Source: Saccharopolyspora gloriosae | GTDB lineage: Bacteria > Actinomycetota > Actinomycetes > Mycobacteriales > Pseudonocardiaceae | Reading direction: 5' to 3' | DNA: 64,000 nt | Assembly: GCF_022828475.1 (NCBI RefSeq) | Contig: NZ_CP059557.1 | Location: 2,589,470 to 2,653,469 of the forward strand | Shown here: positions 1-64,000 of the stretch, in pieces | Layout: every line of letters begins with the position of its first letter | How positions within the stretch are numbered: position 1 is the first letter of the stretch | The notes under the pieces: generated by a model | What the model saw: the letters and a program-made list of their open reading frames with translations, nothing else | What the model was told of the DNA's origin: nothing | Databases searched by the model: none | Made by a program: the position numbers and the translations under genes

Positions 1-272
1 GGTGGCCAGGCAGAGGGGATCTGGAAGAAGTGGTGTGGGCTGAACCGTGAAAATGACCGAGTTCTGTCCGTCAGTGGCGTGCCGTGGTCGTGAAGCTCGA
101 TCCGACGGCATGCTTTCGGTAGGCAGCACCATGTGCAGTGCGCGCATGTCGGGCGGTTCCGGGTGGACTCCCTCTTTTGAGCATGACCAATTCGACGTAT
201 GGATCGGTGTGGCCGTCGTCGATTCGTATCCGGTGCTCTGGCGCTCCTGTGGGCAGCCTCGCTGAGGCGAGG

Positions 273-1283
273 TCAGGCGGTCGTCGGTGAGCGGGACGGG
301 CGGGTTTCGAACCCGGCCGCTCGGTAGATGTCGTCGACCAGTTCGGCGTTCTCGACCGCGTCGTCGATCCCGATCGGGATGGCGGTCCCGTTGCGGAGGT
401 GGTCGCGCAGGGCCTCCAGCTGGAACAGGTACGACGAGCGCCTGCCTAGCCGCTCGACCCTGGATCCGGCCGGGACGGAGATGTGCACGCGATCGTCCTT
501 GTGGGGCTGGACGTAGTCGGCGACGACGAGCTCGCCCGCCGAACCGACCAGGCGCAGCGTCATGCTGAAGGCGTCGTGGGTCATGGACGACAGCGATGAG
601 CCGGTCGCGCCACCGGGGAACTCGAAGTGGGCCTCCACCCACTCGTCCACGCCGGGACGCCCAGCCCGTTCAGCGCCTCGGGCATCGGTCAGGACTGGCC
701 CGCCGCCTGCGAACGGGGCGAGCATCCGGTGGGCGTGCAGGCCATAGCAGCCCAGATCCATCACCGAACCACCGGCTAGTTCGAAATCCCACCGAGGATC
801 GTCGTCCGGCGGCGCGGGCATCAAGGTGCGGGCTTGCACGTGGGTGAGTTCGCCGATCTCGCCGGATGCCAGGATCTCGTGAGCGCGCCGCATCACGGGG
901 TGGAACAGGTAGTGGAAGCCTTCGAGCACCGTGACGCCCGCGCAACGCGCGGCATCCTTGACCTCGCGGGCTTCGGCGGCGTTGGAGGCGAACGGCTTCT
1001 CGCTGAGCACGTGCTTGCCCGCCCGGATCGAGGCCAGGTTCCACGGCCCGTGGAAGGCGTTGGCCAACGGGTTGTAGACGAGTTCGACTTCGGGCGAGTT
1101 GACGACGGCGTGGTAGGAGTCGAGAACGTTCTCCACTCCGTGCTCGTGGGCGAAGGCCGCGGCGCGGTCCCGGTTGCGGGCGGCGATCGCGACGATCCGG
1201 TCGCCCGTTGCTGCTGCGGGTGAGACCAGCGCGTGTTCGGTGATGCGCGCGGCGCCGAGCGTGCCGATGCGGAGCGGCTCCAT
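273..1283 (-). CDS. Gfo/Idh/MocA-family NAD(P)-dependent oxidoreductase
   Basis: 336 residues, the usual family length. The N-terminus reads RIGTLGAARITEHALV, a Rossmann-type nucleotide loop. SEKPFASNAAEA near residue 95 is the family EKP motif whose lysine takes part in catalysis. The C-terminal half is the alpha/beta substrate domain (GGSVMDLGCYGLH). The ATG at 1283 has AGGAAGAAGGG just upstream; the frame stays open further upstream but without family similarity. It is the last gene of a leftward set with the TIM-barrel isomerase (91-bp gap) and the broken dehydrogenase. Family is clear; the likely substrate is a sugar, inositol or aldose derivative, but this cannot be specified. Confidence 0.88.
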   Translation of the reverse strand: MEPLRIGTLGAARITEHALVSPAAATGDRIVAIAARNRDRAAAFAHEHGVENVLDSYHAVVNSPEVELVYNPLANAFHGPWNLASIRAGKHVLSEKPFASNAAEAREVKDAARCAGVTVLEGFHYLFHPVMRRAHEILASGEIGELTHVQARTLMPAPPDDDPRWDFELAGGSVMDLGCYGLHAHRMLAPFAGGGPVLTDARGAERAGRPGVDEWVEAHFEFPGGATGSSLSSMTHDAFSMTLRLVGSAGELVVADYVQPHKDDRVHISVPAGSRVERLGRRSSYLFQLEALRDHLRNGTAIPIGIDDAVENAELVDDIYRAAGFETRPSRSPTTA

Positions 1284-1374
1284 CTGCCCTTCTTCCTGCT
1301 GCGAGCCATGATCCCGGATCCGGCCGGTCGCCGCACCGCACAGAGCGGAGGGCGGCCGGTCCGGCGGGCGGTGG

Positions 1375-2247
1375 TCAGTCGCGGTCGAGGCCGCGGAGGT
1401 AGGCGATGCTGGCGCGGACGTCGAGGACGGGGCCCTCACCGTTGGGCGGGGCGGTCAGGATGGCGTCCTGCTCCATCGTGTACCAGCCGCTGTACCCGTT
1501 CAGCTCCAGCACGTCGATGATCGTGGCGATGTCGATGTCGCCGGCTCCCAGCGGCCGGTACATGCCGTCGCGGACGGCGTCGGTGTAGGCGATCTCGCCG
1601 GACCGCACTCGCCGGGCGAAGGCGAGGTCGACATCTTTGAGGTGGGTGTGGGTGATCCGTCCTGGGGCCGCCTTCGCGAGCTCGACCGGGTCCGTGCCGC
1701 CGATGAGGAGATGCCCGGTGTCGAGGCACAACGGCACGGTAGAGCTGGAGAGGACCCTCTCGACTTCGTCCTTGCGCTCGACGATCGTCCCGACGTGCGG
1801 GTGCAGGACGGCGTTCACGTCCCGCTCCGCCGAGCGCGCCGTGATCCGGTCGAGATTGTCGAACAGCACTCGCCAGCCCGCGTCGTCGAGCTCGGGACGC
1901 TCGTCGTAGCCGTCGAGGCCCGACACCGCGGCCAGGACCAGGGTGCTCGCACCCGCGGCGACGTATCCGTCGAGCTCGCGGTCGATGGTCGGCAGCGGGT
2001 CGTGGCCGGGGTCGTGCAGCAGTGCGGGTACGAAGCCGCCCACCGCCCGCAGGCCGTGCTCGCGCAAGGTGGCGGCCTTGGCTGCGGGGTCGAGGGGCAG
2101 GAAGCCCTCGGGGCCGAACTCCGTGGCGACGACGCCTTCGGCGCGCATCTCGGGCAGCACTTGCTCGGGGGTGAGCTGGTGGCCCCATCCAGGAACCTCG
2201 CAGACTCCCCACGAGATCGGGGCGGCGGCGACTCGATCCATGATCAT
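1375..2247 (-). CDS. Sugar phosphate isomerase/epimerase, IolE (inosose dehydratase)-like
   Basis: 290 residues of the xylose-isomerase-like TIM barrel family. The N-terminal APISWGVCEVPGWGHQL is characteristic of 2-keto-myo-inositol dehydratase (IolE) and close relatives. Metal-site segments are visible at the strand ends: VLHPHVGT, CLDTGHLLIGG, HTHLKDVD and TMEQD. The ATG at 2247 follows GAAAGGA by seven bases and overlaps the stop of the upstream broken dehydrogenase (ATGA), so the two were translationally coupled. A cupin-free, single-domain soluble enzyme is expected. The family assignment is solid; dehydration of an inosose is plausible, but another keto-sugar is possible because no iolC, iolD or iolB lies nearby. 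Confidence 0.85.
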   Translation of the reverse strand: MIMDRVAAAPISWGVCEVPGWGHQLTPEQVLPEMRAEGVVATEFGPEGFLPLDPAAKAATLREHGLRAVGGFVPALLHDPGHDPLPTIDRELDGYVAAGASTLVLAAVSGLDGYDERPELDDAGWRVLFDNLDRITARSAERDVNAVLHPHVGTIVERKDEVERVLSSSTVPLCLDTGHLLIGGTDPVELAKAAPGRITHTHLKDVDLAFARRVRSGEIAYTDAVRDGMYRPLGAGDIDIATIIDVLELNGYSGWYTMEQDAILTAPPNGEGPVLDVRASIAYLRGLDRD

Positions 2248-2963
2248 GGTGTGGTCCTTTCAGCGCGATGAGCGGTGAGCGGCGTGGTTGATGACGCGTA
2301 CAGCGGTGGAGGGGCGGCGGGGGTGAGGTGGACGACCTGGCCGGTGGTCGCAGCGGACACGCAGGCTTCCGCGGCCAGGGACGCGGCGTAGCCGTCCCAG
2401 GCGCTCGCGCCGGTCGGGGCGCCGTCGCGGACGGAGGTGACCCACTGCGCCAGCTGCTTGCGGTAGGCGTCGGCGAAGCGGTGCCGGAAGTCGTCGTGGA
2501 CCGGAGTCGCGTCGGTTCCCGCCGCACGAATCCCGAACGGCGACGGCGGATTCAGCGTCAGAGTGCCGTCTTCCGCGACGAGCTCGCATCGGACGTCGTA
2601 GCCGTAACGGGCGTTCACGAACACCTCGATGTCGACCACTGCTCCCGAGGTGGTCTCCAGCACGATCATGCGAGGGTCTCGCATGTTCGCCGCGGCATGC
2701 CGCGAGGTGCGCGGGGTGTGCGCGGTGACGGAAGTGATGTCGGTCCCGAGCAGCCACCGCGCCACGTCGATCTCGTGGACCGCGGAGTTGAGAAGCGGCA
2801 TCTCCGGGGTGAACCAGGGGAGTGCGGTGGCGTTGCGGTGCCAGCAGTGCAGCAGCAGCGCGCTGCCCACCCGGCCGGTGTCGAGCGCGTCCTTCATCGC
2901 CGCGTACCCCGGGTCGAAACGGCGCATGTAGCCGAGCTGGATCAGTCGGTGAAGGTGTACGAG
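2244..2963 (-). pseudogene. Inositol 2-dehydrogenase-like (Gfo/Idh/MocA) gene lacking its NAD-binding half
   Basis: The frame matches only the C-terminal part of an IolG-type dehydrogenase. Homology begins at LIQLGYMRRFDPGY, which in intact relatives lies around residue 120-140, and runs through LPWFTPEMPLLNSAVHEIDVARW to the end. Upstream the frame stays open to about 3033 but shows no Rossmann fold, no GxGxxG and no EKP motif. The first ATG (2927) is internal to the fold and has no ribosome site. The promoter region with its LacI-type operators therefore sits directly against the surviving C-terminal half, as if the first roughly 120 codons were deleted. It still overlaps the downstream isomerase start (ATGA). 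The product would be unable to bind NAD. Confidence 0.78.
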
Positions 2964-2973
2964 AAGTAGGCTG

Positions 2974-3003
2974 TGGACCGGTCCAATAGGTTGGACCGGT
3001 CCG
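2974..3003. promoter_or_regulatory. Tandem LacI-type operators between broken dehydrogenase and lacI-type gene
   Basis: Two copies of TGGACCGGTCCA/G sit at 2974-2985 and 2992-3003, with centres 18 bp apart. The first is a perfect 12-bp palindrome with the central CG typical of LacI-family operators; the second differs at the last base. They lie between the leftward isomerase/dehydrogenase set and the rightward regulator. The same perfect palindrome recurs at 5139-5150. Confidence 0.8.
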
Positions 3004-3097
3004 AAGTGTGACGCCGGTCGCCTCGACCGTCAAGCGTGCGATCGGAAGATCGTGCGGCTCGTACACTCAGGTCATGGAACGGATGCGGTGATCAACG

Positions 3098-4120
3098 GTG
3101 TCTAGGCCTGCCCCGGAGGGCGCTCCGACCATTCGCACCGTCGCCGCACGCGCGGGCGTTTCGAAATCGCTGGTTTCCCTTGTGCTGCAAGGTTCTCCGA
3201 ACGTTCGCCCGCACCGGCGCGAAGCCGTGCTGAAGGCGATGTCGGAACTGGGATACCGACCGGATCCCACCGCTCGCAGCCTGGCGGAGCGCCGGACCCG
3301 CACGGTGGGCGTGGTGCTCGACGACCTCACCAACCCCTGGTACGTGGACCTCTTGGCAGGTCTCCGATCAGTCCTGCACCAGCGCGGCCTGCGGCCGTTG
3401 CTCGCCGACGGCCAATCCGAACCCGATGCCGTGACCGCGATGGCAGGTCTCCGGGTCGAGGGCCTGCTGCTCGTGGGAACCCCCAGCGACGACACCGTCT
3501 CCCAGATCGGTGAACTGGCGTCGTCGATGCCAGTCGTCATCGCCGGTACCCGTGAACCGCGGTTGCCCGCCATCGACGGCGTGGCCAACGACGACGACGC
3601 CGGAGCTCGAATGGCCACCCGGCACCTCCTCGACCTGGGGCACGAGCGGATCGCGCACATCATCGGAGAGGGGGCCGTCGGCCGGATCCGGTGCGCAGCG
3701 TTCGAGTCCTCGATGTCCGCGGGCGGCGGGGCCGCGCTGACGGTGGCGGGCGACTGGACCGAAGCCACCGGCCACCGCGTCGCGCTGCGGGTTCTCGGCG
3801 GATCGGACCGCCCGACCGCGATTTTCGCCGCCAACGACCTGTCGGCCGTCGGGGCGCTGGCCGCCGCCGACGAACTGGGGCTGCGTGTCCCGGACGACCT
3901 GTCCGTGATCGGTTACGACAACACGGTGTTCTCCCGGTTGCGGCGCCTCTCGTTGAGCACGGTAGACGCCCACATCGACGAGGTAGGGCGGGTCGCCGGG
4001 CGATTGCTACTGGAACGCATCGACGGTGCCGACGACTCGCGAGAGGCGCAGGTAGCGTCCCGGTTGGTGCCGCCGACCTTGGTCTCCCGTTCGTCCACCG
4101 CCGCGATCGGCGGCTGCTGA
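3098..4120 (+). CDS. LacI-family transcriptional repressor
   Basis: 340 residues. The N-terminal helix-turn-helix and hinge read IRTVAARAGVSKSLVSLVLQ and VLKAMSELGYRPDPTARSLAERRT. The remainder is the periplasmic-binding-protein-like ligand domain: TVGVVLDDLTNPWYVDLL, HLLDLGHERIAHI, PTAIFAANDLSAVGAL and LSVIGYDNT. The start is GTG at 3098; no strong ribosome site precedes it. It is divergent from the leftward isomerase/dehydrogenase genes, with tandem palindromic operators between, and a third identical operator stands before the next isomerase. It very probably controls this small regulon and itself, released by an unidentified sugar-type inducer. Confidence 0.93.
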   Translation: MSRPAPEGAPTIRTVAARAGVSKSLVSLVLQGSPNVRPHRREAVLKAMSELGYRPDPTARSLAERRTRTVGVVLDDLTNPWYVDLLAGLRSVLHQRGLRPLLADGQSEPDAVTAMAGLRVEGLLLVGTPSDDTVSQIGELASSMPVVIAGTREPRLPAIDGVANDDDAGARMATRHLLDLGHERIAHIIGEGAVGRIRCAAFESSMSAGGGAALTVAGDWTEATGHRVALRVLGGSDRPTAIFAANDLSAVGALAAADELGLRVPDDLSVIGYDNTVFSRLRRLSLSTVDAHIDEVGRVAGRLLLERIDGADDSREAQVASRLVPPTLVSRSSTAAIGGC

Positions 4121-4223
4121 AAGGAAAACTCCTCACGATCTCCACGATCCTGAGGACGAAGCGGGCGCTTCCCTGTGGTTGCGCGACGTCCCTCTCCGCC
4201 GCGAATGTCGTTCGGTTGCGCGG

Positions 4224-5090
4224 TCACACGTGGTTCAGGGCGTCCTCGAGAACTCGAGCTCCGGTGTCGTGGGCCTGCTGGATCGCGGTCGCCGCGGACG
4301 TGGTGCGGTGGTCGTCCGACAGGATCTCGATTCCCCAGGGCCCGTCCCAGCCCGCCCGGCGCAGCGCTCGGACGAAGTCGACCAACTGGAAGCTCCCCTC
4401 GCCGCAGTAGCGACGACGATGCACGGTGTCTTCGAACATGCTGCCAACGACGCCGATGTCGGCATCGTTGAGCTCGACGCCGATGATCCGCCCGGCGGGC
4501 AGCGTTGCCAGGCGTGCCGCTTCGGTCCCGCCCCGTTCGGTGTGCCAAACATCGATGACGACTCCGCCGCCGTCATGGTCGGCCTCCTCGACCAAGTGAA
4601 GTGCTTCGTCGACACTGCTGATGTTGCTCCACGGCATGAACTCAATTCCGAGCCTGGCGCCGCTGTCGGACGCCTGGGCGGCGAGTCGGCCGAATTCTCC
4701 TGTCCAGCGGCCGAAATTCCATGGCCGACCGCTGTCGTCCGGAGTCACCTTGATGTGGCGGGCGTGCAGCGCCTCGGCGGCGCGGAGCAGCCTCCGGCGA
4801 ACTTCGTACGACTCGGTTCCGGCCGGGCTGCCGGACCACCACTCGGGAATCGCCTCCAGCTCGATGTGAGTGATCCCGTTGTCGGTGAAGATCGACTTGA
4901 TGCCGGACATGCCGTAGGCGCGTTCGGCCTCCGGCAGGTCCGCGGAGTTCAGGCCGAATCCGCGGAACCCGGCTGCGGCGGCGGCCTCGACTCGCTCGCG
5001 CAGCGGTATCGGGCTGCGAAGGTCTGGACGGTCAGGTGCCGCGTCCCCGGCTGTCGTCCAGCATGTCGCCATCAGGAGTTCGGACAACAT
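4224..5090 (-). CDS. Sugar phosphate isomerase/epimerase (TIM barrel)
   Basis: 288 residues. The barrel shows LRERVEAAAAAGFRGFGLNSADL near the start, the acidic and histidine metal-site segments GIEFMPWSN, VVIDVWHTERGG and VELNDADIG, and a C-terminal GWDGPWGIEILSD typical of this superfamily. The ATG at 5090 follows GAGGGAG; the frame is open further upstream, but that stretch contains the operator and is not conserved in appearance. A palindromic LacI-type operator is centred about 55 bases upstream of the start, so it should be co-regulated with the cluster across the repressor gene. The exact substrate is unknown; no phosphate-specific residues can be judged by eye. Confidence 0.85.
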   Translation of the reverse strand: MLSELLMATCWTTAGDAAPDRPDLRSPIPLRERVEAAAAAGFRGFGLNSADLPEAERAYGMSGIKSIFTDNGITHIELEAIPEWWSGSPAGTESYEVRRRLLRAAEALHARHIKVTPDDSGRPWNFGRWTGEFGRLAAQASDSGARLGIEFMPWSNISSVDEALHLVEEADHDGGGVVIDVWHTERGGTEAARLATLPAGRIIGVELNDADIGVVGSMFEDTVHRRRYCGEGSFQLVDFVRALRRAGWDGPWGIEILSDDHRTTSAATAIQQAHDTGARVLEDALNHV

Positions 5091-5138
5091 CGTCTCCCTC
5101 GTGCTCGAGTGGGTGTGGACGCACTCTAACCGACAAAA

Positions 5139-5150
5139 TGGACCGGTCCA
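5139..5150. promoter_or_regulatory. LacI-type operator upstream of the second isomerase
   Basis: TGGACCGGTCCA is a perfect 12-bp palindrome identical to the site at 2974-2985. It lies 49 bases before the leftward start at 5090, in a good position to block transcription initiation. Confidence 0.8.
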
Positions 5151-5408
5151 ATTGGTTGTCATGAGCCGATCGTCAACGCCGTGCAGGCTGAGAGCAGGCA
5201 GGGTCGGCGAGTTGAGCGCGCTCGCCGCCCACGGCGACCCCATTGGTCACGTAGACCGACCGGTTGGTGCCGTCCCGGACCGGCCTGGCCCGCAGGGCCA
5301 CCGTTTCTTGGCGCGGTGGTTACCGCGTGGCCGAGTGGCGCATTCCCTAAACTGGATTCACGCCCGGCACGGCGTGTTCATCGACAACGCGGAACGGAGT
5401 GCGAGCGA

Positions 5409-6242
5409 ATGCGGCACCTGAGACTGCCGTCCGGCGGTGACCTGCCTGTGTTGGGGCAGGGCACCTGGGGTATGGGCGAGCGCGGTTCGGACCGCACGGC
5501 GGAGATCGCGGCGTTGCGGCACGGACTCGACCTCGGCATCGGTTTGATCGACACCGCCGAAATGTACGGCAGTGGCGGTGCCGAGGAAGTGGTCGGCGAG
5601 GCGATCGACGGTCGGCGTGACGAGGTGTTCCTGGTCAGCAAGGTATCTCCGCGCAACGCCGGTCGGCGGGCCGCGAACGAGGCGTGCGAGCGCAGCCTGC
5701 GTCGGTTGGGGACCGATCACCTCGATCTCTACCTGCTGCACTGGCGTGGCGGAACGCCGTTGGCCGAGACGCTCGAAGCGTTCGAGGAACTGCGTGACGG
5801 CGGCAAGATCGGTCAGTTCGGGGTCAGCAACTTCGACTCCGACGACATGCGGGAGCTGTGGGCGCAGGAAGGCGGCAGCGGCTGCGCGGTCAACCAGGTG
5901 CTCTACAACCTCACGCGGCGCGGGATCGAGTTCGACCTGCTGCCGTGGTGCCGGGAACGAAAGTTGCCGGTGATGGCGTATTCACCGATCGAGCAGAGCC
6001 GAGTGCTCGGAGATCCGGTGTTGGGGCGGGTCGCGGAGCGCTATGGAGTCACGCCCGCACAGATCGCCGTGGCCTGGGTCCTGGCGGGTGACGGCATCTG
6101 TGCGATTCCGAAGGCCGCGACTCACGGCCACGTCGAGGAGAACCACGCGGCGCTGGAGATCCGATTGTCAGCGCACGATCTCGTTGAGCTCGACGCGCAG
6201 TTCCCGGCACCGGACCGAACGACACCGCTGGAAATCCTCTGA
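5409..6242 (+). CDS. Aldo/keto reductase
   Basis: 277 residues, the usual length for the compact prokaryotic family. The tetrad is visible: D in LGIGLIDTAEMYGSGGAEE (Asp and Tyr), K in VFLVSKVSPRN, and H in LDLYLLHWRG. NADPH-binding segments follow: GQFGVSNFDSDDM, VMAYSPIEQ and ICAIPKAATHGHVEEN. The ATG at 5409 has GGAG nine bases upstream; an in-frame upstream extension lacks similarity. It stands alone, rightward, downstream of and divergent from the LacI-controlled isomerase. NADPH-dependent carbonyl reduction is expected, substrate unknown. No operator copy is seen directly before it. Confidence 0.9.
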   Translation: MRHLRLPSGGDLPVLGQGTWGMGERGSDRTAEIAALRHGLDLGIGLIDTAEMYGSGGAEEVVGEAIDGRRDEVFLVSKVSPRNAGRRAANEACERSLRRLGTDHLDLYLLHWRGGTPLAETLEAFEELRDGGKIGQFGVSNFDSDDMRELWAQEGGSGCAVNQVLYNLTRRGIEFDLLPWCRERKLPVMAYSPIEQSRVLGDPVLGRVAERYGVTPAQIAVAWVLAGDGICAIPKAATHGHVEENHAALEIRLSAHDLVELDAQFPAPDRTTPLEIL

Positions 6243-6684
6243 CAGGAGACGCCTCCTCCGTCGCTTCCACCGCCGGGGCCTCACCCGCGATCACGAAGGT
6301 CATGATCCGGCTTGGAGTGCCGCCGGATGCCGAAGAAAGTCGAGATTGCCCGCGATCGGCTTGTCGACGCTTCGGCTGACTAACTACCAATGCATCCTCG
6401 TCCAGGACGGCTGGCAGCCTGTTCGCAACGGAATGAACGCTACGGCTCGATGATCAGCGTTCGATGTCGGTCCTACCCACGGTGACAAGGCGTGGCGATC
6501 AGGCCACTAGTTCGATCGTTTTTGGTGGTCACGTAGCGATCCAGCTCGGCTGGCCGGGATGGTTTCCCTTACCCGGCCGCAGGGAAGCCCTCGATTGCCG
6601 CCAGTCCCGCTGGAGTGGGTCGAGACCGACAGCCGCCGGTGGGACGGCGCGCGTCCATTCGAATGCGTTCATTGGAGGGAAATC
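6243..6684. other. Intergenic stretch before the broken dehydrogenase
   Basis: About 440 bases without a convincing gene. The only distinctive element is a good ribosome site, GGAGG at 6674-6678, placed correctly for the decayed dehydrogenase start at 6685. No repeat or hairpin stood out. Confidence 0.5.
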
Positions 6685-7382
6685 ACGAAAGGGCTGGTCT
6701 ACGACGGTCCGTGTCAGGTGGCGGTGAAGGACGTACCCGATGCGAAGATCGAACGCCCCACCGACGTGCTCGTCCGCATTACGGCGACCAACATTTGCGG
6801 TTCGGATCTGCACATGTACGAGGGCCGCACCGACCTGGAAGCTGGCCGCGTGCTGGGGCACGAGAACCTCGGTGTGGTGGCCGAGGTGGGCAGCGGCGTC
6901 GAACGCATCCGGGTCGGCGACCGAGTGTGTCTGCCGTTCAACATCGGTTGTGGTTTCTGCCGCAACTGCGAGGACGGTCTGACCGCGTTCTGCCTGACCG
7001 TGCATCCGGACCCGAACATGGCCGGTGCCGCGTTCGGCTTCGCTGGCATGGGCCCGTTCGACGGTGGCCAGGCCGAATACCTGCGGGTGCCGTTCGGGGA
7101 CTTCAATTGCCTGCGGCTGCCCGAGGACGCCGAGGAGAAGGAGGATGACTACGTCATGGTCGCCGACATCTTCCCTACCGGCTGGCACGCCACTCGCCTG
7201 GCTGGACTGCGTCCAGGGGAGTCCTGCGTCGTCTACGGCGCCGGACCGGTCGGCCTTATGGCCGCTTACTCCGCGATGATCCAGGGCGCCAAGAAGGTCA
7301 TGATCGTCGATCGCCACCCGGACCGGCTCAGGCTGGCCGAGCAGATCGGCGTCCTCCCGATCGATGACTCTAAGAGCGCGTC

Positions 7383-7841
7383 TCACTTGGCGTGTTGGAG
7401 TCGTTTGAAGCAGACGAGGGCGGCTGCCAGGGCGAGGAAGGCTTTGAAGGTGTCGGCGCGGCGTTCGTAGCGCAGGGTCAGGCGGCGGTAGCCGGTGAAC
7501 CAGGCCATGGAGCGTTCGATGACCCACCGGTGGCGGCCGAGGCGTTCCTTGGGCTCGATGTCCTTGCGGGCCAGTCGGGGTCGGATTCCCTTGTCTCTCA
7601 ACCATCGGCGACGTGCGCGGCTGTTATAGGCCTTGTCGCCATGCAACTTCGCGGGCTTGCGGCGTCGCGGCCCGCGGCGGGAGCGGACCGGCGGGATCGC
7701 GTTGACCAGCGGGATCATCGCGTCACCATCAGCCGTGTTGCCTGCCGAGATCCCGGTGACCATCGGCAGCCCGGTAGCGTCGGAGAGCATGTGGAGTTTC
7801 GAACCAGGCTTGCCCCGATCGACCGGGCTCGGACCGGTCAT
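7383..7841 (-). CDS. IS5-family transposase, second frame (OrfB)
   Basis: 152 residues carrying the C-terminal catalytic half: TGPSPVDRGKPGSKLHMLSD, PAKLHGDKAYNSRARR (second aspartate) and LGRHRWVIERSMAWFTGYRR (the glutamate region, with Y..R....K-type DDE signature). The ATG at 7841 overlaps the first-frame stop, but translation is more likely by ribosomal slippage because the upstream codons of this frame already continue the family alignment. The C-terminus FKAFLALAAALVCFKRL is normal for the group. Confidence 0.88.
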   Translation of the reverse strand: MTGPSPVDRGKPGSKLHMLSDATGLPMVTGISAGNTADGDAMIPLVNAIPPVRSRRGPRRRKPAKLHGDKAYNSRARRRWLRDKGIRPRLARKDIEPKERLGRHRWVIERSMAWFTGYRRLTLRYERRADTFKAFLALAAALVCFKRLQHAK

Positions 7842-8197
7842 AGATCCCCTTTTTTCGCCCGAACATGGGCGGCGTCAACCACCGCGCGGGACCAGTCGAT
7901 CAAGCCCTGACCACCTAACTCGTCCAGCATCGCGTGATGGATCCGTGCCCACAAGCCCGCTTCGGTCCAGCGCACGAACCACCGGTGCGCGGTCGGGACC
8001 TTGACGCCGAACGACGGCGGCAGCCACCGCCACGCGCACCCGCTGGTGAGCACGTACACGATCGCCGTGAACACCATCCGAGGGTTCGCCGGCGCCCGAC
8101 CACCACCCTGCGGGCGGTCCTTAACCTCGGGAATCAACGGCTCGACCAGCTCCCACAGCTCGTCAGGAACCAACCGGCGCGACAACGCATCAACCAC
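7838..8197 (-). CDS. IS5-family transposase, first frame (OrfA)
   Basis: 119 residues covering the N-terminal half of the DDE transposase: LVPDELWELVEPLIPE, the GGGRAPANPRMVFTAIVYVLTSGCAWRWLPP block, and the first catalytic aspartate region LIDWSRAVVDAAHVRAKKG. The frame ends at TGA four bases into the next frame. An A6G4 run (minus strand, about 7845-7854) just before the stop is a plausible slippage site for programmed -1 frameshifting that fuses it to the second frame. No obvious damage, so the element may still be able to move. Confidence 0.88.
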   Translation of the reverse strand: MVDALSRRLVPDELWELVEPLIPEVKDRPQGGGRAPANPRMVFTAIVYVLTSGCAWRWLPPSFGVKVPTAHRWFVRWTEAGLWARIHHAMLDELGGQGLIDWSRAVVDAAHVRAKKGDL

Positions 8198-8754
8198 AAT
8201 GGACGATCATCCCGGACGGCGGGTCAAGATCCAAACGAGACACGCTCTAAGGTTGACCCCGTCCAGCAGGTCATGGACCAGACCAACGGCAAGGGCGCCG
8301 ACCGCGGCTGCGAATGCGTCGGCTACCAGGCCCACGACCCGCAAGGCACCGAACACTCCAACATGACTATGAACAACCTGGTGGGCTCGGTGCGTTTCAC
8401 CGGCGGTATCGGTGTCGTCGGCATCTTTTTGCCCTCCGATCCCGGTTCCCAGGACGAAATGCAGCGCAACGGGCAGATCGCCTTCGACATGGGCACCTTC
8501 TGGTTCAAGGGGCAGAAGGTCGGCACCGGCCAGGCCAATGTCAAGCACTACAACCGCTACCTGCGTGACCTCATCCACGAAGGCCGCGCGAAGCCGTCCT
8601 GGATCGTCTCGCACGACCTGCCGCTGCAACGGGCACCGGAGGCCTACGACCACTTCGATAAGCGTGAAGACGGCTGGACCAAGGTTGTCCTCAAGCCGGC
8701 CATGGCCTGAAACGCCTTCGGTCAACCCGATCCACGGTGAAAGAGGAGTGATCA

Positions 8755-8922
8755 ATGGTCAGTGTCGGGTTACTCGTGACGGTGCAAGCCAAGCCGGGAA
8801 AGGAATCCGACGTGGACAAGTTCTTCCGGGATGCGCTGCCGGAGGTGCGGGTTTCCGGCCGTCGGGTCGGTGGGCGTGTGGTCGTCGCTGGCTGCGGGAG
8901 CGGGTTTGCGCATTTTGTGTGA
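8755..8922 (+). pseudogene. Antibiotic-biosynthesis-monooxygenase (ABM)-like gene, truncated
   Basis: The first 29 residues (VSVGLLVTVQAKPGKESDVDKFFRDAL) match the start of the intact ABM-domain protein encoded at 11224-11532. After PEV the similarity ends abruptly and the frame runs into unrelated sequence to a stop at 8922, giving 55 residues instead of about 100. It lies 44 bases after the dead dehydrogenase, in the same order as in the intact pair, so both genes of this cassette copy are lost. ABM proteins are small dimeric heme- or cofactor-independent oxygenase-fold proteins; this fragment lacks most of the fold. Confidence 0.78.
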
Positions 8923-8945
8923 TCGCAACACGATTTACTCGTGTA

Positions 8946-8985
8946 AAAAGTCAGCACTAGGGCTTTCGTCCTAGTGCTGACTTTT
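8946..8985. terminator. Strong bidirectional hairpin terminator
   Basis: AAAAGTCAGCACTAGG and its exact reverse complement (16 bp) enclose an 8-base loop, GCTTTCGT. Runs of T follow the stem on both strands, so it can stop transcription either way. It sits just past the truncated ABM gene. Confidence 0.75.
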
Positions 8986-9754
8986 GACGCTCGATATCAG
9001 TATTGATCCAGCCAAAAAAGATTGATGGCCGAGGTGGCGTTGATATCGGGGTTGTCCAGGAAGAGTCCTGGCGATCCAAATCGGGTGTAGGCCCTTCGCG
9101 CTGGTGGTGGCGATGAAATTGTTCTTCCTTCTCGGCGGCATCGCCCTCTTCCATCAAAATCCCGTTCTGGGTGTTTAGCTCGATCAAAGGGTGGGCTCGT
9201 CGCTGATCGGCGGCCCGACCCGAGGTGTGATCGCCTACAAGCCCTTCGCCTCAGCGGAGGCGGTGGCGGTTCTGGCGCCGAATCCATCTCGTTTGCCTTC
9301 GTCAATATTCTGCATGCGCCGGATACGTAAAGACATTTCCAAGGGATCAACTCGCCAGTCGGGCTGTTCAGTACGGAATGAATCTCCGATGTTGGGGTCG
9401 CCGTAGTACTCGCCTAAAATCGGGCAGATATGGCTGAGTAGGCTGCTGCTCTCGGGTTTTGAGCCGTGCCGGGACGGTTGGTTGTCCACGCAGGTGTTCA
9501 CGAGGAGCTGGAGGCTCTGCGGAGGTCTCGGAGCTCGGCTCTTCACGTTGACCCCGGCGGATGTGGCGTTCGCGATCCCGGCCGGGGCGGGGCCGACGGA
9601 TCGGTTGGGGCTTGCCGTGGCCCTGTGTTCGTTGCCGTGGCTTGGGCGTCCCGGATGGCGTGGTCTCGGTGCCGCGAGCAGCTGGGGGTGGTCCCACCCG
9701 CAGTCAATCGGTCACCGCCCGCGCGTTGAGCAGGTATTTCACACACGAAGGGCT
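8986..9754. other. Gene-poor stretch with one doubtful leftward frame
   Basis: No confident gene is seen. A leftward frame of 103 codons (9235-9546) includes CPILGEYYGDPNIGDSFR and VDPLEMSLRIRRMQNI, which look protein-like rather than random, but they match no family I recognise and no ribosome site precedes the start. It could be the tail of a decayed gene. The stretch lies between the truncated ABM gene and the Tn3 transposase remnant. Confidence 0.35.
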
Positions 9755-9958
9755 GTCGACGTACAGGCACGTGACCGACCAGCACACCACCTGCGGCACG
9801 AAGGTCATCGTCGCGACCCAACGCGAAGCGCACTACGTGACGACATACTCGGTAACGCCTGTAACATCCTGATCACCGAGCACGCTACTGATACGCGCGG
9901 GGGCGCCCTGGTCAGCTTCGGGCTAGTCGACCTGCTGGGGTTGCAGCTGTCCCCGCGG
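9755..9958 (+). pseudogene. Tn3-family transposase, C-terminal remnant
   Basis: Two adjacent frames spell a recognisable Tn3 transposase tail. HVTDQHTTCGTKVIVATQRE is followed, one frame over, by DDILGNACNILITEHATDT, then GGALVSFGLVDLLGLQLSPR. These correspond to the conserved end of the DDE domain (ITEHATDT..., FDLLGLQLSPR). The remainder of a roughly 1000-residue enzyme is missing on both sides and a frameshift lies near 9835. Together with the serine-resolvase remnant at 13.7-15.6 kb it suggests that the intervening genes were once carried on, or captured by, a Tn3-type transposon. Confidence 0.72.
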
Positions 9959-10008
9959 CCACCCGCGTCGCATCTCGGGCGGGAGACCAGGGGGCCACCT
10001 GTCGGCCG

Positions 10009-11151
10009 TCAGGATGAGCTTTGGTCCTGGGCTTGCAGGCTCTGGCGGCGTTCCTGCTCGCGTTTGCTGTAGGCGGCCTGGCGGACCGCGTCCTCGCTGG
10101 CGAAGCCGGAGCCCAGGGCACCGGCGATGGTGCCCATCGAGGCGGACAGCCAGGCCACGATCGCGAATTCGCCGACACCGCTGGGGTGTTCGAGGGTGGC
10201 GGTGAGGTAGTCGGGTGGGATCACGACCAGTGCTGAGATCAGGGTGACCACGAACAGCAGCGCGTACATGCACAGCACGCCGATCGAGATCGTCACCGCG
10301 GTGGCCGCGTTGTAGAGCGCGGCCTCTTCGCGTAGGTGCCGGTCCGAGGGTCGCTCCCACAGGCTGTTGTTGATGATCAGCCACGCGATCATCGCGAGGA
10401 CCGCCAGGACGTTGACCAGCGTGAGGCGCCACCCGCTGAACGCGTCGGCGAGTTGCCAGATGTTGGAGTAGAACACCCCGAAAGCCGCCCCCGCGGCGGC
10501 ACCGGCGATGGCCGGGGACAGGCTCGGCACCAGCCGCCACGGCCGGTTCGCCCGCACCATTCCGGCCAACAGTCGCAGCCGTCCTCGGGTTCCGGTTAGG
10601 GCCAGGTGGGCGTCGATGCCCTCGTCGGTGGAGTCGATGTGCTGCACCGGGGCGCCCTGGCCCCACGACCGGTGGGCGCGCGGCTCGCCTTGTTCTGGCC
10701 CGTTGGTGGCGCGGTTGCCGAGTGGTTTGTCGATCAGGTGCTCGGCGACCAGGTGCACGATCACCTTGCGGGCCTGGCGGCGCAGCCCCATCGCGCCCAA
10801 CCCGGGCAGCGAGACCAGGCCGAAGCCGGTGGCGAGCCCGTAGTCGGAGATGATCGGCTGGGTGCCGGCCCGGCGGGGGAGCTCGGTCACCAGGATCACC
10901 AGGTCCCACCTGTGCTCGGCCATGGCGTGTTGGCCGATCTCGACCGAGGGCAGTGTGCCGTGTTCGTCGAGGGTCAACTGTTGGGAGGCGGTCTCGACCC
11001 GCCATCGGGCACGGCCGTCGGTCTCGTGCTCGAGCAGGTCGGGCAGCTGTGCGGCGAGGTCGGCGGACAAATCGGCGGGCAGCCCGGGGTCGCTGAGCAG
11101 GCCCAGCGTCACCGTGGGCGCATCGGCCGCGGCGCCGCCATGGGTTGCCAT
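10009..11151 (-). CDS. Conserved actinobacterial membrane protein of unknown function
   Basis: 380 residues. The N-terminal half (to about 200) is soluble and begins with TVTLGLLSDPGLPADLSADL and VETASQQLTLDE. The C-terminal half has about four membrane segments: LSPAIAGAAAGAAFGVFY, LTLVNVLAVLAMIAWLI, VTISIGVLCMYALLFVV and a final AIVAWLSASMGTIAGALG. A charged tail (KREQERRQSLQAQ) ends it. The ATG at 11151 is chosen because GGAGGTGA precedes it by the right spacing; an ATG 15 bases earlier overlaps that site. I know of no function for this type. It sits at the end of the leftward dehydrogenase/ABM group with a 72-bp gap and may be co-transcribed. Confidence 0.7.
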   Translation of the reverse strand: MATHGGAAADAPTVTLGLLSDPGLPADLSADLAAQLPDLLEHETDGRARWRVETASQQLTLDEHGTLPSVEIGQHAMAEHRWDLVILVTELPRRAGTQPIISDYGLATGFGLVSLPGLGAMGLRRQARKVIVHLVAEHLIDKPLGNRATNGPEQGEPRAHRSWGQGAPVQHIDSTDEGIDAHLALTGTRGRLRLLAGMVRANRPWRLVPSLSPAIAGAAAGAAFGVFYSNIWQLADAFSGWRLTLVNVLAVLAMIAWLIINNSLWERPSDRHLREEAALYNAATAVTISIGVLCMYALLFVVTLISALVVIPPDYLTATLEHPSGVGEFAIVAWLSASMGTIAGALGSGFASEDAVRQAAYSKREQERRQSLQAQDQSSS

Positions 11152-11223
11152 CACGTCACCTCCCATGTGGGTCGAGCGCTGTGGGCTGCCGCCCGCAGCG
11201 GCGCACCGGCTGCTCGGGGCATC

Positions 11224-11532
11224 TCAGGTCGGGGGTTTCTCGGCGATCACGTCCACCGGTTCGATGCTGGGCTGGGCGAACAGGGTGCCGGTGTTGTCGG
11301 CAAGGGCTTGGGCGACCTGGCCCGAGAGGTGGGCATGGCGACCGGAGTCGTCGGGAAAGGCGTCGTAGATGCCGAAGGACGAGGGCCCGAAACGGATGGC
11401 GAACCACCGCACCGTGTCGGGCTCCTGCTCCACGATGCCGAGCCCCTGTCGCAGGAAGTTCTCGACGTCGCTTTCTCGTCCGGGCAGCGCCTCGATCCGG
11501 ACCAGCAGCCCGACGGTCACCGGTACAGCCAT
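11224..11532 (-). CDS. Antibiotic biosynthesis monooxygenase (ABM) domain protein
   Basis: 102 residues, one complete ABM-type ferredoxin-like fold: VTVGLLVRIEALPGRESDVENFLRQGL, then PDTVRWFAIRFGPSSFGIYDAFPDDSGRHAHLSGQVAQAL. The ATG at 11532 has GGAGG six bases upstream. It lies 52 bases downstream of the formaldehyde-dehydrogenase-like gene, and the truncated copy of the same pair at 6.7-8.9 kb has the same order, so the two proteins probably act together. Members include quinol or anthrone monooxygenases and small detoxification enzymes; the substrate cannot be told here. Confidence 0.85.
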   Translation of the reverse strand: MAVPVTVGLLVRIEALPGRESDVENFLRQGLGIVEQEPDTVRWFAIRFGPSSFGIYDAFPDDSGRHAHLSGQVAQALADNTGTLFAQPSIEPVDVIAEKPPT

Positions 11533-11584
11533 GCTCGGCCTCCTACTCAAACGGATGCTGTTTAGAGCCGCGTGAGGGCACAAG

Positions 11585-12733
11585 TCAGGCGGCCTGGCCG
11601 GGGTTGAGCACGACCTTGGTCCAGCCGTCCTCGCGGGCGTCGAAGTGCTTGTACGCGTCCGGCGCCTTCTCCAACGGCAGGTTGTGGGACACGATCCACG
11701 AAGGCTTGACCTTGTTCTCGGCGATGAGGTCGCGCAGGTGGCGGTTGTAGCGCTTGACCGGGGCCTGCCCGCAGCCCATCTGCTGGCCCTTGAACCAGAA
11801 GTTGCCGAAGTCGAAGCGGGCCTTGCCCTGCTGGGACAGCTCATCCGGACCGCCTGGGTCCTCAGGAACGAACACCCCGACAGTGCCGATGCCGCCGGTG
11901 AACCGCACGGAGGAGACCAGCTTGTTCAAGGTCGCCGCGTTGTCCTCGTTGCCTTGGGGGTCGTGGGCCTGGTAGCCGACGCACTCCGCGCCGCGGTCGG
12001 CGCCGACCCCCTTGGTGTGCTCAGTGACCTGCTCGACCGGGTCACCCTGGGAGTCATCGATCGCGATCGCCCCGATCTGCTCGGCCAGGCGCAGCCGGTC
12101 GGGGTGGCGGTCGACGACCATGACCTTCGCCGCCCCCTTCACGCTCGCGGAGAGGGCCGCCATCAGCCCGACCGGGCCGCCGCCGTAGATCACGATGGTC
12201 TCGCCCGGCTTCAGGCCCGACATCTCCACCGCGTGCCAGCCGGTGGGGAAGATGTCCGAGAGCATCACGTAGTCGTTCTGCTTCTCGGCCGCGTCCTCGG
12301 GCAGGCGCAGACATTGGAAATCACCCCAGGGGACGCGCAGGTACTCGGCCTGCCCACCGGCCCAGCCGCCCATGTCGGCGAACCCGTACGCCCCGCCGGC
12401 CATGCCTTCCACGTTCGCGGCCAGGCAGTAGTTGGTCAGACCGTGCTCGCAGTTCTGGCAGTGCCCGCAGGAGACGTTGAACGGCGCGGAGACCATGTCC
12501 CCGACCGCGACCTTGTCGATCCCGGCGCCGACCTCGACGACCTCGCCGACGTTCTCGTGGCCGAAGATGCGGCCCTGCTCGAAGTCGGTACGGCCTTCGT
12601 ACATGTGCAGATCCGTCCCGCAGATGTTCGTCGCCGTGATCTTGACCAGGACGTCGTTGGGCGCCTCGATGCGGGCGTCGTCGACGTCGGCGACCGTCAC
12701 GTCGCGGGGTCCGTTGTACACAAGTGCCTTCAT
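11585..12733 (-). CDS. Zinc-dependent alcohol dehydrogenase, glutathione-independent formaldehyde dehydrogenase type
   Basis: 382 residues. Catalytic-zinc ligands are in NICGTDLHMYEGRTD and FGHENVGEVVEVG. Structural-zinc cysteines are in CGHCQNCEHGLTNYC. The coenzyme-binding loop is YGGGPVGLMAALSA, with acidic VVDRHPDRL favouring NAD. The long ADRGAECVGYQAHDPQGNED insertion is typical of formaldehyde-dismutase/FdhA-like enzymes. It has an ATG start at 12733. Upstream lies a PfpI/DJ-1 gene 30 bases away and downstream the ABM gene, all leftward, so an aldehyde-detoxification operon is likely. It is the intact paralogue of the IS-interrupted gene at 6.7 kb. Confidence 0.9.
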   Translation of the reverse strand: MKALVYNGPRDVTVADVDDARIEAPNDVLVKITATNICGTDLHMYEGRTDFEQGRIFGHENVGEVVEVGAGIDKVAVGDMVSAPFNVSCGHCQNCEHGLTNYCLAANVEGMAGGAYGFADMGGWAGGQAEYLRVPWGDFQCLRLPEDAAEKQNDYVMLSDIFPTGWHAVEMSGLKPGETIVIYGGGPVGLMAALSASVKGAAKVMVVDRHPDRLRLAEQIGAIAIDDSQGDPVEQVTEHTKGVGADRGAECVGYQAHDPQGNEDNAATLNKLVSSVRFTGGIGTVGVFVPEDPGGPDELSQQGKARFDFGNFWFKGQQMGCGQAPVKRYNRHLRDLIAENKVKPSWIVSHNLPLEKAPDAYKHFDAREDGWTKVVLNPGQAA

Positions 12734-12763
12734 AATGATCTCCGGGTGCGAAGTGTGGCCGGG

Positions 12764-13333
12764 TCAGGTTTGGGCGCCGACGGGGTGGCGGCCCTCGGCG
12801 AACTCTTCGACGATCTGGGAGCAGAACGCGGGCAGGTCGTCGGGGTCGCGGCTGGTGACCAGGCCCTGGTCGGTGACGACTTCCTGGTCGACGACATTGC
12901 CGCCAGCGTTGCGGATGTCGGTGCGGATACTGGGAAACGACGTCAGGGTCCGACCACGGAGCACGTCGGCCTCGACCAACGTCCACGGGCCGTGACACAG
13001 CGAGCCGACCGGCTTACCGGACCGGACGATGTCCCGCACGAAACCCACCGCGTCGGAGTTGACCCGCAGCCCGTCAGGGTTGACCGTGCCACCCGGCAGG
13101 ATCAGGGCATCGAAGTCGTCACCGGACACGTCGGAAACCAACCGGTCCACGGTGAAGGTGTCGCCTTTGTCGATGTCGGCGTTCATCGACTGGATCTCTC
13201 CGGTGTGGATCGACAGCAGCGTCACCTGCGCCCCGGCCTGCTCGACCGCCTCGCGGGGCCGGGTCAGTTCGACCTGCTCAACACCGTCGGTGGCCAGGAT
13301 CGCGACCCGCCGGCCGCGCAGCTCATCTGACAT
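12764..13333 (-). CDS. DJ-1/PfpI-family protein
   Basis: 189 residues. GRRVAILATDGVEQVELTRP at the start and FDALILPGGTVNPDGLR in the middle are characteristic. The nucleophile elbow is GSLCHGPWTLVEADVLRGRTLT, containing the conserved cysteine followed by histidine. The ATG at 13333 is chosen because GGGAGGTG lies eight bases before it. Proteins of this class act as deglycases, glyoxalases or chaperone-like stress proteins; with a formaldehyde-type dehydrogenase next door, a role in carbonyl detoxification is reasonable but inferred. A second family member lies at 22105-22629. Confidence 0.9.
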   Translation of the reverse strand: MSDELRGRRVAILATDGVEQVELTRPREAVEQAGAQVTLLSIHTGEIQSMNADIDKGDTFTVDRLVSDVSGDDFDALILPGGTVNPDGLRVNSDAVGFVRDIVRSGKPVGSLCHGPWTLVEADVLRGRTLTSFPSIRTDIRNAGGNVVDQEVVTDQGLVTSRDPDDLPAFCSQIVEEFAEGRHPVGAQT

Positions 13334-13671
13334 GGGAATCGCACCTCCCAATAGTGTGGCGGAAACCACGGTGTTGCCCGGTCAGGCCGGGTCGAAACTC
13401 TCGCCGAGTCGCGGTCCGGGCCGATCGGCGGACGGTGCGGACGGCGGCGAGCACCGGGCCCACGGTGCTCACCCTTGCCTCGCAGCGCCGGCTGAATGCG
13501 CCTAGTGCCTGTGCAGAGACGCCACGCTCAGAACGCCGGATTGGGGCCAGCGAGCCAAAATTGCGGGTTGTGGGCGAGCCACGATGCCCTCCTCATCGGT
13601 CCTGGCGTTAGCACAGCGTCGAAGCCGGATGCCGGACCGTCGTCGGGCCAGATCCCTACCGGCACCAGGTT
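13334..13671. other. Intergenic stretch upstream of the PfpI gene
   Basis: No credible gene. The start-proximal part must hold the promoter of the leftward PfpI/dehydrogenase group. The distal part runs into the decayed resolvase. No repeats were noticed. Confidence 0.4.
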
Positions 13672-14359
13672 GGCTACGCCCGCTGCTCCACCGACGAGAC
13701 CTCACTGCTCAACACCAGCATCTGGCCGAACTCGGCGTAGCCGCCGAGGGATCTACCTCGACCACGGGCTCACTGGCACAACCCGCGCCCGACCCGGCCC
13801 CGATCAGCCACTCGCTCTTGTTCAAACTGGCGACACGCTCGTGGCGCCTGAGCTCGATCGCCTTGCTCGGTCGGTGCCGGATCCTCGCTCCATCGGTGAC
13901 GACCTCGCCGCGCATGGCATCGCCCTGTCACTAGGCAGACATGTCTACGACCCCGCCGTTGATGCGCTCCGGGTTCTGTGCAGGCTCTGATTCCAGGAAG
14001 GATGCGGAGCGTGGCAGCACAGAAGAAGTACAGCGATGAGCTGCGTGAGCGGGCGACGCGGATGGCGTTGGACGCGGTCGAGGCCGAGGAGCAGCGGATG
14101 GTGGCGATCCAGCGGTTCGCGGGCCAGTTGGACGTGCATCCGGAGGCGTTGCGGTCGTGGGTCAAGCGTGCCGAGGTCGACGCGGGCACGGCGCTGGGGC
14201 GCACGACGAGGACGCGCGGCTGATCGCGGAGTTGGAACGCGAAAATCGTGAATTGCGGCGGGCGAACGAGATCCTCAAGACGACGTCGGCGTTTTTCGCC
14301 GCAGTGGAGCTCGACCGCAAAACCAAGTATACCCTGAGGATTCCGACGAGTTTCGGGAG

Positions 14360-15323
<964 letters not shown>

Positions 15324-15584
15324 CAAGGCACAACGCCTGCATCAAACCCGGGGCGCATCACCGACCCGATGGGGAAGATGTTTTTCAACATCTTGGCCAC
15401 CTTCGCCGAGTTCGAGGTTGACCTGCTGTGGATACGCACCCACGGGGGCATGACCGTGGCCCGCGCCAAGGGCAAGCTCCGTGGCAAACAGCCCAAGCCT
15501 TCCCCGACGCAGCAGGCCGAACTGCGACGTATGCACGCCACCGGCGACTACACGATCACCGAGCTGTTCGCCGTATCCCGGTAG

Positions 15585-15928
15585 ATCTCGATGGGCGTGG
15601 CAGCTCCGGAGACGATCGGCACGTCGCGATCGCTGGCCAGCTTGATGGCGTCGGGGGCGGCTAGTGGGGGTGAACGGGCATTGCGTGCCCGCGTCCACCG
15701 ACACGTCGACCTCGAGCTCGTTGGGCAGGCTAACCATGCCGAGGAAGGCGGCGTCCGGCAGACGCGCGCAGCTCGGCAGCGATGCCACCGCATCCGGCGT
15801 GGTCAGCGTGAGCTCGATGACGCGGACACCTGCCCTGTAGACCAGCGCCGCGACATCGAGAACCGGGCGCGCGGATGCGGTCAGAGGATCGCGATGACCT
15901 CGGGCTGGCCGAACAGGCGGGGACTCAT
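15585..15928 (-). pseudogene. KDPG/KHG-aldolase-like gene (Eda-type), truncated and frameshifted
   Basis: The N-terminus MSPRLFGQPEVIAIL starts at an ATG overlapping the stop of the upstream dehydratase (ATGA). Other frames then supply PVLDVAALVYRAGVRVIELT, SLPNELEVDVSVDAGTQ and DAIKLASDRDVPIVSGAATP followed by IEIYRD. Together these are the order of motifs in an Eda-type 2-keto-3-deoxy-sugar-acid aldolase, including the cleavage-lysine neighbourhood. At least three frame changes occur, and the C-terminal quarter is replaced by the resolvase remnant, so the transposon event probably destroyed it. Its lost role would have been to split the keto-deoxy acid made by the adjoining dehydratase. Confidence 0.68.
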
Positions 15929-17052
15929 GCTGTGGGCACCGCGAAGCGCTGGTAGGCGTCCGGGCTGAGATCGACGCCGATACCGGGCGCGTCGGAGGTG
16001 GTCACGTAGCCGTCCCGCACCTCCAGCGGGCTCTTCAGCAGTCCGTCCCAGCCCGGACCGCCGTAGGCGTCGACCTCGATGAGCGGCGCGTTCTCGCACG
16101 CCAGGATCAGGTTCAGCCCGGCCGCGAGCGCAATGCCGGTCCCCGAGGAACACGCGATGTGCGGCACGCAGGTGAGGTTCCAGGTACTTGCCAGGTCCGC
16201 CACCCGCTTGGCCTCCGAGATACCGCCGACGCTGGTGCAGTCGGGCTGGACGACATCGAAGATGCGGCGAGTCAGCAGGTCGATGTACTCGAAGCGAGTG
16301 AGCAGCGACTCGCCTCCGGCCAGCCGCAGTGAAACCCGTTCGGCGAGCCAGGAGTGGTCGTCCACGTACTGGGTCAGGCTGCGCGACAGAATCGGCTCTT
16401 CAAGCCAGGCGACGTCGAGGGCTTCCAGTTCGCGGGCGAGCCGCAAGGCGCCACGGCGGTCGTAGGACATATTGGCGTCGACCATGAGATCGACCTCGGG
16501 CCCCACCGCGTCGCGCACCGAGCCCACCAACTCGACCGCCTGCACCAGCTCCTCGGTGGCTCGCAGCTTGATCGCGCTGAACCCGTCTGCCACCGCCTTG
16601 CGGCATTCCTCGACGATCTCGGCGGTGGGCTTGAGCGAGGGCGCGAAGTACGCGCGGACGCTGGGTTTCGACGCGCCCAGCAGCCGGTACACCGGCTGAT
16701 TTGCGATCTTGCCGAGCAGGTCCCACAGCGCGATGTCCACGCCGCTGATCGCGTAGGTCTCGATGCCACGACGGCCCCACATGTGCGTCGCGTCGAGCAT
16801 CTGCTGCCACAGCGCACCGATGTCGCGAGGGTCCTTGCCGATGAGCATCGGCGCGAGCTGGGAGTTGATGATCGGCCCTACGGTAGGGAAGTACTCCGCC
16901 GAGAAGCCGGCCTCGCCGATTCCCTCGAACCCCTCGTCGGTGGTGAGCCGGACGACGATCCCGCCCTTGACGTGGACGGCCATGGCCCCCCAGCGCAGCT
17001 CCTCCTCGAGCGGAGAGCCGAGCGGCGTCGCAGAGACACCAGTGATTCGCAT
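15925..17052 (-). CDS. Mandelate racemase/muconate lactonizing (enolase-superfamily) sugar-acid dehydratase-like protein
   Basis: 375 residues. The capping domain occupies about 1-125. The barrel catalytic groups are visible: AIKLRAT (the K-x-R position of the second strand), LMVDANMSYD, WLEEPI and GGESLL (three metal-binding acids), QPDCTSVGGISEAKRV, and PHIACSSGTGIALAAGLNL with the histidine. The ATG at 17052 follows AAGGAG by eight bases. It overlaps the dead aldolase gene, matching the usual dehydratase-aldolase pairing of non-phosphorylative sugar-acid routes. Racemase or cycloisomerase activity cannot be excluded; given the oxidase and lactonase genes nearby, dehydration of an aldonic acid is the best guess. 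Confidence 0.86.
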   Translation of the reverse strand: MRITGVSATPLGSPLEEELRWGAMAVHVKGGIVVRLTTDEGFEGIGEAGFSAEYFPTVGPIINSQLAPMLIGKDPRDIGALWQQMLDATHMWGRRGIETYAISGVDIALWDLLGKIANQPVYRLLGASKPSVRAYFAPSLKPTAEIVEECRKAVADGFSAIKLRATEELVQAVELVGSVRDAVGPEVDLMVDANMSYDRRGALRLARELEALDVAWLEEPILSRSLTQYVDDHSWLAERVSLRLAGGESLLTRFEYIDLLTRRIFDVVQPDCTSVGGISEAKRVADLASTWNLTCVPHIACSSGTGIALAAGLNLILACENAPLIEVDAYGGPGWDGLLKSPLEVRDGYVTTSDAPGIGVDLSPDAYQRFAVPTA

Positions 17053-17331
17053 GTATAGAACTCCTTGTTTCGCGTGGTGGACACCGCGTCCAGGACTTAC
17101 CCCGCACGGGCGGCCGGAGGGTGCTCCGGCGCTAAGGGGTGTTTAGGAATTGCTTTGCGTAGCGGTGCGGGTAGCAGAACCTGAACGGTTACGTGGACTC
17201 CGTGCGCCACTCCTGACGTATGCCAATTACACGGTCCCGGCTTACTCGTCACGAACCGCTAAGGAACTCGCGGCGGTGCTAGTTGAGTCCCACATCTGAA
17301 ACAGGGGCTCCGCCACATTCTTAAAGAGCTC
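17053..17331. other. Intergenic segment, possible small transposon relic
   Basis: Roughly 280 bases separate the dehydratase start from the end of the subunit-3 gene. Apart from the ribosome site at the right flank of the dehydratase, the sequence is lower in GC than its neighbours and without codon structure. It might be a miniature or degraded insertion sequence, but I found no clear inverted repeats or target duplication. Confidence 0.3.
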
Positions 17332-18036
17332 CTAGCCGCCGGCCTGCTCCTTCAGCTGCGGGACGAGCTCGTGCCAGTCGTACTCCGGTGCGAAGTACTC
17401 GGTCGTGCTGTACGTGCCGTCCATGGTGTCCTTGAGCGTTTTCGGCCCGGGGAAGCCGATCGTGCGCCAGCCCATCCGGTCCTTGTTCCCGCCGTACACC
17501 GGATCGCAGTAGAAGCCCTGCCGCACGTGCAGGCACAGCGCGTCGAAGAAGGACAGGCCCTCATCGAAGCAACCCTGGAGGAAGGTACCGACCGCTTCGG
17601 TCGTGCCGAGCGTGACCGGATTCGGCTTCGCGGCCCCGGAGAGAATCTCCAGCACACGGTCCTGTTCGGACTCGACGAGTGCCTTGAACTGCTCGCCGAA
17701 CTCCCGCTCCGCGATCGCGTCTAGTTCGACGATGCCGTCGCGATAGGTCCGCTGCATGTCGGCCATCCGGGCCCGCCACGCGTCGGCGAACTTGCCGGTG
17801 AGCTTGAGGAACCCGCTGCCGTCCGCAGCCGCGAAGACGTAGTCGGTGCCGGAGAGGTAGCGGTCGAGGAACACGATCACCCGGGCCTCACGCGCACCGG
17901 GGTCATGGTCGGTGGGAATGATCCGGGCGGCGGCCGCCTCGATGGTCTCCCAGCCGTGTTCGGTGAGGAAGAGCCGCTCGTCGGAATCGGGATCGACTGG
18001 CCCGCCGACGATCTCCCAATCAGCCTTGAGGGTCAT
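17332..18036 (-). CDS. Gluconate 2-dehydrogenase subunit 3-like protein
   Basis: 234 residues. LTEHGWETIEAAAARIIPTDHDPGAREARV is the signature start of the family, followed by VIVFLDRYL, FLQGCFDEGLSFFDALCLHVRQGFYCDPVYGGN and the GWRTIGFPG end typical of the small subunit of membrane-bound FAD sugar dehydrogenases. The ATG at 18036 has AAAGGAG seven bases upstream; an upstream extension is not conserved. It lies 31 bases after the GMC flavoprotein gene and presumably forms a complex with it. No twin-arginine signal is evident, unlike many homologues, so location is uncertain. Confidence 0.86.
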   Translation of the reverse strand: MTLKADWEIVGGPVDPDSDERLFLTEHGWETIEAAAARIIPTDHDPGAREARVIVFLDRYLSGTDYVFAAADGSGFLKLTGKFADAWRARMADMQRTYRDGIVELDAIAEREFGEQFKALVESEQDRVLEILSGAAKPNPVTLGTTEAVGTFLQGCFDEGLSFFDALCLHVRQGFYCDPVYGGNKDRMGWRTIGFPGPKTLKDTMDGTYSTTEYFAPEYDWHELVPQLKEQAGG

Positions 18037-18067
18037 GACCGCACTCCTTTCTTGTCCTGGGTGGAAT

Positions 18068-19735
18068 TCAGCCCACCTTGATGCGCTCTTCGCGGCCCTT
18101 GGCGTAGACCTGGGTGATGTAGTCACAGGCGCGCCACGCGTTGGCCATCATGGTGAGCGTCGGGTTGACCCCCGTCGAGCTTGGGAAGCCGGCGCCGTCC
18201 ACCACGAAGAGGTTGTCCACGTCGTGGCTCTGACACCATTCGTTGAGTACCGTCGTCGCCGAGTCGGTGCCCATCCGCGCGGTTCCGTGCTGGTGGCAGG
18301 TGTTGCCGGTCATCCGCTGCAGGTACACCGGAATCGTCTTGCGCGCCCCGGCCGCCCGCAGGATCTCTGAATTCTTGTCCACCTGCCACTTGCTCATCGC
18401 GACGTCGTTGACGTGCGGCTTGTGCGTTATCCGCGCGACCGGCAGGCCCCAGGCGTCCTTGACCGCCGGGTCCAGGTCGACCCGGTTCGACTCGACCGGC
18501 ATGTCGTGCAGGATCGCACCGATCTTCATGGCGAAGCTGAAGTAGTCGCGGTCAGCGTCCTTCATCCCCTGGCCCCAGGTCGGACGGCCGGGGAACACCA
18601 TGTTGATCGGGTGGCAGGTCTGCGAGGCCGAGATCAGGCAGCCACCGATGTGCCCGCGGTCCTCGTCAGTCTCGTAGAACTCGAACGTGCCGCCGCTGAT
18701 GTAGTTACCGGTCCAGCCGTACAGAGGGTCGTCAATCTCCTGGTCGAACAGGCCCACCGCGAAAACATACTCGTGGAAGGTCGCATTCTTACCGACCTGT
18801 CCGCTGGAGTTGCCCAGCCCGTCCGGGAACGAGGGCGACTTCGACATCAACATCAGCCGCGCGGACTCGATCGCCCCCAGGCTCAGTACAACGATGCCGG
18901 AGTCCTGCTCCACCTCGTTGCCGTCCGGGTCGATGTAGATCACCCCGGTCGCCCTGCCGTCCTTGCCGACCTTGATCTCGCGGACGAAGGACTCCGCGCG
19001 CAGTTCGAAGTTGCCTGTCGCCACCGCCTCCGGGATGAAGGTGGTTAGCGTATTGGACCGCGCGGTGCTCGGGTCGCCGTACTGGTTCCAGAAACTGGTG
19101 GTGTTGAAGGGATCCCGGCCCTTGTGCTGGTTGGTTACCATCGCGTGCGGGATCGGGAAGCCGTTGATGCCGAGTTTGTTGCACGCCTCGTAGAACCGCT
19201 TGCCGAAGCGAGTCGGGCGCAGCGGTGCGCTTGGGTAGTCCTTGCTCCGGTACGGCTCATACTTGTCGGCACCGGCGATGCCGGAGATGCCGAACTCCCA
19301 TTCCACCTTGGTCAAGTAGGGCTCGAGGTGCTCGTAACGGATCGGCCAGTCGGCGAGGTTCGCGCCGTCGAGGTCGCCGTGCAGGGAACGCTGGAGGAAG
19401 TCCGACTCCCGTGGCCGTGGCACCCAGCCCGCCCAGTGGTTGGTGCCACCGCCGACCAGCTGTGGGGTGGGAGAGAAGGGGAACGGCTCGGCCACCGACT
19501 CCTCGTCGTGGCGCAGGGTGCGTGGGAACAGTTTCGGGTCCGGCCACAGGTAGTTGCGGTTGATGAACTTCAGCTCGTCGCCGGAGTAGTGTTCCTGCGC
19601 TCGAAGCCAGGGGCCGCGGTCGAACCCGACGACCTTCATCCCCGCCTCGGACAGAACCTTGGCCGCGGTGCCGCCGGTCGCTCCCAATCCGACCACGATC
19701 GCGTCGACCGGGTCCGGTTTCCTGGTGTGTGTCAT
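18068..19735 (-). CDS. GMC-family oxidoreductase (gluconate dehydrogenase flavoprotein type), copy 1
   Basis: 555 residues. The FAD-binding loop is VDAIVVGLGATGGTAAKVLSEAG with FDRGPW ending the second strand. VGGGTNHWAGWVPRP contacts the flavin. The catalytic His-containing end is MTGNTCHQHGTARMGTDS, followed by LFVVDGAGFPSSTGVNPTLTMMA. The ATG at 19735 has AAGGAG at ideal spacing. It is leftward between its subunit 3 and the second GMC gene (18-base gap). It would oxidise a sugar or sugar acid hydroxyl with electrons passed to the respiratory chain or another acceptor; substrate unknown. It lacks the cysteine cluster seen in the second copy. Confidence 0.9.
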   Translation of the reverse strand: MTHTRKPDPVDAIVVGLGATGGTAAKVLSEAGMKVVGFDRGPWLRAQEHYSGDELKFINRNYLWPDPKLFPRTLRHDEESVAEPFPFSPTPQLVGGGTNHWAGWVPRPRESDFLQRSLHGDLDGANLADWPIRYEHLEPYLTKVEWEFGISGIAGADKYEPYRSKDYPSAPLRPTRFGKRFYEACNKLGINGFPIPHAMVTNQHKGRDPFNTTSFWNQYGDPSTARSNTLTTFIPEAVATGNFELRAESFVREIKVGKDGRATGVIYIDPDGNEVEQDSGIVVLSLGAIESARLMLMSKSPSFPDGLGNSSGQVGKNATFHEYVFAVGLFDQEIDDPLYGWTGNYISGGTFEFYETDEDRGHIGGCLISASQTCHPINMVFPGRPTWGQGMKDADRDYFSFAMKIGAILHDMPVESNRVDLDPAVKDAWGLPVARITHKPHVNDVAMSKWQVDKNSEILRAAGARKTIPVYLQRMTGNTCHQHGTARMGTDSATTVLNEWCQSHDVDNLFVVDGAGFPSSTGVNPTLTMMANAWRACDYITQVYAKGREERIKVG

Positions 19736-19753
19736 GGTATTCTCCTTCGCGCC

Positions 19754-21415
19754 TTAGAAACCCGGCGCATCGCCGTTCGCGGGCGTCATGGTCTGGGCGA
19801 GGATGTCGTCGTGTCGGCGTTTGATGTATTCCGCGCACCGCACGGCGACGGCCTGCAGTGTGCTGGTCGGGTTGACTGCGGCCCCGGTGGTCAGCGAGCT
19901 CGCGTCGGCGATGAACAGGTTGGGCACGTCCCAGGTTTGGTTCCATTTGTTGGTCACGGAATCCTCGGGGGTGTTGCCCATCCGGCAGGTGCCCATGATG
20001 TGCCAGCCGGGCGGCGGCCCCTCGACACCGCCTATGCCGGTGCTCGCGGTGTCGATCACGCCGCCGACAGCGTCTGCGGCCTCGCGAGCCCGCTGCCTGC
20101 CCCAGTCGATCAGCCGTCGGTCGTTCTCGTGCAGCTCGTAGTGCACATGCGGGGCGGGAAGGCCGCTGGAATCGGTGACCGCGGAGTTGAGGGTCACCCG
20201 GTTGGTCCGCGCCGGGAGGTCCTCACCCTGCACGTAGACCAGCGCATGCCGACCGAAGTGCTCGTTGAAGAACTTCCGGTGCCCGGCGCCCCACGGCGCG
20301 ATGTTGCCGGTGTTGGTGCCCAGCGCGCTGTTCGCCGCGCCCAGAGCGGTGCCGACCTGCAGCGAGAACCCGTTCACGAAACCGCGTTCGGGGTCGGTGT
20401 CGTAGAACTGCTGGCTGTAGAGCACTGCGGGTTCCGGTCCCTTGAACCCTTCCATCGGTTCATCGAACCAGAAGTCCTCGAAGGACCAACTGTGAAACAT
20501 TAGATGCGTGCCGACCAGCCCGTTGGAGTTGGCCAGGCCATCCGGGTGACCCTCCTGCGCGGACATCAGCAGCAGCCGCGGCGTGCCGATCGAGTTGGCG
20601 GCCACTACCACGATCCGCGCGCGCACGTCGTGCCTGGAACCGGTGATCCGGTCGACGTAGGTCGCCCCGGTGGCGCGCCCGTTCTTCGAGTTGATCCGCT
20701 CGACGCGGGCATTGGTGCGCAGGTCGACACCGTTGCGCAGCGCCCTGGGCCAGTAGGTCACGTCGGTCGAGGCGATCGCGTGCCGTGGACAGCCGCCGAG
20801 GCAAAAGCCGCAGTCGTTGCAGGGCAATCGCGCGTCCTTCGGCTTGGTCAGGATCGCGTTGTCCGCGGGCCACCAGTGCCAGCCGAGCTTGTCGAAGCCC
20901 CGGCCCATCTTGTGCCCGACCTTGCCGCCGCGGTTGGCTGGCCCCCAGCCCTCGGGACGCGGCGGATTACCGGGATCGCCGGTCCTCCGCGCCACCCCGA
21001 TTTCGGTGTCGTTGATGGAGTAGAACGGCTCGAGCTCCTCGTAGCTGATCGGCCAGTCAATGGTGCCCTCGACCCCGTGCTCGGTGCCCTTGCGAAAGTC
21101 GACCGGCTTGAACCGCGGCCATGCACCGGCGTAGTGCAGCGTCGAGCCACCGACGCCGTTCATCAGCATCGGTTCGGTGTTCCCGGTGATCGGGTAGTCC
21201 TCGGGGAACATCCGGACGTTGGGGTGCCAGGACCAGGCGCGGTGGCGCTCGAGCTCCCAGCCGTCGTAGAAGTGCGGGTGATCCATCGGGTGCAGCCAGT
21301 CGCCCTGTTCCAGGCAGACGACCTTGATGCCGCCATCGGACAAGCGCTTGCTCATCGCCGCGCCGCCGGCGCCCGCGCCGATCACCAGCACGTCGGTTTC
21401 GGTGTAGGCGTCCAT
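19754..21415 (-). CDS. GMC-family oxidoreductase with ferredoxin-like cysteine motif, copy 2
   Basis: 553 residues. ETDVLVIGAGAGGAAMSKRLSDGG is the FAD loop and MNGVGGSTLHYAGAWPRF the flavin-contact segment. The C-terminal active-site part is GWHIMGTCRMGNT, then LFIADASSLTTGAAVNPTSTLQA. Around residue 200 it has CNDCGFCLGGCPRHA, i.e. C-x2-C-x2-C-x3-C-P, which resembles a 4Fe-4S binding motif. The ATG shares one base with the TGA of the upstream subunit-3 gene, so the two are coupled. Probably a second sugar dehydrogenase subunit, perhaps with its own electron-transfer centre; the cluster has not been shown. Confidence 0.88.
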   Translation of the reverse strand: MDAYTETDVLVIGAGAGGAAMSKRLSDGGIKVVCLEQGDWLHPMDHPHFYDGWELERHRAWSWHPNVRMFPEDYPITGNTEPMLMNGVGGSTLHYAGAWPRFKPVDFRKGTEHGVEGTIDWPISYEELEPFYSINDTEIGVARRTGDPGNPPRPEGWGPANRGGKVGHKMGRGFDKLGWHWWPADNAILTKPKDARLPCNDCGFCLGGCPRHAIASTDVTYWPRALRNGVDLRTNARVERINSKNGRATGATYVDRITGSRHDVRARIVVVAANSIGTPRLLLMSAQEGHPDGLANSNGLVGTHLMFHSWSFEDFWFDEPMEGFKGPEPAVLYSQQFYDTDPERGFVNGFSLQVGTALGAANSALGTNTGNIAPWGAGHRKFFNEHFGRHALVYVQGEDLPARTNRVTLNSAVTDSSGLPAPHVHYELHENDRRLIDWGRQRAREAADAVGGVIDTASTGIGGVEGPPPGWHIMGTCRMGNTPEDSVTNKWNQTWDVPNLFIADASSLTTGAAVNPTSTLQAVAVRCAEYIKRRHDDILAQTMTPANGDAPGF

Positions 21416-21996
21416 CAGCTAGTCGCCTCCCGTAGGTGGGCGGGGACCTCGACGCGCCGGACGTCGGCGGTGCGCCGGTACGAACCGCGCACCCGGGCGA
21501 GCAACTCGTCGTCCCAGTCGTCCATCACGTCGGTGTAGCCGTAGGGCTGCGGGGACAGGCGGTAGTCCCGGCCTGCGCGCAGCGTGCGGTTCATCGTGTG
21601 GACGACCGCGGGCCGCGAGTAGTAGGCGTAGTACACAACGTCGCGCAGGTGCAGGAAGAACTCGGGCTGGTCCTGTTCGAGTCCAGTCAGGATGGTCACG
21701 CGTTCCGCGGCGGTGGCCTGGAGGAAGCCGTCCCCCAATATATCCAGCCGTGCTTTGAAGTCGTCCTCGCCGAGAAACGGGAACCATTTCGCGTCCTGCC
21801 CGGCGGGGGTGACGTACCTGGTGATGAACGACAGGACGTCGACCTCGCTCGGCGGCGGGAAGCCGGCGCCGCCGGGGATGAGTTCGTCGGCCACCGCGTT
21901 GAGCACCGCGCCCTGCCGTTCGGTCAGTCGGACAGGAGGGAGCCAGCCCCCAAGCGGTGGTTTGCCGCCGGCGGCGGAAAGTTTGAGGTCCACCAC
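21415..21996 (-). CDS. Gluconate 2-dehydrogenase subunit 3-like protein, copy 2
   Basis: 193 residues from a GTG at 21996, chosen because AAAGGAG lies seven bases before it; the ATG 18 bases upstream overlaps that site. RLTERQGAVLNAVADELIPGGAGFPPPSEVDV is the family start, with DQPEFFLHLRDVVYYAYYSRP and SPQPYGYTDVMDDWDDELLARV following. It overlaps the partner GMC gene by one base (TGATG). It diverges strongly from the other subunit-3 protein, so the two pairs probably act on different substrates. A short proline-rich N-terminus but no clear signal peptide is present. Confidence 0.78.
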   Translation of the reverse strand: MVDLKLSAAGGKPPLGGWLPPVRLTERQGAVLNAVADELIPGGAGFPPPSEVDVLSFITRYVTPAGQDAKWFPFLGEDDFKARLDILGDGFLQATAAERVTILTGLEQDQPEFFLHLRDVVYYAYYSRPAVVHTMNRTLRAGRDYRLSPQPYGYTDVMDDWDDELLARVRGSYRRTADVRRVEVPAHLREATS

Positions 21997-22104
21997 GTGC
22001 CTGCTCCTTTGCATGACGTCTGGTTCCGAGGCGCGCCCGAGCCGGTCGACCCGGGCGCGCCCGTTGGTGGTGGTTGGTGGCGGGGATGGAGTCGTTGTGG
22101 ACGG

Positions 22105-22629
22105 TCAGTTCTTCTCGAGGTATTCGACGATCGCGCGGCCGAAGTCGGGCAGGTCGACCGGCGTGCGGGAGGTGATCACGTTCCCGTCGATGACGACCGG
22201 CTCGTCGATCCAGGTGCCGCCCGCGTTCTCTACGTCGTCCTTGATCGGCAGATATCCGGTGATCTTGCGGCCCTTGGTGGCGCCGGCGGAGCAGAGCATC
22301 CAGCCGGCGTGGCAGATCGCGGCGACCAGCTTGCCCGACTCGTAGGTGTCCCGGACCAGCGCGACCATCTCCGGGTGTAGGCGCATGTTGTCCGGCGCGA
22401 AGCCGCCCGGGATCACGATGGCGTCGAAGTCGCCCGCGGACACCTCGGCCGCGGCGGCGTCGACCTCCATCGGGTAGTGCTCTTTGCTGTCGTAGCTGCT
22501 CTTGGTGCCGCTGCCGATCACCTTGACCTCGGCGCCCGCTTCCTGCAGGCGCAGCTTCGGGTACCAGCCCTCGAGAATCTGGTACTCGTCTTCGATCAGC
22601 AGGGCTACGCGCTTACCGGAAAGCGACAT
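22105..22629 (-). CDS. DJ-1/PfpI-family protein (type 1 peptidase-like)
   Basis: 174 residues, full family length. GKRVALLIEDEYQILEGWYP opens the fold; DAIVIPGGFAPDNMRLHPEMV and LVAAICHAGWMLCSAGATKGR (nucleophile cysteine then histidine) follow; VVIDGNVITSRTPVDLPDFG closes it. The acidic residue E near position 19 completes the usual active-site trio. The ATG at 22629 has GAAAGGAA upstream. It sits in the leftward sugar-oxidation run with 42 bases to the hydrolase gene. A protective role against reactive carbonyls formed during sugar oxidation is plausible, though inferred. Confidence 0.9.
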   Translation of the reverse strand: MSLSGKRVALLIEDEYQILEGWYPKLRLQEAGAEVKVIGSGTKSSYDSKEHYPMEVDAAAAEVSAGDFDAIVIPGGFAPDNMRLHPEMVALVRDTYESGKLVAAICHAGWMLCSAGATKGRKITGYLPIKDDVENAGGTWIDEPVVIDGNVITSRTPVDLPDFGRAIVEYLEKN

Positions 22630-22671
22630 GATTTCCTTTCTCGTAACGGGATTGGGTGTCTGGGACGCCGT

Positions 22672-23373
22672 TCAGGCGCCGATCATCCGCAGGAACTCGA
22701 TGCTCGTGCGCACGTCGCCGTGGTTGGCGTGGATCTGGCGCAGCGCTTCCCAGTGCTGGCCGAAGCCCAGCGGATCCTCCTTGCCGGAGGGAATCGCGGC
22801 CGTGGTGTCCGCGAGTACGATCATCTTGTGGTCCTGGTTGGCGCCGTCGATCGCGGTGGCGATCTGGCAGTTGCCGGTGGACAGCCCGGCCACCACCAGG
22901 GTGTCCGCACCCGCCCGGCGCATGTACTCGTTCAGTGCGGTGCCGTAGAACGAGCTGAACCGGTGTTTGCGGAAGACCGGCTCGTCGTCGAGCGGTTTGA
23001 GGTCGTCGACCAGCTCGTCTCCGCCGTTGCCCCAGGCGCCGGGGAAGGTGGCCAGCTGGCCTTCGATGCCCCACTTGGTGTCCGCGAACCCGGCGTCCTT
23101 GCCGTCCGGGCGCAGGCCCCACAGCGACCAGGCCACCGGGATTTCCTTGGCGCGGCAGGCTTCCAGGACGTTCTTCACAGGTTCGACGACGTCCTTGCCC
23201 TCGGGCGCACCGCCAGTGCTCGGGATGTACATCGCACCGCCGGGCTCGGCGCAGGCCTTCTGCATGTCCAGGACGAGCAGCATCGTCTTCTTCGGGTCGA
23301 TCGTCGGCGCGACCCAGTTCGACCGGTCGATCCACTCGTCGATGTGCTCATAGGTGTAGTCGAGCGACGACAT
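22672..23373 (-). CDS. Isochorismatase-family cysteine hydrolase
   Basis: 233 residues. The catalytic triad is visible: aspartate in TMLLVLDMQKACAEPGGAMY, lysine in EPVFRKHRFSSFYGTALNEYM, and cysteine in VVAGLSTGNCQIATAID. The cis-peptide region VAGLSTGN is normal. The ATG at 23373 follows GGAGG. It is the first gene of the leftward operon that runs through PfpI and the GMC/subunit-3 pairs, downstream of the FadR-type regulator gene (109-base gap). Family members hydrolyse amides or the ether of isochorismate (nicotinamidase, N-carbamoyl hydrolases); which one here is unclear. Confidence 0.88.
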   Translation of the reverse strand: MSSLDYTYEHIDEWIDRSNWVAPTIDPKKTMLLVLDMQKACAEPGGAMYIPSTGGAPEGKDVVEPVKNVLEACRAKEIPVAWSLWGLRPDGKDAGFADTKWGIEGQLATFPGAWGNGGDELVDDLKPLDDEPVFRKHRFSSFYGTALNEYMRRAGADTLVVAGLSTGNCQIATAIDGANQDHKMIVLADTTAAIPSGKEDPLGFGQHWEALRQIHANHGDVRTSIEFLRMIGA

Positions 23374-23482
23374 TGTTGCTCCTCCTTGTTCGCGACTGCG
23401 AATACGATTTGCCGACCACTGGGTGGCAAGGGAAATGAAACGGTGGTTGCGCCGTTTGGAAATGCGCCTTTGTGGAAGTGCT

Positions 23483-24214
23483 CTACCGGACGGCCGTCTC
23501 GGTGGCGGAGTCGAGGTGTTGCACGATTTCTCGCTCCACCTCACGAATGTGTTTGACCGCGGCACTCCTGGCTTCCCGGACGCTCCGGGCGAGAATGGCG
23601 GCCACGATCCTGCAGTGGCTGTTGTGTGCGGATTCGCGCCGTCCGGGTAGTTGAATGACGCGGTGTGAGTAGGTGATGAACAGGGGCATGATGCTCTCGT
23701 AGACGCGTTCCCAGATTCGGTTCTTCGTGACTTTCACGATGGCTCTGTGCAGTTCCGCGTCCAGTTTTACGAAAGCGTCGTTGGACAGGCTGGGATTACT
23801 CGCCTCGTCGAGTATCCGCTGCAGCTCCTCCGCCTCGTCGTCGGTGATGCGCTTAGCGGCCATCCCGGCGGCATCCCGCTCTAGGGACAGGCGTGCTTCG
23901 AACAGTTCCGGCACGGTGAAGTCGTCGAACAGCAGCAGTTCGGACAGCATGGGCACGGGTTTCGTGTTGCTGACCACGAAGACGCCGATTCCGTGGTCGG
24001 TGCGGAGCAGGCCGTTGGCCTCCACGAGGCGCAGCGCTTCCCGCATCGAGCTGCGACCGACACCGAACTGTTCGGCCAGGGTGCGTTCCGGGGGCAGCTT
24101 GTCGCCGGGCTGGTACTGGCCCTGCTCGATCAACTGTTCCAGTTGCGCCGCTACCGAATCGGATACCTTCAGGCGCCGGACCGGCTCGATGCGCCGGTTG
24201 CCGCGGTCAGTCAT
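23483..24214 (-). CDS. FadR-subfamily GntR transcriptional regulator
   Basis: 243 residues. The winged helix is SDSVAAQLEQLIEQGQYQPGDKLPPERTLAEQF, continuing GVGRSSMREALRLVEANGLL. The all-helical FCD effector domain follows (PELFEARLSLERDAAGMAA, FVKLDAELHRAIVKVTKNR, HCRIVAAILARSVREARSAA), with the D-x3-H and H metal-site residues present. It is divergent from the SMP-30 lactonase gene, and a perfect 21-bp element is present twice, inverted, between them. It likely represses this sugar-oxidation regulon and responds to an acidic intermediate. Confidence 0.93.
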   Translation of the reverse strand: MTDRGNRRIEPVRRLKVSDSVAAQLEQLIEQGQYQPGDKLPPERTLAEQFGVGRSSMREALRLVEANGLLRTDHGIGVFVVSNTKPVPMLSELLLFDDFTVPELFEARLSLERDAAGMAAKRITDDEAEELQRILDEASNPSLSNDAFVKLDAELHRAIVKVTKNRIWERVYESIMPLFITYSHRVIQLPGRRESAHNSHCRIVAAILARSVREARSAAVKHIREVEREIVQHLDSATETAVR

Positions 24215-24265
24215 CTTCGCAACCTATCTCGGGACCGGACTCCCTGTCCCGCTTCGTGAGCGGAG

Positions 24266-24286
24266 GAGTGGTCAGGTGGTCTGAAC
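24266..24286 (+). promoter_or_regulatory. GntR/FadR-type operator, copy near the regulator
   Basis: A 21-bp element whose centre is TCAGGTGGTCTGA (TCAG/CTGA arms) lies 52 bases upstream of the regulator start. Its exact reverse complement is at 24446-24466. The internal GGTC repeats resemble FadR-type half sites. Confidence 0.75.
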
Positions 24287-24445
24287 AGTAGGCAGGTGCT
24301 TCGGAACCTGTCAAGCGCCCCCTCGGGTCCGAATCCTTCGCGTTTCCGTTGGCGTACAAGGAATATCCTCGGCGGCCACAGAGTGTGGCCCGACCTGGCG
24401 GAGCTCGGAGGCTCTGCCCTTGACAGCCCTGGACGCCGCATTAGA

Positions 24446-24466
24446 GTTCAGACCACCTGACCACTC
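24446..24466 (-). promoter_or_regulatory. GntR/FadR-type operator, copy near the lactonase
   Basis: The perfect inverted copy of the 21-bp element at 24266-24286, 22 bases before the SMP-30 gene start. Two identical sites 180 bp apart flanking divergent promoters suggest cooperative or looped repression by the FadR-type protein. Confidence 0.75.
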
Positions 24467-24488
24467 TTGCGAAGGGATCGCCCCAGAA

Positions 24489-25418
24489 ATGGCCGACGGT
24501 GAAGTGCTGGAGATCCGGGACGAGCGTCTGCGCGAGCTCGTGGTGGACGAGCCACTGGCCCGCCTGCAGACCGGTTTCCGGTTCATTGAAGGCCCTGTGT
24601 GGAATCAGGCCGAGGGATACCTGCTGTTCAGTGATATCCAGGCCGACCGGATGTATCGCCGGTCTGCGACAGGGGAGCTGACCACGTATCGGCGGCCCAG
24701 CCGGATGGCCAACGGGAACGCGTACGACGGTGCGAGTCGACTGCTTACCTGCGAGCACGCGACCAGCAGGCTTGTGCGCGAGGAGGCCGACGGCGGCCTG
24801 TCCGTGCTCGCCGAAAGATTCGATGGTCGGGAGCTCAACAGTCCGAATGACGTCGTCGTGGCTAAAGACGGCACAATTCTGTTCACCGATCCGGTGTATG
24901 GGCGTGTTGCTCCCCACGGTGTCCCACGCGAGCCGGAACTGCCGTTTCGCGGCGTCTATAAGGTCGATCCGGCCAGTGGTGAACTTTCCCTGCTGGCAAA
25001 AGATTTCAACGGTCCCAACGGGCTCTGCCTCTCGGTGGACGAGCGGTACCTGTTCGTCAACGACACCGAGCGCCTGCACATCCGTCGGTTTGGCTTCGAC
25101 GGTGGGGCCCTCACCGGCGGTGTGGTGTGGGCCGAGGTGGCCGGCGAAGGTATCGGCGTGCCCGACGGCATGAAGGTGGATTCCTCGGGAAACCTTTATT
25201 GCACGGGGCCTGGTGGGATCCACGTCTTCGATGCCGACGCGACCTGTCTTGGCGTCATCCGGGTTCCAGAAAACCCGGCGAACTTCACGTGGGGGGGACG
25301 CGACCTATGCTCGTTATACATCTGCGCTACGACTTCGCTCTACCGGTGCCGGACGAAGCTGCCGGGACTTGCACCGCCGACCACGAAGTCCGTGAAGCAA
25401 TGTCCGCCGACGAATTGA
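24489..25418 (+). CDS. SMP-30/gluconolactonase/LRE-family lactonase
   Basis: 309 residues of a six-bladed propeller. The calcium/active-site residues of the family are in GFRFIEGPVWNQAEGYLLFSDI (glutamate), GRELNSPNDVVVAKDGTILFTDP (asparagine), FNGPNGLCLSVDERYL and GVPDGMKVDSSGNLY (aspartate). The end FTWGGRDLCSLYICATTSLYR is normal. The ATG at 24489 is preceded by GAAGGGA at a longer than ideal distance; a start further upstream would run into the operator. Hydrolysis of the aldonolactone made by the GMC dehydrogenases would link it to the sugar-acid dehydratase. A small 234-base gap with no gene follows. Confidence 0.9.
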   Translation: MADGEVLEIRDERLRELVVDEPLARLQTGFRFIEGPVWNQAEGYLLFSDIQADRMYRRSATGELTTYRRPSRMANGNAYDGASRLLTCEHATSRLVREEADGGLSVLAERFDGRELNSPNDVVVAKDGTILFTDPVYGRVAPHGVPREPELPFRGVYKVDPASGELSLLAKDFNGPNGLCLSVDERYLFVNDTERLHIRRFGFDGGALTGGVVWAEVAGEGIGVPDGMKVDSSGNLYCTGPGGIHVFDADATCLGVIRVPENPANFTWGGRDLCSLYICATTSLYRCRTKLPGLAPPTTKSVKQCPPTN

Positions 25419-25655
25419 CTCTCACCGGACTGTCAGCGCCGGAGCTGTTCACAAAGGTTTCAAGTCTCAGGCGACGGCGTCCGCGTGTTGCGGGTGCCCG
25501 GCCGGGCTGCTGAGATCAAGCTAGCGGGGCCGTCGGCCGGGCGCGAACAGTCGTTCAGGGCCATGAAATCTTTACCTACGACGCCGGTCAGTAGCCCTCT
25601 AGTTGATTAACTCACAATCTAACGTCGCTGGGCCGTCAATGTGGCGGCCGTCTAA

Positions 25656-26563
25656 GGGGTCCTTTCAGAATGCTGTGGCAAGGAGTTTGCGGGCGAGGAT
25701 CATGCAGTGGGTGAGGTGGAGTAGGCCTTCGTGGATGTCGTCGCGGGTTTCCCAGCGGATGCGGAGTTTGCGGGGACCGTGGAGCCAGGCGAAGGCGGCT
25801 TCGACGACCCAGCGGAGTGTGCCGAGGCCGGATTCGTGCTGATCACCGCGACGTGCGATGCGGGGTGTGATGTTGCGGTCCCGTAGCTGGTGCCGGTATT
25901 TGTCGTGGTCATAGCCGCGGTCGGCGTAGACGTGACGGGGTGTGCGGCGGGGTCGGCCTCGGACTCCGCGTACCGGTGGGACCGCCTCGATCAGCGGTAT
26001 CAGCTGGGTGACGTCGTTGCGGTTGCTGCCGGTCAGCAGCACTTGTAGCGGGGTTCCGCGGGCGTCGGTGATGATGTGGTGTTTCGAGCCCGGCCTGCCC
26101 CGATCAACCGGGCTCTTGCCCACTTTTGGGGAACCACGTCCTCGTTTGGCCTGGATCTGCGAGGAGTCCACCACTGCGCGGGAGAAATCCAGCTGATCGG
26201 CCGCACGCAGCTTGGCCAGCAGGACCTCCTCCAGCTGTTCCCAGACACCGGCCTGCTGCCACTCCGCCAACCGGCGCCAGCACGTCGAGCCCGAACCGAA
26301 CCCGAGTTCCTGGGGCAGGAACTCCCACTGGATACCGGTGTAGAGCACGAACAACACACCCTGCAACGCCTTACGGTCATCGATCCGACACCGCCCCGGA
26401 TGCCGAAACCTTCGTTCATGCCTGGGCAGCAACGGTGCGATCACCGCCCACAGCTCGTCACTGACCTCCCACGGCCTCGGGCGAGACATCCCACGCTCCA
26501 ACCACAAACGCGATCAACACACACCCCCACCATGCCAAAACAAGATCATTCTGCAAGGACCCC
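25656..26563 (-). mobile_element. IS5-family insertion sequence, 908 bp
   Basis: Terminal inverted repeats GGGGTCCTTTCAGAATG (left) and GGGGTCCTTGCAGAATG (right, read inward) differ at one base. TAA is duplicated on both sides (25653-25655, 26564-26566). One intact transposase gene fills the element. It lies 70 bases from the leader-distal end of the CRISPR array. Confidence 0.93.
25665..26489 (-). CDS. IS5-family transposase (single frame)
   Basis: 274 residues from the ATG at 26489 (GGAG six bases upstream). WEVSDELWAVIAPLLPRHERR and GVLFVLYTGIQWEFLPQELGFGSG form the N-terminal region. The DDE residues are in LDFSRAVVDSSQIQAKRG, RHVYADRGYDHDKYR and GLGTLRWVVEAAFAWLHGPR. In contrast to the element at 7.4 kb, it is encoded in one uninterrupted frame. 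With intact ends and duplication it may be active. The carboxy end RKLLATAF stops nine bases from the left terminus. Confidence 0.92.
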   Translation of the reverse strand: MSRPRPWEVSDELWAVIAPLLPRHERRFRHPGRCRIDDRKALQGVLFVLYTGIQWEFLPQELGFGSGSTCWRRLAEWQQAGVWEQLEEVLLAKLRAADQLDFSRAVVDSSQIQAKRGRGSPKVGKSPVDRGRPGSKHHIITDARGTPLQVLLTGSNRNDVTQLIPLIEAVPPVRGVRGRPRRTPRHVYADRGYDHDKYRHQLRDRNITPRIARRGDQHESGLGTLRWVVEAAFAWLHGPRKLRIRWETRDDIHEGLLHLTHCMILARKLLATAF

Positions 26564-26633
26564 TAAGCGATGCGCGAAGTGCGTCTGAGATCTTCCGGGT
26601 TGAGCGTTCGTTCTTGCAGTGGTGCCCGACGAG

Positions 26634-27911
26634 GAACCATCCCCGCGTGCGCGGGGCCGACGGACAACTGGTGTTCCTGCACCGCGACGGCGACGAACCA
26701 TCCCCGCGTGCGCGGGGCCGACATCAGCTACTTCGCGTTCAGGTACTGCCACTGGGAACCATCCCCGCGTGCGCGGGGCCGACCATTCACCGAAGGCGGC
26801 ACCCCATCCAACGCCGGAACCATCCCCGCGTGCGCGGGGCCGACTCGCCGTTCGCGACCGCGAGCACGGCGTCGGTGGAACCATCCCCGCGTGCGCGGGG
26901 CCGACGCCAACCGGACTCGTGCGGCCGATGGCACGGGGGAACCATCCCCGCGTGCGCGGGGCCGACGATGACCTGTCTAGCAATGGCGGACGCGTCTACG
27001 AACCATCCCGCGTGCGCGGGGCCGACCCCCTGTTCCCCCTTTACCTGGATCAGCTGGGCGAACCATCCCCGCGTGCGCGGGGCCGACGGCGGATGGCTGT
27101 CGGACAAGTCCCAAGCCCCGGAACCATCCCCGCGTGCGCGGGGCCGACGGCACGCAGGAACGTCGAGCCCTTGGGAGTCGCGAACCATCCCCGCGTGCGC
27201 GGGGCCGACGGCCACGAGGCCACGTAAACCGCTCGTTGCCAAGAACCATCCCCGCGTGCGCGGGGCCGACTTCGCGCTGGGCACGTTCCTACGGTCGAGG
27301 GCAGAACCATCCCCGCGTGCGCGGGGCCGACTCCGCCCCACTCGATCGCGCGGCGCTGTATGCCGAACCATCCCCACGTGCGCGGGGCCGACGACCACAA
27401 CCCGCACGGAGACACGCACCGGGCGGAACCATCCCCGCGTGCGCGGGGCCGACGCCCGTCACCGTGTCCACGCGCGCCGCGGCGAGGAACCATCCCCGCG
27501 TGCGCGGGGCCGACCGTGGGTCAGCCACGCCGAGGCCACTGCCGCGCGAACCATCCCCGCGTGCGCGGGGCCGACGGCGGCATCCAGGCATGGCCCGGGG
27601 CCGACTGATCGAGACCGAGGCGCCGCTCGATCTGCAACGAACCATCCCCGCGTGCGCGGGGCCGACCGAGCCGGATCCGGGCTTCCGCCGCCAGGACCCG
27701 GAACCATCCCCGCGTGCGCGGGGCCGACCTCCGGTGCGCTCGGCGAGGGCGCCGAGCAGGCGAACCATCCCCGCGTGCGCGGGGCCGACTGGCCGAACGC
27801 GAACGGCCCTGCGGCGCGTGGAGAACCATCCCCGCGTGCGCGGGGCCGACCGGCGGCCGTCCGTCGAGGGCGGTGTGTCCGCGGAACCATCCCCGCGTGC
27901 GCGGGGCCGAC
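26634..27911 (-). CRISPR. Type I-E-like CRISPR array, 21 repeats plus one scar
   Basis: 28-bp repeats begin every 61 bases from 26634 (repeat core CCCCGCGTGCGCGGGGCCGAC, preceded by GAACCAT). Spacers are mostly 33 nt. Exceptions: the repeat at 27000 lacks one C (27 bp); the one at 27365 has G to A; one spacer is 34 nt; and at 27576-27605 only the last 10 bases of a repeat survive after a 20-nt spacer stub. The reverse complement reads GTCGGCCCCGCGCACGCGGG then GATGGTTC, the usual actinobacterial I-E orientation, so crRNA is made leftward with the leader at 27912 onward and the newest spacer at 27851-27883. No cas gene is in the window. Confidence 0.97.
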
Positions 27912-28197
27912 ACTTCTTGACCTGGTGTTTTATCTCGGGCAGGGCTGGTTTTCATTCACTCCGGATCGCGGGCAGGCGTGTAGCTTGGTGGTCGGGTTCA
28001 TGTGCTCTCGGTTCGCAGTGCGGGGCGGCGTAGGTGGGTGTGGGCGTTGTTGTGAAGATCACCTACCTGGGTGACCAGGAAATCCTCCCACTGCGCGACC
28101 CCATTTCGCGGGCGCGGACGAAATCCTCCCAAAATCCTCCCAAAAATCGACACAGGCGGTTTCGGGAGATCCACTACATGATCGACACCGCAACATC

Positions 28198-28240
28198 AAA
28201 AAGCCCGCTGACCTGCACTTTCGTGCTAGATCAGCGGGCT
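28198..28240 (-). terminator. tRNA-Pro terminator, copy A
   Basis: AGCCCGCTGA pairs with TCAGCGGGCT around an inner short stem, and the leftward transcript ends in TTTTT. In this copy it follows only a tRNA fragment. Confidence 0.8.
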
Positions 28241-28250
28241 TCCGTGACCG

Positions 28251-28293
28251 TCGGGACGGCGGGATTCGAACCCACGACCCCTTGACCCCCAGT
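28251..28293 (-). pseudogene. tRNA-Pro(GGG) 3' fragment (likely attachment-site half)
   Basis: The last 43 bases of tRNA-Pro, from the 5' side of the anticodon loop through the T arm to the discriminator, are identical to the intact gene at 38529-38602. The D arm and 5' acceptor strand are missing; unrelated sequence starts at 28294. A break at the anticodon loop is a recognised integration site for tyrosine-recombinase elements. Confidence 0.85.
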
Positions 28294-28526
28294 TGCATCG
28301 GGGGCCAGCGGCATGCTCAGGTCTGTTCTTCGAGGTCAGCTTCCAGTGTACCCAGCGAAGTAAAGGAGTCCGTTTCGCTTCGGGTGCTCGTGGTGTGTGG
28401 GTCCAGAATAGGCGTTCGTCAACCGTCGAGGTATGGCTCTCGCTGCGGTAGTTGTGTCACTGACGAAAGTCGGTTGAAGGGCTTGCTCGGGAGTTGATGT
28501 GGATTTGCCAGCGTTGACCCGAGGGA
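28294..28526. other. Non-coding stretch at the left island edge
   Basis: About 230 bases with no gene, between the tRNA fragment and the transporter remnant. No integrase sequence is seen here. Confidence 0.4.
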
Positions 28527-29107
28527 ATCGGTCGCATCACCGCCCTGTTCATCATGGCCGCCCCGATCGCCAGCGCGACCGGAGCGCCGTTGGCGTCGCT
28601 CGTGCTGACCCGCCTCGACGGCACCTTCGGGCTGCACGGCTGGCAGATGTTGTTCCTGCTGTTGGGGTTCCCGACCATCCTGCTCGGCATCGTGATCTTC
28701 CGGCTGCTGCCGTCGCGGCCGGCCGAGGCGGCTTGGCTGTCGGCTGAGGAACGGCGCTTCCTCGAGGGAGAACTCGAACGCGAACGTCCGGAGACGACCG
28801 GGGCCCCGCCCGTATCGCCGTTCTCCGCGCTCAGGTCTCCGCAGGTGCTGGCGCTCGCGCTGATCTTCTTCGGCTTCAACGCGGGAAGCTACCTGCTGAA
28901 CTTCTTCCTCCCGCAGGTGATTCGGTCGTTGGGGCCGGGCACCGCGGCCGGGATATCGACCGTGCAGGTCGGGTTGCTCACCGCCGTTCCGTGGCTGACC
29001 GCGGTCGCGGTGATGTACTTCGCCGCCCGGCACTCGGACCGCACCGGCGACCGGGTGCGGCACGCGTTCGCCGGTGCGTTGTGCACCGCACCGTGGAGCA
29101 GCACATA
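28527..29107 (+). pseudogene. MFS transporter fragment (ACS/phthalate-permease type)
   Basis: GRITALFIMAAPIASATGAPLAS and HGWQMLFLLLGFPTILLGIVIF are mid-protein membrane segments of an anion:cation symporter. The central loop AAWLSAEERRFLEGELERE and the start of the second half, PQVLALALIFFGFNAGSYLL and FFLPQVI, follow. The N-terminal 140 or so residues and the last four or five membrane helices are missing, and the frame runs out at RHAFAGALCTAPW. It has no start or ribosome site. It is debris inside the island, next to another transporter remnant. Confidence 0.8.
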
Positions 29108-29227
29108 GCCAGTAGGCGCCATCCCCCGGTTGACAGCGCCAACCGGAATGCTTACGTCCGTAGATCGAAGCTACCGGACCACCAGCACTCCTGTCGGGAA
29201 GTAGCGTCAACGACTTAACAGTGACCG

Positions 29228-29680
29228 TTAACGACGTAACAGGCTGAGGCAGACGAGACCGTCGCGATTTCGACAATGCGGCGGTAGGGGCGCAGGCGGT
29301 AGGGAAGCGGTCGACGAGGGCTTCCCAGCGTGGCCGGATCCGGCGGTAGGTCTGGCGGGCTTCGAACCAGAGGTGGGTCTGATCAGGGCGGTGCGGGCTC
29401 CGGGGTAGCCGAGGCCGAGGAAGAACGTGGTGATCCCGATGGTCAGCACCGGGGTGATCCAGATGGCGATGCCGGGGATCGGGTCGATGCCGAGGAAGAG
29501 TCGGCTGGCGGTGGAGGTCGTGCGGGGCAGGTGGACTCCGGCGAGGTTGATGAGCAGTCCGGTGGCGGCGAGGTGCAGGCTCAGGCGCGCGGGAGCGAGT
29601 GTGGGGACGAGTTGGGCGCCGCAGGCATAGGCGGCAGCGTTGTGTTTCGCGGTGATTCGACCGCGATCAGCAGAGTGCAA
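29228..29680 (-). pseudogene. Membrane-protein remnant resembling MAB_1171c-type putative transporters
   Basis: LVPTLAPARLSLHLAATGLLIN, GIAIWITPVLTIGITTFFLGLGYPGAR look like the last membrane helices of a multi-pass actinobacterial protein. At about 29390 the frame departs, while the neighbouring frame continues with FEARQTYRRIRPRWEALVDRFP, the soluble tail expected for the MAB_1171c-like family, so a single indel splits it. The N-terminal helices are absent. The family name is from memory and moderately sure; that it is a damaged membrane protein is clear. Confidence 0.55.
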
Positions 29681-29726
29681 GTAGCACCGCCGAGTTCGGT
29701 GAAAGGTTCGCTCACGCCGCTGCTAT

Positions 29727-30422
29727 CTAGCCATCGGCCGCGGCGTTGCCGGAAGACGTGTGGTTTGTGATGAGCGCCGACGCGCCTTGTTCGGGTTTGG
29801 TGACCGTGTCTCGGTCGATCTGTTCTGTGAGATACCGATGCATCAACTCGCGAGCATCGAGTCGGAATAGGTTGAGTCGACGGGTGTGCCGCAGGAGGAG
29901 CAATCCGGACGCGTGTGCAAACGCCTCCGCGGTCAGGCGTGTGGCGGCCTCGGCGTCAAACAGCTCGGCTGCGGCATTGCGGGCTGGCTCCAGGGTTGCG
30001 AGCAGTGCGGCGTTGAGCTCGCGATTGGTTTCCTCGTCGGAGAGCCCGTGCGGTGCCATGCCGCCGGAGAACAGGTAGAACCCCATGTCCAGGTCGCGGG
30101 GGTTCTCGTCGTAGAAGTCGAAGAAGGTCAGCCCGGCAGCGACGTAGCGGGACGCTGCGGTGGCGGCGTGCGAGGCGGCGGCTTCGGTTGCGTTCTTCAG
30201 CCGCCTGAGCGACTCGTTCAGCGCTGCCGCGTAGATGTGCTCCTTGCTCGGGAAGTAGCTGTAGATCGCTCCCGGGGTGTAGCCGGCCTCTTTGGCGATC
30301 GCCCGCATGCTGGCCTCGCGCAGCCCGTCACGGGCGAAGACCCGCAGCGCCCCCTCGAGTATCAGCGCTCGCTTGGTCTCGTTCACCGCGTCGAGCCGTT
30401 CTGCGCGCGCACCCTCAGGCAT
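29727..30422 (-). CDS. TetR-family transcriptional regulator
   Basis: 231 residues. The DNA-binding domain is TKRALILEGALRVFARDGLREASMRAIA followed by KEAGYTPGAIYSYFPSKEHIYAAAL. The C-terminal domain is helical with hydrophobic patches (AGLTFFDFYDENPRDLDMGFYLFSGG). The ATG at 30422 has AAGGAC upstream. It is divergent from the acyl-CoA dehydrogenase/SelD operon, with two GAAC-n3-GTTC palindromes in the 98-base gap. It likely represses the operon and itself, with an acyl-CoA or product ligand possible. Confidence 0.93.
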   Translation of the reverse strand: MPEGARAERLDAVNETKRALILEGALRVFARDGLREASMRAIAKEAGYTPGAIYSYFPSKEHIYAAALNESLRRLKNATEAAASHAATAASRYVAAGLTFFDFYDENPRDLDMGFYLFSGGMAPHGLSDEETNRELNAALLATLEPARNAAAELFDAEAATRLTAEAFAHASGLLLLRHTRRLNLFRLDARELMHRYLTEQIDRDTVTKPEQGASALITNHTSSGNAAADG

Positions 30423-30464
30423 GTCCTTGGTCCTTCCCTTCGTGTTGACGGTGACGCTACACTC

Positions 30465-30495
30465 TGAACAGTGTTCAATAGGCCGAACGTTGTTC
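30465..30495. promoter_or_regulatory. Paired TetR-type operators before the SelD operon
   Basis: TGAACAGTGTTCA (30465-30477) and GAACGTTGTTC (30485-30495) are imperfect copies with GAAC/GTTC arms and 3-base centres, 19 bases apart centre to centre. A TTGACG at 30445-30450 could be a -35 element for the rightward promoter. The sites lie 26 bases or more before the dehydrogenase start. Confidence 0.68.
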
Positions 30496-30520
30496 AGACA
30501 TCGAGAGGGAGAGCTAGCTC

Positions 30521-31765
30521 ATGACTGCCGTCGCCGCCATTGGTGCCAGCGAGCGAGTCGCCGACTACACGGACCGCTTCCAGGCCTTCCTCGACCAAGA
30601 GGTTGCCCCGATCGAGGAGGAGCTGACTCAACAGAATGTCGGCACTGCCAGCCAGCCGCAGTTCGACGAGCTGGGACGGATGCATCCGGCGGTGTGGGAG
30701 GCGCGACGGCAGGTGCAGCGCCGCGCGGGTGCCCTTGACCTCTACGCACCACACAACTCGGTCTCTGCGGGTGGCAGGGGTTTCAGTCGGGTGGAGATGC
30801 ATCACGTTGAGGAGTTCGTCTACCGTCGGTCCGGTCTTGGGCTCGGGCTGGCCGCGTTGGCTTGGACGGAGGGGCCGAACCCGGCGATCGAACGCTGCTC
30901 GCCGACCATGAGGGAGCAGTATCTGCAGCCGCTGATCGCGGGGGAGATCACGGCGGCGTTCTGCAATACCGAGCCCAGTGTCGGCTCCGATGTCCTGGCG
31001 ATGTCCACCCACGCAACCCGCGACGGCCATGACTGGATCATCAACGGGAAAAAGGCGTGGATCACTAACTCGCACTTTGCCGATGTCTTGCAGGTCGTGG
31101 CTGTCACTGGACCCGGCGCCCGGACCCGCTCGCTGTCGATGTTCCTGATTGACGCCAACGCACCCGGGGTCACCCGCGGGCGTGATCTGCCCACGATGAT
31201 GGCCGACGGTTTGACCGGCACCCTGGAGTTCAGCGACGTGCGGGTTCCGGCCGAGAACGTCGTCGGCGAGATCGGCGACGGTTTCGCGCTGGCAATGTCG
31301 TGGATCAACTGGCGCCGACTCTGCCGTGGCGGCATGTGTGCCGGCTGGGGTGCCTGGCTGCTCGAGCGAGCTCTTGACTACGCCCAGGATCGGACGTCGG
31401 GTGGCGAGCCGATCGCGGCACAGCAGGCGGTGCAGCACATGTTGGCGAACATGGACACCGACATCTACCAGGCCCGCTCGACGTCTCTGGTGGCGCAGGC
31501 CGAGCTTGATGAACTGGGGCCATTCGCAATTCCGATGCACTCCGATGCTCCCCGGCTGATCAGCCTGGTCAAGGTGATCAACGACGAGGCGTTCTTCCGC
31601 GTCGCAGACACCGCGGTGCAGGTGCGCGGTGCGATGGGGCTTATGCAGGACTCGCCGGAGGAGAAGCTGTTCCGGGTCGCACGAAACCTCCGCATCCCGG
31701 CAGGAACATCTGAGATCCAGCGCAACGGGATTGCGCGAGGCCTGTTGAAGAGGCGAGCCGCATGA
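30521..31765 (+). CDS. Acyl-CoA dehydrogenase-family flavoprotein
   Basis: 414 residues. AFCNTEPSVGSDVLAMSTHATRDGHDWIINGKKAWITN is the FAD/substrate segment (given here as the range about 150-187), followed by the middle beta domain and the C-terminal helical bundle with RVADTAVQVRGAMGLMQDSP and IPAGTSEIQRNGIARGLL. The glutamate that serves as base in the medium-chain enzymes (before GTS) is alanine here, so the base must lie elsewhere or the reaction differs. The ATG at 30521 follows GAGAGGGAG. It is the first gene of the operon and overlaps selD (ATGA). The substrate is unknown. Confidence 0.88.
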   Translation: MTAVAAIGASERVADYTDRFQAFLDQEVAPIEEELTQQNVGTASQPQFDELGRMHPAVWEARRQVQRRAGALDLYAPHNSVSAGGRGFSRVEMHHVEEFVYRRSGLGLGLAALAWTEGPNPAIERCSPTMREQYLQPLIAGEITAAFCNTEPSVGSDVLAMSTHATRDGHDWIINGKKAWITNSHFADVLQVVAVTGPGARTRSLSMFLIDANAPGVTRGRDLPTMMADGLTGTLEFSDVRVPAENVVGEIGDGFALAMSWINWRRLCRGGMCAGWGAWLLERALDYAQDRTSGGEPIAAQQAVQHMLANMDTDIYQARSTSLVAQAELDELGPFAIPMHSDAPRLISLVKVINDEAFFRVADTAVQVRGAMGLMQDSPEEKLFRVARNLRIPAGTSEIQRNGIARGLLKRRAA

Positions 31766-32877
31766 CGACCCTGACGACCCCGCTCACGCAGTACTCACCG
31801 GGCGGAGGGTGTGCTTGCAAGATGCCGCAGAGCCTGCTCAACGACGTGTTGGCGTCGTTGAAGGCGGGCGATGGCGCCCCTGCGGAAAGTGGCCGCACCG
31901 CTCGTGCTGGTGCGGCTCTGAGGGTCGGGTTGTCTCCCGCCGATGATGCGGCTGTTCTTGACATTCCTGGCCTTGAAGGCCGTTCCCTGGTGATGACCAC
32001 CGATTTCCTGACTCCGATGGTGGATGATCCCTACGCCTGGGGACGCATTGCGGCCACCAACGCCCTGTCGGACGTCTACGCGATGGGTGGGCGCCCGCTG
32101 CTGGCGCTGAACCTGCTCGCTTGGCCGGAGAACCTGGACCGTGCCCTGCTCGCGGAGGTTTTGCGGGGAGGCGCGAACGCGGTCGCCGATGCCGGCGCGG
32201 TGCTTGCCGGCGGGCACAGCATCGTTGACCCAGCCCCCAAATACGGTCTGGCCGTCGTGGGCGAAGTCGACGAGAGCTCTATCCTGCGCAAGGGCGGAGG
32301 TCGTGCGGGTGACCTGCTCGTGTTGACGAAGCGGCTCGGCGCCGGGGTCATCGGCACAGCGGTGAAACGGGGGCAGGCGCCGGGCTCGGCCGTCGGTGAG
32401 GCGGTCGCCATGATGAGCCGTTCCAACGCCTCCGCGGCCGGAGTGGCTACTACCGCAGGGCTTCGCGGTGGGACCGATGTCACGGGATACGGCCTCATCG
32501 GCCACCTGCACGAGATGGCGTCGGCGGCCGGTCTCGAAGCCCGAATCCGGCCGGAGGCCGTTCCGCTACTTCCCTCGGTTGCTGAGCTCGTGCGGCAGGG
32601 TTGCGCCCCTGATGGCAGTCGCCGCACTCTCACTGATGCGCTCGCCGCGGGCTGGTTCGCCCCCTCCACCGCCGACCAGACCACACAGCTGCTGTTGGCA
32701 GATGCCCAAACATCCGGCGGCCTGCTGCTTTGCGTCCCCCCGGCCATTGCGAGTCCGACGATCGCGGCCTTGCACGAGCGGGGTGATGCGGATGCAGCCG
32801 TGGTCGGCGAACTCGTATCCGGACGTCCGGGGCACGTCGTGATCGAGACACCGCTAGCGGCCAAGGGAGAGGAGTAG
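31762..32877 (+). CDS. selD: Selenide, water dikinase (selenophosphate synthetase)
   Basis: 371 residues. It makes selenophosphate from selenide and ATP. The N-terminal active site GGGCACKMPQSLL keeps the catalytic cysteine and lysine (Cys17/Lys20 of the E. coli enzyme). The ATP/metal aspartates are in SPADDAAVLDI, TTDFLTPMVDDPYAWGRIAA and GGTDVTGYGLIGHLHEMA. NALSDVYAMGG and GGHSIVDPAPKYGLAVVG are further signatures. It overlaps the dehydrogenase stop (ATGA), with two bases to the next gene. No selA, selB, tRNA-Sec or selU lies in the window, so the selenophosphate may feed a small-molecule pathway instead of selenoproteins; that is inference. Confidence 0.95.
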   Translation: MTTLTTPLTQYSPGGGCACKMPQSLLNDVLASLKAGDGAPAESGRTARAGAALRVGLSPADDAAVLDIPGLEGRSLVMTTDFLTPMVDDPYAWGRIAATNALSDVYAMGGRPLLALNLLAWPENLDRALLAEVLRGGANAVADAGAVLAGGHSIVDPAPKYGLAVVGEVDESSILRKGGGRAGDLLVLTKRLGAGVIGTAVKRGQAPGSAVGEAVAMMSRSNASAAGVATTAGLRGGTDVTGYGLIGHLHEMASAAGLEARIRPEAVPLLPSVAELVRQGCAPDGSRRTLTDALAAGWFAPSTADQTTQLLLADAQTSGGLLLCVPPAIASPTIAALHERGDADAAVVGELVSGRPGHVVIETPLAAKGEE

Positions 32878-32879
32878 GG

Positions 32880-33431
32880 ATGGATCGTTTGAGTTGTGTG
32901 ACCGGCCGGTACCAACCGGTGCATGAACAGCACTTGGAACTGTTCGAGATCGCGCTGCGTGATGCCGACCACCTCATCATTGCGATCACTAATCCTGATC
33001 CCGTTGCCCGGCAGGAGGAATCGACCTCGGCACACCGGCATCTGGCCGAAGCCAACCCCTTCACCTACTTCGAACGCGCGCGGCTCCTGTACACGGCACT
33101 GGCCGACCGGGGCCGGGCGGAGCAGACGACCATTGTGCCGTTCGATCTCACCCGGCCGGAGTGCTGGCCGCACTATGTCCCGCTGCGCGCCCGGCAGGTG
33201 GTGCGCGCCTACAGCGACTGGGAACGCCACAAGGCGGGACTGCTGGCGGATGCGGGCTATCGGCTGACGATGCTCGACGGTGACCCCGCCACCAAGGTCT
33301 CCGCCACCGACATCCGCGCACGCCTGGCGGGCAAGACGGCGACGTGGACGGATATGGTGCCCGCTTCCATCGCACCGATCCTGACTGAACTACTGAAAGA
33401 GCGGGCAGCAGCACGCATCGGAGGTCGGTGA
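32880..33431 (+). CDS. NadM-like nucleotidyltransferase (cytidylyltransferase superfamily)
   Basis: 183 residues. SCVTGRYQPVHEQHLELFEI is the nucleotide-binding start, with the HxGH motif as HEQH (glycine replaced by glutamine). The second superfamily motif appears as KVSATDIRARLAG in place of ISSTxIR. LIIAITNPDPVAR and NPFTYFERARLLYTAL match NMN adenylyltransferase/NadM relatives. It starts two bases after selD and overlaps the next gene (TGATG). NadM itself would adenylylate NMN, but in this operon a different phospho-acceptor, for example one derived from selenophosphate, is worth considering. PhpF of phosphinothricin biosynthesis is a relative of this kind, as I recall. Confidence 0.82.
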   Translation: MDRLSCVTGRYQPVHEQHLELFEIALRDADHLIIAITNPDPVARQEESTSAHRHLAEANPFTYFERARLLYTALADRGRAEQTTIVPFDLTRPECWPHYVPLRARQVVRAYSDWERHKAGLLADAGYRLTMLDGDPATKVSATDIRARLAGKTATWTDMVPASIAPILTELLKERAAARIGGR

Positions 33432-34792
33432 TGGCGCCACCTGGATACGGCGAAACCCAGCCTCGGTTGGACGACGACCGGCTGCCGATCGTGCTGGTCA
33501 TATTCGACGGGCTTGGCGATCGCCCCATCCCGGAACTCGGAGGGCACACTCCTGCCGAGGCAGCCCACACCCCGCACCTCGATGCCCTGGCCCACGACGG
33601 CGCTTCCGGATGGCACCTGCCGTTCGGATGGGGGCGCGCACCGGCTTCGGAACTGGCCCACTGGGCGATGTTTGGCTACGCCACGGTGCCCTTCCCCGGG
33701 CGCGCCGTGCTGGAAGCACTCGGCGCCGGACTCGACATCGCCCATGACTGTGCGGTCACCCACGCGGCGCTGCGCACCTCCCGCCGCGACGGCAACCGCC
33801 TGTGGATTACCGGACGAGCCAGTGTCGACGATGACGCCGACATCGTGGCCCTGTTGAGCGGCCTCGGGCCGGTGCTCGCCGAGCATGGGATGACCCTGCA
33901 ACGCCACGGCAAGACCGGCGAAGCGCTGCTGACCGCCCCCGCTCACGGGTGTGCGCAGGTGACTGACTCGGATCCGCTGTTCGAGAACTTCCACCCCTGG
34001 ATGCAGCCGGTCCCGACCAGCGCGGAGGGATCGGCCTTCGCCGCAGCGCTCACCGCGGCCCTACAGGCAGCACACCGTTACCTGCGAGCCAGCGATATCA
34101 ACGCCACGCGGGAACGCCGCGGGCTGCCTGCGCTGGACGTGCTCACGACGAAGTGGTCCGGCCGCTACGGCGAAATTCCTTCATTCGTCGAGCAGGTCGG
34201 CGTTGCCGGTGCCGCGGTCACCAGCACGCGTCTGTACCGCGGGATCGCCACAGCCCTGGGCATGGCCTCGGTACACCTGCCCCCGGTCGACGACCCGGCT
34301 CGCGACATCGCAACACGACTCGAGGCCGCAGACGCACTCATCGCCTCCGGCGCCCGCTTCGTGCACGTCCACACCAAGGCCACGGACGAGGCCGGTCACA
34401 CCAAACAACCCCACGCCAAACGCGACGTCCTCGCGGCACTCGACCGAGGCCTGACCGGCCTGTCATCCCTCGCCGACAGGGCGATCGTCGCGGTGACGGG
34501 TGATCACGCCACACCCTCCACCCACGGGGTGATGCACACAGCCGACCCGACTCCCTTGCTCGTTGCCGGCCCGACGGTAAGACCCGACACCGTGACCGAA
34601 TGGGGAGAACTTCCTGCGCGTGACGGGTGGTGGGGCAACGTCCGCGCCGAGGAACTGCTGCCCCTGCTGTTGGGGCAGGCTAACCGGCCAGTCTTCCTCG
34701 GCCATCGCATCACCACCCACCCGGTAATCGCACTCAGCGATACACCCCTTCCCATGCCCGTCACCGAAGACGGCATGACCGTCCGACGCTGA
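33431..34792 (+). CDS. Alkaline-phosphatase-superfamily enzyme resembling archaeal-type phosphoglycerate mutase (ApgM/PhpG-like)
   Basis: 453 residues from the ATG at 33431 (GGAGG six bases upstream, TGATG overlap). Metal-binding groups of the superfamily are present: LPIVLVIFDGLGDRPIPEL, ASELAHWAMFGY with the nucleophile serine, FVHVHTKATDEAGHTKQPHA, and VAVTGDHATPSTHGVMHTAD. GRAVLEALGAGLDI matches the ApgM insertion. A housekeeping phosphoglycerate mutase would not be expected in this operon; ApgM-like proteins next to NadM-like transferases occur in phosphonate clusters (PhpF-PhpG), where the pair activates and transfers a phosphonate. A similar two-step use of selenophosphate is a hypothesis. 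Confidence 0.82.
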   Translation: MAPPGYGETQPRLDDDRLPIVLVIFDGLGDRPIPELGGHTPAEAAHTPHLDALAHDGASGWHLPFGWGRAPASELAHWAMFGYATVPFPGRAVLEALGAGLDIAHDCAVTHAALRTSRRDGNRLWITGRASVDDDADIVALLSGLGPVLAEHGMTLQRHGKTGEALLTAPAHGCAQVTDSDPLFENFHPWMQPVPTSAEGSAFAAALTAALQAAHRYLRASDINATRERRGLPALDVLTTKWSGRYGEIPSFVEQVGVAGAAVTSTRLYRGIATALGMASVHLPPVDDPARDIATRLEAADALIASGARFVHVHTKATDEAGHTKQPHAKRDVLAALDRGLTGLSSLADRAIVAVTGDHATPSTHGVMHTADPTPLLVAGPTVRPDTVTEWGELPARDGWWGNVRAEELLPLLLGQANRPVFLGHRITTHPVIALSDTPLPMPVTEDGMTVRR

Positions 34793-34922
34793 CCTCGGGG
34801 GCAACCCGCTCCAGGTCCCGCCGCTCCGCCACGTCGGCAACCCTCGAGGTGCCGGAGCGGCCCCTCACCATTCTTTTCAGACCGGAAGCCCGTGACAAAG
34901 CAGTCACGGGGATCGGAGCAGC
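34793..34922 (+). other. Structured gap inside the SelD operon
   Basis: The 130 bases before the acyl-CoA synthetase gene contain CCGCTCCG paired with CGGAGCGG around an inner GGCA/TGCC stem (about 34826-34863). ACCTCG at about 34794 offers an alternative partner for CGAGGT at about 34846. T-rich TTCTTTT follows. It could be an attenuator, a processing site or a leaky terminator; no known riboswitch was recognised. Confidence 0.4.
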
Positions 34923-36800
34923 ATGATGGGATATCAGGAGACCTTCCGCGCCAGCATCGAGGAGCCCGAGACGTTCTGGCGCGAGGCCGCCACGGCAATT
35001 GACTGGCACCGCGCACCGGAACGCGTCCTGGACGGCACCGCCGCACCCTTCTACCGCTGGTACCCGGACGGACAGCTCAACGCCTGCCACAACGCTCTAG
35101 ACCGCCACGTACAAGCTGGCCATGGCGACCGCGCCGCGCTGATCTACGACAGCCCCGTCACCGGGACCAAGAAGATCTACACCTACAGCCAGATGCTCGA
35201 GGAAGTGGCGCGGTTCGCCGGCGCACTGACCAAGATCGGCGTCGGCCACGGAGACCGGGTCGTCATCTACATGCCCATGGTCCCCGAAGCCGCGATCGCG
35301 ATGCTTGCCTGCGCCCGCATCGGCGCGGTCCACTCGGTCGTCTTTGGCGGATTCGCCCCGAACGAGCTGGCGATCAGGATCGACGACGCTGCCCCCAAAG
35401 CCGTCGTCACAGCATCGTGCGGTATCGAAGGCACACGGATCATCGAATACAAACCGCTGCTCGAGCGCGCATTCGAACTGGCCGATCACAGCCCAGATCA
35501 CTGCATCGTTCTGCAACGCCCCCAGGCGGTCGCCGAGCTAGGCGACCGCGATCTCGACTGGTCCGAGATGATCGCCACTGCCAAACCTGTTGCCTGTGTT
35601 CCGGTGGTTAGTACCGATCCGCTCTACATCCTCTACACCTCGGGTACGACGGGCAAACCCAAGGGCGTCGTCCGTGACACTGGCGGCTACGCCGTCGCCC
35701 TGGCCTGGTCGATGCGCGCCATCTACGACGTCGGCCCTGGCGAGACGATGTTCAGCGCCTCCGATGTCGGTTGGGTCGTCGGGCACTCCTACATCGTCTA
35801 CGGGCCATTGCTTGCTGGCGCCACCACGGTGTTCTTCGAAGGCAAACCTGTCGGGACACCGGACCCGGGCCAGTTCTGGCGAGTCATTGCCGAGAACCAA
35901 GTGAAGGCCCTGTTCACCGCGCCCACCTCGCTGCGAGCGATCAAAAAGGAAGACTCGGAAGGTTCCTTCCTCGACGACTACGACCTCTCCAGCTTGAGCA
36001 CCGTGTTCCTAGCCGGCGAGCGCCTGGACCCTGAAACGCTCCGTTGGACTCAAGACCGCCTCGGCATTCCGGTCATCGACCACTGGTGGCAAACCGAGAC
36101 CGGCTGGCCGGTCGCCGCGAACCTCGTGGGACGGGAGCCCCTGCCCGTCAAGCCTGGATCCGCGAGCGTTGCGGTCCCCGGTTGGAACATCACGGTCGTC
36201 GACGCCGTCGGCGGTCCTGTACCGCGCGGCACCGACGGCACGATCCTGTTGAAACTGCCGCTGCCTCCGGGTGCGCTGACCACGCTCTGGAACGACGATG
36301 AACGCTACATCTCCTCGTACTTGTCCGAGTACCCGGGCTACTACGCTACCGGCGACGGCGGACACATCGACGATGACGGCTACGTGTTCATCATGGGCCG
36401 TACCGACGACGTCATCAATGTGGCCGGCCACCGGCTCTCGACCGGCACCATGGAGGAGGCCCTCGCTGCGCACCCGGCAGTCGCAGAGTGCGCCGTGATC
36501 GGCGTGGCAGATCCCCTCAAGGGGCAACTTCCTCGAGGATTCGTTGTGCTGAAAGCCGGTGACCATCACGACGAGGCCACCGTCGTTGCCGACCTCATCG
36601 CGCTGGTCCGCAACCGAATCGGAGCAGTGGCAGCGCTCAAGGATATCTCGATCGTGCCAGCCCTACCCAAAACTCGCTCCGGCAAGATCTTGCGGAAAAC
36701 CATGAGGGGAATCGCCGATGGCGCTGACGAATCGGCGCCTTCGACCATCGAGGACATAGCCGTGCTCGATGCGCTCCGCCCCGTTCTCCGACGCGACTGA
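34923..36800 (+). CDS. Propionyl/acetyl-CoA synthetase (PrpE-type, AMP-forming)
   Basis: 625 residues. The AMP-binding motif YILYTSGTTGKPKGVVRDTGG is preceded by VFGGFAPNELAIRI. The core motif WWQTETGWPVAANL and the hinge GYYATGDGGHIDDDGYVFIMGRTDD follow. The catalytic lysine lies in KTRSGKILRKTMR. Length and the propionate-type start ETFWREAATAIDWH point to PrpE over Acs. The start is ATG at 34923 (GGAG four bases before); a second ATG follows directly. It is 130 bases after the ApgM-like gene and is probably part of the same unit, supplying an acyl-CoA that the first-gene dehydrogenase could oxidise. Confidence 0.9.
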   Translation: MMGYQETFRASIEEPETFWREAATAIDWHRAPERVLDGTAAPFYRWYPDGQLNACHNALDRHVQAGHGDRAALIYDSPVTGTKKIYTYSQMLEEVARFAGALTKIGVGHGDRVVIYMPMVPEAAIAMLACARIGAVHSVVFGGFAPNELAIRIDDAAPKAVVTASCGIEGTRIIEYKPLLERAFELADHSPDHCIVLQRPQAVAELGDRDLDWSEMIATAKPVACVPVVSTDPLYILYTSGTTGKPKGVVRDTGGYAVALAWSMRAIYDVGPGETMFSASDVGWVVGHSYIVYGPLLAGATTVFFEGKPVGTPDPGQFWRVIAENQVKALFTAPTSLRAIKKEDSEGSFLDDYDLSSLSTVFLAGERLDPETLRWTQDRLGIPVIDHWWQTETGWPVAANLVGREPLPVKPGSASVAVPGWNITVVDAVGGPVPRGTDGTILLKLPLPPGALTTLWNDDERYISSYLSEYPGYYATGDGGHIDDDGYVFIMGRTDDVINVAGHRLSTGTMEEALAAHPAVAECAVIGVADPLKGQLPRGFVVLKAGDHHDEATVVADLIALVRNRIGAVAALKDISIVPALPKTRSGKILRKTMRGIADGADESAPSTIEDIAVLDALRPVLRRD

Positions 36801-37453
36801 GTGTGTTGGAGTGAGAAAAGCAGTTGTGTCAAGGAATTCGACTCATGAGGCGCCCCGCGGACGCGCCCCCGCGGACCAGTCTCTACTGATTGACGACCAG
36901 TTTTGGCCTGGCCGTGGCGCTGAGCGTTACGGCCCAACCCATATCGGCGGGACTGCGTCTGCGCCTAACCAGCCGGTCCGGCATGCTCTGCCGGTCGTTC
37001 AACGCTTGTGTGCGGCATTCCTGAGGTGGCGGCGTCGGGGTTGGTGTTGCCGGCGTTGTGGCGAGTTCCCGTGCTATGCCGCAGCGGTGCGGGCGGCTCG
37101 CTGAAGTGCGATGCCACCAGCCGAGAGGTTGTCGTGGGTTGTCCCGCGCAGCACACCGGACACTTGCACCGGCAAGCTCGCGCCGGGTCTGAGCCAGCCG
37201 CTCCGGCAACGGAAGGCGGTCGGTGCAAGTTCCTCGAGTTGCGTTGGAAGGACTCGAGGTCTGGGTCGGCCGCGGTGGGGTGAAGCTTTCTCGATTGGCG
37301 ACGGTCAAGATCAAGCGGCGATTTCCTGGCGCGACGGGAACGTGCGGCAACACGTTTGCATCCCGCCGGAACGAGAAGGAGCACGGACCGCTGAACTGCG
37401 ATGGACCGAAAAACACCGGTTGTTCAGGGTCCACTACCTTGACGCGGTATAGG
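36801..37453. other. Gene-free stretch of about 650 bases
   Basis: No frame here shows recognisable motifs or a ribosome site with consistent codon use on either strand. No clear repeats or hairpins were seen. It may be decayed sequence inside the island. Confidence 0.4.
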
Positions 37454-37798
37454 TCAGTTGTCGGTCAGCGCCGTGTGGATGGCCGGGGGTGCGGCTTGCG
37501 GTCGTCCTGCTGCGAGGACGAGGTGGCGGTGGCGGAGGGCGTCGAGGTTGTGGGTGGGGTTGCCTTCGACGCTGAGTAGGTCTGCGGCGTGTCCGGGGGA
37601 GAGCGTCCCGGTGCGGTGGTCGTTGTCGAGCAGGGCGTCGGCGGTTTCGGTGAGGGTGTGGCTGATGTCGTCGGGGTCGTCGTTGATGCGTGTGCAGGCT
37701 TCGAGGAGTTCGTCGAGGTGGGTGCAGTTGAGGATGGCGTCGGCGAGTTCGGAGTCGGTCGTGGTGTGCAGGAGGGTGGCGAGTGTGGTCGCGTCCAT
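37454..37798 (-). CDS. Small hypothetical protein with an amidohydrolase-like C-terminus
   Basis: 114 residues from the ATG at 37798. The first 55 residues (MDATTLATLLHTTTDSELAD, LDELLEACTRINDDPDDI) are unfamiliar and helical in appearance. The rest, GTLSPGHAADLLSVEGNPTHN and LDALRHRHLVLAAGRP, matches the extreme C-terminus of imidazolonepropionase-like amidohydrolases. No barrel precedes it, so it may be the tail of a destroyed amidohydrolase joined to other sequence, or a chance open frame at such a fusion. It ends just before the gene-free stretch. Function unknown; a pseudogene is quite possible. Confidence 0.42.
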   Translation of the reverse strand: MDATTLATLLHTTTDSELADAILNCTHLDELLEACTRINDDPDDISHTLTETADALLDNDHRTGTLSPGHAADLLSVEGNPTHNLDALRHRHLVLAAGRPQAAPPAIHTALTDN

Positions 37799-37975
37799 GT
37801 GGTGATGCTGTGGGTTGAGGAGTGGCGCGTGGAGCGTGTGAGTGTGGGTGCGCCCGGTTGGACTAGTCGGTGATTTCCCTTCTACTCGGGAAGTTGTCGC
37901 GTCCCGAGTCTCTTTACCGGCTCGGTTTCCGGCTTCTGCGCCGAGGAGCGATGCTTGTCTTGCCCTATCCGCCGC

Positions 37976-38189
37976 GTTCGAGCCCCGCATTCGCGGGGCC
38001 GACTCCGCACCGGCGGAGCCGGTGCTCCACCGGCGTAGGAGAGAACACCCCCACATGCGCGGAGCCGACCACGGTGGCCTTGTTCAGGTCCACCGGCACC
38101 TGGAAACCTCCGTATGCGCGGAGCCGACGAGGTCGACCGCCTGCTGCAACAGCATCTGCGGGGAACACCCCCGCGTGCGCGGGGCCGAC
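37976..38189 (-). CRISPR. Decayed second CRISPR array, about four repeats
   Basis: Repeat-like units end at 38003, 38069, 38128 and 38189. Only the one next to the leader copy (38162-38189) has the full CCCCGCGTGCGCGGGGCCGAC core; it begins GGAACAC where array 1 has GAACCAT. The others have substitutions (ACATGCGCGGAGCC, GTATGCGCGGAGCC) and irregular spacing (66, 59, 61). Decay increases away from the leader, as expected for an array no longer acquiring spacers. Confidence 0.78.
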
Positions 38190-38602
<413 letters not shown>

Positions 38603-38657
38603 GCCACACCCTCCGTGGGGTGCTTGAAAAGCTTAGCGCACCGCCCACAGAGGATCT

Positions 38658-39725
38658 TCATCGGCCCTCGGTTTCGGTATCGGTGCTGGTCAAGAGTTCG
38701 GCGCGGGTGCCGATCAGGCGGGTGGGACGGGTGAGGGTGAAGGCGGCGAGGGCTTCGTGGGAGGCGGCGGCGAGGGTCGCGGGATCTCGGGTGGGCGTAG
38801 TGGGGCGGACGCCGTGGGAGTGGGTGCGGAAGTGGGAGTCGCGGAGTTTGACCACGACCCGGCTCGCGAGCAGGTCGTGTGCGGCGAGGTCTTCGGCGAC
38901 GAGGTGGGAGAGGCGGGTCAGTTCGGCGCGCAATGGCTCGGGGGCGGTGACGTCCTCTTGGAAGGTGATCTCGCGACCGTAGGAGCGTGGGCGGTACGGC
39001 TCGGGATGCACGGGTGCGGGGTCGTAGCCGCGGGCTACGGCGACGAGCCACGGGCCGTTGCGGGGGCCGAAGTGCTCGGCGAGGGTGAAGCGGTCGGTGG
39101 CCGCGAGTTCGCCGACCGAGTGGAGTCCGCGTTCGGCCAGGCGGGCGGCTGTTCTGCGTCCGATTCCTCGTAGTGCTTCGGGTGGGCGTTCGTACATGGT
39201 GCGTGGCCAGTTTTCCGCGTCGAGGCGGAAGATTCCGCTGTCGGTGACTCCGGCGGTGGGTTTCGCGAAGCCGGAGGCGGTTTTTGCGCGCAGTTTGTTG
39301 TCGCCGATTCCCACGGAGCAGATCAGTCCGGTTCGGGTGTGGACGTGGCCGCGGAGTTCGGTGGCGGAGCGGGTGGCGTCGTCGGTGTCGAGCAGCAGGT
39401 ACGCCTCGTCCCAGCCTGCCTCCTCCACCACGTCGGAGAGGTCGCGCAGCGCGGCGGTGAAGGTGTCCGAGGCCGCCAGGTACGCGTCTCTGTCGAGGGG
39501 GAGGAACACTGCTTGCGGACAGCGTTTCGCCGCGGTGCGCAACGGGGTTCCGGAGTGCACGCCGAATTCGCGGGCCTCGTAGGAGGCTCCGGCGACGACG
39601 CCGCGGCGGGTGGGGTCTCCGATGCCTCCGACCAGCACGGGTTCACCGCGCAGTTCGGGGCGTCGCAGCAGTTCCACGGCGACGATGAACTGGTCCAGGT
39701 CCACGTGCAGCACCACTCGCTCCAC
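38658..39725 (-). CDS. DNA polymerase Y-family protein (DinB/Pol IV-like)
   Basis: 355 residues from a GTG at 39725 (GGAGG close by; GTGs three or four codons later are possible). VVLHVDLDQFIVAVELLRRP holds the first catalytic aspartate, with DQFIV at the steric-gate position. VVEEAGWDEAYLLLD carries the second acidic pair. CSVGIGDNKLRAKTASGFAKP is typical of Pol IV. RGIGRRTAARLAERGLHSVG is the helix-hairpin-helix thumb, and the little-finger domain ends the protein. No canonical clamp-binding motif is obvious at the C-terminus. Translesion synthesis is expected. It is divergent from the Nudix gene with only 55 bp between. Confidence 0.9.
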   Translation of the reverse strand: MERVVLHVDLDQFIVAVELLRRPELRGEPVLVGGIGDPTRRGVVAGASYEAREFGVHSGTPLRTAAKRCPQAVFLPLDRDAYLAASDTFTAALRDLSDVVEEAGWDEAYLLLDTDDATRSATELRGHVHTRTGLICSVGIGDNKLRAKTASGFAKPTAGVTDSGIFRLDAENWPRTMYERPPEALRGIGRRTAARLAERGLHSVGELAATDRFTLAEHFGPRNGPWLVAVARGYDPAPVHPEPYRPRSYGREITFQEDVTAPEPLRAELTRLSHLVAEDLAAHDLLASRVVVKLRDSHFRTHSHGVRPTTPTRDPATLAAASHEALAAFTLTRPTRLIGTRAELLTSTDTETEGR

Positions 39726-39780
39726 GCCTCCAGCTTGCCTCGTGCGCGGTGTCGTGGCAGGTCGGCGGTACGGTCGTCGG

Positions 39781-40248
39781 ATGGCGAAGCGCAGCGCGGG
39801 GATCTTGCTGTACCGGATGCGCGAGGGGGAGCCGGAAGTGCTGCTGGTGCATCCGGGCGGGCCGTTCTGGAAGAACAAGGACCTGGGCGCATGGTCGATC
39901 CCGAAAGGCGAGTACGGCGAGGACGAGACGCCGTTGTCCGCCGCGTTGCGCGAGTTCGAGGAGGAGACGGGCGTTCGGCCCGCCGCGAACTCGTTGATCG
40001 AACTCGGTGAGGTGCGCCAGAAGAGCGGCAAAGTGGTCGTGGCGTGGGCCGTGTGGGGCGAGTTCGAGGTGGGGGAGCTGCGCAGCAACCTCGTGGAACT
40101 GGCTTGGCCACCGCGTTCCGGGCGTACGCAGAGCTTCCCGGAAGTGGATCGGGCGGAGTGGTTCGATCCGGCGACGGCACGCGGGAAACTTGTTGCGGCG
40201 CAAGCGGAATTCATTTCGCGGCTGTTGGATGCGCTGGCCCCGGAGTGA
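39781..40248 (+). CDS. Nudix hydrolase
   Basis: 155 residues. The Nudix box is GEYGEDETPLSAALREFEEE followed by TGV, starting near residue 45, and fits the G-x5-E-x7-REUxEExGU pattern. RSAGILLYRMREGEPEVLLVHPGGPFW precedes it and FPEVDRAEWFDPATAR follows, as in the group of MutT-like proteins with an AW-IPKGE motif (GAWSIPKGE). The ATG at 39781 lacks a strong ribosome site. It is transcribed away from the Y-family polymerase; both could concern nucleotide-pool or DNA-damage tolerance. The substrate could be a diadenosine polyphosphate or another NDP-linked compound; unassigned. Confidence 0.88.
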   Translation: MAKRSAGILLYRMREGEPEVLLVHPGGPFWKNKDLGAWSIPKGEYGEDETPLSAALREFEEETGVRPAANSLIELGEVRQKSGKVVVAWAVWGEFEVGELRSNLVELAWPPRSGRTQSFPEVDRAEWFDPATARGKLVAAQAEFISRLLDALAPE

Positions 40249-40350
40249 TCGGGCCGGACACCGGTAGTGACGCGTAGTGTCGATCACGAGGCCGGGGGCG
40301 GCTTGTCGGTCTCGATTCGTTGAACGACGCGACACGACGAGGAGAAACCG

Positions 40351-41550
40351 ATGTCCGCCGACGAGACCGGCACGCAGCTGAACCAGGAGTACCCGCCGAA
40401 CTGGCCGGAGAAGGAGCCCTACGGCGTCGCCGATGTCCGGCAGGATCTGTGGCCTCGGGATGACAACTCCCGCGTTCTCGAGCTCGAGCTGCGCCCTCGG
40501 GACGAGGAGCTCGGCAGGATCTGGATCCGCGACACCTACGTGAACTGCTTCGTCGTCGACGGGAGTCCGCTCTACGTCGCCACCGGCACCACTCGCGCAG
40601 CCGGTGCCGGCGGGGCAGGGCCGTGGAACGACGGGATCTTCGTGTGGACCGCGGACTCCTTGGACGGGCCGTGGAAGCTGGTCGACACGACCGGCGTCCG
40701 GCCCGATGCGGAGAAGGGCAAGGTGTGGTCGCCGGAGTTCGTCGGCGAGAACGAGCCGGGACGCACCGTCGTCGCCCCGTGGCAGGAGTACTGGCACGAC
40801 GAGGAGTTCGGCAAGCGCGGCAACGCGTGGGCGCCCGAGGTGCACTACTTCCGCGGCACCTGGTACATCGTCGCGTGCATGGGCGATCATTCCCGCAAGG
40901 TCGGTTCGTTCATGCTCAAGAGCACGGGGGGAATCGAAGGGCCGTACCGGGTCGTCGAGGGCAACTTGGAGAAGCCGTTCGGCGAGCTGGTCTCGGGCGG
41001 GCCGGACTGGATCGACCCGAACGCCTACTTCCACATCGACGGTGGTCTCTACGCCGAAGGCGACAAGGCGTGGCTGGTGTTGCACAACGACCTGTACGCC
41101 GAATTCCGGGAGGACATGGAGGACATCGTCCAGACGACGAACCTCCCGAAGTTCGAGCAGACGCGGTACTCGTCCGAGCCGTACCTCGAGGGCGCTTACG
41201 TGTTCAAGCACGAAGGGAAGTACTACCTGGTGCACGCCGCCTGGGACTGGAAGTTCGACGGCGACCGGTACGCCTACGACACGACCGAAGGTGCGCGGTA
41301 CCAGTACGACGCGATCGTCGCCGTCTCGGACGAGTTCGAAGGGCCGTACTCGAAACGCTGGACCGCGGGCGTCGGCGCCGGTCACAACAACATCTTCGCG
41401 GATGCCGACGGCCGGCTGTGGGCGACGTTCTTCCGGAATCCGGCCGCCGGCTACTGGGCCGACCGGGGCGAGGACGCCGCGGTGGCCGGGGTGGTGCGGA
41501 TGGAGTGGACCGGGCCGGAAGGGAATCGGATCTACGTCCAGCGGAAGTGA
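40351..41550 (+). CDS. Glycoside hydrolase family 43-like protein
   Basis: 399 residues, a five-bladed propeller type: IRDTYVNCFVVDGSPLYVATG, DSLDGPWKLVD, GNAWAPEVHYFRGTWYIVAC, WIDPNAYFHIDGG, YLEGAYVFKHEGKYYLVHA and NNIFADADGRLWATFF are the repeated blade ends. WAPEV with its glutamate is a family hallmark. No signal peptide precedes it, so the protein seems cytoplasmic or is exported by another route. The ATG at 40351 follows AGGAG by five bases. It is a single gene; a strong hairpin terminator follows at 41595. Exact glycoside specificity (arabinose- or xylose-containing) cannot be read. Confidence 0.8.
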   Translation: MSADETGTQLNQEYPPNWPEKEPYGVADVRQDLWPRDDNSRVLELELRPRDEELGRIWIRDTYVNCFVVDGSPLYVATGTTRAAGAGGAGPWNDGIFVWTADSLDGPWKLVDTTGVRPDAEKGKVWSPEFVGENEPGRTVVAPWQEYWHDEEFGKRGNAWAPEVHYFRGTWYIVACMGDHSRKVGSFMLKSTGGIEGPYRVVEGNLEKPFGELVSGGPDWIDPNAYFHIDGGLYAEGDKAWLVLHNDLYAEFREDMEDIVQTTNLPKFEQTRYSSEPYLEGAYVFKHEGKYYLVHAAWDWKFDGDRYAYDTTEGARYQYDAIVAVSDEFEGPYSKRWTAGVGAGHNNIFADADGRLWATFFRNPAAGYWADRGEDAAVAGVVRMEWTGPEGNRIYVQRK

Positions 41551-41594
41551 GGCGCGCCATCGGTGTGCGAACGGTAGGCCTGCCGGAAAGACGA

Positions 41595-41626
41595 CCGCCG
41601 CCGGTTCCCCGCGGAACCGGCGGCGG
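41595..41626. terminator. Hairpin terminator between convergent genes
   Basis: CCGCCGCCGGTTCC and GGAACCGGCGGCGG form a perfect 14-bp stem with a 4-base loop, between the ends of the GH43-like gene and the leftward transporter gene. No T run follows, so it is of the GC-rich type common in actinobacteria. Confidence 0.7.
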
Positions 41627-41639
41627 TGTGCGAACCCGC

Positions 41640-42956
41640 TCAGTCCAGCGTCGAGTCCTTCGTTTCACGGCTGACGAACAGTGCGATGAGCGTCAGCCCT
41701 CCCATCGCGGCGAGGTAGACGCCGACCCAGCCGACGCCGTGGCTGCCTGCGAGCCAGGTCGCGATGTAGGGCGCCACGGAGGCGCCGAGCAGGCTCGCCA
41801 GGTTGTACGACACCGACGCGCCGGTGTAGCGCACCGCGGTCGGGAACAGCTCCGGCAGCACCGCGCCCATCGGGCCGAACGTCAAGCCCATCAAGGCGAG
41901 GCCGACGATGAGGAAGCTGAGCACCGCGGGCAGTGAACCGTTCCCGAACCACGGCCCCATCAGCAGCCCGAACACGATGATCGCCGAGGTGATCACGAGC
42001 AGCGTGGGGCGGCGGCCGAAGCGGTCGGCCAGCAGGCCCGCGATGGGCACGGTCAGGCCGAAGAACACGACGCCGATGAGCAGGAACACCAGGAACTCGG
42101 AGCGGCTGTAGCCGAGCCCGGACTCGGCGGTGCCGTAGGACAGGGTGAACACGGTCATCAGGTAGAACAGCACGTAGGTGGCCAGCATGATGAACGTGCC
42201 GAGCACCAGTCCCTTGAGGCCGGTGCGGAAGACCTGCACGAAGGGAACCTTGGCTCGTTCGCCGGATTCGACGACCTTCGCGAACGCGGGCGTTTCGTGC
42301 AGGCTCAGCCGGACCCACAGGCCGACGATGACGAGCACCGCGGAAACCAGGAACGGCACTCGCCAGCCCCAGGCCAGGAACGTCGCGTCGTCCATCGTTT
42401 CGGACAGCAGCAGGAACAGCCCGTTCGCCACGAAGAACCCGATGGGGGCGCCGAGCTGCGGGAACGTGCCGAAGATGGCGCGCTTGCCCGCGGGCGCGTT
42501 CTCGGTGGCCAGCAGGGCCGCACCGCCCCATTCGCCGCCGAGACCGAGGCCCTGGCCGAATCGGCACAGCGCCAGCAGCAGCGGGGCGGCCACGCCGATC
42601 GACGCGTAGCCGGGCAGCAGTCCGATGAGCACCGTCGAAATCCCCATCGTCAGCAGCGACGCGACCAGCGTCGACTTGCGGCCGATGCGGTCGCCGAAGT
42701 GCCCGAACAACGCCGAACCGACCGGACGCGCGATGAAGGCGATGGCGAACGTCGCCAGCGACTGCAAGGTGGCGGCGGTGGGATCACCTGCGGGGAAGAA
42801 GAGCTTCGGGAACACCAGGACGGCCGCGGTGGCGTAGACGTAGAAGTCGTAGAACTCGATGGAGGTTCCTACGAGGCTGGCCACCACGACTTGGCGAGTG
42901 GAGTTGCGCGGCGCGGCGTCATCCGCGACGGCATCGGGAACGTGGCCGACCGCCAT
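41640..42956 (-). CDS. MFS transporter, metabolite:H+ symporter (MHS) family
   Basis: 438 residues with twelve membrane segments. VVVASLVGTSIEFYDFYVYATAAVLVF is the hallmark first helix. The loop signature GHFGDRIGRKSTL follows helix 2, and CRFGQGLGLGGEWGGAALLATE lies at helix 4-5. The second-half copy is LLADRFGRRPTLL. This family includes ShiA (shikimate), proline/betaine and citrate carriers, so a carboxylate or zwitterion is a likely substrate. The ATG at 42956 has GGAGG nine bases upstream. It is transcribed alone, convergent to the GH43-like gene; 290 gene-free bases separate it from arsB. Confidence 0.92.
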   Translation of the reverse strand: MAVGHVPDAVADDAAPRNSTRQVVVASLVGTSIEFYDFYVYATAAVLVFPKLFFPAGDPTAATLQSLATFAIAFIARPVGSALFGHFGDRIGRKSTLVASLLTMGISTVLIGLLPGYASIGVAAPLLLALCRFGQGLGLGGEWGGAALLATENAPAGKRAIFGTFPQLGAPIGFFVANGLFLLLSETMDDATFLAWGWRVPFLVSAVLVIVGLWVRLSLHETPAFAKVVESGERAKVPFVQVFRTGLKGLVLGTFIMLATYVLFYLMTVFTLSYGTAESGLGYSRSEFLVFLLIGVVFFGLTVPIAGLLADRFGRRPTLLVITSAIIVFGLLMGPWFGNGSLPAVLSFLIVGLALMGLTFGPMGAVLPELFPTAVRYTGASVSYNLASLLGASVAPYIATWLAGSHGVGWVGVYLAAMGGLTLIALFVSRETKDSTLD

Positions 42957-43248
42957 GGTCCGGAACCTCCCTGTTCACACGTTCAGACCAAAATGAGCAC
43001 ACGTAGCGTAGCGCTCGCCGCCCACTGGCCGGGAACCGATTCCCATGAATTGGACATGGGATCGGCCACGGATGGGGCACCGCGAGGTCCGCGGCGCTCT
43101 TCCAGGCCGGGTACGGCGAAGCCGGCCGCGGTTGCGCCGCGATGTCGAGAGGTCGGTCGCGGCGACCTGCCTGGCTTGGCCGCGGCGGCTCGGCGGTGGC
43201 GGGTTCCGCTCGTCAACGCATGGCCTAGTGTGCTCGGGCGGAGCGGGG

Positions 43249-44661
43249 ATGAGGGTTCCACCGCGAATGGCGGAGGGGCTTGAGCTCGTGCTGACGGTCG
43301 TTGCCGGGTTGATCTTCGTGGTGACCTTGGCGCTGGTCATCTGGCGGCCCAGAGGGCTCGGGATCGGGTGGAGCGCACTCGGCGGGGCGGCCGTGGCGCT
43401 GCTGACCGGTGTGGTGGCCGTGCCCGATGTGTCCACTGTGGTCGGACTGGTCTGGAACGCGACGCTGGCGTTCGTGGCGATCGTGCTGGTCTCGCTCCTG
43501 CTCGACGAGTCCGGCTTCTTCGAGTGGGCCGCGCTGCACGTGGCCCGCTGGGGCGCTGGGCGAGGGCGGCGGCTGTTCGTGCTGGTGGTGCTGCTCGGCG
43601 CGGTGATCTCGGCGGTGTTCGCCAACGACGGAGCGGCGCTGATCCTCACCCCGATCGTGCTGCAGATCATGCTGGTGCTGCGGTTCACCCCGACCGCGAC
43701 GCTCGGTTTCGCGCTGGCCACCGGGTTCGTGGCCGACACCGGGAGTCTGCCGCTGGTGGTGTCGAACCTGGTCAACATCGTGTCCGCGGACTTCTTCGGG
43801 ATCGGGTTCGCCCGCTACGCGCTGGTGATGGTGCCGGTGGGCCTGGTCTCGGTGGCGGCGAGCCTCGCGGTGCTGCTGTGGTACTTCCGCCGCGACATCC
43901 CGGAGGAGTACGACCTGACCGTGCTCGCCGAACCCGCGTCGGCCATCCGGGACCGCACGACGTTCCGCGCCGGCTGGGCGGTGCTGGGCATGCTGCTCGC
44001 CGGGTACTTCGTGGCCGAGCCGCTGCGGGTACCGCTGTCCGCGGTGATCGGAGCGGGCGCGGTGGTGCTGCTGGCGGTGGCGGCGCGGTGGCCCGGATTC
44101 CTGTTCCGCACCGAGCGGAAGGTGCTCGTCGCGCACGGTGAAGTCCCGGCGGCGCCGGAGCCCGGTGAGCGGCGCATCGCCGTCGGCAAGGTCGTCCGGG
44201 AGGCGCCGTGGCAGATCGTGCTGTTCAGCATCGGCATGTACCTCGTCGTCTACGGCCTGCGCAATCAAGGCCTGACGCAGGAGCTGGCCGCGCTGTTCGG
44301 GCACTTCGGCGCGCACGGCACGCTCACCGCGGCCGTCGGCACCGGCGTCGTGGTGGCGGTGCTCGCGTCGATCATGAACAACCTGCCGACGGTGCTGATC
44401 GCCGCGCTGGCCATCGCGGGCGCGGGAGCGACGGGGCTCGCGCACGAGGCGATGGTGTACGCGAACGTCATCGGCTCCGACCTCGGACCGAAGATCACGC
44501 CGATCGGCAGCCTGGCCACCTTGCTGTGGTTGCACGTGCTCGACCGCAAGGGCCTGCACGTCGGCTGGGGACGCTACTTCCGGACGGGGATCGTGCTCAC
44601 CGTGCCGGTCCTGCTGGTGACGCTGCTCGCCCTCGCCGGATGGCTGACCGTCATCGGCTGA
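43249..44661 (+). CDS. ArsB-type arsenite/anion efflux membrane protein
   Basis: 470 residues with about eleven or twelve membrane segments. [48 protein letters not shown] and [17 protein letters not shown] are signatures of the ArsB/NhaD (IT) superfamily, as is [23 protein letters not shown] near the end. The start is ATG at 43249 (GGAG five bases before), with another in-frame ATG at 43267. No arsR, arsC or acr3 is adjacent, so arsenite export is probable from family membership only; some relatives export other anions. Confidence 0.86.
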
Positions 44662-44815
44662 TCGAGCCCGGGCGCCGAAGAACGACCATCGTCCCATCCG
44701 GCCGGTGCTAGTGGGCCAAGGAGTCGTTCACCCGGTGCCGCCTCTGGGGACGATGGTCCGTTCGACCGGTCTTACCGGGCGAAGGAGTCGTTCACCTCAG
44801 GCGGCGGGGAAGTGC

Positions 44816-45034
44816 TCAGGCGGGGTTCTTGGCCTCGTCGCCGGGGAGGAGGCGGTCCTCGAACACCTGGGGCTCGCCTGCGGTCGACCAGTGCCTGCGG
44901 TAGTTGGCGAGCGCGTTGCCCAGCCGGTCCCGGGCGGCCCGGGCCACCGCGTCGTCCGCTCCGATGCCCACGTGTGCGCACACGGCGACCGACGAGGCGT
45001 CCAGCCGGGGGCGTGCGTTCTTCACCGTCTCCAC
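44816..45034 (-). CDS. Small hypothetical protein, 72 residues
   Basis: A GTG at 45034 starts a frame reading VETVKNARPRLDASSVAVCA and ARDRLGNALANYRRHWSTAG, then EDRLLPGDEAKNPA. The amphipathic pattern and third-position GC bias are consistent with a real gene, and it directly follows the GH3 gene on the same strand after 62 bases. No known domain was recognised. The ribosome site is weak (GGGGAT). It could be a conserved actinobacterial small protein; function unknown. Confidence 0.5.
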   Translation of the reverse strand: METVKNARPRLDASSVAVCAHVGIGADDAVARAARDRLGNALANYRRHWSTAGEPQVFEDRLLPGDEAKNPA

Positions 45035-45096
45035 ATCCCCAGTGTGCCGCCCGCGCCGAATCGGCTTCGACGCGGGCGGCCGCTGCGAGATTCCGG

Positions 45097-47373
45097 TCAC
45101 CGCCGCGCCCTGTTCGCCGCCTGCGCCCACTCCCGCAGCTGTGCCTGCGTGATGGGGATGCCGGGGAACCGGGTGAGCCGCGCGGCGGGGAACGACCGCA
45201 TCATCTGCACGTGCTGCGGATCGCCCACCAGCCCGCCCATCGGGCTCGCCGCCAGCGCTTCGCCCAGCAGGCCGCCCGCCACCGGGTCGTCCAGCCAGGC
45301 GCCCAGCTCGGAGTCCGGCGTGAGCGGGTCGCTGATCGGTTCGCCCGCGAGTTCGACCGTGGCCGCCAGCCGCACGTCCCGCGAGGACGCCGCGGCGCGC
45401 AGCTCGAACTCGCCGCCCTCCACGATCCAGCGGCCGAGCGGGGTGTTCCAGTAGGCGAACGCGCGCTGATCCAGTTCCAGCGTCACGCGGGAGCTCTCGC
45501 CGGGACGCAGCGCGACCTTGGTGAACGCCTTGAGTTCCTGCTCCGGCCGGAACACCGAGCACGCGGGGTCGGCGACGTAGAGCTGGACGACCTCCTGCCC
45601 GTCGCGGGCACCGGTGTTGGTGACGGTGAGCGAGACCGCCACGCGCGGCCGCGGCCCGTCCTCCAGCACCGCCACGTCGAGTTCGGTGTAGTCGAACGTC
45701 GTGTAGGACAGGCCTTCCCCGAACGCGTGGCTCACGGGGAGTTCGTGCGCGTCGTACCAGCGGTAGCCGATGAGCAGGCCTTCGCCGTAGCGGACCACGC
45801 CGTGCTCCCCGGCGCCGAGGGCGGGGGCGTGCGCGCCGCGCACCGGGATCGTTTCGGCGAGTCTGCCGGAGGGGTTCGCGGCGCCGATGAGCAGTGCGGC
45901 GAGCGCGCTGCCGCCCGCTTGGCCGGGAAGCCAGCCCTGCAGGATCGCCGTCGCGTGCCGCTGCCACTCGTCGACGGTGACCACCGCGCCGCCAGCGAGC
46001 ACCACGACGACGTGCTCGTTGACCGCCGCGACCTCCCGCAGCAGCTGGAGCTGGTGCGCGGGCAGCGACAGGTGATCCCGGTCGTAGCCTTCGGATTCCG
46101 CGGTCGGCGGCAGCCCCAGGAACAGCACGGCGACGTCGGCGTCGGCGGCCCGGCGCACCGCTTCGGCGACCAGGTCCGGATCGGCGGCGTCGGCCTCGAT
46201 CTCGTAGCCGGGGGCGAACCGAAGCTCGGCGAAACCGGCGGAGTTCAGCGCGCTCAACGCGTCGTCCAGCCGCGTCGGCGTCACCAGCGAGCTGCCCGCG
46301 CCCTGGTAGCGCGGGGTGCGCGCGAGTTCACCGAGCACGGCGACCTTCGTCGACTCCGGTCGCAGGGGGAGGACGTCGGTGTCGTTCTTGAGCAGCACCG
46401 CGCTCTCGATCGCCGCCCGCTCGGCGAGGGCGTGGTGGCGTTCGGCGTCGAACTCCGGTGCTTCCGGCGCCGACGAGGTCCGCTCGATCAGGCGCAGCAC
46501 CCGTTCGGCCGCGACGTCGATGTCCTGCTCGCGCAGCGTTCCAGCCCGGTAGGCGTTCAGGATCACTTCCCCGCCGGTGCCACCGGACGAGGGCATTTCC
46601 AGGTCCAGCCCGGCCAGCAGGCTCTCGTCGCGGACGTTGACCGCACCCCAGTCGGACACGACCACGCCGTCGAAACCCCACTCCTCGCGCAGCAACTCGG
46701 TCAGCAGCCAGCGGTTCTCCGAGGCGTACACCCCGTTGATCCGGTTGTAGGAGCACATCACCGTCCACGGCCGGGCGTCCCGGACCACGTGCTCGAACGC
46801 GGGCAGGTAGATCTCCCGCAGCGTTCGCTCGTCGACCTCGGCGGAGATGGTGAGCCGTTCGGTCTCCTGGTTGTTGACCGCGAAGTGCTTGACCGAGGTG
46901 CCCACGCCGTGCGCCTGCACGCCCCGCACCAGCGCCGCCGCCAGGTGACCGGCCAGCAGCGGGTCCTCCGCGAAGTACTCGAAGTTGCGGCCGCACAACG
47001 GGGTTCGCTTCATGTTCACGCCCGGCCCGAGCAGCACCGCGACGTCCTCGGCCCGGCACTCGACGCCGAGTGCCCGCCCGACCTCGCCCAGCAGGTCCAC
47101 GTTCCACGAACTGGCCAGGCCGGAGGCGGTGGGGAAGCAGGTCGCGGGCACGCTGTCGGCGAGCCCCAGGTGATCACCGCCGGTGCGTTGCTTGCGCAGG
47201 CCGTGCGGGCCGTCGGTGAGCATGATCGACGGGACGTCGTGGTCGCGCAGCGGTTCGGTGCTCCAGAAGTCGGCGCCGTCCAGCAGCGCCACCTTCTGCT
47301 CGATCGTCAGCGAGCGCAGCAGCGCGGGAACGTCCCAGGCTCCGTCCACTTCGGCTTCCGGTGTTGTCGCCAT
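45097..47373 (-). CDS. Beta-glucosidase, glycoside hydrolase family 3
   Basis: 758 residues. The N-terminal barrel has SIMLTDGPHGLRKQ, KHFAVNNQETERLTISAEVDE (lysine-histidine pair) and FDGVVVSDWGAVNV with the nucleophile aspartate at SDW. The C-terminal sandwich (VAVLGELARTPRYQGAGSSLV, AVLFLGLPPTAESEGYDRDHL) and a terminal fibronectin-like domain (VSLTVTNTGARDGQEVVQLYV) complete the usual three-domain form. No signal peptide, so a cytoplasmic enzyme acting on imported beta-glucosides is expected. The ATG at 47373 has GGGGAG upstream. Start and end are clear. Confidence 0.94.
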   Translation of the reverse strand: MATTPEAEVDGAWDVPALLRSLTIEQKVALLDGADFWSTEPLRDHDVPSIMLTDGPHGLRKQRTGGDHLGLADSVPATCFPTASGLASSWNVDLLGEVGRALGVECRAEDVAVLLGPGVNMKRTPLCGRNFEYFAEDPLLAGHLAAALVRGVQAHGVGTSVKHFAVNNQETERLTISAEVDERTLREIYLPAFEHVVRDARPWTVMCSYNRINGVYASENRWLLTELLREEWGFDGVVVSDWGAVNVRDESLLAGLDLEMPSSGGTGGEVILNAYRAGTLREQDIDVAAERVLRLIERTSSAPEAPEFDAERHHALAERAAIESAVLLKNDTDVLPLRPESTKVAVLGELARTPRYQGAGSSLVTPTRLDDALSALNSAGFAELRFAPGYEIEADAADPDLVAEAVRRAADADVAVLFLGLPPTAESEGYDRDHLSLPAHQLQLLREVAAVNEHVVVVLAGGAVVTVDEWQRHATAILQGWLPGQAGGSALAALLIGAANPSGRLAETIPVRGAHAPALGAGEHGVVRYGEGLLIGYRWYDAHELPVSHAFGEGLSYTTFDYTELDVAVLEDGPRPRVAVSLTVTNTGARDGQEVVQLYVADPACSVFRPEQELKAFTKVALRPGESSRVTLELDQRAFAYWNTPLGRWIVEGGEFELRAAASSRDVRLAATVELAGEPISDPLTPDSELGAWLDDPVAGGLLGEALAASPMGGLVGDPQHVQMMRSFPAARLTRFPGIPITQAQLREWAQAANRARR

Positions 47374-47553
47374 GACGACTCCCCTCTGACGGTGCGGTAC
47401 AGCTGAGATCGTCCCATCGCTGAGGTGTGGAGTCAGTGCCCGCCCGCCGCGGCGGAGTCCGTCCCGGAGCGTCGTTCCCAGCGGTTTCCCAGGCAGCTCA
47501 ACGGGAACGGACGCATTCGCCGCCTACCGTCGGCCCCGAGCTGGAGGTGAGCG

Positions 47554-48072
47554 GTGACCGGTGGCCGAGGGCCGCAGTGGACGGTTCGAGCACGTGACGT
47601 TCTCACGGCGATGCGGAGCGGGGCGGCCGGGCAGGCCGTCCTGTTCGCGGTGATCGGCGGGTTGGCCACCGCGGTCAACGCGGTCGTGTACCTGCTGCTG
47701 CGCGGCACGTTCCCGACGGGACTCGCGAACGTGCTGGCGCTGCTGCTGACCACGATCGGATCGAGCCTGCTGCACAAGCGGGTCGTGTTCACCGGCCTCC
47801 GGGAGCGACCGCTGCGGATGCACTTGCAGACCGCGGCGACGTTCCTGTTCTACTGCGTCTCCAGCAGCGCGGCGCTCGTCCTGCTGGGGCTGGTCGACGA
47901 CGACCCCGGCAGCTTCGCCGAAGCCCTCGCCGTCGCGGCGATGAGCACCGTCGGCGGGGTCGCCCGCTTCGTGGCCCTGCGCCTGTGGGTGTTCCGCCGC
48001 GCTCGGGGACACCGCGTCGCGCCGGAGGCCCGTGCGGTCGCGCCGATTTTCGCCGTGCCGCGCGAAAGATGA
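47554..48072 (+). CDS. GtrA-family membrane protein
   Basis: 172 residues from a GTG (GGAGGTGAGCG directly before). Four membrane segments fit GtrA: AVLFAVIGGLATAVNAVVYLLL, GLANVLALLLTTIGSSLLHKRVVFTG, TFLFYCVSSSAALVLLGLV and AVAAMSTVGGVARFVALRLWVF. The motif HKRVVFTG after helix 2 and the WVF end are typical. Family members are thought to move lipid-linked sugars across the membrane for cell-surface glycosylation. It stands alone and is convergent with the GDSL-hydrolase gene, 43 bases apart. Confidence 0.88.
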   Translation: MTGGRGPQWTVRARDVLTAMRSGAAGQAVLFAVIGGLATAVNAVVYLLLRGTFPTGLANVLALLLTTIGSSLLHKRVVFTGLRERPLRMHLQTAATFLFYCVSSSAALVLLGLVDDDPGSFAEALAVAAMSTVGGVARFVALRLWVFRRARGHRVAPEARAVAPIFAVPRER

Positions 48073-48115
48073 CGTGACACCACGTGCGCGAGCCGTCGCG
48101 CGGCGTGCGAGCCGA

Positions 48116-49210
48116 TCACGGTGCGGGTTCGGGAATCGCCCTCAACTCGCCCCGGTCATCGGTGACGCAGGCCGCTCGTTCGTCGGTGCCCGCGAGGAAC
48201 TCACCGAGGCAGCCGGCGAGCGCGGCGTGCCCGGCCGGATTGGCGTGGAAGGACTCCTGCATCGCGTGCGGCGCGCGGTAGTCGTCCTGCAGGCTTTCCC
48301 AGTCCACGGTGAGCCGGGTGAACCACTCCGTGTCGTCCTGCGGGGCGGGCACCTGCCCGGCGGGGGTCCCGTCGGGCTGGGGAGGGGTGCACGCCTCGTG
48401 CCCGTGGCCCGCTCGGGAGAGGTCGAGGAAGCGCGCCCCGGCTTCGTCGGCGGCCTTGCGCAGGCCCTCGGACAGCTGCGGGACCCCGGTGTCGCGGATC
48501 CACCGCAGGTCACCGGTCTGGAAGGGGCAACCGGAGAGGTTGTTCAGCCGCGGATCCACGTCGGGGCCGACGGGCGAGGCGTAGGACTGCACCACCAGCG
48601 AATAGGCGCCGGGCGTGTAGCCCGCTTCCTGCATCACGGACCGGATGTCGCGCAGCGCGGAGACGACCTTCGGGCGCATCGCCTCCACCCGCTGCGGCCA
48701 CACGTCCTGCATCTTCTCGGAGCAGCCGCCTGGGGCGCGGGTCGCCCACGCCTCCACGCACCGGTTGACGACGTCGGTGAAACCGGGGTCGTCGTTGGCG
48801 CCGACCTGCACCACGATGTCGGTGATCCGGAACCGCTCGGTCAGTTCCGCGAGCCGGTCCGCCTGGGATCCCTCGGCGTGCTCCGGGCTGTCGGCGGAAC
48901 CGACCAGCTTCGCCTGCGCCCCGGAACAGGCCAGGTTGATGGGGGTGACCTTCGGCGGCAGCGCCAGCTGGTGCACCGGCGCCGCCGGTGAGCGGTGACA
49001 CCAGTCGCCGTTCTCACCGTTCGTGCCCGCGACGTATCGCCCGCCGCCCTCGCCGGACAGCGTGCTGTCGCCGAGCGTGACCACCGCGGCGGGCAGCCGT
49101 TGGGGCTGCTGCGGCAGGCTCGGCAGGTTCTGATCACTGACCAGGATCGCGAGCGCCAGGACGCCGCAGACCGCCAGCAGTGCGAGGAATCTCGACATGT
49201 GCGCCCGCAT
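48116..49210 (-). CDS. SGNH/GDSL-type hydrolase, exported
   Basis: 364 residues. A short basic start and hydrophobic helix (SRFLALLAVCGVLALAILVSD) form a signal anchor or signal peptide. Block I is VVTLGDSTLSGEGGGRY with the nucleophile serine in GDS. INLACSGAQAKLV provides the second block, VVQVGANDDPGF the third (N in GAND), and SFHANPAGHAALAGCL the last block with D replaced by HxNxxGH style His. Many cysteines suggest disulfides outside the cell. The start may be the ATG at 49210 or the one at 49198. A secreted esterase or lipase is likely, substrate unknown. Confidence 0.86.
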   Translation of the reverse strand: MRAHMSRFLALLAVCGVLALAILVSDQNLPSLPQQPQRLPAAVVTLGDSTLSGEGGGRYVAGTNGENGDWCHRSPAAPVHQLALPPKVTPINLACSGAQAKLVGSADSPEHAEGSQADRLAELTERFRITDIVVQVGANDDPGFTDVVNRCVEAWATRAPGGCSEKMQDVWPQRVEAMRPKVVSALRDIRSVMQEAGYTPGAYSLVVQSYASPVGPDVDPRLNNLSGCPFQTGDLRWIRDTGVPQLSEGLRKAADEAGARFLDLSRAGHGHEACTPPQPDGTPAGQVPAPQDDTEWFTRLTVDWESLQDDYRAPHAMQESFHANPAGHAALAGCLGEFLAGTDERAACVTDDRGELRAIPEPAP

Positions 49211-49360
49211 CGCCGATCAGTCTATGAGTTCCCGAAGTCGATCACGCCCGGTGTCGGGAGTGGTGCCGGTAACACCACGCGGATCGGTGGTCGGCTCCGG
49301 GAGAAAATCGGGCATCCCGTGCGTTGAGCAAGTGAGACGGAATGCCTCCGGAGGTTCGCT

Positions 49361-49936
49361 TTGCCCATTCTCCTGCTGCTCCTGGCCATCGGCGTCGTGG
49401 AGATCAGCGTGCTCGTGCTGGTCGGCAACGCCGTCGGCGTGTTGCCCACGATCGGCCTGCTGATCGCGGCCGCCGCCCTCGGCAGCTGGCTGCTGCGCAG
49501 GGAAGGCCGCCGCGCGTTCGAGGCTTTCAACGAGGCCGCGCGGCTGCGCAGGCCACCGGAGCGGGAGGTCGCCGACGGCGTGCTGATCGTCGGTGGCGGT
49601 CTGCTCATCGTGCTTCCCGGATTCGTCAGCGATGTGTTCGGCCTGTTGTGCCTGCTGCCGCCGACCAGGGCGTTCCTGCGCCGCCGCCTGCAGCGCAGCG
49701 CGGAACGCCGTGCCGAGCAAATGCAGCAGCGGATGAGTGCGAACCCGGGCTGGGCCGGCGGCATGCCGGGCGCCCGGTTCCCCGGTGCGGGACGGCCCGG
49801 CGCGGGCCACCGCGACGACGGCGACGTCATCGACGGTGAGGTCGTGTCGGTCAGTGAGGACGACATCCCGCGCCAGCACCCTTCGCTGGACGCGTCGACG
49901 CAGGCAGAGCGCCCGGACGGCGGGGCGCCGCGGTGA
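49361..49936 (+). CDS. FxsA-family membrane protein
   Basis: 191 residues from a TTG at 49361. The family pattern is complete: PILLLLLAIGVVEISVLVLVG, LPTIGLLIAAAALGSWLLRREG, ADGVLIVGGGLLIVLPGFVSDVFGLLCLLPPTR (the GLLLL-PGF-TD/SD signature near residue 85). A long polar tail with glycine-, arginine- and aspartate-rich stretches follows and is predicted cytoplasmic. E. coli FxsA relieves phage exclusion when overproduced, but the cellular role of family members is not well known. Downstream is a perfect 18-bp hairpin. Confidence 0.88.
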   Translation: MPILLLLLAIGVVEISVLVLVGNAVGVLPTIGLLIAAAALGSWLLRREGRRAFEAFNEAARLRRPPEREVADGVLIVGGGLLIVLPGFVSDVFGLLCLLPPTRAFLRRRLQRSAERRAEQMQQRMSANPGWAGGMPGARFPGAGRPGAGHRDDGDVIDGEVVSVSEDDIPRQHPSLDASTQAERPDGGAPR

Positions 49937-50346
49937 ACTGACCGGCGTGACGTCGATCCCGCGAGCACTGCGGGTAAGCTTCGGCGAACGATCGTGGCCG
50001 GAGTCGGGAGCGACGCTCCCGACTCCGGCCACGGTGGCGCACGGCGAAGTTCGGACGGCGTGGACCTCGATCGACCGGAGCCGCGGTGATCCGCGTAAGG
50101 TGATCGACCCGGCTCCTGACCGAGCGGGTGGGTTCGTTCGGGCGGGAGAGCGCCGCCCTGATCGACCGGACCGGGACGGCGAAGCGGAACCGGCGGTCCC
50201 ACGTCGATCGAGAGCGGTCGGTGTGGCCCGGAGGGGAGGGGCCGGCTCCGTTCCGATGTGCGGAGACCGGGTGAACGAGGTCGCCGCGCCTTGCGCCGCC
50301 AGCAAGCCGAAGCCGGGGGAGATCCCCAGGACAGGGAACACAGGAC
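49937..50346 (+). other. Intergenic region with a perfect 18-bp hairpin
   Basis: The arms GTGGCCGGAGTCGGGAGC (49994-50011) and 50015-50032 are exact reverse complements around GAC. It fits a terminator for the FxsA gene, although no T run follows. The remaining 300 bases before the amidohydrolase start show nothing recognisable. Confidence 0.6.
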
Positions 50347-51960
50347 ATGTCCGAGACCACGTTGCTGATCGGCGGCCGAATTCATTCGCCCGCCGATGCC
50401 GACGCCACCGCGATGGCCGTCATCGACGGCACCATTGCCTGGGTCGGTTCTGACAGGGTCGGCCGTGCACTGCATCCCGAGGCGGAGATCGTCGACCTCG
50501 GCGGGGCGTTCGTCGCACCGGCCTTCGTCGACGCGCACGTGCACGCCACCTCGTCCGGGTTATTGATCAACGGCCTGGATCTGACCGGTTGCGCTTCGCT
50601 GACCGAGTTCCTGCACGCGCTGCGCGATCACGTGGCGGAACATCCTGGTGCGCTGGTGTGGGGGCACGGCTGGGACGAGACGTGGTGGCCGGAACGCCGC
50701 CCGCCGTCCCGCGCGGAGATCGACAACGCCTGCGGCGGGGCTCCCGTCTACCTGTCTCGGATCGACGTGCATTCGGCTCTGGTGTCGAGCGCGTTGATCG
50801 AGCGCGCACCGCTGGCGCGGGACACCGAGGGGTGGAGCCAGGACGGTCCGCTCACCCGCGTCTCGCACCACCACGCGCGCAGCGCCGCTCGGGAGTCACT
50901 GGGCGTGCGACAGCGCCGTGAAGCTCAACTGGCGTTCCTGCGCCACGCCGCTTCGCACGGCGTGGCGAGCGTGCACGAGTGCGCGGGTCCGGACATCTCG
51001 GGCGCGGACGACCTGCGGGACCTGATGGAACTGTCCGCTCGCGCCGATGTGCCGGAGGTCATCGGCTATTGGGGCGAGCTGGGCGCGTTGCAGACCGCGC
51101 GCGAGCTCGGGGTGCGCGGCCTCGGCGGCGACCTGTTCATCGACGGCGCGGTCGGTTCGCGCACGGCCGCGCTGGGCGATCCCTACACGGACGATCCGAC
51201 GACCTCGGGTGTGCTCTACCTGGACGCCGAAGCAGTGGCCGAGCATCTGATCGACTGCACCCGGCAGGGCTTGCAGGCCGGGTTCCACGTGATCGGCGAC
51301 GCCGGGGTGGCCGAGGCCTGCGAGGGTTTCCGGCGGGCGGCGAAGGTGCTGGGCGTTCCGGCGCTGGCGAGCATGCGGCATCGCCTGGAGCACTTGGAGA
51401 TGGTCGACGCGGAGCAGGCCGCCGAACTCGGCTCGTTCGGCGTCGTCGCGTCGGTGCAGCCGTCGTTCGACGCCGCCTGGGGCGGTGACTCGGACATGTA
51501 CGCGCGCCGGCTCGGTGTGCAGCGGGGGACTCGGCTGAACCCGTTCTCGGCGCTCGCCGCGAACGGGATCGTGCTGGCCTTCGGTTCGGACGCCCCGGTG
51601 ACCCCGGTGGATCCGTGGGCGTCGGTGCGTGCCGCGGTGCACCACCGCACGGACGGTTTCGGCATTTCGCCGCGTGCCGCGTTCACGGCGCACACCCGAG
51701 GCGGCTGGCGTGCCGCCGGGTTCGACGACGGTGTGACGGGTGCGCTGGTGCCGGGTGCTCCGGCGACCTACGCGGTGTGGGAGACGGGCGATTTGGTCGT
51801 CACAGCACCGGATTCGCGGGTGCAGCGCTGGTCGACGGACCCGCGTGCGGGCGTGCCGCCGCTGCCGGACCTGAGCCCGGGTGCTCCGTTGCCGCGCTGC
51901 CAGCGCACCGTGCTGCGCGGGCGCACTCTCTACGTCCGGGATCCTGACGAAGAGGACTGA
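50347..51960 (+). CDS. YtcJ-type amidohydrolase
   Basis: 537 residues. The metal-binding HxH is in APAFVDAHVHATSSGLLINGLDLTGC near residue 65. LVWGHGWDETWWPERRPPSRAEIDNAC, FIDGAVGSRTAALGDPYTDDP, HVIGDAGVAEACEGFRRA, MRHRLEHLEMVDAEQ and LAFGSDAPVTPVDPWASVRAAV are in the order and spacing of the YtcJ group. The last aspartate (SDAP) is the catalytic acid. The ATG at 50347 has a weak site (CAGGAC). It is a cytosolic hydrolase of unknown substrate; family members act on amides or formamide-like compounds. It stands alone. Confidence 0.9.
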   Translation: MSETTLLIGGRIHSPADADATAMAVIDGTIAWVGSDRVGRALHPEAEIVDLGGAFVAPAFVDAHVHATSSGLLINGLDLTGCASLTEFLHALRDHVAEHPGALVWGHGWDETWWPERRPPSRAEIDNACGGAPVYLSRIDVHSALVSSALIERAPLARDTEGWSQDGPLTRVSHHHARSAARESLGVRQRREAQLAFLRHAASHGVASVHECAGPDISGADDLRDLMELSARADVPEVIGYWGELGALQTARELGVRGLGGDLFIDGAVGSRTAALGDPYTDDPTTSGVLYLDAEAVAEHLIDCTRQGLQAGFHVIGDAGVAEACEGFRRAAKVLGVPALASMRHRLEHLEMVDAEQAAELGSFGVVASVQPSFDAAWGGDSDMYARRLGVQRGTRLNPFSALAANGIVLAFGSDAPVTPVDPWASVRAAVHHRTDGFGISPRAAFTAHTRGGWRAAGFDDGVTGALVPGAPATYAVWETGDLVVTAPDSRVQRWSTDPRAGVPPLPDLSPGAPLPRCQRTVLRGRTLYVRDPDEED

Positions 51961-52142
51961 GTCCGCTGTCGTCTCACCCGGATCGCTGTGCGGCGCCGCT
52001 GACAGGACGGGGACGAACCTGTCGGCGTGCGCCCGGCGAAGGGCTTGACGGTCCACGAGAGTTCAGGCTCGACGTGGCTCCCGGGGCGCTTCCTGGATCA
52101 GGCGCTCCTGAACGGAATACGTCCATTGGTGACGTGGATGCG

Positions 52143-52459
52143 ATTCTGCGTCCGATTTCGCCTGCCCATTTCCGCGTCCAGGCAGTCTCTTCTTCGGTCG
52201 CGCTGGTGACGATCGGGGTGCTCGGTTACCTGGCGCCGTACCGGGCGATGGCCGCGCGAGCGCTCTCCCTCCAGCACACCGCCGCCGGGGTCGCGGCGAT
52301 CAGCTCGATCGCGGTGCTCGGCGGCTTCTACGCGATCGGCATCAACCCGGGCGACGGCGACGTGCCGGTGGCCTGCACTTCCCGATCGGATGCCTGATCG
52401 TGTGCGCGGCGATGCTGTTGGCGATCCGAGTGCCCAGGGACGATGGAGCTCAGCAGTAG
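52143..52459 (+). pseudogene. Membrane transporter fragment
   Basis: VALVTIGVLGYLAPYRAMAA and AGVAAISSIAVLGGFYAIG are hydrophobic helices; then, one frame over, HFPIGCLIVCAAMLLAIRVP forms a last helix followed by a short charged end. It reads like the tail of a multi-pass carrier (MFS-like) with a frameshift near 52370 and no N-terminus or ribosome site. It lies between the amidohydrolase and hmgA and seems to be debris. Confidence 0.5.
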
Positions 52460-52578
52460 CGGCCGGCGGGCTCCGCGCCCGCGGTCGAGTGAGACCTCAG
52501 GCGTTCAGCGGTGGTGGGTCCGGCGCGGGTTCTGTGCAATGACCGCGCCGGACGAAGGATCGGCAGAGGAGGCGAGTC

Positions 52579-53775
52579 ATGGCGTACTACCGACGGGTCG
52601 GTGAGGTGCCGCCGAAGCGGCACACCCAGCACCGGGACGAGCAGGGCGAGCTGTACTTCGAGGAGCTGATGGGGGAGGAGGGGTTCTCTTCGGATTCCTC
52701 GTTGCTGTACCACCGCAACCTGCCGTCGGCGATCGTCGACTCGCAGGTGTGGGAGTTGCCGGAGCAGGCGACGACGCCGAACCATCCGCTGAAACCGCGC
52801 CACTTGAAGCTGCACGACCTGTTCTCGGCCGACGAGGCCGGTTCCACCGACGTGGTCACCGGGCGCAGGCTGGTGCTGGGCAACGCGGACGTGCGGATCT
52901 CCTACGTGGTGGCGAGCGCGGAATCCCCGCTGTACCGCAACGGGATCGGCGACGAGATCGTGTACGTCGAGTCCGGCTCGGCGACGGTGGAGACGGTGTT
53001 CGGCGCGCTGGAGGCGAAGTCCGGGGACTACGTGCTGCTGCCGCGAGCGACGACGCACCGCTGGCTGCCGCACGACGGCGAGCCGCTGCGGGCCTACGCC
53101 ATCGAGGGCAACGGGCACATCGTGCCGCCGAAGCGGTACCTGTCCCGGTTCGGGCAGCTGCTGGAGAACGCGCCGTACTGCGAGCGCGACCTGCACGGCC
53201 CCGCCGAGCCGCTGCTGCGGGAGGGCGCCGAGGTGGAGGTGCTGCTCAAGCACCGCGGCTCCACCGGAATCGTGGGCACCAGGCTGGTCTACCCGCAGCA
53301 CCCGTTCGACGTCGTCGGCTGGGACGGCTGCCTGTACCCGTACACGTTCAGCGTGCACGACTTCGAGCCGATCACCGGCCGCGTGCACCAGCCGCCGCCG
53401 GTGCACCAGGCGTTTGAGGGCGAGAACTTCGTGATCTGCAACTTCGTCCCGCGCAAGGTGGACTACCACCCGCTGTCGATTCCGGTGCCCTACTACCACT
53501 CCAATGTGGACAGTGACGAGATCATGTTCTACTGCGGCGGGAATTACGAGGCGCGGAAGGGATCGGGCATCGGGCAGGGTTCGGTCTCGGTGCACCCCGG
53601 AGGCCATTCGCACGGCCCGCAGCCGGGTGCCTACGAACGCAGCATCGGCGTGGACTTCTTCGACGAGCTGGCCGTCATGGTCGACACGTTCCGGCCCTTG
53701 GAGCTCGGCGAGGGCGGCGCCGCCTGCGACGACGGGCAGTACGCGTGGACCTGGGCCGGCGGGTCGCGGCCGTGA
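52579..53775 (+). CDS. hmgA: Homogentisate 1,2-dioxygenase
   Basis: 398 residues, a bacterial-type single protein. It opens the aromatic ring of homogentisate to maleylacetoacetate in tyrosine/phenylalanine breakdown. The iron ligands are in the cupin end: PVPYYHSNVDSDEIMFYCGG (histidine and glutamate) and SVHPGGHSHGPQPG (histidine). Other family segments are YHRNLPSAIVDSQVWELPEQ and GDYVLLPRATTHRWLPHDGE. The ATG at 52579 has GGAGG six bases before. It is the first gene of an operon of three with GTGA overlaps leading to fumarylacetoacetase. Confidence 0.95.
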   Translation: MAYYRRVGEVPPKRHTQHRDEQGELYFEELMGEEGFSSDSSLLYHRNLPSAIVDSQVWELPEQATTPNHPLKPRHLKLHDLFSADEAGSTDVVTGRRLVLGNADVRISYVVASAESPLYRNGIGDEIVYVESGSATVETVFGALEAKSGDYVLLPRATTHRWLPHDGEPLRAYAIEGNGHIVPPKRYLSRFGQLLENAPYCERDLHGPAEPLLREGAEVEVLLKHRGSTGIVGTRLVYPQHPFDVVGWDGCLYPYTFSVHDFEPITGRVHQPPPVHQAFEGENFVICNFVPRKVDYHPLSIPVPYYHSNVDSDEIMFYCGGNYEARKGSGIGQGSVSVHPGGHSHGPQPGAYERSIGVDFFDELAVMVDTFRPLELGEGGAACDDGQYAWTWAGGSRP

Positions 53776-54617
53776 CGGCTCCCGCGCTGGTCCGGGGCTT
53801 ACTCGACGACGCGGCGGTGTTCCCGCCCGGACTGCTTCCGCTGCCCGATGCCGCGCGGGCGCACGCCCGGCACCGCTCGGCCGCGCACGCCGACGCCGTC
53901 GGTCCGCTGGTGGTGCCTTCGTCCGCGCTGGCCGAGCCGGAGGCACTGGAACCGATCGGGGACGCGGCGCTGTCGGTGACCGTGCCCGCCGGGCCTGCCG
54001 GGGTCGCCGACGCGCTCGCGGCGACTCGTTTCTCCTTGCGAGCACTGGAGATCCCGGTTCCGGACGAGATGACGGCCGACTCCCTTCGCTCCGCGCTGGA
54101 ACGGGTGCGCGAAGCGACCGACGCGGAGGTGTTCGTCGAGATCCCACGGGACGCCCGCCGCGCCGAAGTGCTCGCGTTGCTCGCGCCGCTCGGCTGCCGT
54201 GCGAAGTTCCGCACCGGCGGGGTCCGCGCCGAGCTCTACCCGCCGGTGCCCGAGCTCGCCGAGGCGATCGAGGCCGTGGTGCGCGCCGGGGTCCCGTTCA
54301 AGGCCACCGCCGGACTGCACCATGCCGTCCGCAACACCGACCCGGAAACCGGCTTCGACCAGCACGGTTTCCTGAACATCCTGCTCGCGGTGGACTCGGC
54401 GCTGCGCGGCGGGACCGACCTGGAACGGCTGCTGGCCGACCGGGACGCGGCGGGCATCGCCGAGCGGGTCACGTGCCTCGGCGAGCAGCGCGTTCGGGCT
54501 GCGCGCGAGCGGTTCGCCTCCTTCGGCACCTGCAGCATCACCGATCCGCTGACCGAACTGGCCGGACTCGGCCTCATCCCCGACGACCTGGCGCACCCGC
54601 AAGGAGCCACCGCGTGA
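53772..54617 (+). CDS. Conserved hypothetical protein of the homogentisate operon
   Basis: 281 residues from the GTG at 53772, which overlaps the hmgA stop (GTGA); its own stop overlaps the fumarylacetoacetase start. It reads LVRGLLDDAAVFPPGLLPLP, DAVGPLVVPSSALAEPEALE, VFVEIPRDARRAEVLALLA and CRAKFRTGGVRAELYPPVPELAE, then PFKATAGLHHAVRNTDPETG and HGFLNILLAVDSAL. The repeated alpha/beta pattern and FKATAGLHH suggest a barrel-like enzyme, but I cannot name the family. Since actinobacteria use this route without an obvious maleylacetoacetate isomerase in the operon, an isomerase-type or regulatory role is tempting but unproven. Confidence 0.75.
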   Translation: MTAPALVRGLLDDAAVFPPGLLPLPDAARAHARHRSAAHADAVGPLVVPSSALAEPEALEPIGDAALSVTVPAGPAGVADALAATRFSLRALEIPVPDEMTADSLRSALERVREATDAEVFVEIPRDARRAEVLALLAPLGCRAKFRTGGVRAELYPPVPELAEAIEAVVRAGVPFKATAGLHHAVRNTDPETGFDQHGFLNILLAVDSALRGGTDLERLLADRDAAGIAERVTCLGEQRVRAARERFASFGTCSITDPLTELAGLGLIPDDLAHPQGATA

Positions 54618-55780
54618 TCATCGACGTTCCCGCCGATTCCCCTTACGGCACCGAGAATCTGCCCTACGGCGTGTTCAGCACGCCCGGATCGCCGGCGCGA
54701 GTGGGCGTCCGGCTCGCCGACCGCGTCATCGACCTCGCGGCGGCGCTGGACGACGCGGTCTTCGCGGCCGCATCGCTGAACCCGTTCATGGCGCAGGGAC
54801 GGCGGAGCTGGGAAGAGACCCGCGCCCGGATCACCGAACTCGTCGCCGGAGACGTGCCCGACGCGGCGGTGCACTCCGTGGCGCAGGTGACGATGCACCT
54901 GCCGTTCGAGGTCGCCGACTACGTCGACTTCTACGCCTCCGAGCACCACGCGACCAACCTGGGCAAGTTGTTCCGACCCGACTCGGAACCGCTGATGCCG
55001 AACTGGAAGCACCTGCCCGTCGGTTACCACGGCCGCGCGGGCACCGTCGTCAACTCCGGCACGCCCATCGTGCGGCCCAGCGGCCAGCGCAAAGCCCCTG
55101 GCGAGTCGGCGCCCGGTTTCGGGCCGAGCAAGCGGCTGGACATCGAAGCGGAATTGGGCTTCGTCGTCGGAACGGGCTCCGACTTGGGTGCGCCGGTGCC
55201 GGTGGCCGAGTTCGCCGAGCACGTCTTCGGCGCAGTGCTCGTCAACGATTGGTCCGCCCGCGACCTGCAAGCCTGGGAGTACGTGCCGCTGGGGCCGTTC
55301 CTCGGCAAGAGCTTCGCCACGTCGATCTCGCCGTGGGTGGTGCCGCTGCCGGCCCTGGAGAACGCGAGGGTGCCCACGCCGCGGCAGATCCCGGAGCCGC
55401 TGCCCTACCTGCGCGAGACCGAACCGTGGGGACTGGACGTCGAGTTCAGCGTGCGCTGGAACGGCGCGGAGGTCAGCCGCCCGCCGTACCGCGAGATGTA
55501 CTGGTCTCCGGCGCAGATGCTGGCGCACCTGACCGTCAACGGCGCCACCTGCCGCACCGGTGACCTGTTCGCCTCCGGCACGATCTCCGGACCGGCGCGG
55601 GAGCAGCGCGGCGCGTTCATCGAACTCACCTGGGGAGGTGCGGACCCCGTGCTGGTCAACGGTGCCGAGCGCACGTTCCTGGAGGACGGCGACGAGATCA
55701 CCCTCACCGCCTCGGCGCCCACCGCCTCCGGCAGGCTGGGCTTCGGCGAGCTGAGCAACCGGATCCTGCCCGCGCGCTGA
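54614..55780 (+). CDS. fahA: Fumarylacetoacetase
   Basis: 388 residues from the GTG at 54614 (AAGGAG seven bases upstream, GTGA overlap). It hydrolyses fumarylacetoacetate to fumarate and acetoacetate, the last step of tyrosine breakdown. DFYASEHHATNLGKLFRPDSEPLMPNW is the conserved start of the catalytic domain with the histidine, GPSKRLDIEAELGFVVGTGS has the metal glutamates, and LVNDWSARDLQAWEYVPLGPFLGKSFATSISPW has aspartate and lysine. TGDLFASGTISGP near the end is also typical. The first 110 residues are the small N-terminal domain of full-length FAH. Confidence 0.94.
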   Translation: MIIDVPADSPYGTENLPYGVFSTPGSPARVGVRLADRVIDLAAALDDAVFAAASLNPFMAQGRRSWEETRARITELVAGDVPDAAVHSVAQVTMHLPFEVADYVDFYASEHHATNLGKLFRPDSEPLMPNWKHLPVGYHGRAGTVVNSGTPIVRPSGQRKAPGESAPGFGPSKRLDIEAELGFVVGTGSDLGAPVPVAEFAEHVFGAVLVNDWSARDLQAWEYVPLGPFLGKSFATSISPWVVPLPALENARVPTPRQIPEPLPYLRETEPWGLDVEFSVRWNGAEVSRPPYREMYWSPAQMLAHLTVNGATCRTGDLFASGTISGPAREQRGAFIELTWGGADPVLVNGAERTFLEDGDEITLTASAPTASGRLGFGELSNRILPAR

Positions 55781-55854
55781 GGACGATCTTTTGATCGGTG
55801 TCTTGTCAGGCGCTGAGCAGCGACCACCTCGGCAGAACGACCACCGGCGGGTTC

Positions 55855-55938
55855 TCAGCGGATTCCTTGCGAGGACGCCGATTTCGCCGCGCATCGGACA
55901 TGCATCAGAAGTTGATGCCGCAGTGAGGAATCCGCTGA
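55855..55938. terminator. Large inverted repeat between convergent genes
   Basis: TCAGCGGATTCCT (55855-55867) and AGGAATCCGCTGA (55926-55938) are perfect 13-base complements around a 58-base loop, in the gap between fahA and the leftward exonuclease. It may serve as a bidirectional terminator or be a relic of a small mobile element. Confidence 0.45.
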
Positions 55939-55969
55939 CCGGACACTCCCGCAGGAACTCATAAGCCGG

Positions 55970-57190
55970 TCAGTTCCGCGTGAGACGTGAGATCAGGTCG
56001 GCGAAGCCGTCCTCGGTGACGATCGGGATGCCGTACTCGCGGGCCAGATCCGCCTTGCGCGACAGCGAATCCGGGTCGGCGGCCATCAGCAGCCGTGTCC
56101 GTTTCGTCACCGATCGCTGCACGGTCAGCCCCGCCTGTTCCGCCTGGCCGATCCAGGCGGAACGCGGTCGGCGGGTCTCGCCGGTGATCACCACGGAATC
56201 CTCCGGAGTGAGCCGGAAACGTTCACGTGGCGCCAGCGCGGGGTGATCGGCGGCCAACGCGAAGTCGAGATCTGATCGCCGCAGGCCGAGCAGCTGGGCG
56301 ACCAGCGCCAGGTCCTCGCGTTCCGGCTCGCTGATCACCCCGTCGGCGATGGCGGCTGCGGCGAGCGCGCGCAGGTAGTCCCGGTGCAGCGCCGTGACCT
56401 GGTCCTGGTCCAGGCCGCAGCCCTCGGCGGCCTGAACCAGCGCGTCCTGCTCGGTCGCCGACAGGTTCCGGTCGATGAGGGCCGCGTCGAGCGCTGTGAG
56501 GTACTCGTCGGCCTGCGGTGGTTCGGGAATGCTCGGCAGGACTTCCACGATCCGCGCCAAGAAGTGATCCGGCACCGCGTCCGGCCGCCGTCGCGGCACC
56601 AGCGGCACCGCGGTTCCGTCGAGCACCGGCCACTGCCCGGACAAGGCGGTGCGTTTCGCCCACGACCAGCGCGGGTCGTCGGGGGAAAGCTGCAGGTAGT
56701 ACCGCAACAGGCCCGCCGCGGCCCGCGCGTCGTGCAGTGCCGAATGCGCTTCGGCCAGTGGTACGCCCGCAGCCTCGCAACACGCCGCGAGGCTGCGGCC
56801 GGCCGCGTAGAGGAAATTGTTGGACAGCTTCATCGTGCATAACCCCGCATGCGGCACGTCGAGCGCGCCGAACCCGAGACGTTCGTACTCGGCGGCGATG
56901 AAGCGGGCGTCGAAGCTCAGGTTGTGCGCCACCAGCACCCGTCCGGTCAGCAGGCGGGTGAGTTCGGGAGCGATCTCGGCGAACGTGGGTGCCCGCCGTG
57001 CGTCGGCCGCGGCGATCCCGTGCACGTGCTGCGCGCCGAGGTCGCGCATGGGGTTGACCAGCGTGCACCACTCGTCCTGGACCGCACCGGCCGGATCCAG
57101 CAGGACGACGCCGATCTCCGCGATCCGATGGCCCGCGTCGGGGAACAGGCCCGTCGTCTCGACGTCGATCACCGCGAAACCCCACGCCAT
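55970..57190 (-). CDS. DEDDh 3'-5' exonuclease with TerB-like and BRCT regions
   Basis: 406 residues. The exonuclease domain (1-170) has AVIDVETTGLFPDAGHRIAEIG (D and E), VAHNLSFDARFIAAE (D), and EAHSALHDARAAAGL (H and D), all five DEDDh residues. A helical TerB-like region covers about 225-310 (EYLTALDAALIDRNLSATEQ, AAIADGVISEPEREDLALVA). The C-terminus (about 325-405) is a BRCT domain: LTPEDSVVITGETRRPRSAW and GIPIVTEDGFADL. This architecture resembles actinobacterial DNA polymerase III epsilon-like proteins used in repair. The ATG at 57190 follows GAGGGGA. Confidence 0.9.
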   Translation of the reverse strand: MAWGFAVIDVETTGLFPDAGHRIAEIGVVLLDPAGAVQDEWCTLVNPMRDLGAQHVHGIAAADARRAPTFAEIAPELTRLLTGRVLVAHNLSFDARFIAAEYERLGFGALDVPHAGLCTMKLSNNFLYAAGRSLAACCEAAGVPLAEAHSALHDARAAAGLLRYYLQLSPDDPRWSWAKRTALSGQWPVLDGTAVPLVPRRRPDAVPDHFLARIVEVLPSIPEPPQADEYLTALDAALIDRNLSATEQDALVQAAEGCGLDQDQVTALHRDYLRALAAAAIADGVISEPEREDLALVAQLLGLRRSDLDFALAADHPALAPRERFRLTPEDSVVITGETRRPRSAWIGQAEQAGLTVQRSVTKRTRLLMAADPDSLSRKADLAREYGIPIVTEDGFADLISRLTRN

Positions 57191-57432
57191 GACAGTTCCC
57201 CTCGCTGTCCGCCGCGACCCCGAACAGCCCGGAGTGGACGCCGTTCCCTGTCGCTCAATTACTTTTCGAGATCGCCGATCTCCGCGTTACACCTCGCGTC
57301 GCAGGTCGAGCGGGGGCGGATCGTTCGTGAAGTGATCTGGATCGGCGTTGAGCTGCGGTTTCGGGTGGTTCATCGCGAACGTCCGGTTCCGGAGGGATTG
57401 GGCCGGGGCTCACCGGGAGCCCCGGCCGTCGA

Positions 57433-57555
57433 TCAACCCTGGCGCCCCTTCCACCGCGGGTTGCGCTTGTTGACCACGTAGAGCTTCCCGCGCCTGCGCA
57501 CGACCTGTGATCCCTCCTTGTTCTTCAACGACTTGAGCGATGACCGAACCTTCAT
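57433..57555 (-). CDS. rpmJ: 50S ribosomal protein L36, zinc-free paralogue
   Basis: 40 residues, [20 protein letters not shown] then [20 protein letters not shown]. The usual L36 zinc-ribbon cysteines and histidine are absent, so it is the C-minus (YkgO-like) form. Such paralogues replace the zinc-binding L36 when zinc is scarce. The ATG at 57555 has GGAGG upstream. A Zur-box-like sequence lies 44 bases before it. The gene is monocistronic and too short to be found by length filters. Confidence 0.95.
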
Positions 57556-57598
57556 CCGTCCTCCCATCAATCCAACGACGCCTCACCATAAACGAAGA

Positions 57599-57613
57599 CG
57601 ATAATCATGTTCA
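57599..57613 (-). promoter_or_regulatory. Zur-like operator upstream of the L36 paralogue
   Basis: Leftward, TGAACATGATTATCG matches the actinobacterial Zur consensus TGAAAATGATTTTCA at 12 of 15 positions, including the central ATGAT. Regulation of zinc-free ribosomal paralogues by Zur is well established in Streptomyces and Mycobacterium; the site here is predicted by eye. Confidence 0.6.
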
Positions 57614-57804
57614 AGAACGGGTGTGCCTGCCGGACAGCTGGATCGGGCGTGGTTCGCCGGAGCATCGCGGCAGATCGGGGAGCGATTCGTGGTGCGGCGC
57701 AACGGGTGACGTGTCCGGCGTCGATGACCCGATCGGGTCTCGTCAAGTGGGAGATCACCACAGGTGGATCTCCGCGGCCTACGCTCCCGGTCGGAGGTGC
57801 CACC

Positions 57805-58817
57805 ATGCCGCAGCCCGCGCTCCCGCTGATCGATCTGTCCCGGTTCCGTGACCCCGCTGAACGCGAGCCGCTGCTCGCGGAACTGCGCCACGCCGCGCAC
57901 GAGGTCGGGTTCTTCTACGTCGAAGGACACGGTGTTCCCGAGGAGCTCATGCGCGGGATCTTCGAGGTCACCCGGCGGCTCTTCGAGTTGCCGCTGGAGC
58001 AGCGCCGGGAGGTCGAGAACCTGCGCTCACCGCAGTTCCGCGGCTACACCGCGACCGGGCACGAACTCACCGATGGCGCCCCGGATCAGCGCGAACAGCT
58101 CGACATCGGACCGGAGCGCGACGTGGTGCCGACCGGAGCGGGGGACCCGCCGTGGCAGCGGCTGATCGGCCCGAACCAGTGGCCCGCGGCGCTGCCGGAA
58201 CTGCGGGAGATCACCCTCGCGTGGCAGGCCGAAGTGCTGCGGGTGAGCCAGGAAGTGCTGCGCGCGTTGGCCGCGTCGCTCGGGCAGGCCGAGGACTACT
58301 TCGACTCCTGGTTCGACGAGGAGGCGAGCACCCACCTCAAACTGATCCACTACCCGGGCACCGCGGAGCCGACCAGGGCGTCGGCGCGCACAAGGACTAC
58401 GGCTATCTGGCGCTGCTGCATCAGGATTCGATCGCCGGGCTGCAGGTGCAGGACTCGGCGGGCGGCTGGATTGACGCGGACCCGGTGCCCGGCGCGTTCG
58501 TCGTCAACATCGGGGAAATGCTGGAGATCGCCACCGGCGGCTACCTCACCGCCACCCGACATCGGGTGCGCAGTCCCGCCGCCGGTGTGGACCGCTATTC
58601 GGTGCCGTTCTTCCTGGCACCACGACTGGACGCCGTCGTGGAACCGCTGGAACTGCCCGCCGAACTCGCCGCCGAAGCGCGCGGGATCAGCACTGACGCG
58701 AACAATCCGCTGCTGGCCGCGTTCGGGGAGAACGCGCTGCTCGGCTGGCTGCGTTCGCACCCGGAGGTGGCGCGGCGCTGGTGGTCCGATGTGCTCGAAG
58801 CGCAGGTGGCGCGGTGA
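57805..58817 (+). pseudogene. Isopenicillin-N-synthase-like 2-oxoglutarate/Fe(II) oxygenase, frameshifted
   Basis: MPQPALPLIDLSRFRDPAERE starts at the ATG at 57805 (GGAGGT before it); VGFFYVEGHGVPEELMRGIF and TATGHELTDGAPDQREQLDIG follow, to LKLIHYPGTAEP. There one base seems missing (near 58370), and the adjacent frame continues GVGAHKDYGYLALLHQDSIA (first iron histidine and aspartate), TATRHRVRSP (second histidine, arginine) and the C-terminus. If the base is restored the protein is a normal 337 residues. Either a recent inactivating deletion or a sequencing error. It overlaps the following sulfhydrylase gene (GTGA), so the two are coupled. Confidence 0.8.
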
Positions 58818-60130
58818 CCGACCAACGCTGGTCCTTCGAAACCCGGCAGGTGCACGCCGGTGCGGCACCGGACGAGACGACCGGGGCGCGGGCGACTCCG
58901 ATCTACCAGACGAGTTCGTTCGTCTTCGACGACGCCGAGCACGCGGCGTCGGCGTTCGCCTTGCAGGACTTGGAAACCCACGCCTACAGCAGGCTGTCGA
59001 ACCCGACGACCTCGGTCGTCGAACGACGCATCGCCGATCTGGAGAACGCGGCGGGCGCGGTGGCGGTGGCGAGCGGGCAGGCCGCCTCAACGCTGGCGCT
59101 GCTGGCGATCGCGAAGGCCGGAGATCACGTCGTGGCGTCCTCGGCGCTCTACGGCGGCACCTACAATCTGTTCGCCCACACCCTCGCCGACCTGGGCATC
59201 ACCGTCGACTTCGTCGCCGACCCCGACGACCTCGACCAGTGGCGCGCGGCGTTGCACCCCCGGACCAGGGCGCTGTACGCGGAGACGATCGCGAACCCGA
59301 GCGGCGGAGTGCTCGACATCGAAGGCGTCGCCTCCGTCGCGCACACCTGGGGAGTGCCGCTGATCGTCGACCACACGGTGGCCACCCCGTACCTGTGCCG
59401 GCCGCTCGATCACGGGGCGGACGTCGTGGTGCACTCGACGACGAAGTTCCTTTCGGGGCACGGAACCGGGATCGGCGGCATCATCGTCGACAGTGGACGG
59501 TTCGACTACCCCGCCGAACCGGAGCGCTGGCCGCAGCTCACGCAGCCCGACCCCAGCTATCACGGTTTGATTTTCGACGCCGAGTTCGGCGAACTCGCCT
59601 ACCTGATGCGCGTCCGCACGAGACTCGTGCGCGACCTCGGCCCGGCGGTGTCGCCGTTCAACAGTTTCCTGCTGCTGCAAGGCATCGAGACGTTGTCCCT
59701 GCGCATGACCCGCCACACCGCGAATGCCCGAGCCGTCGCCGACTGGCTGGAGGACCAGCCCGGCGTGACGCGAGTGCACTACGCGGGTCTCCCGTCGAGC
59801 CCGTGGCACGCCTCGGCGAAGCGCTACCTCACCGAGGGCGCGGGAGCGGTGCTCGCCTTCGACCTCGCGGGCGGGGCAGCCGCAGGCCGCCGCTTCGTCG
59901 ACGCCTTGACCCTGTTCAGCCACCTGGCCAACATCGGCGACGTCCGCAGCCTCGTGATCCACCCCGCCTCCACCACCCACGCCCAACTCACCGAACCCGA
60001 ACAACGAGCGGCGGGGGTGACCCCGGGCCTGATCCGTCTGTCGGTGGGGTTGGAGGACGTCGAAGACCTGATCGCGGACCTGTCGACGGGACTGGCCGCA
60101 GCGGGATGTGACCTGGGGGACGAGGCATAA
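58814..60130 (+). CDS. metY: O-acetylhomoserine aminocarboxypropyltransferase/sulfhydrylase-like PLP enzyme
   Basis: 438 residues from the GTG at 58814. WSFETRQVHAGAAPDETTGARATPIYQTSSFVF (about residues 4-37) is characteristic of the MetY group. The PLP pocket has AVASGQAASTLALLAIAKAGDH, YAETIANPSGGVLDIEGV, PLIVDHTVATPYLCRPLDHG and VVVHSTTKFLSGHGT with the Schiff-base lysine. SLGDVRS-type end: NIGDVRSLVIHPASTTHAQL. It makes homocysteine from O-acetylhomoserine and sulfide. It is translationally coupled to the upstream oxygenase gene; why a 2-oxoglutarate oxygenase precedes it is unclear. Confidence 0.9.
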   Translation: MTDQRWSFETRQVHAGAAPDETTGARATPIYQTSSFVFDDAEHAASAFALQDLETHAYSRLSNPTTSVVERRIADLENAAGAVAVASGQAASTLALLAIAKAGDHVVASSALYGGTYNLFAHTLADLGITVDFVADPDDLDQWRAALHPRTRALYAETIANPSGGVLDIEGVASVAHTWGVPLIVDHTVATPYLCRPLDHGADVVVHSTTKFLSGHGTGIGGIIVDSGRFDYPAEPERWPQLTQPDPSYHGLIFDAEFGELAYLMRVRTRLVRDLGPAVSPFNSFLLLQGIETLSLRMTRHTANARAVADWLEDQPGVTRVHYAGLPSSPWHASAKRYLTEGAGAVLAFDLAGGAAAGRRFVDALTLFSHLANIGDVRSLVIHPASTTHAQLTEPEQRAAGVTPGLIRLSVGLEDVEDLIADLSTGLAAAGCDLGDEA

Positions 60131-60441
60131 GCGGCGAGTCCGTGTACGCGTCGTCGTCATCGGCTTTCTCAGTCGTGCGTGTGCTCCTGAAGTGACCTTG
60201 GGTTGAGGTGAGTGCTCGGCTCGGCCCTGCGCCCTTGGCATGCGCGATGGGACGGCTCAGGCAGCAGCCCGCGACCTACATCGGTGTCCTGGCTGACTTG
60301 CTCGAACACGGAACCCTGCCGTCTTTGATCTCAGGTGCAGTCATCTGGAGCGCAGCTGCGGTACACTCAGAGTGCTTCTCACGTCAAAGTACGACGAAAA
60401 CGGCGTTAAGAGCGCATGTGAGCAACGCGTAAGGGGTAGCT
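60131..60441. other. Intergenic region before the defence pair
   Basis: Some 310 bases without a gene. GC content falls towards the right where the AAA ATPase begins. The ribosome site AAGGGG lies at about 60431-60436. No clear operator was seen. Confidence 0.45.
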
Positions 60442-61773
60442 GTGCTACTACGCTTCAGGGCTGAGAACCACCGGTCACTTCGAGATGAGGCTGAGCTGTC
60501 GCTCGTCTCCTCGACGGCACGTGGACCCGCTCCACTGGACGAAAACTGGCAAGATTTCACGGTTAGAGTTGCGGGGATATATGGAGCGAACGCATCTGGG
60601 AAATCCAATGTTCTCCACGCTCTGGATTTTATGAGTCGTGCCGTCATGTTCTCGGCCACCAAATGGGGCGCCGAAGACGATTTTCCTTATCATCCGTTTT
60701 CTCTCGATTCAACCCATCGAGAAATGTCCTCGACCTATGAGATCGATATTGTAGTCGATGAGGTCCGGTATACGTATGGTTTTGAATCGATTTCTTCCGG
60801 AGTTTCTTCTGAGTGGCTCTATTCTTACCCTGCGCGACGTCGACGCGTCTTGTTTGAGCGAAAATCAGGGCAAACTCCCGAGATGAGTTTCGGGCGCAGC
60901 TTGGTCGGGGAGAATGCAACCATAAGTAAGTTGACGCGACCTACTGCTCTGTTTCTTTCGGTGGCGGCAAACAACAATCACCCCGTTCTCAAGCGGATTC
61001 ACCATGAGATTTGCCAATTCAAGTATGCCCGATACACGGAGCAGGATAAGCGGAGCCGAATTCGGCTGGCGACCAGCCTTATTAAGGATACTGGAATCGC
61101 GCGACAGGCTCAGGCGCTGCTTCGTTTCGCAGATCTGGGAATCAAGGGTGTTGAGCTCAACGAGAAGGACCTCGGTCCGGAGCTCAGGAAAACATTCGAA
61201 AGGGTTCTTTCTGCTATATCTGGAGGCGAAGAGGGAGAAGGTTCGGCGATCGCCGAAGTCGATAAGTACTTGGAGGGAATTCGGAGTCAAATCAGGTTCA
61301 TTCATTCCGGAGGCGATTCCGATAGTCATCAGTATGGTCTGGAAATGTCTGACCAGAGTGCCGGGACTGTTGCATGGCTGAGTATTGGTGTACCTGCCTT
61401 GGTGTCCTTGGAGGCCGGCGATGTATTTATGGTCGATGAGATTGACTCGAGTCTCCATCCGCGGCTCACTGCGGCTCTCATCCACATGTTCAAAGACCCT
61501 GCCATCAATCCATCTGGGGCACAGCTGATCTTCACCTCGCACGATTCGTCGCTGATGGGAAAGATGCTCGACGGTGTGCTTGCCTCTGAGGAAATCTGGT
61601 TCACGGAGAAGAGGAATGATGGGGCGACTGAGCTTTATGCCCTAGAGGAGTTTGCCGTTCGGAAAAATGAAAATTTCGAGCTTAGGTATCTCCAGGGGCG
61701 TTATGGGGCCATTCCCATGATTGACTCTGAAGATCTCCGCCTTGCGTTGGTCGGTCGAGGTGAAAATGGCTAA
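60442..61773 (+). CDS. AAA-family ATPase (RloA/AbiLii-like) of a two-gene defence module
   Basis: 443 residues from a GTG (AAGGGG five bases before). LLRFRAENHRSLRDEAELSL is the typical AAA15/21 start; Walker A is GIYGANASGKSNVLHALDFM, Walker B is DVFMVDEIDSSLHPRLTAAL, and LIFTSHDSSLMGKM is the His-switch segment. The insert between them is long and charged. Codon use is far more AT-rich than the neighbours. It overlaps the RloB-like gene by eight bases. Such pairs are found in restriction and abortive-infection loci; the ATPase likely senses phage and controls the partner toxin-like nuclease. Confidence 0.88.
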   Translation: MLLRFRAENHRSLRDEAELSLVSSTARGPAPLDENWQDFTVRVAGIYGANASGKSNVLHALDFMSRAVMFSATKWGAEDDFPYHPFSLDSTHREMSSTYEIDIVVDEVRYTYGFESISSGVSSEWLYSYPARRRRVLFERKSGQTPEMSFGRSLVGENATISKLTRPTALFLSVAANNNHPVLKRIHHEICQFKYARYTEQDKRSRIRLATSLIKDTGIARQAQALLRFADLGIKGVELNEKDLGPELRKTFERVLSAISGGEEGEGSAIAEVDKYLEGIRSQIRFIHSGGDSDSHQYGLEMSDQSAGTVAWLSIGVPALVSLEAGDVFMVDEIDSSLHPRLTAALIHMFKDPAINPSGAQLIFTSHDSSLMGKMLDGVLASEEIWFTEKRNDGATELYALEEFAVRKNENFELRYLQGRYGAIPMIDSEDLRLALVGRGENG

Positions 61774-62377
61774 AAAATTTCAGGACAAGGCCGATCTTCG
61801 TCGCCCTCGAGGGAGGAGAGTTGAACGATCTCGGGTATTGATCGTAACCGAAGGAGAGTGTACGGAGGTTCAGTACTTTAAGAATCTTTGCAAGCATCTG
61901 AGGGCAACCGGAACGAACGTGATGGGCGTCGACGTGAAGGGGGCTGGTCGTGATCCGTCAAATGTGGTGAACAAGGCGGGAAAGGCGTCTCAAAATGGTT
62001 CGTTGATTGGAAGAGAAGGGGGTTACGATGCGGTGTGGTGCGTGTTCGATGTTGACGAGCACGAAAAACTGGAAGCTGCCACTGAGTTAGCTCGAAAACG
62101 CGGTTTCAAACTGGCGATCAGCAATCCATGCTTTGAGGTCTGGCTACTGTGGCATTTTGAAGACTGTTACAAACATTTGTCGACGGACCAAGCTGGGAAG
62201 ATGCTCAAAAAGCACGGCGTGCTTGGCAAGAACATGCCAGAAAACTTTGACTATGGGAATTCAAGGAAAGCGCGAAGTCGTGCCGAAAGTGCGCTTGAGG
62301 ATATTCCCGTGAACCCTGGCTCGCGAGTGTGGGTTCTGGTTGATCATCTCGAATCCGGAAAACGAGTGGGTTCTTAG
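61766..62377 (+). CDS. RloB-like protein with TOPRIM-type fold
   Basis: 203 residues from the ATG at 61766 (GAGGTGAAA just before). RVLIVTEGECTEVQYFKNLC carries the TOPRIM glutamate and AVWCVFDVDEHEKLEAATEL the DxD. LAISNPCFEVWLLWHFEDCY is the RloB hallmark. It is AT-rich like its partner. RloB/AbiL-type proteins act with an AAA ATPase; TOPRIM members of related systems (OLD, PARIS) are nucleases, so RNA or DNA cleavage on phage infection is a reasonable guess. No restriction-modification genes are adjacent in the window. Confidence 0.86.
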   Translation: MAKKFQDKADLRRPRGRRVERSRVLIVTEGECTEVQYFKNLCKHLRATGTNVMGVDVKGAGRDPSNVVNKAGKASQNGSLIGREGGYDAVWCVFDVDEHEKLEAATELARKRGFKLAISNPCFEVWLLWHFEDCYKHLSTDQAGKMLKKHGVLGKNMPENFDYGNSRKARSRAESALEDIPVNPGSRVWVLVDHLESGKRVGS

Positions 62378-62416
62378 AGTCTTGATACTGGGGGTCTGTG
62401 GTGGAGCAGTTCGAGG

Positions 62417-63076
62417 TCAACCCCGCGTGCGCCTGATGGCGATGGTCGCCGCTGTTTCGCCGAGGCCTGTGAACAGGGCCGTGGCGTCGTTGACGAGTTG
62501 GTCGCGGTCGACGGGGGTGTGGCCGTTGAGCCAGCTCATGAGGAGTTCGCTGAAGCCGCCGACGAGCACGGCCGCGGTGATGCCGGTGATCGGATCGCCG
62601 GGGGGTGGGTCGCCGCGGGTGGCGTCGGCTTCGACGTAGCGGGCGATGAGGTGGCCGGTTTCGATGCGGCGGCGGTTGAGCGCTTCGTTGCCGAGGGCTT
62701 CGACGTAGAGGACTCGTGCGCGGCGGCGGTCTTCGGCCACGAAGCGGGTGGTCGTGTCGACGACGGCGTGCACTCGGGCGTGGGAGTCGTTTCCGGCGGC
62801 CTCGGCGGCGGTGCGGACTTCGGTGTGCAGATCGTCGATCAGGCGGTCGTAGAGCGCGACGACCAGGGCGTTGAGGTCGGGGAAGCTCTCGTAGAAGTAG
62901 CGCGGGTTCAGCCGGGCGTGCTGGCACACGGCGCGCACCGAGGTGCCGGACCAGCCTTCGGTGCCGAGCAGGTCGAGTGCGGCGTCGAGCAGCAGTGCGC
63001 GCCGCTCCGCGACTCGGTCCGCGGGCGGTTTTCCGGCCCAACGGCCGGGTTTGGCGGTTTCATCGAAGGCTGACAA
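62417..63076 (-). CDS. TetR-family transcriptional regulator
   Basis: 219 residues from a TTG at 63076 (AAGGTG seven bases upstream). The DNA-binding part is RRALLLDAALDLLGTEGWSGTSVRAVCQHA followed by RLNPRYFYESFPDLNALVVALYD. The C-terminal ligand domain is all helical (IARYVEADATRG, AAVLVGGFSELLMSWLNGHTP). It is divergent from the epoxide-hydrolase-like gene. The 283-base gap contains a TGGCAAC/GTTGCCA palindrome over the predicted promoter, so autoregulation and repression of the hydrolase are likely. Confidence 0.92.
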   Translation of the reverse strand: MSAFDETAKPGRWAGKPPADRVAERRALLLDAALDLLGTEGWSGTSVRAVCQHARLNPRYFYESFPDLNALVVALYDRLIDDLHTEVRTAAEAAGNDSHARVHAVVDTTTRFVAEDRRRARVLYVEALGNEALNRRRIETGHLIARYVEADATRGDPPPGDPITGITAAVLVGGFSELLMSWLNGHTPVDRDQLVNDATALFTGLGETAATIAIRRTRG

Positions 63077-63192
63077 CGCGCGTCACCTTACTTCCCGTCT
63101 GTTGAGCTCTTGGTGTGCGCCGGTCGGTGCGGCAGGGGGGCGAGCCCCGGTGCGGAGAGCGCGGCCGGTCGGTGGCCGTGAGTGATCGGGTA

Positions 63193-63222
63193 TTGGCAAC
63201 GGGTGTTGCCATGACCTATATT
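63193..63222 (+). promoter_or_regulatory. Promoter with overlapping TetR-type palindrome
   Basis: TTGGCA (63193-63198) and TATATT (63217-63222), 18 bases apart, form a good -35/-10 pair directed at the hydrolase. TGGCAAC-GGGT-GTTGCCA (63194-63211) covers the -35 and spacer. Further single arms occur at 63235-63241 and 63269-63275 (GTTGCCA, TGGCAAC). Confidence 0.65.
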
Positions 63223-63359
63223 TGGACACAGCCGTTGCCAAAATGTCAGATCGGTGATTTCGCCCGCATGGCAACGGAAAGCCTTCCCGACTCGTCGCTG
63301 TCCGGATCACGGACCGCTCTCGTCCGCAAGCTCCCCGCTCATGTCAAAGGAGACCGTCG

Positions 63360-64000
63360 ATGCCTGAGCGCACCGTCGCCGTCAACGGCGCCGAGCTGCA
63401 CGTCGTGGAGGAGGGCACCGGTCCGCCGGTGATCTTCGCGCACGGCTTCCCGGAACTCGCTTACTCGTGGCGCCACCAACTGCCCGCCATCGCCGCCGCC
63501 GGATACCGCGCGATCGCTCCGGACCAGCGGGGATACGGCCGCTCCAGCAAGCCGGACGAGGTCGCCGCCTACGACATGCGGCACCTGACCGGCGACCTCA
63601 TCGCGCTGCTCGACGACCTCGGGGAGCAGCGGGCCGTGTTCGTCGGCCACGACTGGGGATCGATGGTGGTGTGGCAGACGGCCTTGCTGCACCCGGACCG
63701 CGTCGCCGGGGTGTGCGGGATGAGCGTGCCGTTCTCGCCGCGCCCGCTGCGCCCGCCCACCGAGCTGTGGCGGGAGGCGTTCCGTGACCGGTTCTTCTAC
63801 ATCCTGCACTTCCAGGAAACCGGTGTCGCCGACGCCGAACTCGCCGCGGATCCGGCGACCACGATGCGCAGGCTGCTGTGCGGAGTCCGGACGGAACCGG
63901 GTGTGGAATCGGGGCTGGTCTCCGCCGCCGACGGCCGCAACTTCCTCGACCGCTTCCCGGAACCGGACGGACTGCCCGCTTGGCTGAGCCAGGCGGACCT
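63360..64000 (+). CDS. Alpha/beta hydrolase, epoxide-hydrolase-like (partial, runs off the window)
   Basis: The ATG at 63360 follows AAAGGAG. 213 residues are visible. VNGAELHVVEEGTGPPVIFAHGFPELAYSWRHQLP holds the HGFPE oxyanion motif; YRAIAPDQRGYGRSSKPDEV the RGYGRSS strand; VGHDWGSMVVWQTALLHPDRV the nucleophile elbow with aspartate as in epoxide hydrolases and haloalkane dehalogenases. The tyrosines of the cap and the final acid and histidine lie beyond the end. Under TetR control from the divergent gene. Substrate unknown; xenobiotic or fatty-acid epoxides are typical. Confidence 0.88.
   Translation, partial: MPERTVAVNGAELHVVEEGTGPPVIFAHGFPELAYSWRHQLPAIAAAGYRAIAPDQRGYGRSSKPDEVAAYDMRHLTGDLIALLDDLGEQRAVFVGHDWGSMVVWQTALLHPDRVAGVCGMSVPFSPRPLRPPTELWREAFRDRFFYILHFQETGVADAELAADPATTMRRLLCGVRTEPGVESGLVSAADGRNFLDRFPEPDGLPAWLSQAD

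Follow-up and report, generated by a model that had tools for sequence, protein, structure and literature searches.

A SelD gene in Saccharopolyspora gloriosae stands among genes for an acyl-CoA dehydrogenase (ACAD)-fold flavoprotein, a NadM-like nucleotidyltransferase (NT) and an ApgM/PhpG-like metalloenzyme (AP). We found that ACAD, NT and AP form a real cassette. It recurs in distant microbes, often together with SelD, and in several of them no other use of SelD is visible, which suggests an undescribed use of selenium. In our judgment the chances are evenly balanced that it represents a dedicated pathway dependent on SelD, and most likely on selenium, in which a small molecule is made or modified. 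The original prediction, made from the 64,000-nucleotide stretch of DNA analyzed here (the window), had placed SelD with the NadM-like and ApgM/PhpG-like enzymes in a selenium pathway; its observation is confirmed and its interpretation as a whole is partly supported. The grouping does recur in other genomes, with ACAD, NT and AP conserved jointly, but SelD or a SelD-like protein lies in the cluster at only 19 of 46 loci.

Layout of the locus and its regulator

Families were assigned with Pfam and NCBIfam models, and open reading frames were confirmed for all six genes (Table 1). The ACAD and SelD genes overlap by 4 nt, as do the NT and AP genes, and a gap of 130 nt separates AP from the CoA synthetase gene. 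The coordinates thus bear out the predicted six-gene arrangement of overlapping and nearly touching genes, as well as the divergent TetR gene with paired operators. This gene order is not due to chance: other genera, plasmids and archaea carry the core as well.

Table 1. Features of the locus, numbered from the first nucleotide of the window.
Feature	Position	Strand	Basis
TetR-family regulator, divergent from cassette	29727..30422	-	PF00440 60.4 bits
Two palindromic operator-like sites, GAACAGTGTTC at 30466 and GAACGTTGTTC at 30485	30464..30496	.	Between TetR and ACAD genes
ACAD-fold flavoprotein without usual catalytic Glu	30521..31765	+	PF00441/PF02770 matches; invariant N..[RK]..R.GMC.G
SelD (selenide, water dikinase), extra copy	31762..32877	+	TIGR00476 334.8 bits vs cut-off 125; own clade 100/100
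NadM-like nucleotidyltransferase (NT), HxxH present	32880..33431	+	PF01467 31.8 vs cut-off 21
ApgM/PhpG-like metalloenzyme (AP), metal ligands and Ser nucleophile present	33428..34792	+	PF01676 110, PF10143 66.9
PrpE-like acyl-CoA synthetase, same strand as cassette, probably non-core	34923..36800	+	PRK10524 764.7 vs cut-off 955

A TetR ortholog is likewise divergent at loci L067, L068 and L070, while in Rhodococcus a TetR gene lies upstream and is co-directional. Both palindromes are present at L067 and L068, which are from the same genus as the window, and a single copy at L070; neither was seen at the two Rhodococcus loci inspected for them (L026 and L027).

The acyl-CoA synthetase had been predicted to be part of the pathway, but it is probably not a core gene. 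No match was found in 6.6–8.1 kb on each side of L067 and L068, or in 30.5 kb of L026, and we disfavor it as a core candidate. AMP-binding genes do occur near other cassettes: one adjoins NT on the opposite strand at L117, a locus of family f70 (443 bits), and there are matches of 77–110 bits near L029, L089 and L091.

Properties of the cassette enzymes and SelD

The window SelD exceeds the cut-offs of both SelD models, TIGR00476 (Table 1) and PRK00943 (308.4 vs 299). Its C17, K20 and Asp residues, which we take to be catalytic, were invariant in 10/10 aligned SelDs, so the predicted Cys/Lys pair and metal aspartates are indeed present. Of the actinobacterial cluster SelDs, those of the window and of L106 were scanned, and both exceed the SelD cut-off. 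In the tree the window-type cluster SelDs form a clade of their own; two long-branched SelDs from outside the clusters (L008 and L011) were placed beside it with weak support. The seven haloarchaeal SelD-like proteins are highly divergent: C17, K20, D62, D104 and D239 are kept in 7/7, whilst none of the seven has D61, all have Glu in place of D81, and C19 is missing. Their best profile match to SelD had an E-value of 9e-5 at Z=1000, and hhalign gave 81.5% over 34 columns. This haloarchaeal link to SelD is weak, and the SelD-like protein may be a sulfur enzyme.

The HxxH motif and the R, NP, W and K residues of NT were found at 46/46 loci. By the NadM-type models PRK01153 (58.5 vs cut-off 127) and TIGR01527 (49 vs 181.2), NT is not an ordinary NMN adenylyltransferase, since its scores are under both cut-offs; a housekeeping role of this kind, which the original prediction had named among the outcomes that would count against it, is therefore disfavored. 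AP of the window falls under the ApgM cut-off (TIGR00306, 235.9 vs 320) and far under that of PhpG (NF038358, 169.7 vs 545). Its Asp/His metal ligands are present at 46/46 loci, and the position of the nucleophile is occupied by Ser (42 loci) or Thr (4 loci), these roles being presumed to be as in ApgM. Judged from the alignments, the catalytic motifs of both NT and AP are intact at all 46 loci.

Positions of the catalytic base in ACADs were taken from an excerpt of a published account (PMC12369846). At the ACADM (MCAD) position, aligned with the YEGT of solved ACADs, the Glu base is missing at 46/46 loci (Ala in 36, Gly in 10), and because of this the suggestion that acyl-CoA enzymes build the carbon part of the product is doubtful. 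The position that presumably corresponds to the isovaleryl-CoA dehydrogenase base, provisionally mapped from a segment of that enzyme, holds Arg (36 of 46) or Thr (10 of 46). All 46 ACADs carry the invariant N..[RK]..R.GMC.G motif, and R.GMC.G was absent from 9/9 other nearby ACAD open reading frames, some of them partial. The conserved Arg and Cys presumably lie on the helix where isovaleryl-CoA dehydrogenase carries its base. The 3-sulfinopropionyl-CoA desulfinase model (NF042439; function by NCBIfam name) and other atypical ACADs are similar in using the fold for something other than ordinary dehydrogenation, but the window ACAD scored 144.1 bits, under the cut-off of 600. Folded alone, the window ACAD gave a mean pLDDT of 36.7 and the model was set aside.

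Distribution of the cassette and selenium traits of its hosts

Besides the family of the window, the 46 aligned loci cover four further actinobacterial families that were sampled, one megaplasmid of Rhodococcus and six plasmids of Halobaculum. L025 was excluded as a duplicate of L067; Rhodococcus L027 and L028 were inspected yet stand outside the 46, and two more Rhodococcus records (H2 and H3) were among the search matches. The 19 loci with an in-cluster protein comprise 13 with SelD and six, all on the Halobaculum plasmids, with the divergent SelD-like protein. Hosts of in-cluster SelD are Saccharopolyspora, two genomes of genus g5, Rhodococcus megaplasmids, G573 and six small-genome actinobacteria, and gene order varies between the lineages in which SelD joins the cassette. 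The other 27 loci have no in-cluster selD; 23 of these are in genomes with selD elsewhere, and the remaining four are f70 cassettes, with no adjoining SelD gene in the stretches fetched. In Halorussus, SelD-like and NT genes alone were seen. The original prediction had asked for conservation of the neighbors across genomes, and this was seen for the three-gene core.

When open reading frames from 30 loci were clustered, no family outside the core extended beyond 12 loci, these families being only partly identified. MFS, aldo-keto reductase and FAD-monooxygenase genes adjoin some loci of the window's family, and an isochorismatase-like gene (PF00857) is inside the small-genome clusters and adjoins the G573 cluster. 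Matches to ApgM on Macrococcus plasmids were dropped, as a DASS transporter adjoins them and no NT, ACAD or SelD is annotated in the region shown; a weak NT match (G089/L092) with no adjoining ACAD or AP was also dropped.

The original prediction noted no selenocysteine or selenouridine partners. This is correct for the window, but the genome has its own selenocysteine (Sec) island, in which a second selD adjoins selA and tRNA-Sec; the cluster selD is an extra copy, and Sec machinery does not rely solely on it. Seven cassette genomes outside the family, each with in-cluster selD, differ: SelA was found in 0/7, and nor was there SelU, YqeB or an over-cut-off match to TIGR04348, which we take to be the SenB family. 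More widely, SelU (TIGR03167) was found in 0/15 cassette genomes and YqeB (TIGR03309) in 0/8, the E. coli control being positive for each; TIGR04348 was over cut-off in 0/13, with sub-cut-off glycosyltransferase matches in 13/13, in a search that had no positive control over cut-off. SelD in the seven genomes therefore looks orphan, and the cassette looks to be its sole visible user.

Within the family, selD is present in 28/28 genomes with the cassette and in 175/269 others (Fisher’s exact test p = 1.2e-5, uncorrected for kinship; 18 of the 28 are of one genus). SelA accompanies SelD in 27 of the 28, so selD in trans is explained by Sec anyway. In-cis selD was found in 7/7 of the SelA-less genomes outside the family compared to 5/28 within it (p = 1.2e-4, likewise uncorrected for kinship). 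Counter to this pattern, G273 (83% complete) has selD in trans only, and no SelA was found in it.

Alternative explanations and a possible selenium pathway

The cassette could instead act on an ordinary phosphorus compound (a phosphate ester or phosphonate), with SelD added optionally in certain lineages, for instance to bring selenium into a variant product, or by hitch-hiking; this we think unlikely, if far from negligible. The 27/46 loci with no in-cluster selD agree with it, as does the resemblance of NT and AP to a phosphonate pair (PF01467 includes PhpF, according to an excerpt of PMC6697681, and AP reaches 169.7 on the PhpG model). Against this, SelD has joined the cassette in several lineages in differing gene orders, is in the cluster in all seven class-level genomes lacking SelA, and is encoded elsewhere in the genome for 23/23 selD-free family clusters; the lack of any further family in more than 12 of 30 loci, partly identified as these families are, also argues against it.

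We consider it quite improbable that cluster SelD or SelD-like proteins phosphorylate sulfide and that NT activates the resulting thiophosphate. The divergence of the haloarchaeal members and their missing C19 would fit such a pathway, as would a crenarchaeotal SelD-like family proposed, in an excerpt of PMC4210487, to make thiophosphate, and a Treponema relative of NT that adjoins genes for a PPDK-like dikinase and a cysteine desulfurase; however, the two scanned actinobacterial SelDs are over the SelD cut-off, and the three-gene form coexists with SelD in trans in 23/23 family genomes. That the extra selD merely boosts selenophosphate supply for selenoproteins, beside unrelated neighbors, seems very improbable: the host does have Sec machinery and a second selD, but the cluster SelDs form their own clade, seven genomes have cluster selD yet no SelA, and the neighbors are conserved to single residues. 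A paralog serving Sec is disfavored on the same clade and the seven SelA-less genomes.

In the selenium-based pathway that we propose, cluster SelD would make selenophosphate from selenide and ATP, as is established for its family. At NT, the selenophosphate could then attack the alpha-phosphate of an NTP, so that PPi is released and a nucleotide ending in a P-Se group is formed. By analogy with PhpF/PhpG, AP may use its two-metal site and Ser/Thr to move the selenophosphoryl group from this nucleotide to an alcohol. The ACAD flavoprotein might carry out non-classical chemistry on the acceptor or selenium group. The partly shown in-cis pattern could mean that the cassette uses selD in trans where a Sec-type selD is already in the genome and brings its own where there is none. 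A broader reading, which we think unlikely to hold in full, is a cross-domain selenium trait running from selenophosphate through a selenium-bearing nucleoside diphosphate to selenophosphoryl transfer to an alcohol. Its products would be naturally occurring esters of phosphoroselenoate, or C-Se compounds if a rearrangement follows, and an ACAD-fold enzyme with an active-site Cys would take part; many of the orphan SelDs of actinobacteria would then be accounted for.

The PhpF-PhpG pair of phosphinothricin biosynthesis activates, then passes on, a phosphorus acid. Like the cassette it combines a PF01467 cytidylyltransferase (PhpF, from an excerpt of PMC6697681) with an ApgM-like transferase (PhpG, by NCBIfam name), but SelD is present here and AP is far under the PhpG cut-off. 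In the sen cluster for selenoneine (SenA/SenB/SenC) a SelD homolog is also clustered with partners that place selenium in a small molecule (PMC9814287); the partner enzymes differ here, the 13/13 genomes having no over-cut-off TIGR04348 match in that uncontrolled search.

Orphan SelD genes were first pursued in 2008, when two cases were tied to selenium-dependent molybdenum hydroxylases (excerpt of PMC2276186), and a 2016 survey still left at least 26 organisms, actinobacteria included, with SelD and no known trait (PMC5029168). The isochorismatase-like neighbor (PF00857) named there is shared with the small-genome and G573 clusters; the excerpted text names isochorismatase, ABC ATPase and cysteine desulfurase, but not ACAD, NT or AP. 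Our searches of openly licensed PMC papers gave no description of the ACAD-NT-AP cassette. It is a concrete candidate for part of the published orphan-SelD problem, and supplies named, clonable enzymes for part of that class, in relatives of Rhodococcus, Saccharopolyspora and Halobaculum. If selenophosphate is indeed activated as a nucleotide anhydride, this would be a new route for selenium into biomolecules and would lengthen the short list of natural selenometabolites.

Organization and conservation of the cassette

Gene calls and family searches bore out the operon layout of the original prediction, as the genes for an acyl-CoA-dehydrogenase-fold flavoprotein (ACAD), SelD, a NadM-like nucleotidyltransferase (NT) and an ApgM/PhpG-like metalloenzyme (AP) overlap by 4 nt or stand 2 nt apart, with a CoA synthetase gene starting 130 nt after the preceding gene. 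Between the TetR and ACAD genes stand two GAAC(n3)GTTC palindromes with a spacing of 19 nt, and two same-genus loci keep this pair. A CRISPR-like array (21 copies, ~61-nt period) flanks the operon region, as do three degenerate copies, and a 300-nt block lies on both sides (copies 96% identical).

The NT was used as query against plasmids and overlapping samples of 297 family, 394 class and 396 phylum genomes. It matched in 29 family genomes (28 with ACAD and AP alongside), in seven class and four phylum genomes besides G000 (the S. gloriosae genome), and in 16 plasmid records: five Rhodococcus (three inspected), six Halobaculum (all inspected), one Halorussus and four with a PPDK-type dikinase. 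Besides the window itself, the 46 cassette loci that we aligned comprised 27 from the family sample, seven from the class, four from the phylum, one from Rhodococcus and six from Halobaculum. Conservation of the neighbors held for ACAD, NT and AP, found together in all 46, but only 19 carried SelD (13) or a divergent SelD-like protein (6) in the cluster. In 23 family loci selD was missing from the fetched stretch yet found elsewhere in the genome (23/23); the fetched stretches, all that was covered, of four loci from family f70 held none.

HxxH of the NT and the Asp and His metal ligands of the AP were present in 46/46 loci, with Ser (42) or Thr (4) at the AP nucleophile position. In the ACAD, N, R and GMC-x-G are invariant across the 46, Ala (36) or Gly (10) always replaces the ordinary motif's Glu, and what we take to be the IVD base position carries Arg (36) or Thr (10). 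The R.GMC.G motif was missing from nine other nearby ACAD ORFs, some of them partial.

In Rhodococcus rhodochrous pGD02.2.1 an IS3-family transposase gene interrupts the AP gene. In the region inspected on the Halorussus salilacus plasmid, the cassette is represented only by SelD-like and NT genes, and a DHHA2-domain protein follows.

Coordinates of features in the window, its genome and plasmid loci
Feature	Record	Position
Window	G000, C1	2589470-2653469
Second selD	G000	3446759
CRISPR-like array	Window	26629-27913
Degenerate copies	Window	37971-38191
300-nt block	Window	27883-28182
300-nt block	Window	38161-38460
NT relative, dikinase	L030	9986-14349
NT relative, dikinase	L031	2436-5737
NT relative, dikinase	L032	5801-9137
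NT relative, dikinase	L033	7995-10505
Interrupted AP, pGD02.2.1	L028	10543-13237
SelD-like and NT, H. salilacus	L035	4659-6546

SelD lineages and selenium traits

The second selD of G000 (47% identity to the window selD) adjoins selA (TIGR00474, E 3.7e-122), tRNA-Sec (Rfam 72 bits, gathering 47) and a selB-like ORF recognized by eye, so the selenocysteine (Sec) machinery does not depend only on the window selD, in keeping with the original prediction. Window-type selD occurred in 3/6 genus genomes searched, and another selD in 6/6. A tree was built of 33 SelDs: nine cluster rows, six small-genome cluster rows and 18 non-cluster proteins, labelled Sec-type from position outside the cassette rather than nearness to selA. 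The nine (Saccharopolyspora, two genomes of genus g5, three Rhodococcus plasmids and genome G573) formed one clade (100/100) and the small-genome SelDs a second, divergent group. Sixteen of the 18 grouped separately; for the long-branched L008 and L011 proteins the tree gave a weakly supported position next to the cluster clade.

Haloarchaeal SelD-like proteins scored weakly against SelD, above all shuffled and reversed controls in 6/7 (not Halorussus). C17, K20, D62, D104 and D239 are kept in 7/7 and Asn in 6/7, while all seven lack D61 and have Glu in place of D81. hhalign gave 81.5% over 34 columns.

In all seven class-level cassette genomes selD lies within or adjoins the cassette. SelA was found in 0/7 of these, SelU in 0/15 and YqeB in 0/8 genomes, with working E. 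coli positive controls; TIGR04348 gave sub-cut-off matches in 13/13 genomes and none over cut-off, where no control scored either. The negative results for SelU, YqeB and TIGR04348 take in all seven. Within these limits (assemblies 93-98% complete; SelB, tRNA-Sec, YqeC and SenA outside the tests run there), the cassette is the sole known user of SelD in these seven genomes.

Related clusters and the proposed pathway

Six small-genome loci (L103-L108) share the order isochorismatase-NT-AP-ACAD-MmgE/PrpD-SelD followed by a methyltransferase (6/6), and L105-L108 add CoA-transferase III and GT20 glycosyltransferase genes. G573 (L102) has the order AP-NT-SelD-ACAD, adjoined by isochorismatase, HMGL-like and GT20 genes. 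The available part of PMC5029168 names isochorismatase as a candidate partner of orphan SelD (SelD without a known selenium-using trait), which these clusters fit. Their extra genes, not all in each, may hint at the product class. NT relatives also stand beside a PPDK/PEP-pyruvate-binding-type dikinase in four plasmid records, possibly a sister system with another dikinase standing in for SelD; in Treponema the neighbors further include a radical SAM protein of the viperin family, along with a cysteine desulfurase.

On the model of PhpF (PMC6697681, available part) and PhpG (NCBIfam name), SelD would make the substrate, the NT activate it and the AP transfer it. We infer selenium as the substrate, and likewise the nucleotide, the acceptor and the role of the ACAD. 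Alternatively, the cassette may handle an ordinary phosphorus compound, SelD being optional. The selD gene is in cis in 7/7 class-level versus 5/28 family genomes (p 1.2e-4, kinship uncorrected). It counts against this pattern that SelD is present in every one of the 28 family cassette genomes and SelA in 27 of them, so selD in trans is there explained by Sec; the exception, G273 (83% complete), has no selD in the cluster either. A pathway on thiophosphate is a further alternative, such a role having been proposed for Crenarchaeal SelD-like proteins (PMC4210487, available part).

In six genomes of genus g59 (G225, G242, G095, G136, G167 and G063) selD and the cassette share a contig, 28-56 kb apart; the first five of these genomes have selA on a different contig.

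ACAD-NT-AP is a real, conserved cassette tied to SelD and, as far as the literature searched goes, undescribed. It is also a strong candidate for one missing selenium trait.
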